Assembly: GCF_003953935.1 (NCBI RefSeq) | Contig: NZ_RXLQ01000011.1 | Location: 1-64,000 of the forward strand | Direction of reading: 5' to 3' | Length of the DNA: 64,000 nt | Source of the DNA: Massilia atriviolacea | GTDB lineage: Bacteria > Pseudomonadota > Gammaproteobacteria > Burkholderiales > Burkholderiaceae_D | Shown here: piece by piece, positions 1-64,000 of the stretch | How positions within the stretch are numbered: position 1 is the first letter of the stretch | How the letters are laid out: each line of letters begins with the position of its first letter | Notes under the pieces: generated by a model | Databases searched by the model: none | What the model was told of the DNA's origin: nothing | Seen by the model: the letters and a program-made list of their open reading frames with translations, nothing else | Translations under genes and position numbers: made by a program

Positions 1-400
1 GCCCGCCGCAACGCGGCCGGCGCGCGCGCCGTTGCCGGCCGCACCGCTTGCGGCGCCGCCCGACCTGCTGGCGCGCGCGCGGCGCCAGGCCGACCTGGGC
101 GACTACCAGGGCGCCGCCGCGGCCTGCCGCGAACTGCTGGCGGCCGATCCCGGTTCGGCCGACGCCTACTTCATCCTCGGCATGGTCAGCGAATGCGAAC
201 AGAAGATGGACGCCGCCGGCGACTACTGGCGCCGCTGCGTCTACCTGAAGCCGGACCACTACGAGGCGCTGTGCCACCTGGCGCTGCTGGCCGAACAGAA
301 CGGCGACCGCCCGCAGGCGGCCGCCTTCAAGCAGCGCGCCGCGCGCGTCTACCAGCGCGGCAGGGATAGCGCCGCGGCGCCGCGCAAGGATGCCCGATGA
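1..400 (+). CDS. wspC: WspC-like CheR methyltransferase, C-terminal TPR part (5' truncated by window edge)
   Basis: The reading frame is open from base 2 to the TGA at 398-400, so only the 3' end of the gene is present. An Ala/Pro-rich linker is followed by tetratricopeptide-like helices (roughly ADLGDYQGAAAACRELLAADP, then SADAYFILG, then KPDHYEALCHLALLAEQNGD). In Wsp systems the CheR-type methyltransferase WspC carries such a C-terminal TPR region. WspC methylates glutamates on the receptor WspA and sets its sensitivity. The methyltransferase domain itself is outside the window, so the assignment rests on the TPR tail and on the order wspC-wspD-wspE-wspF-wspR that follows. The stop overlaps the next start (ATGA at 397-400), which indicates translational coupling. 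Confidence 0.8.
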   Translation, partial: PAATRPARAPLPAAPLAAPPDLLARARRQADLGDYQGAAAACRELLAADPGSADAYFILGMVSECEQKMDAAGDYWRRCVYLKPDHYEALCHLALLAEQNGDRPQAAAFKQRAARVYQRGRDSAAAPRKDAR

Positions 401-1083
401 GCAGCGCCCCGGACACCCTGCACGCGCTCGACGACCAGGATTGCTGGAACCGGATCGGCGTGGCCGGCGACATGAGCTGCCCCAAGCTGGAACAGCACGT
501 CCACTGCCGCAACTGCGAGGTGTACGCGGGCGCGGCCAGCCGCAGCATGCAGCGCCCGGTCGACAGCGCCTACCGCGAGGACTGGGCCGCCCTGCTGCGC
601 CAGCCGCAGGCCGCGCGCGCGCAGCACGACAGCTCGGGCCTGGTGTTTCGCCTCGGGCGCGAGTGGCTGATGCTGCCGACCCGGATCGTGGCATCGGTCG
701 CGCCGCTGGCCGCCAGCCACTCGCTGCCGCACCGCAGCGGCGGCGGCCTGACCGGCATCGTCAACGTCGGCGGCACGCTGGCGCCGTCGATTTCCCTGGC
801 CACCCTGCTCGGCATCGACGAAAACGACGCCCCGCAACAGGGCGGGCGCCACGTGTTCGCGCGCCTGCTCGTCATCGTCTGGGAAGAACAGCGCTTCGCC
901 CTGCCGGTGGCCGACCTGCACGGCATCCTGCGCTACGGCGCGGCCAGCGTGGGCGCCCCGGCGGCCACCCTCAACAAGGGCCTGCAGCGCTTCATCACGG
1001 GCGTGCTGACCCATGGCGAGATGCGCATCGGCGTGCTCGATGCGCCGCTGATCGGCCACCAGCTCACCAGGCTGCTGCGATGA
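397..1083 (+). CDS. wspD: CheW-like coupling protein WspD
   Basis: A 228-residue protein with a CheW-like fold. It runs from about residue 80 (LVFRLGREWLMLPTRIVASV) through the Gly-rich GIVNVGGTLAPSISLATLLG segment to LLVIVWEEQRFALPVADLHG near residues 150-170. A preceding Cys-containing N-terminal segment (CPKLEQHVHCRNCEVYAG) is seen in WspD-type proteins. CheW proteins dock the histidine kinase onto the receptor array. Here the partners should be WspA, outside the window, and WspE. The gene starts in the stop of wspC and ends in the ATGA overlap with wspE, so it lies inside one tightly coupled operon. In P. aeruginosa this set transduces surface contact into WspR activation; that role is carried over by homology. 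Confidence 0.88.
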   Translation: MSSAPDTLHALDDQDCWNRIGVAGDMSCPKLEQHVHCRNCEVYAGAASRSMQRPVDSAYREDWAALLRQPQAARAQHDSSGLVFRLGREWLMLPTRIVASVAPLAASHSLPHRSGGGLTGIVNVGGTLAPSISLATLLGIDENDAPQQGGRHVFARLLVIVWEEQRFALPVADLHGILRYGAASVGAPAATLNKGLQRFITGVLTHGEMRIGVLDAPLIGHQLTRLLR

Positions 1084-3356
1084 GCACCGGCGGCGGCGAC
1101 CTCAGTCAGTTCTCGATGCTGGACCTGTTCCGCATGGAGGCGGACGGCCAGACCCAGATCCTCACCGACGGCCTGCTCACCATGGAGCGCGGCGGCGGCG
1201 ACGCGTCCACCCTTGAGGCGATGATGCGCGCCGCCCACTCGATCAAGGGCGCGGCCGCCATCGTCGGCCTGGACGTGGTGGTGCAACTGGCGCACGGCAT
1301 GGAAGACGCCTTCATCTCCGCCCAGCACGGCCAGTTGCAGCTCACCCCCGCGCGCATCGACGTGCTGCTGGCCGGGGTCGACCTGATCCTGCAGTTTTCG
1401 ACCCTGGACGAAGCCGGCCTGCCGGCCTGGCTGGAACAGCAAGGCGCGCGCATCAGCACGACCATGAACAGCATCGCCGGGATTGCGCAGATCCAGTCGG
1501 CGCCGACACTGGAGATGCCGCCACCGGCGCCAACGCCGCCGCCGCCCGCGCCGCCCGCGCTCGAAGCAGCCGCGCCGGCCGCGGCGCCGGCGCCCGAGGA
1601 GGCGGCGCCGCAGCGCGCCCACGGCGGGCCCAGGGCGGCCCAGAACTTCGACCGCCTGCTGGCCCTGGCCAGCGAATCGCGCATCAACGCGCACCAGATG
1701 CACCCCTTCATCGCGCAGCTGCAGCGCTTCAAGCGCAACCAGGCCAACCTGTTCCAGGCCCTCGAACAGCTGCACGACGCCGTGGTGCGCGGCGGCGACC
1801 CGGCCTTGATCGAACAGTCGGCCCTGACCGGGCAAAAGGCGCACCCGCTCAAGCAGTTCATGCTGGAGCACATGGCCGACATCGAGAGCTACGAACGGCG
1901 CCTGCTGGGCGTGTCGAAAAACCTGGTGGACGAAGTCCTGACCCTGCGCATGCGCCCGTTCCGCGACGGCGTGCAAGCCTTCCCGCGCATGGTGCGCGAC
2001 CTGGCGCGCAGCCTGGGAAAGGAAGCGCAGCTGGTGATCGAAGGCGAGGACACCCTGGTCGACCGCGACATCCTGGCGCGCATCGAAAGCCCGCTCAACC
2101 ACATGCTGCGCAACGCCGTCGACCATGGCATGGAAACCCAGGCCGAGCGCATCGCCGCCGGCAAGCCGGCGCTCGGCACCATCGTGCTCGAAGCGCGCCA
2201 CCGCGCCGGCATGCTCAGTATCGAGATCGGCGACGACGGGCGCGGGGTCGACATCGAGCGCATCCGGCGCCAGGTGGCCGAGCGCAAGATGGCCAGCGCC
2301 GCCATGGCGGCCTCCATGTCGCAGGCCGAACTGATCGAATTCCTGTTCCTGCCCGCCTTCAGCCTGAAGGAAACCACCAGCGCCATATCCGGACGCGGCG
2401 TGGGGCTCGACATCGTGCACCAGACCATCCGCGAACAGAACGGCACGGTGCGCATCGAGTCGGTGCCGGGCGCGGGCTTCCGCACCTTCATCACCCTGCC
2501 GCTGACGCAGTCGATCGTGCGCGCGCTGGTGGTCGACGTGCAGGGCGAAGCCTACGCGATCCCCATCGTCAAGATCGAACGCGTGCTCAAGGTGCCGCAA
2601 AGCGAGATCCACACCCTGGAAAACAAGCAGTTCTTCGACTTCGGCGGCGAGCACCTGGGCCTGGTCTCGGCCGCCCAGGTGCTGGAACTGGGCCAGATCG
2701 GCGCCGGCGCGGCCGAACTGCCGGTGGTGGTGATCGGCGCCGCCCAGCGCCGCTACGCGCTGGTGGTCGACGCCATCCGCGGCGAACAAAGCCTGGCGGT
2801 GCAGGCGCTCGACCCGATCTTCGGCAAGATGCGCGACATCAGCGCCGGCGCCCTGCTCGACGACGGCGCCCCGGTCCTGATCCTCGACGTGCCCGACCTG
2901 CTGCTGTCGATCGACAAACTGCTGCACGAAGGCGGCCTGCACCAGCTGGGCGCGCGCGGCGGCCCCGAAAAACGCAAGGTCAAGCGCATCCTGGTGGTGG
3001 ACGACTCGCTCACCGTGCGCGAGATGGAACGCAAGCTGCTGCAGGGACGCGGCTACCAGGTCGACATCGCCATCGACGGCATCGACGGCTGGAACGTGGT
3101 GCGCAGCGGCGACTACGACCTCCTGATCACCGACGTCGACATGCCGCGCATGGACGGCATCGAACTGGTCGGCCTGGTCAAGAAGGATATCCACTTGTAC
3201 AAACTGCCCGTGATGATCGTCTCCTACAAGGACCGCCCCGAAGACCGCGCGCGCGGCATGAGCGCCGGCGCCGACTACTACCTGACCAAGGGCAGCTTCC
3301 ACGACGAGACCCTGCTCGACGCCGTGTTCGACCTGATCGGGGACGCCGGCCTATGA
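1080..3356 (+). CDS. wspE: Hybrid CheA-type histidine kinase/response regulator WspE
   Basis: A 758-residue hybrid kinase starting at the ATG that overlaps the wspD stop. The frame is also open upstream to 390, but that stretch is the wspD gene in another frame. Order of parts: an HPt domain with phospho-accepting His53 (AAHSIKGAA); a Pro/Ala-rich linker (about 145-180); a dimerization and catalytic region with N box MLRNAVDHGME, G1 IGDDGRGVDI and G2 SGRGVGLDIV; a CheW-like regulatory domain; and a C-terminal receiver (RILVVDDS) with Asp685 in LLITDVDMP and the conserved Lys in YYLTKGSF. It should phosphorylate WspR and WspF. The gene overlaps wspF by ATGA. The domain layout matches WspE; the ligand or signal cannot be read from this gene. 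Confidence 0.93.
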   Translation: MSTGGGDLSQFSMLDLFRMEADGQTQILTDGLLTMERGGGDASTLEAMMRAAHSIKGAAAIVGLDVVVQLAHGMEDAFISAQHGQLQLTPARIDVLLAGVDLILQFSTLDEAGLPAWLEQQGARISTTMNSIAGIAQIQSAPTLEMPPPAPTPPPPAPPALEAAAPAAAPAPEEAAPQRAHGGPRAAQNFDRLLALASESRINAHQMHPFIAQLQRFKRNQANLFQALEQLHDAVVRGGDPALIEQSALTGQKAHPLKQFMLEHMADIESYERRLLGVSKNLVDEVLTLRMRPFRDGVQAFPRMVRDLARSLGKEAQLVIEGEDTLVDRDILARIESPLNHMLRNAVDHGMETQAERIAAGKPALGTIVLEARHRAGMLSIEIGDDGRGVDIERIRRQVAERKMASAAMAASMSQAELIEFLFLPAFSLKETTSAISGRGVGLDIVHQTIREQNGTVRIESVPGAGFRTFITLPLTQSIVRALVVDVQGEAYAIPIVKIERVLKVPQSEIHTLENKQFFDFGGEHLGLVSAAQVLELGQIGAGAAELPVVVIGAAQRRYALVVDAIRGEQSLAVQALDPIFGKMRDISAGALLDDGAPVLILDVPDLLLSIDKLLHEGGLHQLGARGGPEKRKVKRILVVDDSLTVREMERKLLQGRGYQVDIAIDGIDGWNVVRSGDYDLLITDVDMPRMDGIELVGLVKKDIHLYKLPVMIVSYKDRPEDRARGMSAGADYYLTKGSFHDETLLDAVFDLIGDAGL

Positions 3357-4372
3357 AGATCGGGATCGCCAACGACGTCGCCATGGCGGCCGAAGCGCTG
3401 CGCCGGGTGGTGGCCAGCACCAGCGAGCACCAGGTCGCGTGGATCGCCCGCACCGGCCTGGAAGCGGTGCGCATGTGCGCCGACAACCTGCCCGACCTGA
3501 TCCTGATGGACCTGAACATGCCGGAACTGGACGGGGTCGAAGCGACCCGCCAGATCATGGAAAGGACGCCGTGCGCGATCCTGGTGGTCACCGGCCAGCC
3601 GCAGGACAACGTGAGCCAGGTGTTCCGCGCGCTCGGCGCCGGCGCGCTCGACGTCACCGCCACGCCGCTGCTGGCGCGCGGCGGCGGCGGCGATGCCGCG
3701 CTGCTGCACAAGATCAAGACCATCGGCAAACTGATCCGCGTCAGCGGCGCCGAGACGCCCGCCGCGCATGCGCCCGAGCGGCCCGACGGCAAGGTGAAGC
3801 ACCTGCTGGCGATCGGCTCCTCGACCGGCGGCCCGATCGCCGTGGCCAGGATCCTGGCCGGCTGGAACCCGGCACCCGGCACCGCCATCGTGGTGGTCCA
3901 GCACATCGACGAAAACTTCGCCGCCCATTTTTCCAAGTGGCTCGGCGAGCAGCTCCTGGTGCCGGTGCGCGTGGTCGAAGACGGCGATCCGCTGGAAGCG
4001 GGCTGCGTCCAGATCGCCCGCACCAACGACCACCTGGTGATGAGCGCGCGCCATCGCCTGCACTACGACGAGGTCCCGCGCGAGTACGCCTACCGGCCCT
4101 CGGTCGACGTGTTCTTCCACTGCGTGGCGCGGCACTGGGAAGGCGACGCCACCGGGGTGCTGCTGACCGGGATGGGGCGCGACGGCGCCGCCGGCCTGCT
4201 CGCCATGCGCCAGGCCGGCAAGAACACCATCGCCCAGGACCAGGCCAGCAGCGCCGTGTACGGCATGCCGCGCGCCGCCGCTGAAATCGATGCCGCGCAG
4301 CAAATTTTATCCTTGGAAAACATCGGACGGGCATTGCGCAGTAGAATTGGGTCTAAACTGGCCGGGAACTAG
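3353..4372 (+). CDS. wspF: CheB-type chemoreceptor glutamate methylesterase WspF
   Basis: A 339-residue two-domain protein. The N-terminal receiver has phospho-acceptor Asp53 in LILMDLNMPELDG. The C-terminal methylesterase domain begins near residue 149 and shows the CheB signature IGSSTGGP (catalytic Ser157), the His in VVVQHIDENF (His184) and the Asp region LLTGMGRDGAAGL. It removes methyl groups from the Wsp receptor and acts as the negative arm of the pathway. In pseudomonads loss of wspF gives constitutive WspR activity and wrinkly colonies. All three expected catalytic regions are intact here. The start is the ATG inside the wspE stop overlap. Confidence 0.93.
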   Translation: MKIGIANDVAMAAEALRRVVASTSEHQVAWIARTGLEAVRMCADNLPDLILMDLNMPELDGVEATRQIMERTPCAILVVTGQPQDNVSQVFRALGAGALDVTATPLLARGGGGDAALLHKIKTIGKLIRVSGAETPAAHAPERPDGKVKHLLAIGSSTGGPIAVARILAGWNPAPGTAIVVVQHIDENFAAHFSKWLGEQLLVPVRVVEDGDPLEAGCVQIARTNDHLVMSARHRLHYDEVPREYAYRPSVDVFFHCVARHWEGDATGVLLTGMGRDGAAGLLAMRQAGKNTIAQDQASSAVYGMPRAAAEIDAAQQILSLENIGRALRSRIGSKLAGN

Positions 4373-4401
4373 CGCCGCCACTACCGAAAAGCTGAGCATC
4401 G

Positions 4402-5424
4402 ATGTCTGACCTAAACAAACCTTATATGCCGGAGCCGGCTGTTTTCAAAGTGCGGGTCCTGATGGTCGACGACCAGGCCATCATCGTCGAGGCGGTGCGG
4501 CGCATGCTGGCCGACCAGGCCGACATCGAGTACCACTACGTGCTCGATTCCTCGCTGGCGGCCGCCACCGCGGAAGAATTGCAGCCGACCGTGATCCTGC
4601 AGGACCTGGTCATGCCCGGCATCGACGGCTTCGGCCTGATCGGGCAGTACCGCGAGCGCGAGAGCCTGCGCCAGGTGCCGGTGATCGTGCTGTCGGCCAA
4701 GGAAGACCCCAAGCTCAAGGCGCACAGCTTCGCGGTCGGCGCCAACGACTACATGGTCAAGCTGCCGGACCGGCTGGAACTGCTGGCGCGCGTGCGTTAC
4801 CACTCGGCGGGGCACATCAGCCGGCTGCAGCGCGACGAAGCCTTCCGCTTCCTGCGCGAGAGCCAGCACAGGCTGGCCGAAGCGAACATCGAACTGCAAA
4901 AGCTCGCCGCGCTCGACGGCCTGACCGGGATCGCCAACCGGCGCCGCTTCGACGACGTCATCAAGCTCGAATGGCAGCGCGGCCAGCGCGAACAGAAGCC
5001 GCTCTCGCTGCTGATGTGCGACATCGACCACTTCAAGGCCTACAACGACAGCTTCGGCCACTTGCCGGGCGACCTGTGCCTGAAGAAGGCGGCCGCCGTG
5101 CTGACCGAAAACCTCAAGCGCCCGGCCGACCTGGCGGCGCGCTACGGCGGCGAAGAATTCGCCATCATCCTGCCCGACACCAGCCTGGCCGGCGCGCAGG
5201 TGGTGGCCAACGCCGTGCGCGGCCACCTGGAACGGCTGGCGATGGACAACCCGCAAGCGCCGGGCGGCATCGTCACCATGTCGATCGGCGTGGCCAGCGT
5301 GGTCCCCGCGCGCGGGGACACGCCGGAACAATTGACCGCGCGCGCCGACAAGGCCCTGTACGCCGCCAAGTCGGCCGGGCGCAACCGCGTCTGCGTGGCC
5401 GGCGACGCCATCCCTCCCACCTGA
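4402..5424 (+). CDS. wspR: Response regulator with diguanylate cyclase output, WspR
   Basis: A 340-residue protein: receiver (Asp68 in VILQDLVMPGIDG, Lys120 in DYMVKLPDR), a helical stalk around 140-170, and a GGDEF domain with active-site signature GGEEF at 249-253. An RxxD inhibitory site (R240-P-A-D243) lies exactly five residues before the signature, as in product-inhibited cyclases. It converts two GTP into cyclic di-GMP when phosphorylated, closing the Wsp pathway. It follows wspF after 29 bases, so it is probably in the same transcript. The start ATG at 4402 is the first in frame and places the receiver at the usual distance. Confidence 0.94.
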   Translation: MSDLNKPYMPEPAVFKVRVLMVDDQAIIVEAVRRMLADQADIEYHYVLDSSLAAATAEELQPTVILQDLVMPGIDGFGLIGQYRERESLRQVPVIVLSAKEDPKLKAHSFAVGANDYMVKLPDRLELLARVRYHSAGHISRLQRDEAFRFLRESQHRLAEANIELQKLAALDGLTGIANRRRFDDVIKLEWQRGQREQKPLSLLMCDIDHFKAYNDSFGHLPGDLCLKKAAAVLTENLKRPADLAARYGGEEFAIILPDTSLAGAQVVANAVRGHLERLAMDNPQAPGGIVTMSIGVASVVPARGDTPEQLTARADKALYAAKSAGRNRVCVAGDAIPPT

Positions 5425-5436
5425 AGAAGGAAGTCC

Positions 5437-5748
5437 ATGAGCATGATTCACAACGTCGCAGTGAGCAAGAAATCGAATATCTACTTCGACGGCAAATGCG
5501 TCTCGCACACGCTGTTGCTGGCCGACGGCAGCAAGAAAACGGTCGGCGTGATCTTCCCCGCGCAGCTGACCTTCAACACGGCGGCGCCCGAAGTGATGGA
5601 AATCGTCGCCGGCCAGTGCCGGGTCAAGCTGGCCGGCAGCGACGCCTGGCAAGCCTACGGCGCGGGCGAGCGCTTCAGCGTCGGCGCCAATACCGCCTTC
5701 GACATCGACGTCACCGAGACGCTCGACTACGTCTGCCACTTCGGCTGA
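5437..5748 (+). CDS. ppnP: Pyrimidine/purine nucleoside phosphorylase PpnP
   Basis: A 103-residue single-domain cupin (DUF1255, YaiE/PpnP family). The typical order is visible: [20 protein letters not shown], then [20 protein letters not shown], then the C-terminal [16 protein letters not shown] and DYVCHFG. The family phosphorolyses a broad range of nucleosides to base and ribose-1-phosphate. A purine-rich ribosome site (GAAGGAAG) precedes the ATG. The gene begins only 12 bases after wspR, so it may ride on the wsp transcript, but I see no functional link. It is convergent with the GH3 gene downstream. Confidence 0.92.
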
Positions 5749-5817
5749 CCTCAGGCGGGCACAGCCCCGCCGAACAAGGGACGCCGCCCGCCGTCCCTCC
5801 TGTCCCGTTGCCGGCGC

Positions 5818-8800
5818 TTACTGCACGAAGCGGATCTGGCGCAGCCTGTACTGCACGCCCTGCTGGTCGCCCCACTTCGGCAAGGTGCCGAACGGCATGC
5901 CGATGTTGCGCAGGTCGAAGCAGGGATCGGCCGCCGCAGTCAAGGCGCCGACCTTGACCGAGACCGGCGTCCAGATGCCCGGGGCCGGCCGGCCGAACAG
6001 GTAATCGCCCGACTTGCAATTGTTGCCCGGGCTTTCCATCTTGACCGCCAGGCCGCCCGTGTTGGCCCCGTAGCTGCCGACATTGATCTCGAACTGCAAG
6101 GTGCCGCCGGCAAAATTGCTCAGATTCACAGGTGTGCCGGTAATCATCACCAGGCCGTCGCCGCCGTCCGCGGCGAAGCGCATCTCCAGCCCGTCGGCGG
6201 CCGTGATGGCGGCCTTGGTGTGGCTGCCATTGGACGAGTAGGTGCTCAGCGCCAGGTCGCCCGCCAGCGCGCCCGCATTCAGGATGGGGTAGCTCGGCCC
6301 CGGCACGGGCGGCCCGAAGACCGGGGGTTCCGGCACCAGGCTGGCGCAGGCGGCGGCATCGGCATCCCTGGCCGCGCCCGGCACCCAGCGGATGTTGGCG
6401 AACGAGGCGACGAAGGCCTTCTCGGTGTAGACCAGGAACGGCGTATCGATCAGGGTGAAGTCGGCCCCCTTGGCGGCAAAGCAGGACAGCGGCAGTTTGA
6501 CGGTCCGCTTCAGATCCGGCGCCAGGCCCTTGAACAAGGTCGTGGCGTCGACTTCGCCCAGGCAAGGGTGCTTGCAGTCCACCCGCATTTTGACCGCGCC
6601 GGCCGGGGCCTTGTGCACGATGGTGTCGAACACCAGGGCCGCGTCGGCGTTGAGGTAGGCTTCCCGGTCGGCCGTGCCGGCCGCCTGCGCATAAAACTGG
6701 CCGGCGCCGCTCCAGGTGATTTTCCTGGCGTCCTGCTGGACATTGACCTGGGTGGTCTCGGCTTTGACGTTCGGCAAGGTCGTGACCGCGTTCAGGTCGG
6801 CGCCCAGCGGCACCGACCAGGCGCTGGGGTCGCCGATGCGGGTCGTGTAGGGCGCCTGGTCGGCCGACCGGAACACCTCCAGATCGACACTGGCCTGGCC
6901 GCCGTTGCCCGCACCCTGGGCGCAACCGAGGGTCGGCGCCGTTTCGTCGAGCCTGGCCAGCCTGGCATCGTCCGCGTAGCGCATCCCGAAGCCGTAGGCG
7001 AACAGCGGATCGTAGTTGGGGTCGCCCTTGTTGGGCATCTGGCACGCCGTTCTGGGCCAGGAGAACGACAGCTTGCCTTTCAGGTCCACGTTGACGTCGC
7101 CATTGTCCTTGCGGAACAGGACATCGGTGACGCCCTTGCCTTCGGTGCCGGGCAACCAGGCCACCACGAAGGCGTCCGAGCGGTTCAGTTCCTTGTTGAC
7201 CCAGAGCGGACGGCCGGTGATCAGCACGGTCACCACCGGCACGCCCTTGCCGCTGACGGCATCGAGCACGGCCAGGTCTTCCGGAAAGCGGCGCGCGTGC
7301 TCCAGGGTGCCGCTCCTGCCGATGTCGCCCACCCCTTCGGCATAGGGGGTTTCGCCGATGACGGCGATGACCGCCTTGAAGTCGGCAAGTTTGACGCCGG
7401 CGCCGCTCTGGCTGTAGACCACATTGGCCTCGCCCGCCACCGATCGGATCGCCGTCAGGATGCTGTCGGCGTTCGGGAAGTCGGCGTTGGTGTTGGCCGT
7501 ACCTTGCCAGGTGAGCGACCAGCCGCCGGTTTGATTCGACAGGCTGTCGGCGCTTTTGCCGACCACCAGGATCTTGTCGCCGCGCTTGAGCGGCAACAGC
7601 TTGTTGTCGTTTTTGAGCAGCACGAGCGACTTCTGCACCGCTTCGCGCGCCAGTGCGCGATGCTGCAGGCGGCTGGCCTCGGTGTGGGGGCGTTCCAGCG
7701 GCGCCTTGGCGCTCATGATGCCAGCCCGAAATTTCACGCGCAGGATGCGGGTGACCGCGTCATCGATGCGCGCCAGCGCAATCTCGCCCTTGTTGACCGA
7801 GGCGATGGTGTTGGCGATGAACTCTTTCCACTTGTCCGGGACCATGATCATGTCGACCCCGGCGTTGATCGCCTGCGGGCAAGCGCCGTCGCTGCAGCCG
7901 GCCACCTGGCCGTGGCCGTTCCAGTCGCCGATGACGAAGCCGTCGAAGCCCATCCTGGTCTTGAGTACATCGGTCAGCATCTCTTTGCTGCCGTGCATCT
8001 TGCCGACCTTGATCGCCAGGCTCTCGTTGTCCCAGCTGTTAAACGACGCCATCACGGTCTGGGCCCCGGCGCCGAGCGCGTGGTAATAGCCCTGGCCATG
8101 AATGTTGATCATGTCGTTGCGGCTGGACATATTGACGCCCTGGTCCCGGCCCTGATCGGTGCCGCCGTCGCCGATGAAGTGCTTGGCGGTGGCGATGACG
8201 TTGCCGCTGCCGGCAAAATCGTTCTGCAAGCCCTTCACCATTTCACGCGCGTACTTGGTGACGATCAGGGGATCTTCGGAATACCCTTCGTAGGTGCGGC
8301 CCCAGCGGTCGTCGCGCACCACCGCCAGGGTCGGGGCGAAGGTCCAGTCGATCCCGGTGGCATACACCTGCGCGGCCACGGCCGCGCCGATGCGGCGCAT
8401 CAGGGCGGGGTCGTTGGCGGCGCCCAGGCCGATGTTATGCGGGAACATGGTGGCGCCGAATACGTTGTTGTGGCCGTGCACCGCGTCGGTCCCCCAGATC
8501 ACCGGGATCCTGACCTTGGCATCGGTGGCCATCGACGCCTTCCAGTAGGCGTCGGCCAGCTTGAGCCAGTCGGCCGGCGCCGCCAGCTTGTTATTACCCG
8601 GAAAAGAACCGCCGCCGTTCAGCACCGAACCGATGTAGTACTGGCGCACCTGCTCCGGGGTGATGCTCTTGATTTCCGGCTGCGTCATCTGGCCGACCTT
8701 CTCCGCCAGGCTCATCCCGGCAACGATGGCGGCGATGGCGGACTCGGTGGCCGCATCTTTCTTGATATCGCTGCTTATGCTCGGGAAGTCGCTGTACTGC

Positions 8801-8940
8801 GTCACCTTGTCGACGGCGACCGGCGGCGTGGGGATGTCCGGCGTGGCCGGGTCGCTGCCGCCGTCGCAGGCGGCCAGCATGGCGCCACAGGCGGCCGCTG
8901 CCAGAGCGCTTCGGATCGCGCTACCTAACTTGTCTTGCAT
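5818..8940 (-). CDS. Secreted GH3 beta-glucosidase / exo-beta-glucanase, lipoprotein
   Basis: A 1040-residue protein of glycoside hydrolase family 3. The start at 8940 was chosen over an in-frame upstream ATG because GGGAGA lies 9 bases before it and because it gives a clean lipoprotein signal (SALAAAACGAMLAAC, Cys25). The N-terminal TIM-barrel carries the GH3 nucleophile region GFDGFVIGDWNGHG. The second domain (LLKNDNKLLPLKRGDKILVVG) and a C-terminal galactose-binding-like region (last ~280 residues) match periplasmic or outer-membrane exo-1,3/1,4-beta-glucanases. It should release glucose from beta-glucans or cello-oligosaccharides. It is a single gene with a LacI-type palindrome in its leader, which suggests sugar induction. 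The exact substrate is not decidable from sequence. Confidence 0.93.
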   Translation of the reverse strand: MQDKLGSAIRSALAAAACGAMLAACDGGSDPATPDIPTPPVAVDKVTQYSDFPSISSDIKKDAATESAIAAIVAGMSLAEKVGQMTQPEIKSITPEQVRQYYIGSVLNGGGSFPGNNKLAAPADWLKLADAYWKASMATDAKVRIPVIWGTDAVHGHNNVFGATMFPHNIGLGAANDPALMRRIGAAVAAQVYATGIDWTFAPTLAVVRDDRWGRTYEGYSEDPLIVTKYAREMVKGLQNDFAGSGNVIATAKHFIGDGGTDQGRDQGVNMSSRNDMINIHGQGYYHALGAGAQTVMASFNSWDNESLAIKVGKMHGSKEMLTDVLKTRMGFDGFVIGDWNGHGQVAGCSDGACPQAINAGVDMIMVPDKWKEFIANTIASVNKGEIALARIDDAVTRILRVKFRAGIMSAKAPLERPHTEASRLQHRALAREAVQKSLVLLKNDNKLLPLKRGDKILVVGKSADSLSNQTGGWSLTWQGTANTNADFPNADSILTAIRSVAGEANVVYSQSGAGVKLADFKAVIAVIGETPYAEGVGDIGRSGTLEHARRFPEDLAVLDAVSGKGVPVVTVLITGRPLWVNKELNRSDAFVVAWLPGTEGKGVTDVLFRKDNGDVNVDLKGKLSFSWPRTACQMPNKGDPNYDPLFAYGFGMRYADDARLARLDETAPTLGCAQGAGNGGQASVDLEVFRSADQAPYTTRIGDPSAWSVPLGADLNAVTTLPNVKAETTQVNVQQDARKITWSGAGQFYAQAAGTADREAYLNADAALVFDTIVHKAPAGAVKMRVDCKHPCLGEVDATTLFKGLAPDLKRTVKLPLSCFAAKGADFTLIDTPFLVYTEKAFVASFANIRWVPGAARDADAAACASLVPEPPVFGPPVPGPSYPILNAGALAGDLALSTYSSNGSHTKAAITAADGLEMRFAADGGDGLVMITGTPVNLSNFAGGTLQFEINVGSYGANTGGLAVKMESPGNNCKSGDYLFGRPAPGIWTPVSVKVGALTAAADPCFDLRNIGMPFGTLPKWGDQQGVQYRLRQIRFVQ

Positions 8941-8978
8941 ATGATTGTCTCCCGAATGAATCGCCGGCGCCCGAAATT

Positions 8979-8990
8979 GGAAGCGCTTCC
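8979..8990. promoter_or_regulatory. Candidate LacI-family operator upstream of the GH3 gene
   Basis: The 12-bp perfect palindrome GGAAGCGCTTCC with a central CG lies 39 bases upstream of the GH3 start. LacI/CebR-type regulators of beta-glucoside use bind such CG-centred palindromes. No LacI gene is adjacent, so a regulator encoded elsewhere would have to act in trans. The site is read directly; the function is inference. Confidence 0.55.
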
Positions 8991-9109
8991 GGTGTACAGG
9001 CATTATTTATCAGAATTGATTAAAAAGATAATGTTTTCTGATCGATACGCAGCGATGGCGCGCTCATTGACGGGGCGGCGCGCCGTAGGCGGCGCGCAGG
9101 GAGGAAAAG

Positions 9110-10171
9110 CTAGATGAAGACCGGCTCGGTTTCGAGGGACACGCCGAAACGCGCCAGCACGTCGGCCTGGATCGCGCGCGCCAGCGCCAGCACCTCGGCG
9201 CCGGTCGCGCCGCCACGGTTGACCAGCACCAGGGCCTGCTTCTCGTAGACGCCGGCCGCGCCCAGGCTGCGCCCTTTCCAGCCGCATTGGTCGATCAGCC
9301 AGCCGGCCGCCAGCTTTTCGCTGCCGTCGCTCTGCGCATGGTGCACCAGCGCCGGGTGGGCGGCCAGCAAGGCGGCGCACTGGGCGGCGCCGACCACGGG
9401 ATTCTTGAAAAAGCTGCCGGCGTTGCCGATCAGCGCCGGGTCGGGCAGCTTGCGCCGCCGGATCGCCACCACCGCGTCGCTGACCTGCTGTGCGCTCGGC
9501 GCCGCCAGCCCGCTTGCGGCCAGTTCCTGCGCCAGCTCGCCATACTTCAGGTTCGGCGCCCACGCGCGCGGCAGCGCGAAGGTGACGTCGACGATCGCCA
9601 GCCCGGCCCCGTCGGGATGCTTGAACACGCTGTCGCGGTAAGCGAAGCGGCAGGCCGCGGCGTCCATCGTGCGCAGGGTGCCGGAGGCGATCTCGAACAC
9701 CGTCAGGCAATGGAAGCGGTCCTTGACTTCGGCCCCGTAGGCGCCGATATTCTGGATCGGCGAGGCGCCCACGGTGCCGGGAATGAGCGCCATGTTTTCC
9801 AGCCCGCCCAGCCCCTGGGCCAGCGTCCATTGCACGAAATCGTGCCAGTTCTCGCCGGCGCCGGCCCGCACCAGCACGCTGCCGCCGTGCTCATCGGCCT
9901 GCTCCCCGACAATCGCGCGCCCCGCGATCGCCATGTGCAGCACCAGCCCGTCGACGTCGCCCGTGAGCACGATGTTGCTGCCGCCGCCCAGCAGCAGGCG
10001 CGGCATGGCGCCCAGCACCGGGTCGGCCAGCACCTGCGCCAGCTGGTCGACCCGGGTCACCCTGAGGTAGGCGCGCGCGCGCGCGTCGATGCCGAATGTA
10101 TTGACGCTGCGGAGGGAAAAGTCGGGCACGATGGCGAGGTCTGGGTGCATGAATGAGCGTTCTTGAGGCAT
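9110..10171 (-). CDS. murB: UDP-N-acetylenolpyruvoylglucosamine reductase MurB
   Basis: A protein of up to 353 residues that makes UDP-N-acetylmuramate for peptidoglycan, using FAD and NADPH in the cytoplasm. Visible signatures are the FAD-binding N-terminus ([25 protein letters not shown]), the core [17 protein letters not shown] and the catalytic Ser loop [11 protein letters not shown]-terminal [27 protein letters not shown] is typical of the long type I enzyme. Two in-frame ATGs (10171 and 10150) are possible and neither has a strong ribosome site; the conserved part begins just after the second. It is divergent from yajQ. Confidence 0.95.
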
Positions 10172-10265
10172 TTAGGGGAAAAAACCGGTTCAGTTCAGGG
10201 GCGCCGCCCCCGTTGTCCGTTAAAATATCGGCATTCTACATTTTGCAAGTACAAAGGATCCCATT

Positions 10266-10751
10266 ATGCCGTCGTTTGATGTCGTCTCCGAAGCAGACAT
10301 GATTGAAGTGAAAAACGCCGTCGAGCAGTCCAACAAGGAAATCACCACCCGTTTCGATTTCAAGGGCAGCTCGGCCAAGGTGGAACAGAAGGACACCGAA
10401 CTGACCGCCTTCGCCGATTCCGATTTCCAGCTCTCGCAGGTGCGCGATGTGCTGACCAATAAACTGGCCAAGCGCAAGGTCGACGTGCGCTTCCTCGACG
10501 AAGGCAAGATCGAGAAGATCGGCGGCGACAAGGTCAAGCAGGTGATCAAGGTCAAGAACGGGATCGAGACCGAGGACGCGAAGAAGATCGTCAAGGTCAT
10601 CAAGGAGAGCAAGATGAAGGTCCAGGCCAGCATCCAGGGCGAGTCGGTGCGCGTGACCGGCGCCAAGCGCGACGACCTGCAGGCGGCCATGGCGATGCTG
10701 CGCAAGGATGTGCCGGAGATGCCGCTGGAATTTAATAACTTCCGCGATTAA
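10266..10751 (+). CDS. yajQ: YajQ-family cyclic-di-GMP/nucleotide-binding protein
   Basis: A 161-residue protein matching the whole YajQ family (UPF0234), with two ferredoxin-like halves: [21 protein letters not shown] at the N-terminus, the [11 protein letters not shown] strand, and a C-terminal [15 protein letters not shown] segment (here [19 protein letters not shown]) ending NNFRD. Family members bind nucleotides, and some bind cyclic di-GMP to act on transcription regulators in Xanthomonas. That activity is not provable from sequence. An AAAGGATC ribosome site precedes the ATG. The gene stands alone, divergent from murB. It fits the cyclic-di-GMP theme of the region. Confidence 0.93.
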
Positions 10752-10990
10752 GCGGCGCCGCGCGCCGATCGATCGGCATCGTCGCTCAATCGGCCGCATC
10801 CCTCGAGCTGCGGCCTGGGGTGCCGAAGGACGGCGTCGCAGAAGCGCGAACATACCGTGGAGTATTGTCCCGGTTTTGCTCGCCGGAACGGAGAACTCCC
10901 AGGGTCGCTTGGGGTAGAATTGTGGGTGCGCAAGCTGGCCTCGGCGGCCGCGCCAGCGCACCGGTAAAACTTGGCAGTCTAAGGATAGCA

Positions 10991-12256
10991 ATGAAACGTG
11001 TTGATGATTTCCGCCTGCGTCTGGGCAACAAGGACTATGTGCCCATCATGATCGGTGGCATGGGCGTCGATATTTCGACCTCCGAACTGGCGCTCGAAGC
11101 GGCGCGCCTGGGCGGGATCGGGCATATTTCCGATGCCATGGTCGAGGATGTCTCGGACCGCAAGTTCGACACCAGCTATGTGAAAGACAAGACCAAGACC
11201 TACAAGTTCAATATCAATAATATGGACAAGGCGGTGGTGCAGTTCGACCTGGCGCGCCTGGCCGATGCGACCCGCCGCCATGTCGGCGCGACCATGGAGG
11301 CGAAACGCGGCGATGGCCTGATTTTCGTCAACTGCATGGAAAAGCTGACCATGAATTCGCCGCGCGAAACCCTGCGCACGCGCCTGTCGGCCGCGCTCGA
11401 CGCCGGCATCGACGGGATCACCATGTCGGCCGGCCTGCACCTGGGCTCGTTCGCCCTGATCGAAGACCATCCGCGCTTCCGCGACGCCAAGCTGGGCATC
11501 ATCGTCTCGTCCGTGCGCGCGCTGCAGATCTTCCTGCGCAAGGTGTCCAAGCTGAACCGCCTGCCCGACTTCATCATCGTCGAAGGCCCGCTGGCCGGCG
11601 GCCACCTGGGCTTCGGCATGGATTGGGCCGAGTACGACCTGCACACCATCATGGATGACATCCATGCCTATATGCGCGCAGAAAAGCTTGAGATTCCCTT
11701 GATCGCGGCCGGCGGCGTGTTCACCGGCACCGACGCGGCCGGCTTCCTGGAAAAAGGCGCGGGCGGCGTGCAGGTGGCCACCCGTTTCACCATCACCAAC
11801 GAGTGCGGCCTGCCGGACAAGGTCAAGCAGGAGTACGTGCGCGCCACCGAAGACGACATCATCGTCAACGGCATCTCGCCGACCGGCTATCCGATGCGCA
11901 TGCTCAAGAGCACGCCGGCCATCGGCGCGGGCATCCGTCCGGGCTGCGAATCGTATGGCTATCTGCTCGATGCGACGGGGAACTGTTCTTACATCAATTC
12001 GTACAACCGCGAAGTGCTGGCCAATCCGGACAGCAAGACCGTGGTGGTGATGGACAAGACCTGCCTGTGCACGCATATGCGCAATTTCAATTGCTGGACC
12101 TGCGGCCACTACACCTACCGCCTCAAGGACACGACCCACAAGCTGGCCGACGGCAGCTACCAGATGCTGACGGCCGAGCACGTGTTCCAGGATTACCAGT
12201 TCAGCGTCGATAACCAGATCGCCCTGCCGGTGCGCCAGGAAATCGCCCTCGCTTGA
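10991..12256 (+). CDS. Nitronate monooxygenase family flavoprotein with Cys-rich C-terminus
   Basis: A 421-residue TIM-barrel FMN protein. The ATG at 10991 follows AAGGAT; the frame is open further upstream, but that part has no homologous look. Family signatures are PIMIGGMGVDISTSELA near the N-terminus, VEGPLAGGHLGFGMDW (the AGGH motif binding FMN phosphate or substrate) and AAGGVFTGTDAAGFLEKGAGGVQVATRF. Such proteins oxidise nitronates to carbonyl compounds, or act as FabK-like reductases. The last ~80 residues hold a CxC-x7-CxxC pattern (CLCTHMRNFNCWTC) that the plain NMO fold does not need and that could bind metal. It is monocistronic. The substrate is unknown. Confidence 0.8.
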   Translation: MKRVDDFRLRLGNKDYVPIMIGGMGVDISTSELALEAARLGGIGHISDAMVEDVSDRKFDTSYVKDKTKTYKFNINNMDKAVVQFDLARLADATRRHVGATMEAKRGDGLIFVNCMEKLTMNSPRETLRTRLSAALDAGIDGITMSAGLHLGSFALIEDHPRFRDAKLGIIVSSVRALQIFLRKVSKLNRLPDFIIVEGPLAGGHLGFGMDWAEYDLHTIMDDIHAYMRAEKLEIPLIAAGGVFTGTDAAGFLEKGAGGVQVATRFTITNECGLPDKVKQEYVRATEDDIIVNGISPTGYPMRMLKSTPAIGAGIRPGCESYGYLLDATGNCSYINSYNREVLANPDSKTVVVMDKTCLCTHMRNFNCWTCGHYTYRLKDTTHKLADGSYQMLTAEHVFQDYQFSVDNQIALPVRQEIALA

Positions 12257-12279
12257 AGGGGCGGCGAAGAATCGATTGC

Positions 12280-12302
12280 GCGGCGGGCTGCCTGCCCGCC
12301 GC
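12280..12302 (+). terminator. Possible terminator hairpin after the nitronate monooxygenase-like gene
   Basis: A perfect 9-bp inverted repeat, GCGGCGGGC and GCCCGCCGC with a 5-base loop, starts 23 bases after the stop codon. It lacks a run of T downstream, so intrinsic termination is uncertain. It could also only stabilise the 3' end. Confidence 0.35.
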
Positions 12303-12388
12303 ACCTTGCTTTCACTAAATTGCCCATCGCGGCGAACTTTCTGCGCTTTTTCCTGTCTAATCCTGATTACGGTTGATTGGAGAGGTGC

Positions 12389-14776
12389 ATGCCTGTCCGC
12401 GAGAACGCCCCTTTGGCCGCCCTGCTGATCGATGCCGGCGGCCAGATCGTCAGCTGGAACGCCGCCTGCGAACACGTGCTGGGGATCGGCGCCGCCGACG
12501 CCCTGCGCCAGCCCCTGACGGCGCTGCTCAGCGAGCGCAGCCGCCAGCACTGGCAACAGCGCTGGAGCGCCTTTCCCAGCGATTGCGATGCCGCCGAGCT
12601 CGAATTCCTGCGCGCCGATGGCAGCGTCCACAGCATTTTCCTGACCCTGCTGCCGCAGTTCGGCCATGACGGCGCGCTCAGCCACGTGGTCGCCATGCTC
12701 GACGGCGCCTGCGACGAGTCCGATTCCGAGGCGGTCGGGCGCATGCCGCTCTCCACCATCATCGATGTGCTTCCCGGCACCTTCTACGTGCTGCGCGAGG
12801 ATGGCAGCTTTGCGCTGTGGAACAGGACGCTGGAAGAAGTGACGGCCATGACGCCCGAGGAACTGCGGCAGGCGAATGCGGTCGACCTGTACCACCTGGC
12901 CGAAAAACGCCTGATCGCCGCGAATATGCGCAATGTGTTCGACCAGGGCACCCAGGCCATGGTCGAGGCCAATTATCTCGACAAGCACGGCAAGGTCACG
13001 CCCTACCTGCTGTGCGGCGCGCGCATCAGCTGCCGCGGCCGTCACTACCTGTGCGGCATGGGGCTCGATATTTCCGAGCGGCGCGCCCAGGAAGACCGCC
13101 TGCGCCTGCGCGAACGGGCCCTGCACGCCACCAGCAGCGGCCTGGTGATTTCGCGCTGCGCCGGCCGCGACAACCCGATCGAGTACGCCAATCCGGCCTT
13201 CGAGCGCATCACCGGCTACAGCGCCGCGGAAGCGATCGGACGCGATGCGCGCTTCATGGGCATGCCCGGCATGGACGAGGACGAACGCGAGCAATTGCGC
13301 GCGGCCGTGCGCGAGCGGCGCGAAGTGAACGTGGTGTTCCGCAACCGGCGCCGCAACGGCGAGATCTTCTGGAACGACCTGACCATCACGCCGGTCAGCG
13401 ACACCACCGGCAAGGTCACCCATTTCATCGGCGTCATCAACGACGTCACGGCGGTCAAGCAGCGCACCGCCCATCTCGAACACGAGGTCAACCACGACGC
13501 GCTGACCGGGCTGGCCAACCGCACCCTGCTGTGGGACCGGCTGGAACAGGCGCTGCATATGGCCCAGCGCAACAAGTCGCTGGTGGCCACGGTGCTGGTC
13601 GACCTCAACGGCTTCAAGCAGATCAACGACAGCTACGGCCACGAGGCCGGCGACCAGGTGCTGCGGATGGTGGCGCGGCGCCTGCAATCGTCGGTGCGCG
13701 AGAGCGACACGGTGGCGCGCCTGTCGGGCGACGAATTCGTGCTGGTGCTGGTCAACCAGCCTTCGCTGCGCTACACCCTGCGCATGATCGAGCGCTTGCG
13801 GGTGAGCATGTCGCAGCCGGTCAGCTTCGACAACACCGACATCGCGGTCGGCGGCAGCATCGGGGTCAGCGTCTATCCGCACGACGGCGGCGGCGCGCTC
13901 GACCTGGTGCGCGCGGCCGACGTGGCGATGTACCACGCCAAGGCGGCCAAGACGGGCGAGGTGCACTTCTTTTCGGCCGACATGAAGTCGACCACCCAGG
14001 CCAAGCAAAAACTCGACGACGGCATGCGCGGCGCGCTCGAACGCCACGAACTGTTCCTGCTGTACCAGCCCAAGATCTGCCTGCGCAGCGGCCGCATCCA
14101 GGGCCTGGAGGCGCTGCTGCGCTGGCGCCATCCGGAACTGGGGGTGCTGGCGCCGGCCTCCTTCCTGCCCGAGGCCGAAGAAAGCGGGATGATCGTCGCC
14201 ATCGGCAAGTATGTGCTGGACGAGGCCTGCGCCTTCATGCAGCGCATGGACAGCGCCGGCTTCCCCCCGCTGCCGGTGGCGCTCAATGCCTCGGTCCGCG
14301 AATTCTCCCAGCCCCGGTATGTCGAGCACGTCGCCTGCATCCTGGCGGCCCACAGGATCGCGCCGGCGCGGCTGGAACTGGAATTGCGCGAAGAGAGCCT
14401 GAACGCCAATCCGCACCTGAGCGTGGAGGTGGTGTCGCAATTGCACGAACTGGGCGTGCTGCGCTCGGTCGACGCCTTCGGCGACAGCCTGTCGAACCTG
14501 AATTTCCTGCACAAGCTGCCGCTGACCCACGTCAAGCTGGCCAAGGTGGCGGTGCACCAGATCACGGCCGACGCCCGCAGCGGCGCGCTGGCCAAGGCCC
14601 TGATCGATGTCGGCCACGACCTCGGCGCGCGCGTCATCGCCAAGGGGGTGGAAAACCGGCTGCAGATGGAGTCCTTGCGGGCCAATCACTGCGACGAGCT
14701 GCAGGGCACGTATTTCAGCGCCCCGCTGGCCGAGCACGCCTTGCACGACATGCTGGTGGCGGCGCCGGCGGCCTGA
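12389..14776 (+). CDS. PAS-PAS-PAS-GGDEF-EAL protein with degenerate EAL domain
   Basis: A 795-residue soluble signalling protein. The ATG at 12389 is preceded by AGAGG; an in-frame TTG lies 12 bases upstream. Three PAS-like segments fill about residues 1-370 (for example GLVISRCAGRDNPIEYANPAFERITGYS). The GGDEF domain follows, with signature SGDEF and an RESD inhibitory site five residues before it, so it may make or sense cyclic di-GMP. The EAL domain keeps EALLRW (Glu574) and the Asn motif. It has DAFG in place of DDFG (Ala696), KLA in place of KxD (Ala718) and AKGVE in place of AEGVE (Lys752). These metal and catalytic positions are lost, so phosphodiesterase activity is unlikely. No membrane segment is seen. 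The gene is monocistronic. Confidence 0.9.
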   Translation: MPVRENAPLAALLIDAGGQIVSWNAACEHVLGIGAADALRQPLTALLSERSRQHWQQRWSAFPSDCDAAELEFLRADGSVHSIFLTLLPQFGHDGALSHVVAMLDGACDESDSEAVGRMPLSTIIDVLPGTFYVLREDGSFALWNRTLEEVTAMTPEELRQANAVDLYHLAEKRLIAANMRNVFDQGTQAMVEANYLDKHGKVTPYLLCGARISCRGRHYLCGMGLDISERRAQEDRLRLRERALHATSSGLVISRCAGRDNPIEYANPAFERITGYSAAEAIGRDARFMGMPGMDEDEREQLRAAVRERREVNVVFRNRRRNGEIFWNDLTITPVSDTTGKVTHFIGVINDVTAVKQRTAHLEHEVNHDALTGLANRTLLWDRLEQALHMAQRNKSLVATVLVDLNGFKQINDSYGHEAGDQVLRMVARRLQSSVRESDTVARLSGDEFVLVLVNQPSLRYTLRMIERLRVSMSQPVSFDNTDIAVGGSIGVSVYPHDGGGALDLVRAADVAMYHAKAAKTGEVHFFSADMKSTTQAKQKLDDGMRGALERHELFLLYQPKICLRSGRIQGLEALLRWRHPELGVLAPASFLPEAEESGMIVAIGKYVLDEACAFMQRMDSAGFPPLPVALNASVREFSQPRYVEHVACILAAHRIAPARLELELREESLNANPHLSVEVVSQLHELGVLRSVDAFGDSLSNLNFLHKLPLTHVKLAKVAVHQITADARSGALAKALIDVGHDLGARVIAKGVENRLQMESLRANHCDELQGTYFSAPLAEHALHDMLVAAPAA

Positions 14777-14818
14777 GGCTGGCGCCGGCCTGAGGCCGCC
14801 GGCGCCGTTCGGCCGCGC

Positions 14819-15757
14819 TCAGCCTTCGCTGGTAATGCGCTGTATCAGCGCGCCCAGCACTTCTTCGGCCAGCTCGTTCGAGACCTGGCAGGTGCCGGCG
14901 TTTTCGTGCCCGCCGCCGCCGTATTCGAGCATCAGGGCGCCGATATTCGTGCGCGAGGTCCGATTCAGGATCGATTTGCCGGTGGCGAACACGGTATTCT
15001 GGTTTTTCAGGCCCCACAGCACGTGGATCGAGATGTTGGTGTCGGGGAACAGGGCATAGATGATGAAGCGGTTGCCGGCGTAAATCGTGTCTTCCTCGCG
15101 CAGGTCGAGCACGACCAGGTTGCGGTGCACGCTGGCGCAGCGCCGGATCTGTTCCTTGCACTTGTCGCTGTGCTCGAAGTACAGGTCCATGCGCTCCCTG
15201 ACGTCGGGCAGGGCCATGATGTCGTCGATCGTGTGATTTTTGCAATAATCGATCAAGTCCATCATCAGCGCGTAGTTCGAGATGCGGAAATCGCGGAAGC
15301 GGCCCAGGCCGGTGCGGGCATCCATCAGGAAGTTGAGCAAGTCCCAGCCTTGCGGGGCCAGCACTTCCTGCTGGTTGAAGCGGGCCGCGTCGCCCTTGTC
15401 GACGGCGGCCATCATGTCGTACCAGGCGGCCGGGAAGGCCGAGGCGCCGCCATAGTAGTCGTACACCACCCGTGCGGCCGAGGGCGCTTCGGGATGGATG
15501 ATGTGGTTGGCGCGCGCGCCGGTATTGCGGATCGTCTCCGACAGGTGGTGGTCGAAGGCCAGGTGCACCCCGGCCGCGTACGGCAGGTTGGTGGTGATAT
15601 CGCCGTCGCTGACCACGATTTTGCCGTCCTGCATATCCTTGGGGTGGACAAACAGGATATCGTCGATCAGATCCAGGTGCTTGAGCAGGACGGCGCAGAC
15701 CAGGCCATCGAAATCGCTACGCGTGATCAAACGGTATTTTTTCACATCGGCAGACAT
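14819..15757 (-). CDS. DHH/DHHA1-family phosphoesterase (exopolyphosphatase-like)
   Basis: A 312-residue protein of the DHH superfamily. Metal-binding motifs are visible in order: DFDG near residue 15 (ITRSDFDGLVCAVLL), SDGDI, the family motif DHH (FDHHLSETIRN) and a C-terminal DHHA1-like Gly-rich GGGGHENAGTCQV. Relatives include exopolyphosphatases, nano-RNases and cyclic-dinucleotide phosphodiesterases, so the substrate could be polyphosphate, pApA/pGpG or short RNA. Given the many cyclic-di-GMP proteins around it a nucleotide substrate is attractive, but that is inference. AAGGGGA precedes the start at 15757. The gene is convergent with the PAS-GGDEF-EAL gene. Confidence 0.82.
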   Translation of the reverse strand: MSADVKKYRLITRSDFDGLVCAVLLKHLDLIDDILFVHPKDMQDGKIVVSDGDITTNLPYAAGVHLAFDHHLSETIRNTGARANHIIHPEAPSAARVVYDYYGGASAFPAAWYDMMAAVDKGDAARFNQQEVLAPQGWDLLNFLMDARTGLGRFRDFRISNYALMMDLIDYCKNHTIDDIMALPDVRERMDLYFEHSDKCKEQIRRCASVHRNLVVLDLREEDTIYAGNRFIIYALFPDTNISIHVLWGLKNQNTVFATGKSILNRTSRTNIGALMLEYGGGGHENAGTCQVSNELAEEVLGALIQRITSEG

Positions 15758-16056
15758 AGGACATCCCCTTGGGCGGTGGAACAGCGGTTTGATCCTTCAT
15801 CATACCGCGCAACCGGGCACTGCGGCGCGATGATCGGCGCTGCACCCTGTTCCTCCATTTATGCAGCCTGTCGCAAAGGCCGCGCGGCGGGCCGGGCGCT
15901 GTCCTAAAGTGGCAACATCTCATCCGTATCGGGGGCCGCGCGGCGCTTTTTACGGCCCCGGGAGGCGCGCAGCAGTTACACTCGCCGCTACGACAAACTC
16001 ACGCAATCTCACGCTTTCCGACTAAAGCGTGCGCAACTTTACGGAATTGACCCACC

Positions 16057-17310
16057 ATGGAAGCACGCCGTCCTCCCGAACAAGCCATCGCGACCGTCCT
16101 GGCATGGCTGCAGCGCGCCTTCGACGCCACCGCCACCTGGGTCAGCCAGCTATCGTGGTGGAAGTTTTTCCTGTTCGCGGCGCTGGCCCTGATCGCCGCC
16201 TCGATCCTGCAGAACGAGCTGTTTTCCGGCGGCGATGTGATCGAGGTGCGCAAGGAGCGCAAGCGCGACAAGCGCGAAGGCAATATCATCTTCGACGACG
16301 GCGGCATCAGCTACAGCCCGCCGAAAAAACGCAGCGCGCCGCCGCAGCCGCCCGAGGCGCCCGAGGCCCCGGAAGCGCCGGAGCCGCCCGAGGCCCCGGC
16401 CAATCCGGCCGAGCCGACCGTTCCCGACACCGCGTCCATGCCGGTCACGGCCGACGGCGAAGTGCGCGTCGCGCTGCCGCCACAGATCGTCGAAGGCTTG
16501 TCGAGCGCGATCGAAGCGGCCGTCGAAAATGCGGCGGAAGAAAAAGTGAAGGTGTACCACGGCCAGGCCTCGACCTGGTTCAAGAGTTTCATTTCCCTGC
16601 TGGTGCTGGCCCTGTTCGCCACCAAGGCCCTGGTCGGCGGCAAGAAGCGCGCCGAAGCCGAAACCCAGACCGCCAACGCCGCCGCCGAGCGCGAATCGAT
16701 GCAGCGCCAGCTGTCGGAAGCGCGCATGCAGATGATGCAGGCCCAGGTCGAGCCGCATTTCCTGTTCAACACCCTGGCCTCGGTCGAGTACCTGATCGAG
16801 ACCGACCCGCCGCGCGCCTCGGCCATGCAGCGCAGCCTGATCCAGTACCTGCGCGCCGTGCTGCCGCAGATGCGCGACAACGCCGTGGTCACCAACCTCG
16901 GGCGCGAGGCGGACATGGTCAAGGCTTACCTGAACCTGCTGAAGATGCGCATGGAGGAGCGCCTGCAGGTCGACCTGCGCATTCCCGAGGGCCTGCGCAG
17001 CGCGGCCTTCCCGCCGATGATGCTGCAGTCGATGGTCGAGAACGCCATCAAGCACGGCCTCGAATGCAAGCCCGAGGGCGGCGCGCTCTCCATCCTGGCC
17101 GAGGTGGCGCACAACAAGCTGCGCGTGATCGTCAGCGACGACGGGGTCGGCTTCGGCAAGTTCCCCAGCGACGGCACCGGGCTGGGACTGATGACGATCC
17201 GCGAACGCCTCAAGCTGCTGCACGGCGACGCCGGCCAGCTGCACATCGCGGCCAACACGCCGAGCGGCGTGATCGCCACCATCGAGGTGCCTTATCAGGT
17301 ATCGAAGTAA
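16057..17310 (+). CDS. LytS/AlgZ-type sensor histidine kinase
   Basis: A 417-residue membrane kinase. Two membrane segments (about 36-52 and 177-195) enclose a roughly 120-residue loop. The loop holds a charged stretch and an unusual Pro/Glu-rich repeat (PEAPEAPEAPEPPEAP, about 99-114), probably a stiff extracytoplasmic stalk. The kinase core is the His_kinase type with phospho-acceptor His234 in QVEPHFLFNTLAS. The HATPase has N box MVENAIKHGLE and G boxes SDDGVGFG and GTGLGLMTIRERL. It is followed after about 107 bases by a LytTR response regulator, its obvious partner. The signal is unknown. No good ribosome site is seen before the ATG. Confidence 0.9.
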   Translation: MEARRPPEQAIATVLAWLQRAFDATATWVSQLSWWKFFLFAALALIAASILQNELFSGGDVIEVRKERKRDKREGNIIFDDGGISYSPPKKRSAPPQPPEAPEAPEAPEPPEAPANPAEPTVPDTASMPVTADGEVRVALPPQIVEGLSSAIEAAVENAAEEKVKVYHGQASTWFKSFISLLVLALFATKALVGGKKRAEAETQTANAAAERESMQRQLSEARMQMMQAQVEPHFLFNTLASVEYLIETDPPRASAMQRSLIQYLRAVLPQMRDNAVVTNLGREADMVKAYLNLLKMRMEERLQVDLRIPEGLRSAAFPPMMLQSMVENAIKHGLECKPEGGALSILAEVAHNKLRVIVSDDGVGFGKFPSDGTGLGLMTIRERLKLLHGDAGQLHIAANTPSGVIATIEVPYQVSK

Positions 17311-17417
17311 TCCACAAGCAAGCGCGGCTATTCAAAAAAAACGGCCCAAGGAAGTGATTGATTAAACAGGCGATTCATTGAATAATTGGCACTCTTGCCC
17401 ATCACCAGAAACGCACC

Positions 17418-18179
17418 ATGCCTACCGCTATTATTGCCGACGACGAAAGACTGATGCGCGACCAGTTGCGCCTGCGCCTGAACCAGGCCTGGCCCGAACT
17501 GGAAATCGTCGGCGAGGCCAAGAACGGCGATGAAGCGATCGAGCTGGTCAGCCAGCTCAAGCCGGACCTGACCTTCCTCGACATCCGCATGCCGGGCAAG
17601 ACCGGCATGGAAGCGGCGCGCGCGATCGGCACCGGCAGCAACATCGTGTTCGTCACCGCCTACGACCAGTACGCGGTCGAAGCCTTCGAGCGCGGCGCGG
17701 TCGACTATGTGCTCAAGCCGCCCGAGGCCGAGCGCCTGCAGGTGACCATCGACCGCCTCAAGTCGCGCCTGGCCAAGCCGAAGGAAGCGGTCAACGACAG
17801 CGTCACCGCCATGCTCTCGCAGCTGGCCGAAAAAATGGCGGCGCCCAAGCCGAGCTACCTGCAATGGATCCAGGCCAGCATCGGCCAGGACCTGCGCATG
17901 ATTCCGGTCGAGGACATCCTGTTTTTCCGCTCCGACGAAAAATACACCTGCGTACAGACCGAGCGCTTCGAGGCGCTGATCCGCAAGCCGGTGCGCGACC
18001 TGGCCGAGGAACTCGATCCGGCCCTGTTCTGGCAGATCCACCGCGCCACCCTGGTCAACGTCAACGCCATCGAAGGGGTCACGCGCGACATTCGCGGACG
18101 CCACCTGGTGCTCATCAAGGGCAAGCCCGACAAGCTCGAAGTGAGCCGCAGCTTCCTGCACCTGTTCAAGCAAATGTAA
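17418..18179 (+). CDS. LytTR-family response regulator
   Basis: A 253-residue DNA-binding response regulator. The receiver (1-125) has acidic pocket ADDE, Asp55 in LTFLDIRMPGKTG, and the Lys in VDYVLKPPEAERL. The C-terminal LytTR domain (about 150-253) shows the family features: IPVEDILFFRSDEKYTCV, FWQIHRATLVNVNAI and a short basic tail. It is likely phosphorylated by the kinase encoded just upstream and then binds promoter repeats. AlgR/LytR-type regulators often control surface or exopolysaccharide genes; its targets are not visible here. Confidence 0.92.
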   Translation: MPTAIIADDERLMRDQLRLRLNQAWPELEIVGEAKNGDEAIELVSQLKPDLTFLDIRMPGKTGMEAARAIGTGSNIVFVTAYDQYAVEAFERGAVDYVLKPPEAERLQVTIDRLKSRLAKPKEAVNDSVTAMLSQLAEKMAAPKPSYLQWIQASIGQDLRMIPVEDILFFRSDEKYTCVQTERFEALIRKPVRDLAEELDPALFWQIHRATLVNVNAIEGVTRDIRGRHLVLIKGKPDKLEVSRSFLHLFKQM

Positions 18180-18396
18180 ACCAGCGCCGCGCCGATGCGG
18201 CGCCCGCTTTCCATTCCATGCGCCACCTTGCGACACGACATGAGACACCGTTCCCCGCCGCGCCCTGCGCTTTCCTCGTCGCGGCCCCGGCCCCTGCGGC
18301 TGGCCCACCCTTTGCGGCGCCTCAAGCCGTGCGGCGCGCGCGCTCCTATAATCAGCCCACGGTCCGCGTCCCGCGGGCCTTCGACGGCAGGCGCGC

Positions 18397-19644
18397 ATGG
18401 CACAACAGCGTTCTTCCCGCTTCCTGAGCTGGGGCGCGGTCATGTTTGTCCTCGGCTTGCTGGGCGGTCACTCCTTGGCACGCTTGTTCGCGTATAACCG
18501 CTGGCCGCGCTTCGCGCGCAGCCACAGCCGCGAGATCATCCAGAACGCGAGCGAAGCGATCATCTCCACCGACGACACCCAGACCATCGTGCTGGCCAAT
18601 CCCTCGGCCGCGGCGATGTTCTCGACCACGGTCGAACGCATGCAGGGCAGCCCGCTGCAGCAGTTCATCGCCCCGCTGCCGACCGTCAGCGGCGACGCCG
18701 CGCCCGCCTATTTCGGCGACGGGGCCGGGCGCGCCGGGCGCCGCGCCACCGATTACGCGGTCACGGGCGTGCGCGCCAGCGGCGAAACCTTCCCGCTCGA
18801 AGGCTCGATTTCCAGCATGATCGAGGCCGACCGCACCATCTACACCATCATCCTGCGCGACGTGACCGAGCGCCAGCAGGTGCAGGAAAAGCTGTCGCGC
18901 TCGCATGCGCAGCTGCGCCAGCTCTCGACGGCCCTGCAAACCGTGCGCGAGGAAGAACGGGCCCACATCGCGCGCGAGCTGCACGACGACCTCGGCCAGC
19001 TGCTGGCCTCGCTGCGGATGGACCTGAACCTGCTGCAAAAGGAACCGGGCGCCAGCCATAACGGCCAGCGCCTGATGAACGGCATGGAAGACAATCTGCT
19101 CACGGCGATTACCTCGCTGCGCCGCATCGCCACCAACCTGCGCCCGCGCGCGCTCGACGAGGGCGGCCTGTATTTCGCGCTGCAGGGCTTGCGCGACGAA
19201 TTCGTCGAACGGCACGGCATCGCCTGCGCGCTGTTCGCCGACGAGGCCGAGCTGCGCCTCGACGACGCCGCCAGCACCGCCATCTTCCGCATCGTCCAGG
19301 AAGCGCTGACGAACATCGCGCGCCATGCCGGGGCCAGCAATGTGACCATGTATGTATACCGCATCAACGGCCAGTTGCTGGTCTCGATCCGCGACGACGG
19401 GCGCGGCATCCAGGCCGCGGACATGGAAAAAGCCCAGTCGCTCGGCCTGATCGGGATGCGCGAACGGGTATGGGGAATGAAGGGCGACATCACCGTCAGC
19501 GGCGACGATCCGCCCGGTACCCGCATCGATATCGTGTTGCCTTTGCCCGACAGCGGCGACGAGGAAGCCATCGGCGAACGCCCTGGCGAGCGCGCCGCCG
19601 GCGCACCGGAACGGACCGCCCCGCCGCCGCCGCCGGCGCCCTGA
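18397..19644 (+). CDS. PAS-domain sensor histidine kinase, NarL-type (HisKA_3), orphan
   Basis: A 415-residue kinase with one N-terminal membrane segment (about 10-30, FLSWGAVMFVLGLLGGHSL), a PAS domain (about 43-160, EIIQNASEAIISTDDTQTIV) and a HisKA_3 core with phospho-acceptor His196 (AHIARELHDDLGQLLASLRM). The HATPase region is ALTNIARHAGASNV, DDGRGI and SLGLIGMRERVWG. The tail ends in Pro-rich low complexity. Such kinases pair with NarL/FixJ-type regulators, and none is adjacent, so the partner lies elsewhere. The gap before it (18180-18396) holds no recognisable gene. Confidence 0.9.
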   Translation: MAQQRSSRFLSWGAVMFVLGLLGGHSLARLFAYNRWPRFARSHSREIIQNASEAIISTDDTQTIVLANPSAAAMFSTTVERMQGSPLQQFIAPLPTVSGDAAPAYFGDGAGRAGRRATDYAVTGVRASGETFPLEGSISSMIEADRTIYTIILRDVTERQQVQEKLSRSHAQLRQLSTALQTVREEERAHIARELHDDLGQLLASLRMDLNLLQKEPGASHNGQRLMNGMEDNLLTAITSLRRIATNLRPRALDEGGLYFALQGLRDEFVERHGIACALFADEAELRLDDAASTAIFRIVQEALTNIARHAGASNVTMYVYRINGQLLVSIRDDGRGIQAADMEKAQSLGLIGMRERVWGMKGDITVSGDDPPGTRIDIVLPLPDSGDEEAIGERPGERAAGAPERTAPPPPPAP

Positions 19645-19894
19645 GATTTCCCGGAACGCCTGCAACGGCGGGCGTTATGCGGCGTCGCAGCATTTCCCAA
19701 GCCTTGCATTTAATGCACCTGAAGCGTGCATTTACGCGGCATTGACGCCCTATTGCAGGGCAAAAACAGACTGTCTCATTCTTACCACATTTCACTTTGT
19801 CATGGATTTGACATACGTGGAAGCTATAATTACGTCCGATTAAGAGCATCCCTAGTTAATCGACACTCATCTGTGCAACCTTTTGGAGATTTAT

Positions 19895-20905
19895 ATGCAA
19901 TGCAAACTGATGGCCGCTGTCCTGGCCGCTGCGATTCCTCTGTGCGCTTCCGCTCAATCGAGCGTCACGATCTACGGCGTGGCTGACGCGGCGCTGGCGA
20001 AAGAAGACACGGGCGCTCCAGGCGGGAGCCGTACGGTCGTCAACTCGGGCAACCAGTCGACCAGCCGTGTAGGTTTCCGTGGCGTTGAAGATCTGGGCAA
20101 TGGCCTGAGCGCTGTGTTCAATCTGGAAGCTGGCGTTGCACTCGACACCGGCATGGGCGATTCGAGCCTGTTCGGCCGCCGCTCGGTGGTCGGCCTGAAA
20201 GGTGGCTTCGGCTCCCTGCTGGTCGGTCGCGAATACACCCCGATCGCCGACGTCGCTAACGCAAGCGATATCAACGGCCAGGGCTTCTACGGCACCAACC
20301 TGAATTCCTTCGGCGCAAACCGTCTGACCCGTCGCATCAGCAACTCGGTCAACTACAAATCGAACTCGATGGGCGGCGTCATCGTCAGCGCCGGCTACGG
20401 CCTGGGCGAAACCCTGACCGGTCCTTCGCTGGATCTGATGGGCCTGGCTGTTGAATACAAAGCCAACAACATCTACCTCGGTGCCGGCTACCACCAGATC
20501 GAGCGTCTGGCTTCGGGCGACGACAAGGAAATGATCTTCGGCGCAGGCTTCACCGCTGGCGCGATCGAAGTGCGCGGTAACTACATGGTTGCCAACCCAA
20601 CCGGTAACAACAACAAGTACGAGCAGGCCAACGCCGGCGTATCGTACACCTTCGGTTCGAACAAGATCTACGGTAACTTCCAGCAAAGCAAACTGGAAGG
20701 CGGCGCCAAGGGTAACGGTTACTCGGTCGCTTACTCGTACGCCCTGTCGAAGCGCACCAATGTGTACACCTCGTACGCAACGATCCGCAACAACAACAAA
20801 GCAACCTTCGGTATCTTCTCCGCTGGCGCAACCGTTGTTCCACCAGCAGGCGCAGTCGGTTCCGACCCAAGCGCTTTCTCGGTCGGCGTTCGTCACTCGT
20901 TCTAA
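19895..20905 (+). CDS. Gram-negative porin (general diffusion type)
   Basis: A 336-residue outer-membrane porin of the Burkholderiales type. The ATG at 19895 has GGAG 7 bases upstream and gives a signal peptide of 20 residues (LMAAVLAAAIPLCASA, cut before QSS). Typical opening strands are SSVTIYGVADAAL, STSRVGFRGVEDLGNGLSAVFNLE and RRSVVGLKGGFGSLLVGRE. The protein ends in the Phe (VGVRHSF) needed for Bam-dependent insertion. Codon choice is visibly different from the neighbours, with many T-ending codons (GGT, CGT, GCT), as in very highly expressed genes. A strong intrinsic terminator follows. It probably makes trimers admitting small hydrophilic solutes. Confidence 0.95.
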   Translation: MQCKLMAAVLAAAIPLCASAQSSVTIYGVADAALAKEDTGAPGGSRTVVNSGNQSTSRVGFRGVEDLGNGLSAVFNLEAGVALDTGMGDSSLFGRRSVVGLKGGFGSLLVGREYTPIADVANASDINGQGFYGTNLNSFGANRLTRRISNSVNYKSNSMGGVIVSAGYGLGETLTGPSLDLMGLAVEYKANNIYLGAGYHQIERLASGDDKEMIFGAGFTAGAIEVRGNYMVANPTGNNNKYEQANAGVSYTFGSNKIYGNFQQSKLEGGAKGNGYSVAYSYALSKRTNVYTSYATIRNNNKATFGIFSAGATVVPPAGAVGSDPSAFSVGVRHSF

Positions 20906-20940
20906 ATTCACTGACGCTCACCGCGTCTAGCTGAACCGAA

Positions 20941-20979
20941 AAACCCCGCAAGTTGCCTGGCAGCTTGCGGGGTTTTTTT
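20941..20979 (+). terminator. Rho-independent terminator of the porin gene
   Basis: The perfect 9-bp stem CCCCGCAAG / CTTGCGGGG (20944-20952 and 20964-20972) has an 11-base loop, is extended by A-T pairs and is followed by seven T. It lies about 35 bases after the porin stop codon. It should separate the porin transcript from the DeoR-MFS genes. Confidence 0.93.
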
Positions 20980-20994
20980 ATGCCCGATTGCACG

Positions 20995-21029
20995 TTTGTG
21001 CGCATTCCTGTATATTTGTGCGCATTCCT
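20995..21029 (+). promoter_or_regulatory. Two direct 15-bp repeats upstream of the DeoR gene, candidate autoregulatory operator
   Basis: The 15-mer TTTGTGCGCATTCCT occurs at 20995-21009 and again at 21015-21029. The period is 20 bp, about two helical turns. The copies end 18 bases before the DeoR-type start codon. DeoR/GlpR regulators commonly bind repeated sites in their own promoter, so these are good operator candidates. The regulatory role is inference. Confidence 0.55.
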
Positions 21030-21046
21030 TCCTGTCCGATGCTCCA

Positions 21047-21832
21047 ATGTCCACCGATCCCCTTCTCTTGCAGGAACGCCACGCCCTGATCCTGCAACGC
21101 CTGCAAAGCGACGGCCGCGTGCTGGCGCCCGACCTGGCCCAATGGCTGCAGGTGTCGGAAGACACCATCCGGCGCGACCTGCGCGACCTGGCCGCCGCCG
21201 GCCTGTGCCAGAAAGTGTATGGCGGCGCCCTGCGCATGGCGCTGCCCGCCGCCCCGGGCGGCACCCCGGCCCAGCGCCGCAGTACCCAGACCGACCGCAA
21301 ATCGCGCCTGGCGGCCGCCGCCGTGCCCTGCGTGGCGCCCGGCAGCGTGGTCTTCATCGACGCCGGCTCGACCAACCTGGCGATCGCGCAGGCGCTGGGC
21401 GAACAGCGCCTGACCGTCATCACCAACGCCCCGGCGATTGCCGCCGCCCTGATCGACAAGCCCGCGATCGAGCTGATCGTCATTGGCGGGCGTATCCATG
21501 CAGAGACGGGCGCCAGCATCGGCGGCACCGCCCTGCGCGAACTGGAGCTGATCAGCCCCGACCTGTACATCCTGGGCGCCTGCGGCGTCGATGCCCAGGC
21601 CGGCGTGAGCGCCATCCATTTCGAGGAAGCCGAATTCAAGCGCCGCGTCGCCGCCCTCAGCAAGGCGGTGCTGGTCGCCACCACCAGCGACAAGGTCGGC
21701 ACCGCCGCCCCCTACGCAGTGCTGGCCGCCGCCAGCATCGCCGACCTGGTGGCCGAGCACGATATCGACGCGCGCCAGCTCGACGCCTTCGCCGCGCGCG
21801 GCGTGCGCGTGCACCGCGCCGCCAGGCCCTGA
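21047..21832 (+). CDS. DeoR/GlpR-family transcriptional regulator
   Basis: A 261-residue regulator. The N-terminal helix-turn-helix (about 10-60: RHALILQRLQSDGRV, VSEDTIRRDLRDLAAAGL) carries the DeoR signature. The C-terminal DeoRC sensor domain (about 85-245) includes the sugar-phosphate-binding phrase VVFIDAGSTNLAIA and the VIGGRIHAETGA segment. The ATG at 21047 is preferred over in-frame GTG codons upstream because it puts the HTH at the usual place and leaves the repeated operator outside the gene. The MFS gene begins 28 bases after the stop, so the two are probably one unit and the regulator may control the transporter in response to a phosphorylated sugar. Confidence 0.9.
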   Translation: MSTDPLLLQERHALILQRLQSDGRVLAPDLAQWLQVSEDTIRRDLRDLAAAGLCQKVYGGALRMALPAAPGGTPAQRRSTQTDRKSRLAAAAVPCVAPGSVVFIDAGSTNLAIAQALGEQRLTVITNAPAIAAALIDKPAIELIVIGGRIHAETGASIGGTALRELELISPDLYILGACGVDAQAGVSAIHFEEAEFKRRVAALSKAVLVATTSDKVGTAAPYAVLAAASIADLVAEHDIDARQLDAFAARGVRVHRAARP

Positions 21833-21860
21833 CCCTCCCCACCGTTTTTCGAAAGACAGC

Positions 21861-23024
21861 ATGCCAGATACCGGACCGCAACAACGCCTTTCCACCCGCC
21901 TCGCCTTTCTTGCCGCCGGCCTCGCCATGTCGGTCTGGGCCCCGCTGGTGCCGCTGGCCAAGCTGCGCCTCGGCATGAGCGAAGGCGAGCTCGGCTTGCT
22001 GCTGCTGTGCCTGGGCGCGGGCTCGATGCTGGCGATGCCGTCCACCAGCTTCATGACCGCGCGTTTCGGCGTGCGCCCGGTGGTGCTGTGCTCGGGGGCG
22101 CTGGTGTGCCTGTTCCTGCCCTGCCTGGCGGTCGCGCCGACGCCCGTCCTGCTCGGCTGCGCCCTGTTCGGCTTCGGCGCGTCCATCGGCACCCTGGACG
22201 TGGCGATGAACATCCAGGCGGTGCAAGTGGAAAAGACCAGCGGCGGCGCCCTGATGTCCGGCTTTCACGGCCTGTTCAGCGTGGGCGGCTTCCTGGGCGC
22301 GGGCAGCATGGCGCTGCTGTTGTGGCTGGGATTGAGCGCGCTGGCCGCCAGCACGGTGCTGGCGATCGCGGTCGGCGCGGTGCTGGCCGGCGCCTCCTCG
22401 GGCCTGTTGCGCGAGCCCGATGCGCAGGTGCGCGATGCGCCGCTGTTCGTGCTGCCGCACGGCGCCGTGATCCTGATCGGCGGCCTGTGCTTCCTGTGTT
22501 TCCTGGCCGAAGGCGCGATCCTCGACTGGAGCGCCCTGCTGCTGACCGAGGGACGCGCAGCGACGGGCAGTGCCGGCCAGGGCGGGCTCGGCTACGCAGC
22601 GTTTGCGATTGCCATGACTCTCGGCCGCCTGACGGGCGACAGGGTGGTCGGCAAACTGGGTGGGCAGAAGGTGTTGTTGCTGGGCGGCCTGTGCGCGGCC
22701 GCGGGCTTTTTCTGCACCGTGCTGGCCGGCTCCGTGCCCGCCATGCTGTCCGGCTTCGTGCTGATCGGCCTGGGCGCCTCGAACATCGTGCCGATCCTGT
22801 TTACCGCCGCCGGCAGCCAGCGCGCCATGCCGGCCAGCCTGGCGATCGGGGCCATCACCACGCTCGGCTATGCGGGCATCCTGGCCGGGCCGGCGGCGAT
22901 CGGCTTCGTGGCGCATGCCTTCAGCCTGCCGCTGGCGTTCGCCGGACTGGGCTGCGCGATGCTGCTGATCGCGGCCAGCGCGAAACTGGGCGCGTCGAGC
23001 GCGCCCAAGGCGGGAGCGAGCTGA
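21861..23024 (+). CDS. Major facilitator superfamily transporter (YbjJ-like)
   Basis: A 387-residue integral membrane protein with about 12 hydrophobic segments. Typical MFS phrases are SVWAPLVPLAKLRLGMSEGELGLLLL in the first helix pair and FMTARFGVRPVVL in the loop between helices 2 and 3. The resemblance is to the YbjJ/fucose-permease-like branch. It moves a small solute across the inner membrane, probably by proton symport or antiport. The substrate is unknown, but linkage to a DeoR-type regulator suggests a carbohydrate or nucleoside. The stop codon lies one base from the convergent methyltransferase stop. Confidence 0.85.
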   Translation: MPDTGPQQRLSTRLAFLAAGLAMSVWAPLVPLAKLRLGMSEGELGLLLLCLGAGSMLAMPSTSFMTARFGVRPVVLCSGALVCLFLPCLAVAPTPVLLGCALFGFGASIGTLDVAMNIQAVQVEKTSGGALMSGFHGLFSVGGFLGAGSMALLLWLGLSALAASTVLAIAVGAVLAGASSGLLREPDAQVRDAPLFVLPHGAVILIGGLCFLCFLAEGAILDWSALLLTEGRAATGSAGQGGLGYAAFAIAMTLGRLTGDRVVGKLGGQKVLLLGGLCAAAGFFCTVLAGSVPAMLSGFVLIGLGASNIVPILFTAAGSQRAMPASLAIGAITTLGYAGILAGPAAIGFVAHAFSLPLAFAGLGCAMLLIAASAKLGASSAPKAGAS

Positions 23025-23025
23025 C

Positions 23026-23676
23026 TTACTTGAGGCGGCAGGTCAGCAGCCAATAATATTCCAGGCGCACGATTTTGATTTCGCGCACGGACGAGGCCAG
23101 CTTCTTGCGCAGGGCGCTGTCGGAGGGATAGGTCTTGGGAATCTCGTAGCGCTCGCCATCGGGCGCGATGCGGATCTGGTAGGTATTGCCTTCCATATCG
23201 GTGCGCGCCACGGTGTCGCTGCTGCCTTCCACATACACATCGTCCAGCAGGACCAGGAACATATCGTCGCCGACCTTGCTGCGCAAGTGCGCCAGGAAAC
23301 GCTCCTGCTCTTCGCGCTTGACGTGCGACCACCAGAAACCGATGAACAGCGCCGTGTAGCTGCCGATATCGTCCGGCAGGTTCCAGGCGTCCGCCACCCT
23401 GAATTCCACCTTGTCGGCCGGCAGCGCGCGCAGCTTGCCGAGCGCGATCATTTCCGGATTGATATCGGTGGCGACCACCTTGTCGGCCGTGCCGGCGATG
23501 ACGGCGGTCCAGTAGCCGGTACCGCAGGCCAGCTCCAGCACGGTATGCCCGCGCAGGGTCTCGGCCACGTGGCCGCGCATGGCGGCCAGGTCGTCCTTGC
23601 GTTCCGGCCGGTCGTAGATGCGGTCGTGGTTGGAGGCGCTCTTGGCGTAAAACTGTGCAGATTGTTCGGTGATCAT
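23026..23676 (-). CDS. Class I SAM-dependent methyltransferase
   Basis: A 216-residue Rossmann-fold methyltransferase. Motif I (VLELACGTGYWTAVIAG, about 46-62), motif II acidic end (VVATDINPEM) and a post-I DAWNLPDD segment are clear. The N-terminus (FYAKSASNHDRIYDRPERKDDL) resembles small-molecule methyltransferases. The acceptor is not predictable. It lies downstream of cysB on the same strand with a 32-base gap, so they may be co-transcribed, but no sulfur-specific role can be read from it. Confidence 0.85.
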   Translation of the reverse strand: MITEQSAQFYAKSASNHDRIYDRPERKDDLAAMRGHVAETLRGHTVLELACGTGYWTAVIAGTADKVVATDINPEMIALGKLRALPADKVEFRVADAWNLPDDIGSYTALFIGFWWSHVKREEQERFLAHLRSKVGDDMFLVLLDDVYVEGSSDTVARTDMEGNTYQIRIAPDGERYEIPKTYPSDSALRKKLASSVREIKIVRLEYYWLLTCRLK

Positions 23677-23708
23677 GTTTTTCTTGAAGTAATGGACGTG
23701 TCAGGCTG

Positions 23709-24650
23709 TTACAGCTCGTAGGTTTCTTTGGTGCCGCTCATGGCCGACTCGACCAGCTTGCGGTTGAGGGTCGGCGCCAGCAATTCGATGAAGGTATAGA
23801 TATAGCTGCGCAGATAGGCGCCCTGCTTGACTGCCACGCGCGAAATGTTCATGCCGAACAGATGCCCCACCGGAATCGCGCGCAGGTTCTTGTCGCGCTC
23901 GGCGTCGAAGGCCATGCCCGCTATGATACCAATACCCATGCCAAGTTCCACATAGGTTTTGATGACATCGGCGTCGATGGCTTCGAGCAGCACGTCCGGT
24001 TTCAGCCCGCGCAGGCCGAAGGCGTGGTCGATCTTGCTGCGCCCGGCGAAGGCGCCGTCGTAGGTAATCAGCGGATAACCGGCGATCTCTTCCAGCGAGA
24101 CGGCCTTGGATTTGAGCAAGGGATGGTCGGGCACCACCACCACCACATGCTCCCATTGATAACATGGCAAGGTGATCAGGCCGTCGATGCCGGCAATCGA
24201 TTCGGTGGCGATGGCCAGGTCGGCCTGGTCGCGCTGGACCATTTCGGCGATCTGGCGCGGGTTGCCTTGCAACAGGGAGAGGCGTACCTTGGGGTACTTC
24301 AGCATGAAGGCCTGCACCACTTTCGGCAGGGTGTAGCGCGCCTGGGTGTGCGTGGTGGCAATGGTGAAGCTGCCGCTGTCCTGGGCTGCGTATTCCTTGC
24401 CGATACGCTTGAGGCTATCGATTTCCTGCATGATCAGCTCGACCGACTCCAGCACCAGCCGGCCCGGTTCGGTCAAGCCACGGATGCGCTTGCCGTGGCG
24501 TGTAAAGATGTCCACGCCGAGCTCTTCTTCCAGCTCGATGATGGCTTTCGACACCCCGGGCTGGGATGTAAACAGGGCCTTGGCCGCATCGGTCAGGTTG
24601 TAGTTCTGCCGCACGGCTTCGCGCACGAAGCGTAATTGATGGAGGTTCAT
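23709..24650 (-). CDS. cysB: LysR-family regulator of sulfur assimilation, CysB-type
   Basis: A 313-residue regulator starting at MNLHQLRFVREAVRQNYNLT, the typical CysB N-terminus; the start at 24650 was chosen by that match, and an in-frame ATG 36 bases upstream is less likely. The winged HTH (TDAAKALFTSQPGVSKAIIELE) is followed by the CysB-specific effector domain (SFTIATTHTQARYTLPKVV, near-identical to known CysB/Cbl proteins). CysB activates sulfate-assimilation genes on binding N-acetylserine. The cys operon starts divergently 214 bases away, which supports the call. Cbl is the alternative name in the same subfamily. Confidence 0.93.
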   Translation of the reverse strand: MNLHQLRFVREAVRQNYNLTDAAKALFTSQPGVSKAIIELEEELGVDIFTRHGKRIRGLTEPGRLVLESVELIMQEIDSLKRIGKEYAAQDSGSFTIATTHTQARYTLPKVVQAFMLKYPKVRLSLLQGNPRQIAEMVQRDQADLAIATESIAGIDGLITLPCYQWEHVVVVVPDHPLLKSKAVSLEEIAGYPLITYDGAFAGRSKIDHAFGLRGLKPDVLLEAIDADVIKTYVELGMGIGIIAGMAFDAERDKNLRAIPVGHLFGMNISRVAVKQGAYLRSYIYTFIELLAPTLNRKLVESAMSGTKETYEL

Positions 24651-24708
24651 TGCTTTTTTGATCTCGCAGGCCGGAAAGATACTCAAAATAAATATCTACC
24701 AGCATTTT

Positions 24709-24755
24709 ATAAGAATGCTTATGCCGGATACGCATATAAGCAAATAAATTCTTAG
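24709..24755. promoter_or_regulatory. Candidate CysB-binding region between cysB and the cys operon
   Basis: An AT-rich patch in an otherwise GC-rich region. It holds the inverted repeat ATAAG-AATG-CTTAT at 24709-24722 and a second ATAAG at 24736-24740 followed by TTCTTA. LysR regulators bind such short inverted repeats in the divergent promoter. The assignment is by position and symmetry only. Confidence 0.45.
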
Positions 24756-24864
24756 TCCTTTGGAATAAAGGCCGAGTTTATTACTATTGAGGCTAGTTTG
24801 GGGACAGTCTGATGGCTATGACCCCGAAGAAGCCCGACCGGCACACACATATTCAGGATGACAC

Positions 24865-26553
24865 ATGTACCGTTACGACCAATACGACCATCTCATCGTC
24901 AGGGAGCGCATCGCCCAATACCGCAGCCAGGTGGAGCGCCGCATCAACGATGAGCTGACCGAAGCCGAATTCCTGCCGCTGCGCCTGCAAAACGGCCTGT
25001 ACATGCAGCGCCACGCCTACATGCTGCGCATCGCCGTCCCGTACGGCCTGCTGTCCTCGAGCCAGATGCGCATGTTCGGCCACATCGCCCGCAAGTACGA
25101 CCGCGGCTACGGCCACTTCACCACGCGCCAGAACATCCAGTTCAACTGGATCGAGCTCGAACAGACGCCCGACATCCTGCTCGATCTGGCCTCGGTCGAG
25201 ATGCACGCCATCCAGACCTCGGGCAACTGCATCCGCAACATCACCTCCGACGAATACGCCGGCGTGGCGGCGGACGAAATCATCGACCCGCGCCCGTACG
25301 CCGAAGTGCTGCGCCAGTGGAGCACCTTCCACCCCGAATTTGCCGCCCTGCCGCGCAAGTTCAAGGTGGCGATCAACGGCGCCGTCGAAGACCGCGCGGC
25401 GATCGCCGTGCACGACATCGGCCTGACCGTGGTGCGCAACGGGGACGGCGAGATCGGCTTCAAGGTCATGGTCGGCGGCGGCATGGGCCGCACCCCGATC
25501 CTGGGCAGCGTGGTGCGCGACTTCCTGCCGTGGCGTCACATGCTGACCTACATCGAAGCGGTCATGCGCGTGTATAACAGCTACGGCCGGCGCGACAACA
25601 AGTACAAGGCGCGCATCAAGATCCTGCTCAAGGCCATGGGCGCCGAGGAATTCACGCGCCAGGTCGAGGAAGAATGGCTGGACCTGAAAGACAGCGCATC
25701 GACCCTGACCGAGGACGAGATGGCGCGCGTGGCGGCCTACTTCGCGCCGCCGGCCTACGAGACGCTGCCGGACATCGATGCGCGCGCCGAACACGCCGAC
25801 AACAAAGCCTTCGGCAACTGGCTGACCCGGAACGTCAAGCCGCACAAGGTGCCCGGCTACGCCATCGTGCTGCTGTCGCTGAAAAAGACCGGGGTGCCGC
25901 CGGGCGACGCCACCGCCACGCAGATCGACTTCGTGGCCGACCTGGCCGACCGCTACAGCTTCGGCGAACTGCGCGTGACGCACGAGCAGAACCTGGTGCT
26001 GGCGGACGTGAAGCAGTCGGCCCTGTTCGCGCTGTGGCAGGAAGCCAAGGCGCACGGCCTGGCGACGCCGAACATCGGCCTGCTGACCGACATCATCTGC
26101 TGCCCCGGCGGCGACTTCTGCTCGCTGGCCAACGCCAAGTCGATCCCGATCGCCGCCGCGATCGCGGAACGCTTCGACGACATCGACTACCAGCACGACA
26201 TCGGCGAGATCGAACTGAATATCTCGGGCTGCATCAACGCCTGCGGCCACCACCACGTCGGCTCGATCGGCGTGCTCGGTGTCGACAAGGATGGCAGCGA
26301 GTGGTACCAGGTCTCGATCGGCGGCGCGCAGGGCAACAACGCGGCCATCGGCAAGATCATCGGCCCGTCGTTCTCGGCGCTGCAAATGCCGGAAGTGATC
26401 GACCGCCTGCTGCAGGTGTACGTGCGCGAACGCCACGAAGACGAACGCTTCGTCGACACCGCCCAGCGCCTCGGTGTCGCCCCGTTCAAGGAACATGTGT
26501 ATGCCACGCCGATCAAGGCGGGCGAACTGGTTGGAGAAGACCACTATGCTTGA
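24865..26553 (+). CDS. cysI: Sulfite reductase hemoprotein (nitrite/sulfite reductase family)
   Basis: A 562-residue siroheme and [4Fe-4S] enzyme reducing sulfite to sulfide by six electrons in the cytoplasm. Ferredoxin-like halves begin LRLQNGLYMQRHAYMLRIAVPYG and YGHFTTRQNIQFNWI. The iron-sulfur/siroheme cysteines appear as IICCPGGDFCSLANAKS and NISGCINACGHHHVGSIGV. It is followed, with an 8-base overlap, by a DUF934 gene, and then by the other cys genes, which marks it as assimilatory. No flavoprotein CysJ is present in the operon, so the electron donor is probably a ferredoxin or another reductase. Confidence 0.94.
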   Translation: MYRYDQYDHLIVRERIAQYRSQVERRINDELTEAEFLPLRLQNGLYMQRHAYMLRIAVPYGLLSSSQMRMFGHIARKYDRGYGHFTTRQNIQFNWIELEQTPDILLDLASVEMHAIQTSGNCIRNITSDEYAGVAADEIIDPRPYAEVLRQWSTFHPEFAALPRKFKVAINGAVEDRAAIAVHDIGLTVVRNGDGEIGFKVMVGGGMGRTPILGSVVRDFLPWRHMLTYIEAVMRVYNSYGRRDNKYKARIKILLKAMGAEEFTRQVEEEWLDLKDSASTLTEDEMARVAAYFAPPAYETLPDIDARAEHADNKAFGNWLTRNVKPHKVPGYAIVLLSLKKTGVPPGDATATQIDFVADLADRYSFGELRVTHEQNLVLADVKQSALFALWQEAKAHGLATPNIGLLTDIICCPGGDFCSLANAKSIPIAAAIAERFDDIDYQHDIGEIELNISGCINACGHHHVGSIGVLGVDKDGSEWYQVSIGGAQGNNAAIGKIIGPSFSALQMPEVIDRLLQVYVRERHEDERFVDTAQRLGVAPFKEHVYATPIKAGELVGEDHYA

Positions 26554-27127
26554 GTCGCACAAAGAAATCATCAAACAGCGCGCGGTCGTCGCCGACGACT
26601 GGAGCGTGCTGCGCCTGGCGCAAGCCGATCCTGAGGCCGGCAGCGCCGCCGAAGCGCCGGACGCGGTCGTGGTCCCGGAAGGCAAAGTGATCGTGCCGCT
26701 GGCCGTATGGCAGGCGCAGCGCGCAGCGCTATCGGCCCGCGCCGACATCGGCGTCTGGCTGGCGCCCGACGAACGCGCCGAAGCGCTCAAGGGTGAGCTG
26801 GACCGATTCGCGGTGGTCGCCATCGACTTCCCCAAGTTCACCGACGGCCGCGGCTACTCGACCGCCTTCAACCTGCGCATGCGCCTCGGCTACACCGGCG
26901 AACTGCGCGCCATCGGCGACGTGCTGCGCGACCAGCTGTTCCAGATGCAGCGCTGCGGCTTCGACGCCTTTGCCACGCGCCAGGACCGCAACATCCACGA
27001 CGCGCTCAAGGGCCTGACCGATTTTTCCGAGGTCTACCAGGCCTCGGTCGACGTCAAGGCGCCGCTGTTCCGCCGCCACGAGCGCGACGTGCGCATCGAC
27101 AGCAGCGACGCCGGCTACGGCATCTGA
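26546..27127 (+). CDS. DUF934 protein of the sulfate assimilation operon
   Basis: A 193-residue protein of family DUF934. The conserved C-terminal half is evident: VAIDFPKFTDGRGYSTAFNLR, then GELRAIGDVLRDQLFQMQRCGFDAF. Family members are almost always encoded beside cysI in proteobacteria that lack cysJ, and are thought to assist sulfite reductase, perhaps as an electron-transfer or assembly partner; the biochemical role is not settled. The ATG at 26546 overlaps the cysI stop, so translation is coupled. The gap to cysH is 8 bases. Confidence 0.9.
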   Translation: MLESHKEIIKQRAVVADDWSVLRLAQADPEAGSAAEAPDAVVVPEGKVIVPLAVWQAQRAALSARADIGVWLAPDERAEALKGELDRFAVVAIDFPKFTDGRGYSTAFNLRMRLGYTGELRAIGDVLRDQLFQMQRCGFDAFATRQDRNIHDALKGLTDFSEVYQASVDVKAPLFRRHERDVRIDSSDAGYGI

Positions 27128-27135
27128 GGCCCGCC

Positions 27136-27861
27136 ATGACCGACACCAGCGCCCTCCTCGCCCTCGTCGCCAGCACCCGCGCCACCCTGGAGCGCATCGC
27201 CGCCGACTATTCGCCGGCAGTATTCGCCTCCAGCCTGGCCGCCGAAGACATGGTCCTGACCGACTTGATCCTCAAGGCCAATCTGCCGATCGGGATCTTC
27301 TCGCTCGAAACCGGCCGCCTGCATCCGGAAACGCTGGCGGTGCTGGACCAGGTCAAGGCCGCCTACGGCTATGACGTCAAGCTGTACAAGCCCCAGCCGG
27401 AAGCGGTCGACGCCTACGTGGCGCAGCACGGCCTGAACGCCTTCTACGAGAGCGTGGACATGCGCCGCGAGTGCTGCCGCATCCGCAAGGTCGAACCGCT
27501 GGGACGCGCCCTGGCCGGCAACAGGGCCTGGGTGACCGGCCAGCGCCGTTCGCAATCGAGCACGCGCGCGCAGCTCGACATCCAGGAAGACGACGCCGCG
27601 CACGGCATGGCCAAGTTCAACCCGCTGGCCGACTGGTCGGAGGCGGACGTGTGGAACTACATCCGCGACAACGGCGTGCCATACAATGCGCTGCACGATC
27701 AGGGCTTCCCTTCGATCGGCTGCGCACCCTGCACGCGCGCGGTGGAGCCGGGCGAAGACGTGCGCGCCGGCCGCTGGTGGTGGGAAAATCCGGACTCCAA
27801 GGAATGCGGCCTGCATATGGTCGATGGAAAACTGATTCGCATTAAATCCGTGGCCGCATAG
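27136..27861 (+). CDS. cysH: Assimilatory (phospho)adenylyl-sulfate reductase, [4Fe-4S] APS-type
   Basis: A 241-residue reductase forming sulfite from activated sulfate. The N-terminal PAPS-reductase fold has the nucleotide loop SSLAAEDMVLTDLI. The paired cysteines MRRECCRIRK and the later GCAPCTRA give the CC..CxxC set that binds a [4Fe-4S] cluster. The catalytic Cys sits near the C-terminus in KECGLHM. The cluster motif marks the bacterial APS-reductase type rather than the cluster-free PAPS type, so it can use APS directly. No cysC was seen in the operon, which agrees. It lies between DUF934 and cysD. Confidence 0.94.
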   Translation: MTDTSALLALVASTRATLERIAADYSPAVFASSLAAEDMVLTDLILKANLPIGIFSLETGRLHPETLAVLDQVKAAYGYDVKLYKPQPEAVDAYVAQHGLNAFYESVDMRRECCRIRKVEPLGRALAGNRAWVTGQRRSQSSTRAQLDIQEDDAAHGMAKFNPLADWSEADVWNYIRDNGVPYNALHDQGFPSIGCAPCTRAVEPGEDVRAGRWWWENPDSKECGLHMVDGKLIRIKSVAA

Positions 27862-27907
27862 AGCTCACCCTCAGCGCCACCATAGAAAAACAAAGGCCCT
27901 AGCCACC

Positions 27908-28846
27908 ATGACTACACTGACCGACACCCCGCGCGTACTGACCGACGTCAATGCGCGCCACCTCGATGCGCTGGAATCGGAAGCGATCCACATCCTGCGC
28001 GAAGTCGCCGCCGAATGCGCCAACCCCGCCCTGCTGTTCTCGGGCGGCAAAGACTCGGTGGTGCTGCTGCGCCTCGCCGAAAAGGCCTTCCGCCCCGGCA
28101 AATTCCCGTTCCCGCTGGTGCACATCGACACCGGCCACAATTTCGAGGAAGTGATCGCCTTCCGCGACGCCCGCGTGGCGGAACTGGGCGAGCGCCTGAT
28201 CGTCGGTTCGGTCGAAGACTCGATCAAGCGCGGCACCGTGCGCCTGCGTCATCCGCAGACCGACTCGCGCAACGCCGCCCAGGCGGTCACCCTGCTGGAA
28301 ACGATCGCCGAACACAAATTCGACGCCTGCATCGGCGGCGCGCGGCGCGACGAAGAAAAGGCGCGCGCCAAGGAACGCATCTTCTCCTTCCGCGACGAAT
28401 TCGGCCAGTGGGACCCGAAGGGCCAGCGCCCGGAATTGTGGGACCTGTACAACACCCGCGTGCACCCGGGCGAAAACATGCGCGTGTTCCCGATTTCGAA
28501 CTGGACCGAACTCGACGTGTGGCTCTACATCCAGCGCGAAAAACTGGCCCTGCCGCCGATCTACTTCGCGCACGAACGCCAGGTCATCCCGCGCAACGGC
28601 CTGCTGGTGCCGCTGACCGACCTGACCCCGGCGCGCGACGGCGAAACCGTCGAAACCCAGGTGGTGCGCTTCCGCACCGTCGGCGACATTTCGTGCACCT
28701 GCCCCGTGAGCTCGAGCGCCTCGACGGTCGAAGCGATCATCGCCGAAACCGCCATTACCCAGATCACCGAACGCGGCGCCACCCGGATGGACGACCAGAC
28801 CTCCGAAGCCTCGATGGAAAAACGCAAGAAAGCAGGATACTTCTGA
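27908..28846 (+). CDS. cysD: Sulfate adenylyltransferase small subunit CysD
   Basis: A 312-residue ATP-pyrophosphatase-type subunit. The PP-loop FSGGKDSVVLLRLA lies at about 49-62, HIDTGHNFEEVIAFRD follows, and the typical C-terminus FRTVGDISCTCPVSS and MEKRKKAGYF is intact. With CysN it forms APS from ATP and sulfate, the GTPase of CysN driving the reaction. Its stop overlaps the cysN start by one base (TGATG), so the two subunits are translationally coupled. Confidence 0.96.
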   Translation: MTTLTDTPRVLTDVNARHLDALESEAIHILREVAAECANPALLFSGGKDSVVLLRLAEKAFRPGKFPFPLVHIDTGHNFEEVIAFRDARVAELGERLIVGSVEDSIKRGTVRLRHPQTDSRNAAQAVTLLETIAEHKFDACIGGARRDEEKARAKERIFSFRDEFGQWDPKGQRPELWDLYNTRVHPGENMRVFPISNWTELDVWLYIQREKLALPPIYFAHERQVIPRNGLLVPLTDLTPARDGETVETQVVRFRTVGDISCTCPVSSSASTVEAIIAETAITQITERGATRMDDQTSEASMEKRKKAGYF

Positions 28847-30180
28847 TGAACGCCCGTATCGACAATCATAACGACACCCCGACCGAACGCGGCCTGCTGC
28901 GCTTCATCACCGCCGGCTCGGTCGACGACGGCAAGAGCACCCTGATCGGGCGCCTGCTGTTCGACAGCAAAGGCATCTTCGCCGACCAGCTCGACGCCAT
29001 GTCGCGCTCGAAGCACAAGCGCACCGTGGGCGACGCGGTCGACCTGTCCCTGCTGACCGACGGCCTGGAAGCCGAGCGCGAACAGGGCATCACCATCGAC
29101 GTGGCCTACCGCTACTTCGCCACGCCCAAGCGCAAGTTCATCATCGCCGACACCCCGGGCCACGAGCAGTACACCCGCAACATGGTCACCGGCGCCTCGA
29201 CCGCCGACGCGGTGATCATCCTGATCGACGTCTCCAAGGTCAAGCTGCGCGAAGACGGCGGCGCGGACGGCAATGATGTCGAGCTGCTGATCCAGACCAA
29301 GCGCCATTCGACCATCGCCCACCTGCTGCAGATCGAGCACGTGGTCGTCGCCGTCAACAAGATGGACCTGGTGAACTACGACCAGGCCGTGTACGACCGC
29401 ATCGTCAAGGCCTACAAGGAGTTCGCCGCAACCCTGGGCCTGAAAGACATCACGCCGATTCCGCTGTCCGCCCTGACCGGCGACAACGTGGTCGAGTCGA
29501 GCGAAAAAATGGGCTGGTACCAGGGTCCGACCCTGATCTCGCTGCTCGAATCGCTGTCGGTCTACGACGAATCGCACGCCGCGCCCTTCCGCTTCCCGGT
29601 CCAGCTGGTGGCGCGCCACAACGGCCACGAAGCGAACGACTTCCGCGGCTACATGGGCCGCATCGAAGCGGGCAAGGTCAGCGTGGGCGACAAGCTGGTG
29701 GTCCAACCGTCGGGCCAGAGCGCCACCGTCAAGGATATCCTGACCCTGGAAGGCTCGCACCAGTCGGCCGTGGTGGGCCAGTCGATCACCCTGCTGCTGG
29801 GCGAATACCTCGACATCTCGCGCGGCGACCTGCTGGCCGGCGCCGGCCAGCCGGCGACCCTGCTCAAGACGCTCAAGGCGGACGTGTGCTGGATGTCGGA
29901 CGAGCCGCTCGACATGCGCCGCAAGTACTGGATCAAGCATGGCACCAAGCAGACTTCGGCCAAGATCACCGGCGTCGATACCCTGCTCGACATCAATACC
30001 CAGCAGCGCCACGCGGCCGACGGCCTGAAGCTGAACGACATCGCGCGCATCGGCCTGACCGTGCAGCAGCCGCTGGCGGCCGACGCTTACGCCGACATCC
30101 GCGCAACGGGCGCCTTCATCCTGATCGATGAAGTTACTCACCAGACGGTCGCCGCTGGTATGATCCGGCTGGACGCGTAA
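28846..30180 (+). CDS. cysN: Sulfate adenylyltransferase large subunit (GTPase) CysN
   Basis: A 444-residue EF-Tu-like GTPase. G1 is GSVDDGKSTLIG, the G3 region is ADTPGHEQYTRNMVTGAS, and G4 is NKMDLVNYD. Two beta-barrel domains follow. The length fits CysN alone, without the fused CysC APS-kinase found in CysNC. The frame is open far upstream through cysD, but the ATG overlapping the cysD stop is the real start. It works as the heterodimer CysDN. Confidence 0.96.
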   Translation: MNARIDNHNDTPTERGLLRFITAGSVDDGKSTLIGRLLFDSKGIFADQLDAMSRSKHKRTVGDAVDLSLLTDGLEAEREQGITIDVAYRYFATPKRKFIIADTPGHEQYTRNMVTGASTADAVIILIDVSKVKLREDGGADGNDVELLIQTKRHSTIAHLLQIEHVVVAVNKMDLVNYDQAVYDRIVKAYKEFAATLGLKDITPIPLSALTGDNVVESSEKMGWYQGPTLISLLESLSVYDESHAAPFRFPVQLVARHNGHEANDFRGYMGRIEAGKVSVGDKLVVQPSGQSATVKDILTLEGSHQSAVVGQSITLLLGEYLDISRGDLLAGAGQPATLLKTLKADVCWMSDEPLDMRRKYWIKHGTKQTSAKITGVDTLLDINTQQRHAADGLKLNDIARIGLTVQQPLAADAYADIRATGAFILIDEVTHQTVAAGMIRLDA

Positions 30181-30224
30181 AAACAGTCGGCGCCAGCTCA
30201 GGAAGCCAGCAAAAGGAACACAGC

Positions 30225-30992
30225 ATGTCAACACTCGGAAAAGTCTATCTGATCGGCGCCGGCCCCGGCGCCCAGGACCTCATCACCCTGCGCGGCGCGC
30301 GCCTGCTGGAGCAGGCCGACGTGGTGCTGCACGATGCCCTGGTGACCGACGAGATGTTGGCACTGTGTCCGCAGGCGGTGAGAATCGCGGTCGGCAAACG
30401 CTGCGGCCAGCTCTCGACGGCGCAAGCCTTCATCAACAAGCAGCTGGTCGACAGCGCGCATAAATACGCGCTGGTGGTGCGCCTCAAGGGCGGCGACCCG
30501 ATGCTGTTCGGGCGCGCCGACGAGGAATTGCGCGCGCTGGAAGAAGCCGGCATCGAGGTGGAAGTCGTACCGGGCATTACCACGGCGGTGGCGGCGGCGG
30601 CGGCCACCAGGCAGCCGCTGACCAAGCGTGGCGTGGCCCGCAGCGTGGCGTTTTTCACGTCCAGCACCGCGCCCGAACTGGACGGCCAGACCGCCATCCC
30701 CGATACCGACACCCTGGTCCAGTACATGGGCGGGCGCGAAGCGATCGTCACGGCCCAGCGCCTGCTGGACCAGGGCCGCAGGCCGGATACCCCGGTGGTG
30801 GTGATCGAAAACTGCAGCCGTCCGGAACAGCGCATCCTGCGCCTGACCCTGGCGACGCTGGCGCACGGCCTGGGGCCGGCGCATGGCCCGGTGCTGGTGA
30901 TGCTGGGAGACGCCATGAAGCTGCGCGACAGGCAGCCGCTCGATACCGCGCAAGGCGGCGTAGGCGTGGATGGAGCGCAGCTAAGCGCTTGA
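30225..30992 (+). CDS. cobA: Uroporphyrinogen-III C-methyltransferase CobA
   Basis: A 255-residue SUMT. Signatures are YLIGAGPGAQDLITLRGARLL at the N-terminus, VVRLKGGDPMLFGR, and PGITTAVAAAAATRQPLTKRG. It adds two methyl groups to uroporphyrinogen III to make precorrin-2, the first step to siroheme. Siroheme is the cofactor of the sulfite reductase at the head of this operon, so its position as last gene makes sense. It is a monofunctional enzyme, not the trifunctional CysG, so oxidation and iron insertion must come from other genes; a CbiX-type chelatase is at 42438-42809. An AAAGGAAC site precedes the ATG. Confidence 0.94.
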   Translation: MSTLGKVYLIGAGPGAQDLITLRGARLLEQADVVLHDALVTDEMLALCPQAVRIAVGKRCGQLSTAQAFINKQLVDSAHKYALVVRLKGGDPMLFGRADEELRALEEAGIEVEVVPGITTAVAAAAATRQPLTKRGVARSVAFFTSSTAPELDGQTAIPDTDTLVQYMGGREAIVTAQRLLDQGRRPDTPVVVIENCSRPEQRILRLTLATLAHGLGPAHGPVLVMLGDAMKLRDRQPLDTAQGGVGVDGAQLSA

Positions 30993-31424
30993 GCGCTGGT
31001 CGGGGGGCGCTTGTTGCGGCCCGCCCTGCGGTTCCAGCGCATCGATTTCCCATTGCAGCTTGTCGGCGGCGGCGTAGGTTTTTTCGGCGATGGCCGACAG
31101 GCGGTTGAAGGCGCGCTGCAGGCGCGGCGAGCTGCCTGGCCCGCTCAGCGAAACCAGCTGGCTGCGCACGGTGCGGATATCGTCCTTCAATCCCCTCAGT
31201 CCTTCACGCAAGGTGGCGTCGGCGTCGAGCGCATCGTCGAGGCCCTGCTCCATGCGCTTGCGCAGCAGTTCGATCTTGTAGCCCATGCCCGCGAGGCGGT
31301 CGGCCAGGCGGTCGAGGCGCATGGCGGCGCGCCGTTCGGCCGCCAGTGCGATGAGCGAATTGCGGCCGTGCCGGGCGATCTGGGAGACTTCGCGGAGCAG
31401 CAGCTTCAGGAGTGAACTGAGCAT
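30981..31424 (-). CDS. Hypothetical helical (coiled-coil-like) protein
   Basis: A 147-residue protein with no family I recognise. It is nearly all helix-favouring and charged (RLDRLADRLAGMGYKIELLRKRMEQGLDDAL) and looks like a coiled coil, after a short amphipathic N-terminus (MLSSLLKLLLREVSQIARHG) that could sit on a membrane. It ends in a Pro/Gln-rich tail. The start at 31424 is preferred to an in-frame ATG 45 bases upstream. Its 3' end overlaps the convergent cobA by 12 bases. Confidence 0.6.
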   Translation of the reverse strand: MLSSLLKLLLREVSQIARHGRNSLIALAAERRAAMRLDRLADRLAGMGYKIELLRKRMEQGLDDALDADATLREGLRGLKDDIRTVRSQLVSLSGPGSSPRLQRAFNRLSAIAEKTYAAADKLQWEIDALEPQGGPQQAPPDQRSSA

Positions 31425-31560
31425 GATGGATACCGGACAGAATAGGGATTCGGGAAATTCTGAGCGCAAACGCCAGCCCAGTCAAACCCCGCACACGCCC
31501 GTAACTGATCCAGAACAAACCGACCGCAAATTCCCTGACGGCCTTCCCGCCAGCGATCGC

Positions 31561-31599
31561 CGTCATCCCCGCGCCAGGGCGGCGCTCGCGGGGACGACG
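31561..31599. repeat. REP-like hairpin between phytase and the hypothetical gene
   Basis: Arms CGTCATCCCCGCG and CGCGGGGACGACG pair at 12 of 13 positions around a 13-base loop. The CCCCGCG...CGCGGGG form resembles the dispersed palindromic repeats common in GC-rich betaproteobacteria. It lies about 40 bases downstream of the phytase stop on the minus strand and may protect or terminate that transcript. Confidence 0.55.
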
Positions 31600-31608
31600 G
31601 CTCGCAAG

Positions 31609-31641
31609 ACGTACGCAATACGTACGCAACACGTACGCGAC
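31609..31641. repeat. Three tandem 11-bp repeats at the phytase 3' end
   Basis: Units ACGTACGCAAT, ACGTACGCAAC and ACGTACGCGAC lie head to tail, each with the palindrome ACGTACG or CGTACG. The last unit runs into the phytase stop codon. Function unknown; such units can arise by slippage. Confidence 0.7.
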
Positions 31642-33218
31642 TAAAGCTTCAGCGCCTTCGCCACGTCTTCCCAACTCACATACTTGAAGTTCTGCGGCCC
31701 GTCCGGCATGCGCTTGTAGCCATCCTGGATCACCAGCATGCCCTGCGCATACGGCCCGCCCAGGTTCTTCGGCGTCACATCCAGTCCATCGGTATCGGCA
31801 GTGCCATCGATGCCGTCGGCCAGGTTGAAGCCCACCTTGAAGCGTCCACGCACCTTGTACGGCGCCTGCGCATCGAGCACCACGTAACTGCTGTCGCCCT
31901 GGCTCGACACGATCAGGTACGCGCCCGTGGCGCCCTCGTAGATCGCCATGCCTTCCACATCGGCGCGCAGGTCGCGCCCCACGCCGAGCACCATCTTGCG
32001 CGCCGACGGCTGGTCGCTGCGGGCCGCCAGGGTCCACACGCCGCGCTTTTCCTCGCCGATGAACAGGCGCTCGTTGCGCTCGTCGGCGACGCAACCCTCC
32101 GGCTGGCTGTCCACCTTGAACTCGCGCGCCAGCGTGCCGCTCCACGCCTCGCCGCTGCGGGCGATGCGGAACTGGCGGAACGCCCCGCCCTTGTCGTTGA
32201 CGATCACTTCCAGCCCACCGCTGCGCGGCTGGAACAGGCAGATGCCGTATACTTCCCGAAGGCCGGTCGCAAAGCGGGCCAGCTCGGCCACCTTGCCGTC
32301 GGCGTCGACGCCGAACAGCACCACGCTGTTGTCGTCGCGCTGGCTGGCCACCGCCAGGTCGAGCGGCCTGCCGTCCATGATCACGCCCTGGCGCAGGTCC
32401 ACATTATTCAGGCGGCCCACGTCCAGGAACTGCTGCTGTCTGCCCTGCAGGTCGTACACCATCAGCCCCTGCTTCTTGTTCGTGCCCAGCACCCGCGAAC
32501 GGCTCGCGTCGACCGGGTGGACCCAGATCGCCGGATCGTCCGCCACGTCGCCCAGGCGCGCCACCGGCATGGTCTGCGCGCGCGGCTCGACCACCACCGC
32601 CGGCGACGCGGCCGGCCCGGCCGGCAGGCGCGCACCGGCCTTGAGCAGGCGGCGCGCCGGCGCGGCCTCGCTGTCGGCCTCATAGGCCCAGGTGCCGACG
32701 CCCTCCTCGTTCGCATACAGGGTGTGGCGCGCGTCGTCCACCTTGCACTGGCCGGAATCGAGCGGCATGCTCAACCTGCGCACCAGCTGCGGCGTGGCGC
32801 CGTGCATCAGCCATTGCTCCGCCTGGCCGTCCTTGGCCGCGACGAACAGGAAGTCCAGTCCCTGGCGGTCGCGGAACAGGCACAGGCCTTCCAGGCCGAA
32901 GGGCTGCTGCGGCAGGGGCGCCAGGCGCGCCAGTTCGCCGCGGCGCACGTCGACGCGGATCGGCAGCGCGTGCTGGGTATCGGCATCGAGCACCACGGCG
33001 ATGCCGCTGCCTTTGCTGGTGCGCGCATCGAGCTGCCTGGCGCGCATCGGCAGGCGCGCCAGCTCCTTGCCGGCGGCGTCGGTCAGCTGCAAGGCGTGCT
33101 TGTCGAGCGACAGCCAGCCGCCGCCACCGAGCGCGATGCGGTCGGCCGCGTGCGCCGTGGTGCCGGCCAGGATGCACAGCACGGCGGCTGCGCGGGTAAG
33201 GTGTTTTTGCATGGTCAT
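31641..33218 (-). CDS. Secreted beta-propeller phytase, two-domain form
   Basis: A 525-residue exported phytase (3-phytase family). A signal peptide ends TTAHA before ADRIALGG. The C-terminal ~320 residues are a full six-bladed beta-propeller phytase with the characteristic DDPAIWVHPVDASRSRVLGTNK, DLAVASQRDDNSV and SQPEGCVADERNERLFIGEE, which carry calcium and phosphate ligands. The N-terminal ~200 residues look like an incomplete propeller copy, as in known dual-domain phytases. It frees phosphate from phytate outside the cytoplasm. The start is one base beyond the TonB receptor stop, so both genes form an operon. Two ATGs six bases apart could start it. Confidence 0.92.
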   Translation of the reverse strand: MTMQKHLTRAAAVLCILAGTTAHAADRIALGGGGWLSLDKHALQLTDAAGKELARLPMRARQLDARTSKGSGIAVVLDADTQHALPIRVDVRRGELARLAPLPQQPFGLEGLCLFRDRQGLDFLFVAAKDGQAEQWLMHGATPQLVRRLSMPLDSGQCKVDDARHTLYANEEGVGTWAYEADSEAAPARRLLKAGARLPAGPAASPAVVVEPRAQTMPVARLGDVADDPAIWVHPVDASRSRVLGTNKKQGLMVYDLQGRQQQFLDVGRLNNVDLRQGVIMDGRPLDLAVASQRDDNSVVLFGVDADGKVAELARFATGLREVYGICLFQPRSGGLEVIVNDKGGAFRQFRIARSGEAWSGTLAREFKVDSQPEGCVADERNERLFIGEEKRGVWTLAARSDQPSARKMVLGVGRDLRADVEGMAIYEGATGAYLIVSSQGDSSYVVLDAQAPYKVRGRFKVGFNLADGIDGTADTDGLDVTPKNLGGPYAQGMLVIQDGYKRMPDGPQNFKYVSWEDVAKALKL

Positions 33219-33219
33219 C

Positions 33220-35796
33220 TCAGAAAAAATTCGCTTTCAGGCTCAATTTGAAGGTGCGGCCGTACTGCTCGTACTGGACGTTATACGGCTTCGTGCCTTG
33301 ATATACATAATAGGTTTGATTATTCAGGTTGATGCCCTCGAAGACCAGCTGCACACGCTTGTTGATCTGGTAGCCGAGCGAAAAATCGACCTGGCGCTGG
33401 GCATCGACATAGCGGTCCTGCGAGGCATCGAGCATGTCGTCCGCCACTTCCAGCAGATACGACGACTTGCGATTGAGCGCCAGGCGGGTGCTGAGCGGGC
33501 CGCTTTCGTAGCCGAGCATCAGGTTGAGGATCCGCTTCGACTGGCCGGGCAGGCGGATCTGGCGCGTCAACTGGCCGCCACTGGCCTTGTCGAAGCGGCC
33601 GATGGTGGCCTTGGCGTCGTTGAAGCTGGCGTTGGCGCCGACGATGATGCCGTTCCACGGCGCCGGCAGCATGCGCAGCGACTGCGAGTACGCCAGCTCG
33701 ATGCCGTTCACCCGCGCCTTGTCGCCGTTGGCGTAGCTGGTCGCGGTGGTATAGCCGGCCCACGCCCCGCTGCCCGCGAGGTCGGTGGTGTAGCTGAAGT
33801 TCTTGATGTCCTTCGAGTACAGGTAGGCCGACATGGCGCCGTCCGCGCCGAGCATGCGCTCGATGCCCAGGTCCAGGTTGGATGCTTCCAGCGGTTTCAG
33901 GTCGGGGTTGCCGATCACCGCCTCGGTATTGCTGGCCAGGCTGATACCCGGCGCCAGCTGGCTGAAGTTGGCGCGCACGACGGCGTTGGTCCACGCCGCC
34001 CGCACGCTGGTGTCCTTGTCGATGTCGAAGCGCGCCTGCACATTGGGCAGCCAGTTCGAATACGATTTGCTGCGCGAGAGCGGCTGCAGGCCATCTTCCG
34101 ACACTTGCCGGCCGCGCGCGGCGAAGCTGGTGCGCTCGTGGCGCATGCCGGCCAGCAGGCGCCAGCGGCCGATGTCGGCGCCGGCTTGCAGATAGGCGCT
34201 GTCGATATCCTCGTCCATGCTGAAGTCGTCGAGGTTCGACTCCTCCGTCAGCCTGGCGCCGGCGCGGTCCAGGCCAGACACCCGCGCGCGGATCGCGGCC
34301 GCATCCAGGCCCGGACCCAGGCTGGCGAAAGGATAATCGAGCGCACCCTGGGTGAACCCGCTCATCCCCACGGCGCCGGGGCCCCAGTAATTGCCGCTGG
34401 TCGCTTTGCTGCTGGTGTAGCCCCACTGCTCGGTGTCGTTTTCCTTGCTGCGGCGGCTGATCTTGATGCCGCCCTTGACGTCGGCGGCGGCCTGGCCCAG
34501 CGCCAGGCTGCGGCCCAGGTCGACCCTGACATGACGCTCGGCGTCGGCGCTGTCGCGCGCCTGCAGGGTGATCCCCTGCAGCTTGTAGCTGGCCGGGTCG
34601 GACAGGCTGGCAGGGCCGCTCAGGCGCGGCACCTCGGTGCCGGAGAAGCGCAGGCCGGCCACATTGGACGATGCGCGGAAGCGGCCATCGTTGATACTCT
34701 CCGGTGTAACTTCGGTGGCGCGGCTGGCGCCCCCCGAGGCGGCCAGTTTCCATTCGCCGAAGCGGGCCTCGCCGCCGGTCACGGCCGACGTGATGCGCTG
34801 CGTGTATTTGCGCTGGCGCAGGCGCCGTTCGGCGCGGGCGGTAAAGGGCGTATCGGGCGCCACGTGGTCCCCGCCGATATTGCTGATCGACAGACGGTCG
34901 CGCACTTCATCGTCCGAAAACTCGCTCACGAAGGTGCGCAGGAACAGCGACTGGCCCGCCTGCGGGCGGTAGTCGAGGTTCAGCGCCAGCGCATTGCGTT
35001 CGCGCTCGGGCAGGTAATTGCGCATCTCCAAACCGGACAGCTTGCCGCCGCTCCAGGCGCCGCCGGTTTCCACGTTATCCGAGCCGAACTTGCGCCGCTC
35101 GCCGCTGATGCCGGCCGCCACGCCGAGTTTCCCGTCCAGGAAGCGCTCGGCCCACAAGGCGCCGGCGTTGGGGCTGGTCTTGCCGGTATTCTGGTCGCGG
35201 CTCGCGCCCGCATGGAACGACAGCGCGGTGCCGGGCAAGTCGAAGGCCGACAGCGCCTTGACGTCGACCGAGCCGCCCAGCGAATTCGCATCCTGGTCGG
35301 GCATGAGGGTCTTGGAGACTTCCAGCGAGCGAATCAGGCCGGCCGGCAGCACATCGAGAGCGACCGCGCGGCGGCCCGCTTCCGGCGACGGCACCGAGGC
35401 GCCGTTGATGGTGACGGCGTTGTAATCGGGGCCCATGCCGCGTACCACGATGTAGCGGCCTTCGCCCTGGTCGCGCTGCACCGCCACGCCGGGCAGGCGG
35501 GCCAGGGCCTCGGCGGCGTTCTTGTCGGGCAGGCCGCCGATATCGTCGCTGCTGACGATGCTGACGATATTGTCGGCCTTCTGCTGCGCCGCCAGGGCGC
35601 GCTTCATGCTGGAGCGCTGGCCCGCGATGACGACGGTGTCGGCCGGGATGGCGCTTGCCTCGCTCGCGCCGGCGGCGCTGTCGGCCGCGTGGGCGGCGCC
35701 GCCGCACAGTTGCAGGATGCCGAAGGCAATGAAGGACAGGCGCGGAAGCCTGGCCGGCACTGCACGCTGACGCTGTTGTTGTTTGTCGCTGTTCAT
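33220..35796 (-). CDS. TonB-dependent outer-membrane receptor linked to phytase
   Basis: An 858-residue TonB-dependent receptor. Signal peptide through GGAAHA, then a TonB-box-like segment (DTVVIAGQR), the plug domain (about 55-170, including ALARLPGVAVQRDQGEGRYIVVRGMGP) and a C-terminal 22-strand barrel ending KLSLKANFF with terminal Phe. The plug sequence belongs to the large Caulobacter/Xanthomonas class of carbohydrate or catechol receptors that lack an N-terminal signalling domain. Being first in an operon with a phytase, it probably imports phytate, its lower inositol phosphates or a complexed metal; this is inference from context. Confidence 0.92.
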   Translation of the reverse strand: MNSDKQQQRQRAVPARLPRLSFIAFGILQLCGGAAHAADSAAGASEASAIPADTVVIAGQRSSMKRALAAQQKADNIVSIVSSDDIGGLPDKNAAEALARLPGVAVQRDQGEGRYIVVRGMGPDYNAVTINGASVPSPEAGRRAVALDVLPAGLIRSLEVSKTLMPDQDANSLGGSVDVKALSAFDLPGTALSFHAGASRDQNTGKTSPNAGALWAERFLDGKLGVAAGISGERRKFGSDNVETGGAWSGGKLSGLEMRNYLPERERNALALNLDYRPQAGQSLFLRTFVSEFSDDEVRDRLSISNIGGDHVAPDTPFTARAERRLRQRKYTQRITSAVTGGEARFGEWKLAASGGASRATEVTPESINDGRFRASSNVAGLRFSGTEVPRLSGPASLSDPASYKLQGITLQARDSADAERHVRVDLGRSLALGQAAADVKGGIKISRRSKENDTEQWGYTSSKATSGNYWGPGAVGMSGFTQGALDYPFASLGPGLDAAAIRARVSGLDRAGARLTEESNLDDFSMDEDIDSAYLQAGADIGRWRLLAGMRHERTSFAARGRQVSEDGLQPLSRSKSYSNWLPNVQARFDIDKDTSVRAAWTNAVVRANFSQLAPGISLASNTEAVIGNPDLKPLEASNLDLGIERMLGADGAMSAYLYSKDIKNFSYTTDLAGSGAWAGYTTATSYANGDKARVNGIELAYSQSLRMLPAPWNGIIVGANASFNDAKATIGRFDKASGGQLTRQIRLPGQSKRILNLMLGYESGPLSTRLALNRKSSYLLEVADDMLDASQDRYVDAQRQVDFSLGYQINKRVQLVFEGINLNNQTYYVYQGTKPYNVQYEQYGRTFKLSLKANFF

Positions 35797-35846
35797 GGAA
35801 TCGCCGTGGGATGGGTGAAAAACAGGGCGAAGTCTAGAGGCCGATT

Positions 35847-35864
35847 ATGTCCATCTCGTGACAC
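35847..35864 (-). promoter_or_regulatory. Weak Pho-box-like sequence upstream of the TonB receptor
   Basis: On the minus strand GTGTCAC-GAGA-TGGACAT resembles the PhoB direct repeat CTGTCAT-N4-CTGTCAT at 5 of 7 and 4 of 7 positions. It lies about 51 bases before the receptor start. Phosphate control of a phytase operon would be sensible, but the match is poor. Confidence 0.25.
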
Positions 35865-36029
35865 GCAGGCCGCCACCAAGGCCGCTAGCGCCATTAACGG
35901 CCCCCGGTGAGCTGAAATGCCCCCTCCCCCGATGTCCACTTCGGTGCCTGTCCACTTCGGTGCCAGGTCTGACAATCGGACACGAGCTGATCCGCAAAGA
36001 CACGAAAGCAACTATTTAAGGCTGAGACC

Positions 36030-36541
36030 GTGTCCACTTCGGTGTCAGGTCTGACAATCGGACACAAACTGATCTGTGTCCACTTGGGTGCCAGGTCTGA
36101 CAATCGGACACGAGCTGATCCGCAAAGACACGAAAGCAACTATTTAAGGCTGAGACCGTGTCCACTTCGGTGTCAGGTCTGACAATCGGACACAAACTGA
36201 TCTGTGTCCACTTGGGTGCCAGGTCTGACAATCGGACACGAGCTGATCCGCAAAGACACGAAAGCAACTATTTAAGGCTGAGACCGTGTCCACTTCGGTG
36301 TCAGGTCTGACAATCGGACACAAACTGATCTGTGTCCACTTGGGTGCCAGGTCTGACAATCGGACACGAGCTGATCCGCAAAGACACGAAAGCAACTATT
36401 TAAGGCTGAGACCGTGTCCACTTCGGTGTCAGGTCTGACAATCGGACACAAACTGATCTGTGTCCACTTGGGTGCCAGGTCTGACAATCGGACACGAGCT
36501 GATCCGCAAAGACACGAAAGCAACTATTTAAGGCTGAGACC
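36030..36541. repeat. Four identical 128-bp tandem units
   Basis: Units start at 36030, 36158, 36286 and 36414 and read as identical. Each is box A (36 bp, ACTTCGGTGTC variant), a 10-bp spacer AAACTGATCT, box B (36 bp, ACTTGGGTGCC variant), a 10-bp spacer GAGCTGATCC and the 36-bp linker. A truncated unit precedes them (35933-36029) and a one-box unit follows (36542-36639). Complete identity implies recent expansion or ongoing homogenisation. Confidence 0.96.
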
Positions 36542-36639
36542 GTGTCCACTTCGGTGTCTGTCCACTTCGGTGTCAGGTCTGACAATCGGACACAAACTGA
36601 TCTGCAAAGACACGAAAACAACTATTTAAGGCTGAGACC

Positions 36640-36870
36640 GTGTCCGATTGTCAGACCTGGCACCGGGGTGGACAATTTAAGGCTGAGACCGTGTCCGATT
36701 GCCAGACCTGGCACCGGGGTGGACAAAGACTCGAAAACAACTATTTACGGCTGAGACCGTGTCCGATTGTCAGACCTGGCACCGGGGTGGACAGGGGTGG
36801 ACAAAGACACGAAAACAACTATTTAAGGCTGAGACCGTGTCCGATTGTCAGACCTGGCACCGGGGTGGAC
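36640..36870. repeat. Four reverse-oriented boxes with forward linkers
   Basis: Boxes at 36640-36673, 36691-36724, 36759-36792 and 36837-36870 are 34-bp reverse complements of the left-hand box type (GTGTCCGATTGTCAGACC ... GGGGTGGAC). The linkers between them (short at 36674-36690, full at 36725-36758 and 36803-36836) keep the same direction as on the left. A 10-bp duplication of the box end lies at 36793-36802. Confidence 0.93.
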
Positions 36871-36970
36871 ACGGGGTGAGCCGATCGGACTGGGGCCGCT
36901 GCGCTGTTTGCACCCCCGCCTGTCATCGTCCTGTCACGTGCGCGGGCTAGTATCGGAACGTATCACCCTC

Positions 36971-37921
36971 ATGCAAGGCTTCGGCCTTCCGCCCATGCTC
37001 CGTTCACATCGCACTCCGCTCGTCCTGGCCCTGCTGGCCTTTCTCGCCTGCTGCTTTTTATATGCGTTCGCCGGCGTGCCGAAGCCGCCGGCCGAGTGGA
37101 AGTGGATCGATATCGCCAGCGAGGCGAGCATCGCGCTGATGGCCGGCGTGTGGTTCGTGCTGGTCTTGAGCTCGCGCCCGCCCGGCCGCGTGACGGCGCT
37201 GCTGGCCGCCGGCCTGGCCGGCCTGATGCTGGGCGCCTGCGCCGACTGCCTCGATGAATTCTTCAGCGTGCCCAAAGGCCAGCTATGGAACCATGTGATC
37301 GAGAGCGGCCTGAGCCTGGCCGGCATGGCCGCCCTCACCTGCGGCCTGCTCGACTGGCGCCGCGAGCAGTTCATGCTCAACGAGCACCTGCACAAGCGCG
37401 AGCGCCTGTTCCGCGACCACCGCTCCTTCGATCCGCTCACGCAGGTGGGCGACGCCGACTACCTGCGCGCGCAGCTGCGCATCGAGCACGAACGCGGCAC
37501 CGGCCCGGCATGCTGCCTGCTGATGGTCGATATCGACAGCTTCCACCTGATTAACCGCAGCCACGGCCAGCGCGAAGGCGACCGCCTGCTGCAGGCGGTC
37601 ACCCATACCCTGCTCCTGAACCTGCGCCGCACCGACCTGCTGTGCCGCTACGCGGGCGACCGCTTCGCGATCCTGCTGCCGGCCACCGACGGCGATACCG
37701 CGCGCGCGCTGGCCGAGCAGTTGCGGCGCGCCGTGGCGACCCTGCGCCACCACACCAACGGCAGCGGAGAAGCGCTGCAGGTGACGGTGCGCTACGCGGT
37801 GCGCCATGTGGATATCGAGCCGCGCCAGCTGCTCAAGGAAATCAACCGCGCGCTGGAACGGCGCATGCCGCAGCCGCCAGCGGCGACGGAGGATGCCAGC
37901 AGCTTCGCCGCGCCCGCGTGA
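36971..37921 (+). CDS. Membrane protein with degenerate GGDEF domain
   Basis: About 316 residues. Four hydrophobic helices fill the first ~130 (TPLVLALLAFLACCFLYAFAG is the first), then a linker and a GGDEF-type domain. The signature reads AGDRF instead of GGDEF, the substrate region reads INRSHGQREGD instead of INDxxGHxxGD, and the DxLTGLxNR motif reads DPLTQVGDADYL. Cyclase activity is therefore unlikely. It may be a GTP or cyclic-di-GMP sensor or an inactive relic. The start is either ATG 36971 or ATG 36995; upstream in-frame codons lie in the repeat array. The 3' end overlaps or abuts the AraC gene. Confidence 0.78.
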   Translation: MQGFGLPPMLRSHRTPLVLALLAFLACCFLYAFAGVPKPPAEWKWIDIASEASIALMAGVWFVLVLSSRPPGRVTALLAAGLAGLMLGACADCLDEFFSVPKGQLWNHVIESGLSLAGMAALTCGLLDWRREQFMLNEHLHKRERLFRDHRSFDPLTQVGDADYLRAQLRIEHERGTGPACCLLMVDIDSFHLINRSHGQREGDRLLQAVTHTLLLNLRRTDLLCRYAGDRFAILLPATDGDTARALAEQLRRAVATLRHHTNGSGEALQVTVRYAVRHVDIEPRQLLKEINRALERRMPQPPAATEDASSFAAPA

Positions 37922-38984
37922 GCCGGTCTTGAGCCGCCTTCTGCAAGCGGGCGACGCCTGCATCGTGGCGCAGCACCAGCCGGCGCTGGTGCTCGACTAC
38001 GCGCGTTCGCGCGAGCTGGCGCCGCGCGCGATCCTGGCCGGCACCGGCATGGACGACCTGCAGGCGCCGGACGCGCAGCAAGCCATCAGCCCCGCCGAAT
38101 ATCTGCAGTTGCTGGCGAATGTGGCGGCCGGGCTGAAAAGCCCGGAGACCAGTTTCATGCTGGGCCAGCAGATGCTGCCCGGGCACTTCGGGGCCCTGAG
38201 CCACGCGCTGATGCACGCCCACAGCCTGCGCGAGGCAATCGCCCTGCTGGTGCGCTTCCAGATGCAGCTGTGCCCTTTGCTGTCGCCGCGCCTGCGCGAC
38301 GATGGCGCCCTGGCGGTGCTGTACTGGACCGACAGTTTCGGCGCCGGCCAGCAGCGCGGCTTCCTGGTGGAGATGCACATGACGGCCATGACGGCCATGT
38401 GCCGCTGGCTGAGCGGGGAGCGCCTGCCGTGGCGCTACTGCTTCAACCGCACCCCGCCGCGCTACACCGAACAGCACGAGGTGCACCTGGGCGAGCAGCT
38501 GCGCTTTCACTGCCACCTCGACGCCATGCTGATCGACGCGGCCTGGCTCGACCGCCCCTGGCCGCGCGCCAACGCGATGGCGGCGGCGGTGGCGCGGCGC
38601 AGCGTCGATGCGGCGCACGCCGGCGGCCAGCGCAGCATCCTGTGCGCCCTCTACGATTACCTGCTCGCGCATATCCGCAGCGCGCCCACGCTGGAACAGT
38701 GCGCGCTCAAGTTCGGGGTCAGCCCGGCCACCCTGAAACGCCACCTGGCGCGCCACGGCAGCCACTTCCAGGCCGAACTCGACCAGGTGCGCGCCCATGT
38801 CGCCCTGCACCTGTTCCACGGCGGGCGCCACGACAACGATGCGGTGGCGCGCCATCTCGGATTCCATGACGCAAATAATTTCCGTAGATCATTTAAACGC
38901 TGGACCGGCATGACGCCCATGCTGTTAAGACAGAGCCTGGACGCTTATCGCTTGCAATCGGGAGACACATCGGCCATAATCTAA
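37893..38984 (+). CDS. AraC-family transcriptional regulator with Arabinose_bd-type N-terminus
   Basis: Up to 363 residues. The N-terminal ~210 residues resemble the ligand domain of OruR/ArgR-like AraC regulators (SPAEYLQLLANVAAGLKSPETSFMLG, ALSHALMHAHSLREAIALLVRF). The C-terminal double HTH is complete (LEQCALKFGVSPATLKRHLARHG, DNDAVARHLGFHDANNFRRSFKRWTGMTP). The start is unsure: ATG 37893 overlaps the upstream gene by 29 bases and has GGAGG directly against it, while TTG 37929 lies just after the upstream stop. The gene ends inside the Fur box of hemP. The effector is unknown; lipid-like or amino-acid ligands occur in the family. Confidence 0.85.
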   Translation: MPAASPRPREPVLSRLLQAGDACIVAQHQPALVLDYARSRELAPRAILAGTGMDDLQAPDAQQAISPAEYLQLLANVAAGLKSPETSFMLGQQMLPGHFGALSHALMHAHSLREAIALLVRFQMQLCPLLSPRLRDDGALAVLYWTDSFGAGQQRGFLVEMHMTAMTAMCRWLSGERLPWRYCFNRTPPRYTEQHEVHLGEQLRFHCHLDAMLIDAAWLDRPWPRANAMAAAVARRSVDAAHAGGQRSILCALYDYLLAHIRSAPTLEQCALKFGVSPATLKRHLARHGSHFQAELDQVRAHVALHLFHGGRHDNDAVARHLGFHDANNFRRSFKRWTGMTPMLLRQSLDAYRLQSGDTSAII

Positions 38985-39002
38985 ATGAGAATTGTTCTCA
39001 TT
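38984..39002. promoter_or_regulatory. Fur box upstream of hemP
   Basis: The 19-mer AATGAGAATTGTTCTCATT is an inverted repeat (AATGAGAA / TTCTCATT) very close to the Fur consensus. It lies 15 bases before the hemP ATG and overlaps the stop codon of the AraC gene. It predicts iron repression of hemP. Confidence 0.88.
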
Positions 39003-39017
39003 CACTGAAAGGCAGCG

Positions 39018-39194
39018 ATGAATACTACCCAACAACCCGTGCGCGCGATCCCGGCGCCAGCCGCACCTGCGCTTCCGCTGCGCGTCAACAGCCAGGAACT
39101 GCTGCGCCAGGGCAAGTCGATCCAGATCGAACACGACGGCAAAATCTACGAACTGCGGGTCACCCGGCTGGGCAAATTGATCCTGACCGCCTGA
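39018..39194 (+). CDS. hemP: Hemin uptake protein HemP
   Basis: A 58-residue protein. The conserved HemP core is present in the C-terminal half: VNSQELLRQGKSIQIEHDG followed by YELRVTRLGKLILTA. HemP proteins are small Fur-regulated proteins that help haem uptake, and in some Burkholderiales act as activators of the haem receptor gene. AAAGG lies before the ATG and a Fur box immediately upstream. No haem receptor or hemin ABC genes are in the window, so HemP must serve a distant locus. The next small gene probably shares its transcript. Confidence 0.88.
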   Translation: MNTTQQPVRAIPAPAAPALPLRVNSQELLRQGKSIQIEHDGKIYELRVTRLGKLILTA

Positions 39195-39264
39195 ACCACC
39201 AACCCCCAGCCAGCCAGCGTTGCACCCGCGAGCCAGCCCCCCTTTTTTCGACAGGAGCAACGCA

Positions 39265-39591
39265 ATGGCTATCGCTATCGACATGGCAGGACCCGCAGTT
39301 ACCGCACCGGCCGGCGCGCCGCCCCAGCCCGAACTGCTGGTCTCGGCCGCGCTGCACCTGATGTCCCATTACAGTGCGAATGCCGCCCAGGCCGGGCCGT
39401 GCCTGAAGCTGGCCTCGGTCATCGAGCGCCACCTGAAGGCGCTGGCCAGCCATGGCGACCTCAATCCTGTGCTGCGCGCGACCTGCCAGCAATTGTCGGA
39501 GCAGTGGGCGGCGGTGGTCGACCAGGCGCTTCCGCGCCCGGCGCGCCCGACCCTGTTCAAGCGCTTCGTGGGCGGCGCGCGCCAGCACTAG
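39265..39591 (+). CDS. Small hypothetical protein downstream of hemP
   Basis: A 108-residue protein with a good AGGAG ribosome site 7 bases before the ATG. I do not recognise its family. After a Pro/Ala-rich N-terminus it is mainly helical (LLVSAALHLMSHYSANAAQAG, LASVIERHLKALASHGDLNPVL) with a basic C-terminus (PTLFKRFVGGARQH). There is no signal peptide or membrane segment. It starts 70 bases after hemP with no terminator visible between, so it is probably iron-regulated through the same Fur box. Its stop shares the CTAG of the convergent GH13 gene. Confidence 0.7.
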   Translation: MAIAIDMAGPAVTAPAGAPPQPELLVSAALHLMSHYSANAAQAGPCLKLASVIERHLKALASHGDLNPVLRATCQQLSEQWAAVVDQALPRPARPTLFKRFVGGARQH

Positions 39592-41231
39592 GCTGCGATC
39601 AGGTAGCCGAAGCCGCACAGGTCGCCGGCGTCGGCATGGTCGGCCGCCAGGATGGTCAAGCCGTCCAGCGCGGCCGGCGGCACGCCGCCTTGCGCCGTCA
39701 GGCTGACCACCACCAGCACGCGCTGGGCGGCGGTGCTGCGCCAGTACGCCAGCACGCCGGGCGAGCCGGTATCGACAAAGTCGAGCGTGCCCTCGCGCAG
39801 GGCGGGACAGGCGGCGCGCAGCGCGATCAAACGCCGGTAATGACCGGCGGTGTAGGCGTCGTAGCCGTTCCAGTCGAGCGAAAAATCGTCGAACAGCGAC
39901 GTCCAGCCGCGCCAGCGCGGCTCGCAGAATTCCTGTCCCATCATGATGTGCGGCACGCCGTCCATGGTCAGCAGCACGGCGGCGGCGGCGATGTGCAGCG
40001 ACGGGCAACGGTAGGGTTGCGCGACGAAGAAGGCCAGCGCGCGGCCCTGCTCTTTTTCTTCCAGCCAGCGCAGGCGCAAGGCCCCGCGCGGGAAGGTGTA
40101 GGTCGACTCTTCCCACAGCGCGTGCAGGTCGGCCACCGTGGCGCGGCCGGCGGCGATGCCGTCGATGGTCTCGCGCAGGCTGCCGTCGTGCGTCAGGTCG
40201 CAGGCGGCCAGGTGATGCAGTTCGTCGCACGAGTGGGCGATCAGCGCCAGGCCGGGGCGCACCGGCAGCAGCGCGGCGCGGATCTGCTCCAGGAAGTCGC
40301 GCGGGGTGATATCGGCATCGTCGAAGCGCAGGCCGTCGAAGCAAAAGCGCTTGATCCACTGTTGCATGGCCGCGATCAGCCAGGCGCGCAAGTCGCTGTG
40401 GCCGAAATCGAAACCCGCAAAGCTGTCGCGGCCCGGCACCGCATACATGATCTGCCCATCGGCATCGCGCGTGAACCAGTCCGGGTGGTCGGCCGTGAGC
40501 ACATTGTCGCAACTGGCGCGGTTCAGGGTCCAGTCGTAGATCACGCGCATGCCGCGCTGCTGCATGTCGGCGATCAGCGCGCACAGATCGTGCGCTTCGC
40601 CCAGCGCCGGGTCGATGGCGGTAAAGTCGCGCACCGCGTAAGGATCGCCCAGGGCGCCGCTGCGGCGCAGCAGCCCGACCGGATGGACCGGCATCATCCA
40701 GACCGTGTTTACGCCGAGGTCCTGCAGGTAAGCCAGGCGCGCGCGCATGCCCTTGAACGTGCCGCCGAACGCGCGCACCGACAGCTGGTAGACGACGGCA
40801 TCGTTCAGCCATGCCGGGCTGGCCACGGCCGCGCACTCGCGATACAGCGTGCCGGGCGCCGCGCGCGAGGCCGCGCCGTCGCGCACGAACACCTCGCCCG
40901 CGTCGTACACCGTAAAGCAGGAGTTACCCTGCCCGTCTTCCGAGATCCAGCCATTGGCCGGATCGGCGATCCAGTCGACGCCGTCGATCACGTACTTGTA
41001 ATGATGTCGTCCCGGCGCGACCGGCAAGTCCAGCTGCCAGGTGAGCGGGCCGACACGCGCCAGCGGCGCCGCCTGACCCGACCAGCTGTTGAAGGTGCCG
41101 GCCAGCGCCACCGAGCTTGTGCCGGGCGCGCCGTTGTAGGTAAAGCGCACGCCGTGGGCACCGCGGTGCGGCAGCAGCGACGAGCGGGTGCGGGTGGGGG
41201 TGCGTCTGGGGGTGCGGACGGGTGCGATCAT
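39588..41231 (-). CDS. CBM48-GH13 alpha-amylase-family protein, catalytic residues apparently lost
   Basis: A 547-residue cytoplasmic protein. An N-terminal glycogen-binding-like CBM48 domain (about 27-108: VALAGTFNSWSG, HHYKYVIDGVDWIADP) precedes a GH13 barrel (VVYQLSVRAFGGTFKGM, NTVWMMPVHPVG). The nucleophile region is kept (GLRFDDAD, Asp304). The acid/base Glu position aligns to His333 in LIAHSCDE. The NHD motif of the third carboxylate reads AQPYR (about 404-408), and region I reads DWTLNR with Arg for His. By eye, two of three catalytic carboxylates are gone, so hydrolysis is doubtful and a binding or regulatory role is possible. The start at 41231 was chosen over one 30 bases upstream. 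A LacI gene and operator lie divergently. Confidence 0.82.
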   Translation of the reverse strand: MIAPVRTPRRTPTRTRSSLLPHRGAHGVRFTYNGAPGTSSVALAGTFNSWSGQAAPLARVGPLTWQLDLPVAPGRHHYKYVIDGVDWIADPANGWISEDGQGNSCFTVYDAGEVFVRDGAASRAAPGTLYRECAAVASPAWLNDAVVYQLSVRAFGGTFKGMRARLAYLQDLGVNTVWMMPVHPVGLLRRSGALGDPYAVRDFTAIDPALGEAHDLCALIADMQQRGMRVIYDWTLNRASCDNVLTADHPDWFTRDADGQIMYAVPGRDSFAGFDFGHSDLRAWLIAAMQQWIKRFCFDGLRFDDADITPRDFLEQIRAALLPVRPGLALIAHSCDELHHLAACDLTHDGSLRETIDGIAAGRATVADLHALWEESTYTFPRGALRLRWLEEKEQGRALAFFVAQPYRCPSLHIAAAAVLLTMDGVPHIMMGQEFCEPRWRGWTSLFDDFSLDWNGYDAYTAGHYRRLIALRAACPALREGTLDFVDTGSPGVLAYWRSTAAQRVLVVVSLTAQGGVPPAALDGLTILAADHADAGDLCGFGYLIAA

Positions 41232-41286
41232 GGCCGGTATTCTACCGCGCCGGGGCTGCACCGGCCGTCGATCCAGCCGGCGTGCA

Positions 41287-41300
41287 TGAAAACGTTTTCA
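41287..41300. promoter_or_regulatory. LacI-family operator between the GH13-like gene and its regulator
   Basis: The 14-bp perfect palindrome TGAAAACGTTTTCA with central CG is a textbook LacI/GalR operator. It lies 55 bases before the GH13-like start and 107 bases before the LacI gene, so it could control both divergent genes. Confidence 0.82.
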
Positions 41301-41407
41301 AAGGTCGGCAAGCTGTGTACACTACGGGCGGCTGTTTATTTCGTGGGTCGTTCCAGTTATGGTAATCTCGCGGTGACAGCCGTTCCGCACCCTACCAGGA
41401 CCATCCC

Positions 41408-42427
41408 TTGACCGACCACGACAACGCTGCCCCACCCTCCACATTGATCGATGTCGCGCGTCACGCCGGCGTCTCGCCGAGCACCGTATCGCGCATCCTC
41501 AACGGCACCGCCAAAGTCTCCGACGACAAGCGTGCCGCCGTGATGGCCGCGATCGAGAAGATGCACTTCGCCCCGAACCAGATGGCGCAAGGCCTCAAGA
41601 AGGGGCGTTCGATGACCATCGGGATCGTGGTGCAGGACATTTCGAGCCCCTTCTTCGACGAGACCCTGCGCGGCGTCGACGATGGCTTGAAGGGCACCGG
41701 TTACGCCTCGGTGATCGTCTCCGGCCACTGGAACGCGGTGGAAGAAACGGAGCGCATCCGCCTTCTGCTGGCGCGCAAGGTCGACGGCATCATCCTGCTG
41801 TCGGGCCATCTGGAAGACGACACCATCCTGCAGTTCGCGAACCACCGCCCGATCGTCTCCACCGGGCGCGATCTGCGCACCAGAAGCGCGCTCGGTTTCA
41901 AGCTCGATAACGAAAACGGCGCCTTCATGGCGGTGCGCCACCTGGTCGAACTGGGCCACCGCCGCATCGCCTTCGTCACCGGGCCGTCGCATCACCGCGA
42001 CGCCGACGAACGCCTGGTCGGCTACAAGCGCGCGCTGGCCGAATCGGACCTGGAGTATGACGAGAAACTGGTGGTCGGCGGCGACTTCCACGAGTCCGGC
42101 GGCCTGCTGGCGGTGAACCACCTGTTCGAGACCAACCAGCAGTTCACGGCGGTGTTCGCGGCGAATGACCTGAGCGCGTACGGGGTGCGCTTGTGCCTGT
42201 ACCGCAAGGGCATCCGGGTGCCGGACGATATTTCCCTGGTCGGCTTCGACGATTTGCCGGGGTCCTCGTACACCACGCCGCCGCTGACCACCATCCGCCA
42301 GCCCTTGTACGACATGGGCCGCATCGCCACCAATGCCCTGCTGGCATTGATCAACGGCGAACCGGTGATGGCGCAGATCCCGCCGCTCGAACTGGTGGTG
42401 CGCGAAACCACGCGCCGGGTGCGTTAA
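41408..42427 (+). CDS. LacI-family transcriptional regulator
   Basis: A 339-residue regulator. The N-terminal HTH and hinge are typical (TLIDVARHAGVSPSTVSRILNGTAKVS, FAPNQMAQGLKKGRS), followed by a periplasmic-binding-like sensor domain (TIGIVVQDISSPFFDETLRGV to VPDDISLVGFDDLPGSSYTTPPLTTI). The only start that keeps the whole HTH is TTG at 41408, with a weak AGGA upstream. It probably represses the divergent GH13-like gene through the TGAAAACGTTTTCA site and responds to a sugar or sugar phosphate. It converges with cbiX after 10 bases. Confidence 0.93.
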   Translation: MTDHDNAAPPSTLIDVARHAGVSPSTVSRILNGTAKVSDDKRAAVMAAIEKMHFAPNQMAQGLKKGRSMTIGIVVQDISSPFFDETLRGVDDGLKGTGYASVIVSGHWNAVEETERIRLLLARKVDGIILLSGHLEDDTILQFANHRPIVSTGRDLRTRSALGFKLDNENGAFMAVRHLVELGHRRIAFVTGPSHHRDADERLVGYKRALAESDLEYDEKLVVGGDFHESGGLLAVNHLFETNQQFTAVFAANDLSAYGVRLCLYRKGIRVPDDISLVGFDDLPGSSYTTPPLTTIRQPLYDMGRIATNALLALINGEPVMAQIPPLELVVRETTRRVR

Positions 42428-42437
42428 CCCCGCCGGT

Positions 42438-42809
42438 CTACGTCGACAGCTGCGCCACGCAGAAATCGGTCATCGCCGCCAGCACGCTGGCGTCTTCACC
42501 GACCGCGCCGGACACCGTGATGGCCATGCCGGGGTGATCGCGCCGCAGTTCCTCGACGATCAGCGGCAGGTCGCGCAGCAGATGCCCGCCCTGCCCCAGG
42601 AATACCGGCACCACCGTCAGCGCGGTCACGCCCTGCGCCGCCAGTTCGGCCACGCGCTCGGGCAGGCGCGGCTCCATCAATTCGAGGAAAGCCAGCGACA
42701 CCGGCACGCCTGGTACGCGGGCCTGGGTCAGCTCGCGCAAGCGCTCGAACGGCGCGGCCCAGGTGGCGGCGCGGGCGCCGTGGGCAAACAGGATCAGGGC
42801 GCGGGTCAT
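42438..42809 (-). CDS. CbiX/SirB-type chelatase, short form
   Basis: A 123-residue single-domain chelatase of the CbiX/SirB family. The N-terminal metal-site His appears in ALILFAHGARAATWAAP, and VVPVFLGQGGHLLRDLPLIVEEL carries the second conserved His. Short CbiX proteins insert Co or Fe into sirohydrochlorin. With CobA at 30225-30992 it could supply siroheme for the sulfite reductase, though a separate precorrin-2 dehydrogenase would still be needed. Its ATG overlaps the lptG stop (ATGA), an odd partner for LPS transport genes. Confidence 0.85.
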   Translation of the reverse strand: MTRALILFAHGARAATWAAPFERLRELTQARVPGVPVSLAFLELMEPRLPERVAELAAQGVTALTVVPVFLGQGGHLLRDLPLIVEELRRDHPGMAITVSGAVGEDASVLAAMTDFCVAQLST

Positions 42810-43990
42810 CAGTGTCTTTCCACCCACCATAGCGCCGCAAGGGCCAATAGCAGGAATAGCAAACTCGGGGCGATCGCCGTCAGCACGGCAGGCATGGAAC
42901 TGAGCAGCCCGACGTGGGCGAACAGGTTGTTGATCAGGATGAAGCCGACCCCGATCATGATGCCGATGAAGATCTTCAGGCTCACGCCGCCGCTGCGGGT
43001 GTGCAGGTAGGCGAACGGCAGCGCCAGCGCCATCAGCACGAAAATGGCGAGCGGGTCGAACAGCTTCTTCCAGAACGCGATCTTGAAGCGCTCGGTCTCC
43101 TGCTTGTTCTCGGACAGGTGGCGCGTGTAGATCGCCAGCTCGGTGGCCGACATGCGCACCGGGTCGGAGGCCGACACCGAGATGATCTTCGGCGTGATCT
43201 CGGACACCAGGTCCATGCTCGGCAGCTTGCGCGTGGCGACCATGCTGGTCTCCTGGCCGAAGGTGCCCTGGGTGCCGGCGGCGGCGATCTTGCCGCCCGG
43301 CGGCGGCAGTTCGCGCGTGTTGGTAAAGCGCGTCTCGGTCACCTCTTCCAGGCGCCAGGTGCTGTTGCCGGTGAAGACGGCGCGCGCGGCGGTGATCAGG
43401 GAGCGCATGCGGAAGTTGGTATCGAACTCGTACAGGCGCACATCGAGCATCTGGCCGTCGGTGCGGAACTGGCGCACGTTGAAAAAGCGCGAACCGGTGA
43501 CGGCGCCTTTGGTGCCTTCGCTGCGCACGATATCCTTGGTCCACATCCCGGAGCGGAACTCCTGCGACACGGTGGCGCCGCGCGCGCTCAGTTTGAGCTT
43601 TTCGGCCAGCGGCGCGGTGCGCGGCGCAATCAGCTCGCCGAACACGAAGGTGATGATGACGAACACGAAGCCGATCTTGAACAGCATCCAGGCCGCCATC
43701 TGGGTCGACATGCTCGACGCCCGCATGATGGTGAACTCGGAGCTCGACGCGAACTGCGCCATCGTATAGATGGTGCCGATCAGGGTCGCCACCGGCATCA
43801 CCTCGTACACGTGGAACGGCACGCGCAGCAGCACGTACAGGAAGGCGTGCTGGATCGCGTAGCCTTCCTTGCCGACCGAAGGCAGTTCGCCGGTCAGGTC
43901 CATGAAGGCGCTCAGCGCCAGGAAGGCGACCAGCACAAAGGCGACGGCCTGCGCGATCGAGACCGCGAAATAGCGTTGAAGGACCTTCAT
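42809..43990 (-). CDS. lptG: LPS export ABC transporter permease LptG
   Basis: A 393-residue inner-membrane permease with the LptF/LptG fold: three N-terminal membrane helices (VLQRYFAVSIAQAVAFVLVAFLALSAFMD), a periplasmic beta-jellyroll domain, and three C-terminal helices (PLAIFVLMALALPFAYLHTRSGG, FILINNLFAHVGLLS). With LptF and LptB it lifts LPS out of the inner membrane toward LptC/A/D. The start at 43990 overlaps the lptF stop by ATGA; the open frame further upstream is a shadow of lptF. Confidence 0.95.
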   Translation of the reverse strand: MKVLQRYFAVSIAQAVAFVLVAFLALSAFMDLTGELPSVGKEGYAIQHAFLYVLLRVPFHVYEVMPVATLIGTIYTMAQFASSSEFTIMRASSMSTQMAAWMLFKIGFVFVIITFVFGELIAPRTAPLAEKLKLSARGATVSQEFRSGMWTKDIVRSEGTKGAVTGSRFFNVRQFRTDGQMLDVRLYEFDTNFRMRSLITAARAVFTGNSTWRLEEVTETRFTNTRELPPPGGKIAAAGTQGTFGQETSMVATRKLPSMDLVSEITPKIISVSASDPVRMSATELAIYTRHLSENKQETERFKIAFWKKLFDPLAIFVLMALALPFAYLHTRSGGVSLKIFIGIMIGVGFILINNLFAHVGLLSSMPAVLTAIAPSLLFLLLALAALWWVERH

Positions 43991-45129
43991 TGCGCGCCTC
44001 CCGCAGGTGCGGCGTGGTCGATGCGGCCGCGCTTCATCGCCGCCCACAGCACCAGCGGGTGGTAACGGTGGTTGACGTTCAGGCGCCACGCGAACATGAC
44101 GACGATGCAGATGGCGACGATCAGGTGCAGCGGCCACCAGGCCATGTAGAAATCGGCCTTGCCCTGGCGGACATTGGCTTCGGCCAGCTTGGTCAGGTTA
44201 ATGTAGGTGAAGAAGATCAGCAGCGCGATGATCAGGTTGGCCGCACTGCCGGCGCGCGGATTGACAAAGCCGAGCGGCACCGCCAGCAGCACCAGCAGCA
44301 GGCAGGTGATCGGCGCGGCGATGCGGTACAGCAGTTCGGACTGGGTGAAGCGGTTCGGGGTTTCGAGCAGCTCGCGGGTCGACATGGCGTCCGACGACAC
44401 ATCGCCATCCATCGAGGCGCTCTTGCTGGCCACGCGCATGCTGTAGCGGCCGAACTCCATCGACTGGAAATCGGCCTGCCCCGGCACGCCCTGGTAGCGG
44501 CGGCCGTTCTTGAGCACCAGGAACTGGCCGCCCTTGCCGTCCGATTCGATCACGCCTTCCTTGGCGACGATGACGGAGTTGACGTTCTTGTCGACCGTGT
44601 TGACGAACACGTTCTGCACCACGGTCGATTCGCCGGTCACGGCTTCGACGAAAAACACGCGGTTGCTCGACGACGATTCCTTGAACTGGCCGGGCGAGAC
44701 TTTTTTGAGGTCCTCGCGCTTTTCGAAGCGCTGGACGAATTCGGTGCTTTTCATCTTGGCCCATGGCGTCACGAACAGGCTCAGGGCCCCGGTCAGGACC
44801 ATCATCGGAATGCCGAAGGTGAGGATGGGACGGATCCAGCGCGTCAGCGACAGGCCCGAGGCGAACCACACCACCATCTCGGAATCGCGGTAGCTGCGCG
44901 TGACCACCGCCAGCACCGAAATAAAGCTGGTGAGAGTCAGGATAGTTGGCAGATAATTCAGCGTTGCGAAGGCGATCAACGCCAGCACGTCGCTCGAACC
45001 GACCTTTCCGCCCGCGGCTTTGCCGAGGATGGAGATCAGGGTCCAGGTGGCGACGATGGAAAACAGCACAGTGAAAGTCGTTCCGGCCGAACTGGCCAAT
45101 TCACGTTGCAAGGCGCGTTGAAAGATCAT
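43987..45129 (-). CDS. lptF: LPS export ABC transporter permease LptF
   Basis: A 380-residue permease starting [22 protein letters not shown], with helices at the N-terminus and near 55-110, a periplasmic domain, and C-terminal helices ([37 protein letters not shown]). It is the first gene of lptF-lptG-cbiX. pepA starts divergently 59 bases away, the common arrangement in proteobacteria. Confidence 0.95.
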
Positions 45130-45188
45130 TCGAAAGTTATAATCACAGGTTAGGCAGTGCGCGTCACAAACACGAAACGGAGATTCAA

Positions 45189-46682
45189 ATGGACTTTAGC
45201 ATAAAAGCATTCGACACAAAGAACACCATCACGTCGGCCAAAACCGGATGCATCGCGGTTGCGGTATTCGAAAACAAAAAACTGTCGGCGGCTGCAAAAG
45301 CCCTCGACCAGGGTGGTGACATCACGGCTGCGCTCAAGTCCGGCGACATTACCGGCAAGGCCGGTTCGACCCTGCTGTTGCGCGGCATGTCCGGCAGCGG
45401 CGCGGCGCGCGTGCTGCTGGTCGGCTTGGGCAACGACGAAACGGTCAGCGAAAAAAGCTTCACTTCCGCAGTGAACGCGACGCTCAAGGCTTTCGCCTCG
45501 CTGGGCGCCGCGGACGCCATTATCGCACTACCCATGACGGATGTGAAAGAGCGCGACGTTTCCTGGGCCGTGCGCACCATCGTCTGCGCCGCCCACGAGA
45601 GCGTTTTCCGCACCGACGGCCAGAAGAGCAAGAAGGACCCGGCTCCGGCCGGCGTGCGCAAGATCACCCTGGCGACGGACGCCACGGCCGCAGTCAAGAC
45701 CGCGCTGGCGCAGGCCATTGCGATCGCCAACGGCATGGACCTGACCAAGGAACTGGGCAACCTGTCGGCCAACGTGTGCACCCCGACCTACCTGGCCGAC
45801 ACCGCGCGCAAGCTGGCCAAGGACTACAAGTTCGACGTCGAAGTCCTGGACCGCAAGCAGCTGCAGGCCCTGAAAATGGGCAGCTTCCTGTCGGTCACCA
45901 ACGGCAGCGAAGAAGCGCCCAAGTTCATCGTGCTCAAGCACATGGGCGGCAAGGCCAAGGATGCGCCGGTGGTCCTGGTCGGCAAAGGCATCACCTTCGA
46001 CACGGGCGGCATTTCGATCAAGGCCGGTCCGGGCATGGATGAAATGAAGTACGACATGTGCGGCGCCGCCTCGGTGCTGGGCACCTTCCGCGCGATCGGC
46101 GAAATGGGGCTGAAGCTCAATGTGATCGGCGTGATCGCCGCCTGCGAAAACATGCCGTCGGGCCGCGCCACCAAGCCGGGCGACATCGTCACCTCGATGA
46201 ACGGCCTGACCATCGAAGTGCTCAACACCGATGCCGAAGGCCGCCTGGTGCTGTGCGACGCCCTGACCTACTGCGAGCGTTTCAACCCGGCCGCGGTGAT
46301 CGACATCGCCACCCTGACCGGCGCCTGCGTGGTGGCCCTGGGCCATCACAACACCGGTCTGTTCACGCGCAGCGACGAGGCCCACGAGCAGCTGGCCGGC
46401 GAACTGCTGGCCGCCGGCAAGGCCGCCAGCGATACAGCATGGCGCCTGCCGATCGAAGAAGCCTACAACGAGCAGCTCAAGTCCAACTTCGCCGACCTGG
46501 CCAACATCGGCACGCCGGGCGGCGCCAGCGTGACGGCGGCCTGCTTCCTGGAGAACTTTACGCGCAAGTACACCTGGGCGCACCTGGACATCGCCGGCAC
46601 CGCATGGAAATCGGGTGGCGCCAAGGGCGCGACCGGCCGTCCGGTGCCGCTGCTGTCGACCTTCCTGATCAACCGCGTGTAA
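45189..46682 (+). CDS. pepA: Leucyl aminopeptidase PepA
   Basis: A 497-residue M17 metallopeptidase, normal length. The two-zinc site is visible: [17 protein letters not shown] (ligand Asp and catalytic Lys), [15 protein letters not shown], and the signature [14 protein letters not shown]. It removes N-terminal residues from peptides in the cytoplasm; in some bacteria PepA also binds DNA. AACGGAG precedes the ATG. An intrinsic terminator follows. Confidence 0.96.
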
Positions 46683-46703
46683 GCGCAAACCTCGCAGAAA
46701 CGA

Positions 46704-46732
46704 AAAAGCGGCCCGGCGGCCGCTTTTTCTTT
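46704..46732 (+). terminator. Rho-independent terminator of pepA
   Basis: The perfect stem AAAAAGCGGCC / GGCCGCTTTTT with a 4-base loop is followed by CTTT. It begins 21 bases after the stop codon. The A-T ends make it work on both strands. Confidence 0.92.
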
Positions 46733-46867
46733 GCGCCGGACGCGGCGCGCCAAGGACCCGGACAGACATCCATGTGAAATTCTGGCGAACATCGCCGGAT
46801 GCGATGCCAGGCGCCCGACGCGCCGCCGATGGAAGCCAAAAATCGGATTGATTCCTGGGCGGGTACC

Positions 46868-47329
46868 CTAGTGCAGCGCGCTGCCCGCCATCTCCGGCGG
46901 ATCGTTGCGGTAATCGCGCTCGCCGGTGCGGCGCATCAGCACCGTCAGGGTCGCGGGATAATCGAAGCCGGCGCCGGTGCGCTTGTCGAGCAGGTAGCCG
47001 AGGCCCACGGTCAGCACCGCATTGCCGACGGTGGCGCTGGCATTCGCACTCGACGCCACCACATCCCGCCCGACGGCCATGCCATCCTTCTTACAGTCGA
47101 CGAACAGATTGCCCGCGCTTTTTTGCACGGTCACATGGCCGGGCGAGGTGACGAACCAGCGCCCTTTGTCGTTGGTCAGCACGCAGCCGGCGCCGCCGAT
47201 CTCGCGGTTGTCGAGGATCGTGTGCACCATCAGGGGCTGCTGGTTCGATTCGCTGATCGTCGCGCAGCCGCCCAGGGCAGCAAGCAGCGCCAGCGCGCCG
47301 GTCCGTAAAATAATCGCCATCGTGTCCAT
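46868..47329 (-). CDS. Hypothetical lipoprotein
   Basis: A 153-residue protein with a lipobox (LALLAALGGC, Cys at 22), so probably a lipid-anchored envelope protein. The mature part has Cys pairs (GGAGCVLTNDKGRW, FVDCKKDG) and a Gly/Ala-rich hydrophobic stretch (SATVGNAVLTVGLGYLLDKRTGAGFDYP). I do not recognise a named family; the NDKGRW...TPG-like phrasing occurs in small proteobacterial lipoproteins. An ATG three codons in is an alternative start. It is in line with creA on the same strand. Confidence 0.7.
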   Translation of the reverse strand: MDTMAIILRTGALALLAALGGCATISESNQQPLMVHTILDNREIGGAGCVLTNDKGRWFVTSPGHVTVQKSAGNLFVDCKKDGMAVGRDVVASSANASATVGNAVLTVGLGYLLDKRTGAGFDYPATLTVLMRRTGERDYRNDPPEMAGSALH

Positions 47330-47408
47330 CCAGGGTAGTCGTTCGATCCAACGCTTCCATCCCGTTTACGGCAGCAGCCCGGGATTCCTGAATACTACCG
47401 GAGCACGG

Positions 47409-47882
47409 CTACTTGAGCGGAATCGGCTGGTTGGCCGGCACCGGTACGGCGGTCACGCTGTTTTTCGGGCTGCCGTCGATCAGGCGGTCCGAATACACGA
47501 GGTAGGCCAGCGCATTGCGCTTGGTGTCGACCATGCGCACCACGCGCACGTGCTTGAAGAAGATCGAGGCGCGCTCGCTGAATACTTCTTCCTGGCGCGG
47601 CACCTTGCCCTTGAAGGCGATCGGGCCGACCTGGCGGCAGGCCACCGACGATTCGGCCTTGTCTTCGGCCAGTCCCACGGCCCCCTTGATGCCGCCGGTC
47701 TTGGCGCGCGACAGGTAGCAGCTCACGCCGCCGACGAGCGGGTCGTCGAAGACTTCGACCACGACCTTGTGGTCGGGGCCGATCAGCTTGAAAGCGGTAT
47801 CGACCGAGCCCACGGTTTCCGCGGCGGCGCCGACGGCGGCAGCGGACAGCGCGAGGCTCAGAGCGAGGCGGATCATGCGCAT
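47409..47882 (-). CDS. creA: CreA family periplasmic protein
   Basis: A 157-residue exported protein. The signal peptide ends AVGAAAE. The CreA core is clear: VGSVDTAFKLIGPDHKVVVEVFDDPLV with GVSCYLSRAKTGGIKGAVGLAED, then two conserved cysteines and FKHVRVVRMVDTKRNALAYLVYSDRLI. The family is widespread and of unknown function; the name comes from linkage to creBCD in E. coli. It stands alone here. Confidence 0.92.
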   Translation of the reverse strand: MRMIRLALSLALSAAAVGAAAETVGSVDTAFKLIGPDHKVVVEVFDDPLVGGVSCYLSRAKTGGIKGAVGLAEDKAESSVACRQVGPIAFKGKVPRQEEVFSERASIFFKHVRVVRMVDTKRNALAYLVYSDRLIDGSPKNSVTAVPVPANQPIPLK

Positions 47883-47936
47883 AGTGTTATTCCTGGAAAA
47901 TGGTACGGGAGATCGATGCCGGAACGGCGGGCATGA

Positions 47937-48125
47937 CTAGGAGACCGGCGCGAAGCGCGGCACGAGAATGCCGTCGACGTCGACCAGCTGGAAGAACACG
48001 TCCTTCGGCCGCGTCCAAATAGAACCGTCCGCTGCGCGATACACGATCATCTCCGAGAGATCCGATTCAAGAGTGGCCACGCACACCAATTCGTACAGGC
48101 CACCCTTGTAGTGCCGGTATTGCAT
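47937..48125 (-). CDS. DUF1653 domain protein
   Basis: A 62-residue protein that is essentially one DUF1653 domain (MQYRHYKGGLYELVCVATLES, MIVYRAADGSIWTRPKDVFF). The function of the family is unknown. The ATG at 48125 overlaps the stop of the upstream small gene by one base, so the two are coupled. Confidence 0.85.
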   Translation of the reverse strand: MQYRHYKGGLYELVCVATLESDLSEMIVYRAADGSIWTRPKDVFFQLVDVDGILVPRFAPVS

Positions 48126-48502
48126 CAACTCTCAGTCTTGTCTTCGGCGAGAGCTTTCTGCTTCTTCTTCAAGCCCTGGATGACCTTCAGGACACCTTCG
48201 ATACCGGCGGTATCGTCGAGGTCGCTAAAAGCGTCAAGAACTTCATTCAGAACCCGGTTGCGCACTGCGGTTTCATCCGACGCCGGTGCGCTTGCGCGTA
48301 CCGGTTCGGCCGACTCTTTCGAGGCGGCTTTTTGCGCCGAATATTTCGCTGTCGCCGCGGCCGTTTTGCCGTGCGCCAGCGCCGCTTGCCAGATTACCCA
48401 GCGGCGTTGTGTTTCAAACACCAGATATTCATCGGGCTTATCTTCTCGGCGTCGAACGATATGACCATCGCGCTGCGCCCATGCTTCAAATGCACTTCGC
48501 AT
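48125..48502 (-). CDS. Small hypothetical protein with phage-associated N-terminal motif
   Basis: A 125-residue protein. The first ~45 residues (FEAWAQRDGHIVRRREDKPDEYLVFETQRRWVIWQAALAHG) follow the pattern F-W...G...R...Y...T...W..W.A common in small proteins of prophages and plasmids. The rest is Ala/Ser-rich and then helical and charged with a Lys-rich end. Base composition is less GC-rich than most genes here. Function unknown. It precedes and is coupled to the DUF1653 gene. Confidence 0.65.
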   Translation of the reverse strand: MRSAFEAWAQRDGHIVRRREDKPDEYLVFETQRRWVIWQAALAHGKTAAATAKYSAQKAASKESAEPVRASAPASDETAVRNRVLNEVLDAFSDLDDTAGIEGVLKVIQGLKKKQKALAEDKTES

Positions 48503-48975
48503 TTTAATCCTTTACAAATGCTGTCTTCGCATTTCTCCACTAATCAAAACAGAATTGTTTTAACTAGTACCACCTTGCAGAATGTGTCATGAAGCCGTCA
48601 CAAACTTTAAGGGCGTGTAACTCTTCACGCTACGGATTCCGACCGTTGGTTCTCACCACCACCGGCCAGATTTGAGTATATTACTCCGTGCGTTATAAGA
48701 ATGCAATTTTTTATTCCCCATGAGTAACAATAGTCCAAAATCGTTGTTTTGTCCGCCTGTTGTTACATCTAATTACATCTCGCGAGTGGTTAAATCCCGG
48801 GGACAACAAAGTTTAACATCTCCACGGTATTTTTTCGATAAAAGTGTTGATAACACAAGCGTATGCAAGGGGCATACAAGGGCAAGATTGTTAACTCCGA
48901 GCATGTTCTTGCACGAACGCCACATTTAACGCGATACTGCGTGTTTTTAGCCTCAATGGTGCGTGAAACCCTCCT
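48503..48975. other. AT-rich intergenic region without a recognisable gene
   Basis: About 470 bases, clearly AT-rich against the surroundings. It contains the short palindrome GTGTTGATAACAC at 48844-48856 and should hold the divergent promoters for the small-gene pair and exonuclease III. Open frames here (for example 48720-48929) have no coding look. No RNA gene could be identified. Confidence 0.6.
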
Positions 48976-49746
48976 ATGAAAATAGCAACCTGGAATGTAA
49001 ATTCCCTCAAAGTACGACTCGCTCACCTGCTGCAATGGCTCGAAGCCAATCCCGTCGACGTACTTTGCCTACAAGAGACCAAACTCACCGACGATAAGTT
49101 CCCGGTTTCTGAAATTAATTCTGCAGGCTATCAAGTTGCCTTTAGCGGACAGAAAACCTATAACGGCGTTGCAATATTATCTAAACTGCCATTAACTGAC
49201 ATCGTGAGAAACAATCCTTTGTTTCCCGACGAGCAGCAGCGGATACTCGCGGCGACCATCGGCGGGGTGCGTTTTATCAGTGCCTACGTGCCCAATGGGC
49301 AGGCGGTCGGCACCGATAAATACGCGTATAAACTGGCGTGGCTGTCCGCCTTGCGCGAATGGCTTGCGGCAGAGATGCGCGTGCATGCGGAGGGCGGCCT
49401 GGCGATCCTGGGCGACTACAACATCGCCCCTGAAGACCGCGACGTGCACGACCCGGTCGCGTGGGCTGGCCAGGTGCTGTGCTCCGACCTGGAGCGCGCG
49501 GCCCTGACGGCCTTGGCGGACCTGGGATTGAGCGACGCGTTCCGCCTGTTCGAGCAGGCCGACAAATCGTTCAGCTGGTGGGATTACCGCCAGCTCGGCT
49601 ACCAGAAAAACAAAGGCCTGCGGATCGACCACATCCTGTTGTCGGACGCGTTGAAGAAGCGCTGCACGGCGTGCGCGATCGACCGCATTCCACGCAAATG
49701 GGAGCAGCCGTCCGACCACGCCCCCGTCATCGCCACCCTCGACTGA
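48976..49746 (+). CDS. xthA: Exodeoxyribonuclease III
   Basis: A 256-residue EEP-family nuclease. Active-site motifs are MKIATWNVNSLKVRL, DVLCLQETKL, the catalytic YVPNGQ, LGDYNIAPEDRDVHDP and the C-terminal PSDHAPVIATLD. It cuts abasic sites and degrades 3' ends in base-excision repair. The first ~270 bases are less GC-rich than the rest, continuing the composition of the upstream gap. The ATG has only a weak site (CCCTCCT-like) upstream. Confidence 0.94.
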   Translation: MKIATWNVNSLKVRLAHLLQWLEANPVDVLCLQETKLTDDKFPVSEINSAGYQVAFSGQKTYNGVAILSKLPLTDIVRNNPLFPDEQQRILAATIGGVRFISAYVPNGQAVGTDKYAYKLAWLSALREWLAAEMRVHAEGGLAILGDYNIAPEDRDVHDPVAWAGQVLCSDLERAALTALADLGLSDAFRLFEQADKSFSWWDYRQLGYQKNKGLRIDHILLSDALKKRCTACAIDRIPRKWEQPSDHAPVIATLD

Positions 49747-49763
49747 CCCCCACCGCCCCCACA

Positions 49764-49970
49764 CCGGGGTCAGAGCTTTAACTTGCAACTTTTTGGCCGA
49801 AAAGACCGTCCGACGGTCCGCCCGGCAAGCTTGCTGCGGCGGGCGCCTGCCGCATGCCCGGTGCGCACCAAACGGCTTTCCGACAGGCGAGGATTGGCGT
49901 TGATAGATCGAAAATGTTTCGACTTAAAGCTCTGACCCCGGTTGTAGTAAAGGTCTGACTCCGGCTGTAG
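49764..49970. repeat. Inverted 18-bp repeats plus a degenerate third copy downstream of exonuclease III
   Basis: CCGGGGTCAGAGCTTTAA at 49764-49781 is exactly reverse-complemented at 49924-49941, flanking 142 bases with no gene. A further degenerate direct copy (GGTCTGACTCCGGCTGTAG, 49952-49970) follows the second arm (GCTCTGACCCCGGTTGTAG). This looks like a small dispersed or mobile repeat of the REP/MITE sort. It shares the GGTCTGAC core with the array at 35933-36870. Confidence 0.75.
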
Positions 49971-49995
49971 GAAGGGGCTGATTGCGGTGAGGGGA

Positions 49996-52900
49996 TCAGT
50001 TGCTGGAGAGGTGCTTGCGAGCCTCGCCGGCGGGACGCGGTTGGGCGAACAGGTAGCCCTGCGCGTACTGGCAGCCATGGCCGCTCAGCAGCGCGTACTG
50101 GGCTTCGGTTTCGACCCCCTCCGCCACCACCGACAGCTGCAGGCTGTTCGACAGCGCCATGATGGCCGCCACGATCGCGCGGTCTTCCGCGCTCTCCTCC
50201 AGGTCCTTGATGAAGGCCCGGTCGATCTTGATCTTCTTGACCGGAAAGCGCTTCAGGTAGGCCAGGCTCGAATAGCCGGTGCCGAAATCGTCGATCGACA
50301 GACGAATCCCCATCGCGTTGATCTGCCCCAGGATTTCCATGGTCTGCTCGCCATGCTGCATCAGCGCCGTTTCGGTGATCTCGAATTCGATCAGCGCCGG
50401 GTCGATCCCGGTTTCGTCCAGCACGCGCCGGATCGATTCGATCAGCCCCCGGTGCATGAACTGGCGCGGCGACAGGTTCACCGCCAGCGGCAGCGCCGTC
50501 ATGCCCTCGCGCTGCCACGCCATGCTTTGCTCGCAGGCGCGCCGCATCACCCATTCGCCGATCGGCACGATCAGGCCGTTTTCTTCGATGATGGGAATGA
50601 AGTGGTCCGGCAGCACCAGCCCGTGCCCCGGACGGCGCCAGCGCAGCAGCACTTCCATGGTGTGCACGCGGCGCGTGCCGATGTCGATGATCGGCTGGAA
50701 GAACAGTTCGAATTCTTCGTGCGCCAGTGCCCCGCGCAGCGCGCTTTCCAGCTCGAAGTGCTGGGCCGCCGCCAGGTTCATTCGCTCGGTGAAGTACTGG
50801 TAGTTATTCCGCCCGTTCGCCTTGGCGTGGTACATGGCCGCGTCGGCGTGCCGCATCAGCGTCGCGACGTCGGTGCCGTCGTCCGGATACAGGCAGATGC
50901 CGATCGATGGCGTGATGTGCAGCAGGCGCCCGTCGACCTGGAACGGCAGCGCCAGCACGTCGATGATCTTTTGCGCCACCTGGCTGCTTTCGTCCGCGCT
51001 GGCGATGCCCGGCACAAGGACCACGAATTCGTCGCCGCCGAGGCGCGCCACGGTGTCGCTCTCGCGCACCGCATGGCACAGGCGCCCGGCCACTTCCTTG
51101 AGCAGCAGGTCACCCATCAGGTGACCGAGCGAGTCGTTGATGGTCTTGAAGCGGTCGAGGTCGATGAACATCACGGCCAGTTTGCTGGCGGAGCGCTTCG
51201 CGCCCAGCATGGCGTGGTCCAGCCGGTCCGACAGCAAGGCGCGGTTGGGCAGGCCGGTCAGGCTGTCGTGATAGGCCATGTGCTTGACCCGCGCTTCGGC
51301 CTGGCGCCGCTCCACGATCTCGCCCTGCAGCAGGGCATTGGCGCCGGCCAGTTCGGCGGTGCGCTCGAGCACCCGCACCTCCAGCTCGTCGCGCGCGCGC
51401 CGCACCGCTTCGCCGGCTTCGCGCCGCGCGGTCACGTCGTCGACCAGCCACACCGAGCGTCCGGTGGCATGCGCCAGGTCGAACGGACGCCCCGACAGGC
51501 GCGCCCAGAAGCTGCTGCCGTCCTTGCGCACCAGCCGGTATTCGGCCATGTGCACGCGCCCGGCGTGGAAGTCGCGCGAGGTCTCGGCGCGCGCCAGGTC
51601 CCAGCTGGCACGGTCGGGATACAGCGCCCGCACCGACAGCCCCGCCACTTCGCCCGGCCCGTAGCCGAACAGTTCTTCCATCTTGGCGTTGCAGCGCAGG
51701 TTCATGCCGTGTTCGACCACCGCGATGCCGAGCACCGCGCTGTCGAGAATGGCCTGGTTTTCCAGCAGCGCGTTGCGCAGCGATTCTTCGGCGCGCTTGG
51801 CGTCGGTGCGGTCTTCGATGATCCAGATCGTGCCCTGCGCCGGGTCGGCCGGATTGACGACGTAGGCGATCAGTTGCGCCCACAGCACGCTGCCATCCTT
51901 GCGCGCCATGCCGACTTCGGTATGGAACGGCTTGCCGACCGAGAGCAGCGGGCCGGCGGCGGCGCCGATGGCGGCGTAGACCTCGTCGCTCGGGTACAGC
52001 GCGCGCCCCGGCAGCCCCAGGCCCTCGTTGCCCTGGTAGCCGAACATGTCGGCGAAGCCGCGGTTGTAGCGCGTGATGATGCGGTTCTTGGTGAACAGGA
52101 TGCTGACCGAGGCGTTGGTCATGATGGCCTGCACCTCCACCAGCGTCTGGCGCGCTTCGGTCACGTCTTCCAGGATCCAGATGGTGCCCTGGTCGCGCCG
52201 TTCGGCGTCCACCGTCTGGGCCCGCACGCGGCACCAGAACAGGGTGCCGTCGCGCTGGCGGAACTGGTATTCGGGAACTTCGAACGGCAGGCCGTTGCCG
52301 AGCAGCGGCGTGGCGTCGCGCCCGAAGTCCGCGTAGGCCTCGGGCGAAGGAAAGACCTCCACCGCCGGCCGCCCGGTCATCTCTTCGCGCGTGTAGCCGA
52401 ACATCTCGGCCATGCGCGGGTTACAGGACAACATGATCCCGTTGCGGCTGAACAGGATGCCGACCGAGGCGTTGTCGAGAATCGCCTTCTGCTCCAGCAG
52501 CAGCTGGCGGGTCGCTTCCTCGGCCGCCTTTTGCGCACTGCGGTCGTCCACGATCCAGATCGTGTCCTGCTTGCCGCGCCCGGCGTTGATGGCATAGATG
52601 TAGGCGTGCGCCCAGAACACGCTGCCGTCCTGGCGCAGCATCTCGATGTCGGCCTGGTAGGCCCGCCCGGCGCGCAGCAGCGGCTGCGCTTCGCGCTGCA
52701 GGGCCTCGTAGGCGGCGCCCGAGGCAAACAGCTCGGCCGCCGCGTGGCCCTGCGCCGTCTCGCCGGTAAAGCCGAAGCAGCGGCCGAACTGCTGGTTGTA
52801 GCGCAGGATGCGGTTGTCGCGCTGGAAGGCGATGCCCAGCGGGGCGTTGTCCATGATGGCCTGCATTTCGAGCAGGGCGCGGCGCAGGCGCGTTTCGTTC

Positions 52901-53616
52901 TGGTGCAGGTCGTCGATGTCTTCGATGATCCAGATGGTGCCGTGCGAGGCGTCGCGCGTGTCGACCGCGCGCCCGTACAGGCGGCACCAGAGCAGCACGC
53001 CGTCCTTGCGGCGCAGCCGCAGTTCGCCGGCGTACGAACCGCCGGCGGCCAGCCGCGGGCCCGCCTCGCTGCTCATCTGCTCGTAGCTGCGCGGGCTGGG
53101 AAAGACGGTGACCGTGGCCGCGCCGACCAGTTCTTCGGCGCCGTAGCCGAAAATCTCGGCGGCGCGGATATTGCATTCGTGGATGACGCGGTTCTTGCTG
53201 AGGATGATGCCGACCGCCGCGTTTTCGAGGATGGCTTTCTGCTCCATCACCGTCCGGCGCAGGGAAGCCTGGTCGCGCTCGAAGCGCCGCAGGTCGGTAA
53301 AGACGAAGGTGGCGCCGCCGCCGGGCAGCGACTTGGCCAGCACCTGGACCGCGACCGGCCGGCCGTGCGCATGCAGCGCGCTCTCCCACAGCTGGTCGGC
53401 GCCGTTGCCGTCATTGATGCGCAGGAAGGCGTCGTGGCGCGCTTCCGGCGCGAACAGGTCGAGCAGGGGATCCCCGATCGGGGCGGCGCCGAGCAGGCCG
53501 CACAGGGCCGCGTTGGCGGCATGGACGATGCCGTCGGCGTCGCAGGCGCAGGCGGGCGACCCGATTAACTGGAGCGCTTCAGCGACGAAATCTGGCTTGG
53601 TTGATAAGCGATCCAT
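49996..53616 (-). CDS. Large six-PAS GGDEF-EAL cyclic-di-GMP enzyme
   Basis: A 1206-residue soluble protein. About six PAS units come first; five share the phrase N-A-(S/P/A)-V/L-(G/S)-I and a FGY(G/T) turn (NASVGILFSRNGIMLSCNPRM, NASVSILFTKNRIITRYNRGF) and look internally duplicated. The GGDEF domain has RLGGDEFVVLV and an RESD inhibitory site. The EAL domain looks active: EVLLRW, NLSPRQF, EFEITETALM, IDDFGTGYSSLAYLKRFP, IKIDRAF and VVAEGVETEAQ. It may be bifunctional or a phosphodiesterase tuned by the GGDEF domain. The start at 53616 follows GTGGGGAC; an ATG 42 bases upstream is less likely. The many PAS units suggest redox, haem or flavin sensing, but no cofactor can be read. Confidence 0.93.
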   Translation of the reverse strand: MDRLSTKPDFVAEALQLIGSPACACDADGIVHAANAALCGLLGAAPIGDPLLDLFAPEARHDAFLRINDGNGADQLWESALHAHGRPVAVQVLAKSLPGGGATFVFTDLRRFERDQASLRRTVMEQKAILENAAVGIILSKNRVIHECNIRAAEIFGYGAEELVGAATVTVFPSPRSYEQMSSEAGPRLAAGGSYAGELRLRRKDGVLLWCRLYGRAVDTRDASHGTIWIIEDIDDLHQNETRLRRALLEMQAIMDNAPLGIAFQRDNRILRYNQQFGRCFGFTGETAQGHAAAELFASGAAYEALQREAQPLLRAGRAYQADIEMLRQDGSVFWAHAYIYAINAGRGKQDTIWIVDDRSAQKAAEEATRQLLLEQKAILDNASVGILFSRNGIMLSCNPRMAEMFGYTREEMTGRPAVEVFPSPEAYADFGRDATPLLGNGLPFEVPEYQFRQRDGTLFWCRVRAQTVDAERRDQGTIWILEDVTEARQTLVEVQAIMTNASVSILFTKNRIITRYNRGFADMFGYQGNEGLGLPGRALYPSDEVYAAIGAAAGPLLSVGKPFHTEVGMARKDGSVLWAQLIAYVVNPADPAQGTIWIIEDRTDAKRAEESLRNALLENQAILDSAVLGIAVVEHGMNLRCNAKMEELFGYGPGEVAGLSVRALYPDRASWDLARAETSRDFHAGRVHMAEYRLVRKDGSSFWARLSGRPFDLAHATGRSVWLVDDVTARREAGEAVRRARDELEVRVLERTAELAGANALLQGEIVERRQAEARVKHMAYHDSLTGLPNRALLSDRLDHAMLGAKRSASKLAVMFIDLDRFKTINDSLGHLMGDLLLKEVAGRLCHAVRESDTVARLGGDEFVVLVPGIASADESSQVAQKIIDVLALPFQVDGRLLHITPSIGICLYPDDGTDVATLMRHADAAMYHAKANGRNNYQYFTERMNLAAAQHFELESALRGALAHEEFELFFQPIIDIGTRRVHTMEVLLRWRRPGHGLVLPDHFIPIIEENGLIVPIGEWVMRRACEQSMAWQREGMTALPLAVNLSPRQFMHRGLIESIRRVLDETGIDPALIEFEITETALMQHGEQTMEILGQINAMGIRLSIDDFGTGYSSLAYLKRFPVKKIKIDRAFIKDLEESAEDRAIVAAIMALSNSLQLSVVAEGVETEAQYALLSGHGCQYAQGYLFAQPRPAGEARKHLSSN

Positions 53617-53728
53617 GTCCCCACGACGGCGTTGGTCCGCCGCCTCTGCGATGGGCAACGGTGAACTCGATCATAAACCACAATTGGGACGAATTTGCCG
53701 GAAAAGCGGGGAAAACCCAAAAAACGGA

Positions 53729-53760
53729 AACGCCCACCACGCCCGGGCGGGGTGGGCGTT
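53729..53760 (-). terminator. Intrinsic terminator after prpF (minus strand)
   Basis: The stem AACGCCCACC / GGTGGGCGTT with a GC-rich inner loop is followed, on the minus strand, by TCCGTTTTTTGGG. It lies 35 bases after the prpF stop and ends the prp operon before the PAS-GGDEF-EAL gene. Confidence 0.85.
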
Positions 53761-53794
53761 GTATCGGAACGCGGCTGCAGGGCCGCAGAGGCCC

Positions 53795-54988
53795 CTAGAA
53801 GGCGTCGCCGGGCACCCTGACCCACCCTTCCATCAACACGCGCGCGCTGCGGCTCATGATGGCCTTGGCGACGCTCCAGTCGCCGCCGGCCTGGGTCGCC
53901 TCGGCCCCCACGCGCAGGGTGCCGGACGGATGGCCGAAGCGCACCGCGTTACGCCCTCCCCCGCCGGCCGCCAGGCTGACCAGGGTGCCGGGAATGGCGG
54001 CGGCGGTGCCGATGGCGACGGCGGCGGTGCCCATCATCGCGTGGTGCAGCTTCCCCATCGACATGGCGCGCACCAGCAGGTCGATATCGCCCGCGGCCAC
54101 CGCCTTGCCGCTCGACGACACGTAGTCCCTGGGCGGGGCCACGAAGGCCACCTTGGGCGTGTGCTGGCGCGCGGCCGCTTCGTCGACGTGCTTGATGAGG
54201 CCCATGCGCACCGCGCCGTGCGCGCGGATCGCTTCGAACATGGCCAGCGCCTTGGGGTCTCCGTTGATCGCGTCCTGCAGCTCGGTGCCGCTGTAGCCGA
54301 TCGCCTCGGCGTTGACGAAGATGGTCGGGATGCCGGCGTTGATCATGGTGGCCTTGAGCGTGCCCAGGCCCGGCACCTCGAGGTTGTCGACCACCTGCCC
54401 GGTCGGGAACATGGCGCCGCCGGCGCCCTCTTCCTCCGCCGCCGGATGCATGAATTCGAGCTGCACTTCGGCGGCCGGAAAGGTCACCCCATCGAGTTCG
54501 AAGTCGCCCGTTTCCTGCACCGCGCCGCCGCTGACCGGCACGTGCGCGATGATGGTCTTGCCGATGTTGGCCTGCCAGATGCGCACCACCGCCACGCCGT
54601 CCTGCGCAATGCGGGCCGGGTCGACCAGCCCGGCGCCGATGGCGAACGCGCCGACGGCGGCCGACAGGTTGCCGCAGTTGCCGCTCCAGTCGACGAAAGC
54701 CTTGTCGATGGCGACCTGGCCGAACAGGTAGTCGACGTCATGCCCGGGCTTTGCGCTCTTGGACAGGATCACCGTCTTGCTGGTGCTCGAGGTGGCGCCG
54801 CCCATGCCGTCGATCTGCTTGCCGTAGGGGTCGGGGCTGCCGATCACGCGCAGCAGCAGCGCGTCGCGCGCGGCGCCGGCCACCTGCGCGGCCTCGGGCA
54901 GGTCTTGCAGGCGGAAGAACACGCCCTTGCTGGTGCCGCCGCGCATATACGTGGCGGGAATGCGGATTTGCGGTACGTGCGCCATCAT
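53795..54988 (-). CDS. prpF: 2-methylaconitate cis-trans isomerase PrpF
   Basis: A 397-residue protein of the PrpF/DapF-like fold. Landmarks are IPATYMRGGTSKGVFFRLQDLP, DGMGGATSSTSKTVIL, DWSGNCGNLSAAVGAFAI (active-site Cys region) and the C-terminal GHPSGTLRVGAEA. It isomerises the 2-methylaconitate made by AcnD so that it can be hydrated to methylisocitrate. The start overlaps the acnD stop (ATGA), and a second ATG follows at once. It is the last gene of prpB-prpC-acnD-prpF. Confidence 0.95.
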   Translation of the reverse strand: MMAHVPQIRIPATYMRGGTSKGVFFRLQDLPEAAQVAGAARDALLLRVIGSPDPYGKQIDGMGGATSSTSKTVILSKSAKPGHDVDYLFGQVAIDKAFVDWSGNCGNLSAAVGAFAIGAGLVDPARIAQDGVAVVRIWQANIGKTIIAHVPVSGGAVQETGDFELDGVTFPAAEVQLEFMHPAAEEEGAGGAMFPTGQVVDNLEVPGLGTLKATMINAGIPTIFVNAEAIGYSGTELQDAINGDPKALAMFEAIRAHGAVRMGLIKHVDEAAARQHTPKVAFVAPPRDYVSSSGKAVAAGDIDLLVRAMSMGKLHHAMMGTAAVAIGTAAAIPGTLVSLAAGGGGRNAVRFGHPSGTLRVGAEATQAGGDWSVAKAIMSRSARVLMEGWVRVPGDAF

Positions 54989-57582
54989 GCAGCCTTCGCG
55001 GTGGATTCGAGGAAGTCCTGGGCGAAGCGCTGCAGCACGCCGCCGGCCTCGTAGATCGCCACTTCTTCGGCGGTGTCGAGGCGGCAGATCACCGGCACCT
55101 CGACCACCTCGCCATTGACGTGCGTGATCACCAGGGTGAGCGTGGCGCGCGGGGTGCGCTCGCCCAGCACGTCGAAGGTTTCGCTGCCGTCGATCGCCAA
55201 GGTGATGCGGTTCTCGCCAGGCAGGAACTCCAGCGGCAGCACGCCCATGCCCACCAGGTTGGTGCGGTGGATGCGCTCGAAGCCTTCGGCCACGATCGCT
55301 TCCACGCCGGCCAGGCGCACGCCCTTGGCGGCCCAGTCGCGCGAGGAACCCTGGCCGTAGTCGGCGCCGGCGATGATGATCAAGGGCTGCTTGCGCTCCA
55401 TGTAGGTCTGGATCGCTTCCCACATGCGCGTGACAGTGCCTTCCGGTTCGATGCGCGCCAGCGAGCCTGCCTTGACCTTGCCGTCGACAATGACCATCTC
55501 GTTTTTCAGGGTCGGGTTGGCGAAGGTGGCGCGCTGCGCGGTCAGGTGGTCGCCGCGGTGGGTGGCGTAGGAATTGAAGTCCTCTTCCGGCAGGCCCATT
55601 TTGGCCAGGTATTCGCCGGCGGCCGAATCGAGCATGATCGCGTTCGACGGCGACAGGTGGTCGGTGGTGATGTTGTCGCCCAGGACCGCGAGCGGACGCA
55701 TGCCGGCCAGGGTGCGCGCACCGGCCAGCGCGCCTTCCCAGTACGGCGGACGGCGGATGTAGGTGGTATTCGGACGCCAGTCGTACAGCGGACTGACCTT
55801 GACGCCGTCGTCTTCCTGCCTGGCGAACATGGGGATGTAGACCTTGTGGAAGTGCGCCGGCTTGACGCTCGAGGCGACCAGGGCGTCGATCTCCTCGTCG
55901 CTCGGCCAGATATCCTTGAGCGTGACCGGCTGGCCGTCGGCGCCGATGCCCAGCACGTCCTTTTCGATGTCGAAGCGGATCGTGCCGGCGATGGCGTAGG
56001 CCACCACCAGCGGCGGCGAGGCCAGGAAGGCCTGTTTCGCGTACGGGTGGATGCGGCCGTCGAAGTTGCGGTTACCCGACAGGACGGCGGTGGCGTACAG
56101 GTCGCGCGCCACCACTTCCTGCTGGATCGCCGGATCGAGCGCGCCGGACATGCCGTTGCAGGTGGTGCAGGCGTAGGCGACGACGCCAAAACCCAGTTTT
56201 TCGAGTTCCGGCATCAGGCCGGCGTCGTCCAGGTACAGGGTGACGGCCTTGGAGCCCGGCGCCAGCGAGCTCTTGACCCATGGCTTGCGCGTCAGTCCCA
56301 GCCTGTTGGCGTTACGCGCCAGCAGGCCGGCGGCGATCATGTTGCGCGGGTTGTTGGTGTTGGTGCAGCTGGTAATGGCCGCGATGATGACGGCGCCGTC
56401 GGGCATCAGGCCCGGCTCGTTCTCGACCACGCCGCTGATGCCGCGCGAGGCCAGCTCCGAGGTCGGCACGCGGTTGTGCGGATTGGACGGGCCGGCGATG
56501 GTGCGCACCACCGTCGACAGGTCGAAGCGCAGCACGCGCTCGTACTCGGCGTTGTTGAGCGTGTCGCCCCACAGGCCGGTGTGCTTCGCATACTGCTCGA
56601 CCAGTTTGACCAGTTCGTCGTCGCGGCCGGTGAGCTTGAGGTAAGCGATGGTTTGCTCGTCGATGTAGAACATCGCCGCGGTCGAGCCGTATTCCGGCGC
56701 CATGTTGGAGATCGTGGCGCGGTCGCCCAGGGTCAGGTGGGCCGCGCCTTCACCGTAGAACTCGAGGTAGGACGAGACCACCTTCTGCTGGCGCAGGAAT
56801 TCGGTCAGCGCCAGCACGGTGTCGGTGGCGGTGATGCCCGGCTGCGGCTTGCCGCTCAGTTCCACGCCGATGATGTCCGGCAGGCGCATCCACGAAGCGC
56901 GGCCCAGCATCACGCTTTCCGCTTCCAGGCCGCCCACGCCGATGGCGATCACGCCGAGCGCATCGACCATCGGCGTGTGCGAGTCGGTGCCGACCAGGGT
57001 GTCCGGAAAGGCCACGCCGCCCTGCACCTGGACCACCGGCGACATGCGCTCCAGATTGATCTGGTGCAGGATGCCGTTCCCCGGCGGGATCACGTCGACG
57101 TTCTTGAACGCCTTCTTGGTCCAGTTGATGAAGTCGAAACGGTCTTCATTGCGGCGATCCTCGATGGCGCGGTTCTTGTCGAAGGCATCGGGATCGAAAC
57201 CACCGCATTCGACTGCCAGCGAATGGTCGACCACGAGCTGGGTCGGCACCACCGGGTTGACCAGGGCCGGGTCGCCGCCCTGCAGGGCAATGGCGTCGCG
57301 CAGGCCGGCCAGGTCGACCAGCGCGGTCTGGCCCAGGATGTCGTGGCAGACCACGCGCGCCGGAAACCACGGGAAGTCGAGGTCGCGCTTGCGCTCGATC
57401 AGCTGGCCCAGCGACGCATCGAGCGTCGCCGGGTCGCAGCGGCGCACCAGGTTCTCGGCCAGCACGCGCGAGGTGTACGGCAGCCTGTCGTAGGCCCCGG
57501 GCGCGATGGCGTCGACCGCGGCGCGCGCGTCGAAGTAATCGAGCGCGGTGCCGGGCAGGTTCTTGCGGTGATTCGTGTTCAT
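54985..57582 (-). CDS. acnD: Fe/S-dependent 2-methylisocitrate dehydratase AcnD
   Basis: An 865-residue aconitase-family enzyme. The substrate and cluster regions include VGTDSHTPMVDALGVIAIGVGG, AITSCTNTNNPRNMIAAG and ACTTCNGMSG, which supply the three cluster cysteines. The swivel domain has AGADYGQGSSRDWAAKG. It dehydrates 2-methylcitrate; in organisms with AcnD and PrpF this replaces PrpD, and no prpD is present here. The start at 57582 is the conserved MNTNHRKNLPG; the long open frame upstream is a shadow of prpC. Confidence 0.95.
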   Translation of the reverse strand: MNTNHRKNLPGTALDYFDARAAVDAIAPGAYDRLPYTSRVLAENLVRRCDPATLDASLGQLIERKRDLDFPWFPARVVCHDILGQTALVDLAGLRDAIALQGGDPALVNPVVPTQLVVDHSLAVECGGFDPDAFDKNRAIEDRRNEDRFDFINWTKKAFKNVDVIPPGNGILHQINLERMSPVVQVQGGVAFPDTLVGTDSHTPMVDALGVIAIGVGGLEAESVMLGRASWMRLPDIIGVELSGKPQPGITATDTVLALTEFLRQQKVVSSYLEFYGEGAAHLTLGDRATISNMAPEYGSTAAMFYIDEQTIAYLKLTGRDDELVKLVEQYAKHTGLWGDTLNNAEYERVLRFDLSTVVRTIAGPSNPHNRVPTSELASRGISGVVENEPGLMPDGAVIIAAITSCTNTNNPRNMIAAGLLARNANRLGLTRKPWVKSSLAPGSKAVTLYLDDAGLMPELEKLGFGVVAYACTTCNGMSGALDPAIQQEVVARDLYATAVLSGNRNFDGRIHPYAKQAFLASPPLVVAYAIAGTIRFDIEKDVLGIGADGQPVTLKDIWPSDEEIDALVASSVKPAHFHKVYIPMFARQEDDGVKVSPLYDWRPNTTYIRRPPYWEGALAGARTLAGMRPLAVLGDNITTDHLSPSNAIMLDSAAGEYLAKMGLPEEDFNSYATHRGDHLTAQRATFANPTLKNEMVIVDGKVKAGSLARIEPEGTVTRMWEAIQTYMERKQPLIIIAGADYGQGSSRDWAAKGVRLAGVEAIVAEGFERIHRTNLVGMGVLPLEFLPGENRITLAIDGSETFDVLGERTPRATLTLVITHVNGEVVEVPVICRLDTAEEVAIYEAGGVLQRFAQDFLESTAKAA

Positions 57583-57599
57583 GTCGGTCCCTTGCTTGT

Positions 57600-58766
57600 T
57601 TACTTGCGCTCGGCCAGCGGCACGAAGCTCAGGTCGTCCGGGCCGACGTAGTTGGCGCTCGGGCGGATGATCTTGTTGTCGATGCGCTGTTCGATCACGT
57701 GCGCGGCCCAGCCGGAGGTGCGCGAGATCACGAACAGCGGCGTGAACATCGCGGTCGGCACGCCCATCATGTGGTACGACACGGCGGAGAACCAGTCCAG
57801 GTTCGGGAACATCTTCTTGACTTCCCACATGACGCTTTCCAGGCGCTCGGCGATGTCGAACATCTTGGTCGAGCCGGCGCCTTCGGACAGCGAACGCGCC
57901 ACTTCCTTGATCACCTTGTTGCGCGGGTCGGACACGGTGTAGACCGGATGGCCGAAGCCGATCACGACTTCCTTGTTGGCGACGCGGTTGCGGATGTCGG
58001 CTTCGGCTTCGTCCGGGTTTTCGTAGCGCTTCTGGATATCCAGCGCGACTTCGTTGGCGCCGCCGTGCTTCGGTCCGCGCAGCGCGCCGATCGCGCCGGT
58101 AATGGCCGAGTGGATGTCGGAGCCGGTGCCGGCGATGACGCGCGCGGTAAAGGTGGACGCGTTGAATTCGTGTTCCGCGTACAGGATCAGCGAGGTGTGC
58201 ATCGCCTTGACCCATGCCTGCGGCGGCTTGAAGCCGTGCAGCAGGTGCAGGAAGTGGCCGCCGATGGAGTCGTCGTCGGTTTCCGTGTCGATGCGGCGGC
58301 CGTTGTGGCTGAAGTGGTACCAGTACAGCAGCATCGAGCCGAAGGAGGCCATCAGGCGGTCGGCGATGGCGCGCGCGCCTGGCACATTGTGGTCGTCCTT
58401 TTCGGGCAGCACGCAGCCCAGGGTCGATACGCCGGTGCGCATCACGTCCATCGGGTGGCTCGATGCCGGCAGCGCCTCGAGCGCGTTCTTGACCGCCTGC
58501 GGCAGCCCGCGCATCGATTTCAGGTGCGCCTTGTAGCCGCGCAGTTCGCCATCGTTCGGCAGTTTGCCGTGCACCAGCAGGTAGGCGATTTCTTCGAACT
58601 CGCAGCTGTCGGCCACGTCCAGGATGTCGTAGCCGCGGTAGTGCAGGTCGTTGCCGGTTTTGCCGACCGAGCACAGTGCGGTGTTACCGGCGGTGACGCC
58701 GGACAGGGCGACCGATTTTTTCGGCTTGAATGGGACGGCGTCGGCCGGGGTGGTGGTGTCAGTCAT
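57600..58766 (-). CDS. prpC: 2-methylcitrate synthase PrpC
   Basis: A 388-residue citrate-synthase-family enzyme. Typical elements are [29 protein letters not shown] at the N-terminus, [22 protein letters not shown] (active His region), [22 protein letters not shown] and the catalytic Asp region near [18 protein letters not shown]. It condenses propionyl-CoA with oxaloacetate. CGGAG precedes the ATG. It lies 35 bases after prpB and 17 bases before acnD. Confidence 0.95.
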
Positions 58767-58802
58767 GTGAGCTCCGCGATTCTTCTTGCAAAATTGGTGT
58801 GA

Positions 58803-59687
58803 TTACTTTTCTTTACCCTGGGCGAACAGCGAGTCGAGCTTTTGCTCGTACTCGTGGTAGCCGAGGTAGTCGTACAGCTCCATGCGGCTCTGCATGGTCG
58901 GGACGACGTTTTTCTGGGTGCCTTCGGCGCGCAGCGTCTTGTAGAAGTTCAGGGCGGCCGCGTTCATGGCGCGGTAGGCGCCGCAGCAGTACAGGGCGAT
59001 ATCGACCTTGGCCGAGCGCAGTTCGTCGAGCGTGAACAGCGGCGTGGCGCCGAATTCGGTCAGGTTGGCCAGGATCGGCACCTTGACCGCGTCGCGCACC
59101 TGGCTGTACATCTCCAGCTTGGTGATCGCTTCCGGGAAGATCATGTCGGCGCCCGCTTCCACGTACGCGCAGGCGCGGTCGATGGCGGCGTTCAGGCCTT
59201 CGACGGCCAGCGAATCGGTGCGCGCCATGATGACGAAGCTCTCGTCATGGCGGGCGTCGACGGCGGCCTTGATGCGGTCGACCATTTCTTCCTTGCTGAC
59301 GATTTCCTTGCCCGGACGGTGGCCGCAGCGCTTGGCCGAGACCTGGTCTTCCATGTGCACCGCTGCCACGTCGGCGCGGATCATGTGGCGGATCGTGCGC
59401 GCGATGTTGAAGGCGCCGCCCCAGCCGGTGTCGATGTCGACCATCAGCGGCAGGCCGCAGGTGTCGGTGATGCGCTGGGCATCGGTGATCACGTCGTCCA
59501 TGGTGCTGATGCCGAGGTCCGGCATGCCGAGCGAGTTGGCGGCCACGCCGCCGCCGGACAGGTACACGGCCCTGTAGCCGGTCTGTTCGGCCATGCGCGC
59601 GGTGTAGGCGGTGATGGTGCCGACAACCTGCAAGGGCGACTCTTCCTGGACTGCGCGGCGGAACATCGCGCCTCGTGATTCTCTCAT
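58803..59687 (-). CDS. prpB: Methylisocitrate lyase PrpB
   Basis: A 294-residue enzyme of the isocitrate-lyase/PEP-mutase family. [18 protein letters not shown] segment (here [20 protein letters not shown]), the metal-binding DIDTGWGG and the lyase signature KRCGHRPGK are present. It cleaves 2-methylisocitrate into pyruvate and succinate. The ATG at 59687 has a strong GAGGAG site; an in-frame ATG upstream lies within the sigma-54 promoter region and is unlikely. First gene of the propionate operon. Confidence 0.95.
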
Positions 59688-59734
59688 TGCGTTTTCTCCT
59701 CGGGTGATGCGTTGGAATGCCATGCCGGCTGCAT

Positions 59735-59750
59735 TGCAAGCGCCGTGCCA
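59735..59750 (-). promoter_or_regulatory. Sigma-54 promoter of the prpB operon
   Basis: On the minus strand the sequence TGGCACGGCGCTTGCA fits the -24/-12 consensus TGGCAC-N5-TTGCA exactly, with GG and GC ten bases apart. It ends 47 bases before the prpB start codon. The adjacent regulator PrpR is a sigma-54 activator, which makes the call very likely. Confidence 0.93.
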
Positions 59751-59838
59751 CTGCCTGGCAGTTTGTCGAAAGGTCTTTATATTCAATGGTTTGCGCAGAT
59801 TTGAAACAGGCTGTGCCGCTCTGCGCGCGTTGCATATT

Positions 59839-59853
59839 GTTTCAATTTGAAAC
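59839..59853. promoter_or_regulatory. PrpR upstream activating site
   Basis: The 15-bp perfect palindrome GTTTCAATTTGAAAC lies 89 bases upstream of the sigma-54 promoter. Extra half-sites TTGAAAC occur at 59801-59807 and at 59878-59884, the latter touching the prpR start, and CTGAAAC lies at 59857-59863. Position and symmetry fit an enhancer for PrpR, and the half-site at its own start could allow autorepression. The binding itself is inference. Confidence 0.7.
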
Positions 59854-59884
59854 GCCTGAAACGCAACTGCGGTAAAATTGAAAC

Positions 59885-61489
59885 ATGCCCTATTCTTCCC
59901 GCACCGCCCCGGACGGCAACGACAAGCCGGTCATCTGGACCGTGTCCGTCTCGCGCCTGTCGGACCTGTTCCGCGATATCACGCTCGAATACGACCATCT
60001 GGCGTCGATCGAGCCGGTCAACCTGGGCTTCGACGAAGCCGCCCGGCATATCCGCGAGCGCATGGCCACGGAACGCTGCGACGTCGTGATCGCGGCCGGC
60101 TCGAACGCGGCCTACCTCAAGGGCCGCGTGTCGGTGCCGGTGGTGATCGCCAAGGCCAGCGGCTTCGATGTGATGCAGGCGCTGGCGCGCGCGCGCCGCG
60201 TGGCCGAGCGCATCGGCGTGATCACCTACCAGCAGCAACTGCCCGAACTGGCCGAATTCGCCAGCACCTTCGGCTTTCGCATCGCGCAGCGCACCTACGT
60301 GACGGAAGAAGACGCGCGCGCGCAGATCAACGACCTCAAGGCGGCCGGCATCGAGGCCATCGTCGGCGCGGGCCTGATCACCGACCTGGCCGAGGAAGCG
60401 GGATTGACGGGGGTGTTCGTGTATTCGGCCGCGTCGATCCGCCAGGCCTTCGACGATGCGCTGGAACTGGCGCGCCTGACCCAGCTCGAATCGAACAGCG
60501 GGCGGCGCCCGGTGGTGGCCGACACCATGCGCACCCGCCACGGCCTGAACGACCTGCGCGGCGAGTCCGCCGCCATGGAGACCTTGCGCCAGGCGGTGGT
60601 GCTGTATGCGCGCTCGCCCGCCACGGTGCTGATCGAAGGCGAAACCGGCACCGGCAAGGAACTGGTGGCGCAGGCGATACACCGCGAAAGCCCGCGCAGC
60701 CTGGGTGCGAACCGGCCGTTCGTGGCCGTCAATTGCGGCGCAGTGGCCGAGTCGCTGCTGGAATCGGAACTGTTCGGGTACGAGGAAGGGGCGTTTACCG
60801 GCGCACGGCGCGGCGGCCACGCGGGCCTGTTCGAAGCGGCCAACCGGGGCACCCTGTTCCTCGACGAGATCGGCGAAATGCCGCTGGCGCTGCAGACGCG
60901 CCTGTTGCGCGTGCTGGAAGAGCGCGAGGTGGTGCGGGTCGGCGGCACGCGGCCGATTGCGATCAACGTGCGCGTGATCAGCGCCACCCACTGCGACCTG
61001 GAGCAGCGGGTGCGCGAGGGGCGCTTTCGGGCCGATCTGTTTTACCGGCTGGCGGTGCTGCGCCTGTCCTTGCCGCCGCTGTGCGCGCGCGCGGGCGACG
61101 TGGCGGCACTGGCCGAGTGGTCGCTCAAGAATGCGCTGGCGGCGCTGGGAGCCAGGCCGCATCCGAACCTGCATGCGGAAATGGCGGGCTGCGCGCCGCT
61201 GCTGGAGCGCTATGGCTGGCCGGGCAATGTGCGCGAGCTGCGCAACCTGATGGAGCGGGTCGCGCTGTTCCTGGCGGCCGAGCCATTGCAGGCCCTGACG
61301 CCGGCCTTCGTGCTGTCGGTCGCGCCGGAACTGGGGCGCGATGCGCAGCCGCCGTCGGTACAGGCGCCGCAGCCCGACACCGTGGAAGAGGTGCTGGCGC
61401 GCTTCGGCGGCCGGCGCGACGAGGCGGCCGCATACCTGGGCATCAGCCGCACCACCCTGTGGCGCAAGCTGAAATCGGCGTCGACCTGA
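59885..61489 (+). CDS. prpR: Propionate operon sigma-54 activator PrpR
   Basis: A 534-residue enhancer-binding protein. The N-terminal PrpR_N sensor domain (about 30-190, [20 protein letters not shown]) binds 2-methylcitrate in known members. The AAA+ domain has Walker [13 protein letters not shown], the sigma-54 contact loop [10 protein letters not shown] and Walker [13 protein letters not shown] Fis-type HTH closes the protein ([19 protein letters not shown]). It activates the divergent prpB operon. The gene is monocistronic. Confidence 0.95.
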
Positions 61490-61650
61490 AGGCGCGCAAT
61501 GCGCGGCACTTGCGCAAACCGGATCGGAATTCATATATCGAAGCATAGAATTATTCGTTCCATTGCCGTAAGCGCAAGCCTATGATCCGCCCTTTTTCCG
61601 CCGGACCGGCCGCCCACCAGGCGGCCGGCACCCGGCTTTCGGAGGTTCTC

Positions 61651-63027
61651 ATGTCATCCGCACCGCAGCCTGCCCTGTTTTCCCTGATCGGCAACACCCC
61701 GCTGATCGAAGTGACCCGCATCGACACCGGCCCGTGCCGCCTGTTCCTCAAGCTCGAATCGCAAAATCCCGGCGGCTCCATCAAGGACCGCATCGGCCGC
61801 GCCATGATCGAAGCGGCCGAAGCCGACGGCAGCCTCAAGCCCGGCGGCGTGGTGGTCGAAGCCACCGCCGGCAATACGGGCCTCGGCCTGGCCCTGGTCG
61901 CGCGCCTGAAAGGCTACCGCGTGGTGCTGGTCGTGCCCGACAAGATGGCGATCGAAAAAATCCTCCACCTCAAGGCCCTGGGCGCCGAAATCCACCTGAC
62001 CCGCTCCGATGTCGGCAAGGGTCATCCGGAGTACTACCAGGATGTCGCGGCGCGCCTGGCGCGCGAGATTCCCGGTTCGTGGTTCGCCGACCAGTTCAAC
62101 AACCCGGCCAATCCGCTGGCGCACCAGACCACCACCGGCCCGGAACTGTGGGAGCAGAGCGGCCACGATCTGGACGCCATCGTGGTCGGCGTCGGCTCGT
62201 CGGGCACCCTGAGCGGCCTGTCGCGCTACTTCGAAACCGTGCAGCCGAAGCTCGAATTCGTGCTGGCCGATCCCGAGGGCTCGATCCTGGCCGACTACAT
62301 CAACACCGGCGTGCTGCGCGCCGACGCCGGCGCGTGGGCGGTCGAAGGCATCGGCGAAGACTTCATTCCCGCCATTGCCGACCTGTCGCGCGTGAAGCGC
62401 GCCTACACCGTCAGCGACGAAGACAGTTTCGGCAGCGCGCGCATGCTGCTGCGCGAAGAAGGCGTGCTGGCCGGCTCGTCGAGCGGCACCCTGCTGGCCG
62501 CCGCGCTGCGCTACTGCCGCGAACAGAGCACGCCGAAAAACGTGGTCACCTTCGTGTGCGACACCGGCACCCGCTACCTGACCAAGGTGTACAGCGACGG
62601 CTGGATGGTCGACCAGGGCCTGCTCCGGCGGCCGGCCCTGGGCGACCTGCGCGACCTGATCGGACGCCGTTTCGACGACGGCGACGTGGTCACGGTGGCG
62701 CCGTCCGACACCCTGCTCACCGCATTCAACCGCATGCGCAGCGCCGACCTGGCGCAGCTGCCGGTGATCGACAACGGTCGCCTGGCCGGCATCCTGGACG
62801 AATCGGACCTGCTGTTGCGCGTGACGGGCGACGCCACGCGCTTTCGCGACCTTGTCGGCACGACCATGACGTCGGAACTGCAAACCCTGCGCCCGTCCGC
62901 CGGGATGACCGAACTGCGCGATATACTCGACCGCGGCCTGACCGCCGTCATCAGCGAGGACGACCATTTTTACGGCCTGATTACCCGCTTCGACCTTCTC
63001 AACCACTTGCGCAGGACCTTATCGTGA
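61651..63027 (+). CDS. Cystathionine beta-synthase with CBS-domain tail
   Basis: A 458-residue PLP enzyme. The fold-type II core has the PLP-binding GGSIKDRIG (Lys), the loop EATAGNTGLGLALVA and the phosphate-binding GSSGTLSG. A C-terminal pair of CBS motifs (about 335-455, DVVTVAPSDTLLTAFNRM, LPVIDNGRLAGILDESDLL) follows, a layout seen in cystathionine beta-synthases rather than plain cysteine synthases. It joins serine and homocysteine. GGAGG sits 5 bases before the ATG at 61651, which rules out the earlier in-frame ATG. The next gene overlaps (GTGA), giving a reverse-transsulfuration pair. Confidence 0.9.
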   Translation: MSSAPQPALFSLIGNTPLIEVTRIDTGPCRLFLKLESQNPGGSIKDRIGRAMIEAAEADGSLKPGGVVVEATAGNTGLGLALVARLKGYRVVLVVPDKMAIEKILHLKALGAEIHLTRSDVGKGHPEYYQDVAARLAREIPGSWFADQFNNPANPLAHQTTTGPELWEQSGHDLDAIVVGVGSSGTLSGLSRYFETVQPKLEFVLADPEGSILADYINTGVLRADAGAWAVEGIGEDFIPAIADLSRVKRAYTVSDEDSFGSARMLLREEGVLAGSSSGTLLAAALRYCREQSTPKNVVTFVCDTGTRYLTKVYSDGWMVDQGLLRRPALGDLRDLIGRRFDDGDVVTVAPSDTLLTAFNRMRSADLAQLPVIDNGRLAGILDESDLLLRVTGDATRFRDLVGTTMTSELQTLRPSAGMTELRDILDRGLTAVISEDDHFYGLITRFDLLNHLRRTLS

Positions 63028-63083
63028 CTACCTCCGTGACTACCTCCGTGACTACTTCCGTGACTACCTCCGTGACTACTTCC
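63024..63083 (+). repeat. Five 12-bp tandem repeats covering the start of the gamma-lyase gene
   Basis: The unit GTGACTACYTCC occurs five times in a row and is followed by a sixth GTG. Each unit opens with an in-frame GTG and encodes M/V-T-T-S. The first GTG overlaps the stop of the upstream gene. Confidence 0.93.
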
Positions 63084-64000
63084 GTGACCGACCCCCTGTC
63101 CGGCTCCAAGATCAAGAAACACCTTTCCACGCGTGTGATCCACGGCGGCCAGTCGCCCGATCCGTCCACCGGCGCTGTCATGCCGCCGATCTACGCCACC
63201 TCCACCTATGTGCAGGAGAGCCCCGGGGTGCACAAGGGGCTCGATTACGGGCGCTCGCACAACCCGACGCGCTGGGCGCTGGAGCGCTGCGTGGCCGACC
63301 TCGAAGGCGGCGCGCAGGCGTTCGCCTTCGCCTCGGGGCTGGCCGCCATTTCGACCGTGCTGGAACTGGCCGACGCCGGCTCGCACATCATCGCCGGCGA
63401 CGATATGTACGGCGGCACCTACCGCCTGTTCGAGCGCGTGCGCCGGCGCAGCGCGGGCCACGACTTCAGCTACGTCGACCTGACCGATCCGGCTGCACTG
63501 CTGGCGGCGATTCGTCCGGAAACGCGCATGGTGTGGGTCGAAACGCCGACCAACCCGATGCTCAAGCTGGCCGACTTGAAAGCCATCGGCGACATCTGCC
63601 GCGAGCGCGGCATCATCTCGGTGTGCGACAACACCTTCGCCAGCCCGATCGTCCAGCGTCCGCTGGAGCTGGGGATCGACATCGTGGTCCACTCGACCAC
63701 CAAGTACATGAACGGCCACTCGGACGTCATCGGCGGCATCGCCGTGGTCGGCGCCGGCGAGCAGCAGGCGGCATGGGCCGAGCAGCTGGGCTTTTTGCAG
63801 AATTCGGTGGGCGCGATCCAGGGACCGTTCGACAGCTTCCTGGTCCTGCGCGGCATCAAGACCCTGGCGCTGCGGCTGGAACGCCACTGCGCCAGCGCGC
63901 TGGACCTGGCCGCGTGGCTGGAAAAAGAGCCGAAGGTCGGCCGCGTTTTCTATCCGGGACTGGCCTCGCATCCGCAGCACGCGCTGGCCAGGCGCCAGAT
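63024..64000 (+). CDS. Cystathionine gamma-lyase/gamma-synthase family PLP enzyme (3' end beyond window)
   Basis: The frame is open from GTG 63024 to the window edge (about 325 residues seen of a usual ~390). After the TTSV repeats the family body begins at [32 protein letters not shown]. Further landmarks are [22 protein letters not shown], the PLP-holding [16 protein letters not shown], and the Schiff-base Lys in [17 protein letters not shown]. Next to cystathionine beta-synthase it most likely cleaves cystathionine to cysteine, but gamma-synthase activity cannot be excluded. The true start is ambiguous among six in-frame GTG codons (63024 to 63084); no ribosome site separates them clearly. 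Confidence 0.9.

What the first reader, a model, noticed from the sequence alone, without database searches (positions are those of the whole stretch)
35933..36870. Composite array in which hairpin boxes change orientation while linkers do not
Four identical 128-bp tandem units (36030-36541) are built as 36-bp box, 10-bp spacer, 36-bp box, 10-bp spacer, 36-bp linker. From 36640 on, four boxes appear reverse-complemented, yet the linker ending AAGGCTGAGACC keeps its direction. Simple tandem duplication or inversion of a block cannot give this; individual boxes must have been inverted or inserted separately. Each box has outer (GTGTCC/GGACAC) and inner (TGTCAG/CTGACA) inverted repeats, so it could form a cruciform, be a substrate for a recombinase or transposase, or act as a multi-copy protein-binding or termination site. 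It lies in the promoter gap of a TonB receptor and a GGDEF-type protein.
Basis: partly seen in the sequence, partly recalled or inferred. Interest (0 to 1): 0.78.

Follow-up and report, generated by a model that had tools for sequence, protein, structure and literature searches.

The report
Transposase-end repeats grown into an array
A run of short DNA repeats between two bacterial genes is a local pile-up of the end repeats of a DNA-cutting transposase encoded elsewhere in the same genome, and its seams suggest that each added piece was joined at one exact site.

Summary
The array is real: 14 boxes, 10 forward then 4 reversed, linkers all in one direction. 927 of 940 nt tile from same-strand pieces of one 118-nt unit, + box, linker, − box. 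Duplicating "+L" and "L−" gives this pattern without any inversion. Of seven relatives with this locus, one carries a single +L−, one ++−−, one half a box, four none.

The half-box occurs 256 times in the genome. The boxes are terminal repeats of a Y1 (HUH) transposase gene elsewhere in the genome, with + boxes on its left and − boxes on its right. It resembles the TIRYT / TnpA_Y1 subclass 2.1 kind; several relatives hold their own matched gene–repeat pairs.

The unusual part is the seams. Units mostly begin at one point, the outer TGTCC, joined to many different sequences with about chance-level overlap. I infer transposase cleavage 5′ of TGTCC and strand transfer; this is untested. A known kind in a new variant; no regulatory role was shown.

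The parts
35933..36872 (.). whole array: 10 + boxes, 4 - boxes, linkers, and two partial 16-bp box repeats (35933-35948, 36543-36558)
36030..36541 (+). four identical tandem units of 128 bp
35948..36593 (+). ten + boxes of 36 bp: 35948, 36030, 36076, 36158, 36204, 36286, 36332, 36414, 36460, 36558 (first bases)
36640..36872 (-). four - boxes of 36 bp: 36640, 36691, 36759, 36837 (first bases on the + strand)
36558..36675 (.). central + box, linker, - box unit whose same-strand pieces tile 927 of the 940 nt of the array
   Evidence: folds strongly
36594..36639 (+). central 46-nt linker, 30/46 identical in the same direction to the linker of the single +L- unit at this locus in G008
36077..36081 (+). 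example of the fixed outer end (TGTCC) joined to the interrupted linker ...ACTGATCTG
33220..35796 (-). TonB-dependent receptor gene (left neighbour)
36971..37921 (+). GGDEF-domain protein gene (right neighbour); stretch in front of its start is conserved with and without the array

Best explanation
The array is a local expansion of one miniature, non-autonomous element made of two inverted terminal repeats around a short linker (+ box, linker, - box). The boxes are the terminal inverted repeats of a Y1 (HUH) transposase of the TIRYT / TnpA_Y1 subclass 2.1 kind whose gene lies elsewhere in the genome between + boxes and - boxes. SHOWN by sequence: the genome-wide family, the transposase gene flanked by the same boxes, matched gene-repeat pairs in several relatives, the single +L- unit at the same locus in a relative, tiling of the array by same-strand pieces, and an outer end mostly fixed at TGTCC with a variable inner end. 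INFERRED: the transposase cuts single-stranded DNA just 5' of TGTCC, holds the 5' end by its tyrosine and joins it to a free 3' end at a variable point, adding a partial unit (+L on the left, L- on the right); once 128-bp repeats existed, ordinary slippage or unequal exchange could multiply them. Box orientation changes once because the starting unit was an inverted pair, not because boxes flipped.
For: 256 half-boxes genome-wide, control 0. Transposase gene between seven + and three - boxes, NCBIfam REP_Tyr_transpos 88.5 bits over cut-off 80, HUH histidines 60/62 and Y119 invariant in 15 homologues, best PDB fold match 4er8, a REP-associated transposase on a REP hairpin. Homologues between + and - boxes in L084 and L112; flanking inverted repeats at 18 of 22 homologue loci; repeat variants match the genome's own gene in G015, G019 and G060. 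Order: 83 of 91 multi-box arrays in loci run + to -, 0 of 152 neighbours are -+. Same locus: 1+1 in G008, 2+2 in G002, remnant in G016, none in four. Tiling 927/940 nt and linker 30/46. Seams.
Against: Own arrays also hold -+ neighbours (20 of 222), and G002 has one -+ pair, so whole-unit duplication or other events occur too. 4 of 55 informative seams share 4 bases with the box end, and 19 of 261 boxes had no TGTCC at the expected place. Outer divergence falls elsewhere than within -1 to +2 of the TGTCC edge in 181 of 712 pairs, and is absent in 112; inner break points also clump at 0-1 nt (118 of 712). The single unit in G008 lacks a clear TGTCC edge and relatives' conserved edge is GGGGTCAG, so the edge is lineage-specific and was not quantified elsewhere. 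G008 has about 49 copies but no gene of this group above 98 bits, and several genomes with a full-length gene have 0-2 copies of this pattern. No cleavage was tested.
Confidence: 0.75

Rival explanations
1. The array grew only by replication slippage or template switching at hairpins and short direct repeats, without the transposase; the fixed edge is the foot of a hairpin where synthesis restarts.
For: Boxes carry GTGTCC at both ends in the same direction along +L-, giving 6-bp direct repeats; 4 of 55 seams show 4 shared bases; G before TGTCC in 110 of 242 boxes; four identical 128-bp units are what slippage makes.
Against: 43 of 55 informative seams share no base with the box end (about the three quarters expected by chance) and the other side is no better (67 of 102 with none, 74 expected).
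Confidence: 0.3
2. Individual boxes were inverted in place or inserted one by one.
For: Boxes face both ways while linkers do not.
Against: Same-strand tiling from one +L- unit; single +L- at this locus in G008; 0 of 152 -+ neighbours in loci, where free inversion would make -+ as common as +-.
Confidence: 0.05
3. The array is kept as a regulatory element of the TonB/GGDEF pair.
For: It lies in a divergent gap of about 1.2 kb and box number differs between species.
Against: Four relatives lack it; the stretch before GGDEF is conserved with and without it (4 sequences); no terminator-like and one promoter-like site against 0.5 expected; the same boxes lie in gaps of every kind (17 tandem, 11 convergent, 6 divergent of 34, home-made gene caller). 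Expression was not tested.
Confidence: 0.08
4. The array, or its copy number, is an assembly artefact.
For: The genome is a draft of 80 contigs and no reads were available.
Against: The same boxes in the same order occur in other assemblies, including G006 in one contig, and at this very locus in G002 and G008.
Confidence: 0.04

Closest known systems
TIRtron / TIRYT repeats (Di Nocera et al. 2013, PMC3733652; abstract, sections 14 and 16 and passages read)
   Same: Tyrosine transposase genes flanked by terminal inverted repeats that also occur dispersed, as dimers and clusters; a shared motif GGGGWSAS, which GGGGTCAG in relatives fits.
   Different: The window species' box reads GGTG[CT]CAG with an added outer TGTCC part; Massilia does not occur in the main text searched; arrays of half units with one exact edge are not described in the parts read.
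TnpA_Y1 subclass 2.1 (Quentin et al. 2018, PMC6006769; abstract, sections 11, 12 and part 1 of 15 read)
   Same: HUH and Y...NP motifs, long protein, C-terminal HTH_23/HTH_28-like end.
   Different: The survey found no REP-like sequences at subclass 2.1 genes, although it links the subclass to TIRYTs; here the gene has a large repeat family.
REPINs and REPIN clusters (Bertels and Rainey 2011, PMC3116915; passages and section 11 read)
   Same: Inverted pair of repeats around a spacer as the unit; clusters; link to a tyrosine transposase.
   Different: Their ordered clusters repeat whole REPINs with flanks; here most arrays repeat half units on each side of one centre.
BIMEs (abstract openings in search listings only, PMC2817692)
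   Same: Mosaics of palindromic repeats in both orientations.
   Different: BIME repeats alternate in orientation; here orientation usually changes once, + to -.

Membership tests
TIRYT / TIRtron repeat family | Y1 tyrosine transposase gene flanked by inverted repeats | tested here: met
   L179: + boxes, gene, - boxes; 18 of 22 homologue loci
TIRYT / TIRtron repeat family | the same repeats dispersed in the genome as dimers and clusters | tested here: met
   256 half-boxes; 32 multi-box arrays and 7 singles in the fetched stretches
TIRYT / TIRtron repeat family | motif GGGGWSAS in the repeat (shared by some TIRs only) | tested here: inconclusive
   GGGGTCAG in most boxes and at many homologues; the window species has GGTG[CT]CAG
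TnpA_Y1 subclass 2.1 | HUH and Y...NP motifs with a C-terminal helix-turn-helix | tested here: met
   H60, H62, Y119, N123, P124 invariant in 15; HTH_23/HTH_28 at E 4e-5 and 7e-5, just under the Pfam cut-offs
TnpA_Y1 subclass 2.1 | position in the subclass tree | not tested
   no reference tree was built
canonical REP (GTAG/GTGG-tagged) | GT[AG]G tetranucleotide at the foot of the hairpin | tested here: not met
   no GTAG or GTGG at the foot in the box consensus
REPIN | inverted repeat pair that folds as one hairpin | tested here: met
   z -4.5 and -5.2; 52 simple +- pairs among 91 multi-box arrays
REPIN | built of canonical REP sequences | tested here: not met
   see the tag above
TIRYT / TIRtron repeat family | mobilised by the cognate transposase (cleavage and strand transfer at the box) | not testable with these tools
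   needs purified protein and single-stranded substrates

The most novel reading that the evidence does not exclude
These arrays are a readable record of transposase action: a subclass 2.1 HUH enzyme adds half units one at a time by cutting exactly 5' of its terminal repeat (TGTCC) and joining it without overlap to almost any nearby 3' end, a growth mode different from whole-REPIN duplication and from slippage.
Probability: 0.4. Interest if true: 0.72.

Novelty: new variant of a known kind. Interest (0 to 1): 0.5.

Why it matters
How REP- and TIR-like families multiply and form clusters is left open in the papers read; Bertels and Rainey invoke a second mechanism for clusters (passage). Arrays whose seams share one exact edge suggest a concrete cut site for a transposase subclass that a large survey found without REP-like repeats, and supply ready substrates for an assay. 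They also explain, without inversions, a pattern that looks paradoxical on paper.

Tried and rejected
Covariation between the two inner arms of the linker: not supported in the own genome (154 matches, shuffled mean 166, reached by 4867 of 5000 shuffles) and weak in relatives (525 against 474, reached by 11 of 5000). Intrinsic terminators: none. Rfam: no family at the gathering threshold in the window. PDB by sequence: no hit at E 0.1; a fold comparison was needed. Preference for convergent gaps: 11 convergent and 6 divergent of 34 arrays against 4 and 7 of 25 window gaps, too few and from a home-made gene caller. The fixed edge in relatives was only listed, not quantified. Empty-site reading: in the empty relatives a different short stretch stands where the array is, so the exact insertion point and any target duplication could not be read. 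A first pattern for a second family, AAAGGTCTGACCCC, gave 0 matches; the next one worked. Literature: four searches (RAYT with Massilia; RAYT families; RAYT with Oxalobacteraceae; TnpAREP with REPtron) failed or timed out, so statements about what is in print rest and the sections read.

Full report
WHAT IS THERE. The array at 35933-36872 is as described: four identical 128-bp units, ten + boxes, four − boxes from 36640 on, and nine linker ends all on the + strand. Two details change. The inner inverted repeat is intact in only 5 of 14 boxes. Single boxes fold no better, or only somewhat better, than shuffles, while a + box, linker and − box together fold strongly (z −4.5 and −5.2). The neighbours are a TonB receptor and a GGDEF protein, divergently placed.

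A GENOME-WIDE FAMILY. The half-box GGTCTGACAATCGGACA occurs 256 times at up to 2 mismatches in the 7.36-Mb genome (139 forward, 117 reverse, reversed control 0). I fetched 40 stretches: 37 chosen from the places listed (one search lists only the first 100 of its 256) and 3 around other Y1 genes. With the window they hold 261 boxes at up to 3 mismatches, in 39 clusters of which 7 are single boxes. Matching coordinates identify G002 as Massilia mucilaginosa, G008 as M. rubra and G060 as M. eurypsychrophila. As G002 and G008 are in the window's genus, the window is probably from a Massilia relative; this is inference, the genome being unnamed.

THE TRANSPOSASE. Of four Y1 transposase genes in the genome, one on contig C64 encodes 289 aa and lies between seven + boxes on its left and three − boxes on its right. 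It scores 88.5 bits for NCBIfam REP_Tyr_transpos (cut-off 80), has Y1_Tnp and a C-terminal helix-turn-helix just under the Pfam cut-off, and its HUH histidines (60, 62) and tyrosine 119 are invariant in 15 aligned homologues. Its model (mean pLDDT 75, pTM 0.59) has 4er8, a REP-associated transposase bound to a REP hairpin, as its best PDB match (TM 0.69 by target length). Homologues in two of the stretches also sit between + and − boxes (L084, L112). Of 22 homologue loci examined for flanking inverted repeats (own gene included), 18 have them, one of these (L198) weakly; L197, L204 and L208 do not, and L203 ends near its contig end. The repeat variant matches the genome's own gene: GTCGGAGGCGAC in G015, GTCAGTTCCGAC in G019, and in G060 both GTCAGGTCTGAC and GTCAGTGCCGAC, each beside its own gene. 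Of the 7 genomes of 148 with 20 or more copies of the family pattern, four have a full-length gene of this group (G000, G015, G019, G060), two a broken or cut-off one (G002, G006), and one (G008) none above 98 bits. Conversely several genomes with a full-length gene (G007, G005, G009, G063, G121 and others) have 0-2 copies of this pattern; their flanking repeats differ.

WHY BOXES CHANGE DIRECTION AND LINKERS DO NOT. In the stretches 83 of 91 multi-box arrays start + and end −, 52 are simple +− pairs, and none of 152 neighbouring pairs is −+. In the own genome 26 of 32 multi-box arrays start + and end −, with 20 of 222 neighbouring pairs −+ (the transposase locus counts there as two arrays); G002 has at least one −+ pair. 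So the basic unit is + linker −. Duplicating its left part and its right part gives + L + L − L −. I tiled the window array with same-strand pieces of its central unit, about 10% mismatch allowed: 16 pieces cover 927 of 940 nt. The same locus in seven relatives with a near full-length receptor gene (73-92% identical) shows the history: G008 has exactly one + linker −, its 46-nt linker 30/46 identical to the window's in the same direction (shuffled mean 11.7, maximum 23 of 5000); G002 has ++−−; G016 has half a box; G010, G004, G013 and G007 have none. On a tree of the receptor gene G000, G002 and G016 group together (98/97); G008 and the empty G010/G004/G013 group lie outside in unresolved order. 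That fits one insertion, growth in two lineages and decay in one.

THE SEAMS. Between same-orientation boxes of one array the inner flank is similar (0.72-0.95 per position) and the outer flank is not (0.37-0.52; 642 pairs). Across loci of this genome, identity jumps from 0.29 to 0.83 at the first T of TGTCC. Walking outward without assuming an edge, 286 of 712 pairs first diverge exactly there and 419 within −1 to +2 of it; 112 show no break and 181 break elsewhere. Inner break points spread over 0-53 nt, with 118 of 712 at 0-1 and 169 without a break. The sequence in front of TGTCC may be any point of a linker or even the middle of another box. Of 165 non-terminal boxes with an exact TGTCC there are 109 distinct flanks; for 55 an unbroken copy exists in the same array, and its continuation shares 0 bases with the box end in 43, 1 in 1, 2 in 7 and 4 in 4. 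On the other side 67 of 102 flanks share nothing with the array's own terminal flank (74 expected). Homology-driven exchange or slippage should leave more overlap. A Y1 enzyme that cuts 5′ of TGTCC and transfers that 5′ end to a free 3′ end would leave this picture; that step is inference. In relatives the conserved outer edge is GGGGTCAG, and the single unit in G008 lacks a clear TGTCC edge, so the TGTCC edge looks derived in this lineage.

A SECOND FAMILY. The genome holds another repeat, CGGGGTCAGAGCTTTAA (120 copies at up to 2 mismatches), which flanks a second Y1 gene on contig C5 in the same + … − layout. Of 33 places fetched, 32 start + and end −. One pair lies in this window at 49765-49781 and 49924-49940.

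WHAT IT IS CALLED. Di Nocera et al. 2013 named such genes TIRYT and the units TIRtrons, with dispersed terminal repeats in dimers and clusters and, in some, a motif GGGGWSAS. Quentin et al. 2018 place 20 of 26 TIRYT examples in TnpA_Y1 subclass 2.1 and found no REP-like sequences at subclass 2.1 genes. Ordered REPIN clusters in Pseudomonas fluorescens SBW25 repeat whole REPINs. By its features the object belongs with the TIRYT repeats; it works like a REPIN but is not built of canonical REPs, lacking the GT[AG]G tag. Placement in subclass 2.1 rests on motifs, not on a tree. Arrays of half units with one exact edge are not described in the parts read; four further literature searches failed.

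FUNCTION. I read it as a by-product of a mobile element, not as a regulator: four relatives lack it, the stretch before the GGDEF start is conserved with and without it (4 sequences aligned), and there is no terminator-like site. Expression was not tested. The count of four identical 128-bp units rests on a draft assembly and could be off.

Noticed in passing
window 49765-49781 (+) and 49924-49940 (-); G000:C5:117631-118606: A second, unrelated repeat family (CGGGGTCAGAGCTTTAA, 120 copies) that flanks a second Y1 transposase gene (227 aa) in + ... - layout; one pair lies in this window.
   Followed up: partly
L203 (G002:C378) and L210 (G006:C1): The cognate transposase gene is cut off or broken in two genomes that still hold 94 and 20 repeats, and none of this group above 98 bits was found in G008 with 49 repeats, so repeat families can outlive their gene.
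   Followed up: no
L217 (G002), left edge of its array: A run of short GGTGTCCTCCCCC-like repeats precedes the first + box; box parts seem to multiply there on a smaller scale.
   Followed up: no
L220-L222, same locus without array: Where the array would be, the empty relatives carry a different GC-rich stretch of about 40 nt that may form a hairpin by eye.
   Followed up: no
G000:C64:217038-217370 and G000:C34:146147-146497: Two further Y1 transposase genes without significant flanking inverted repeats (best E 0.056).
   Followed up: partly
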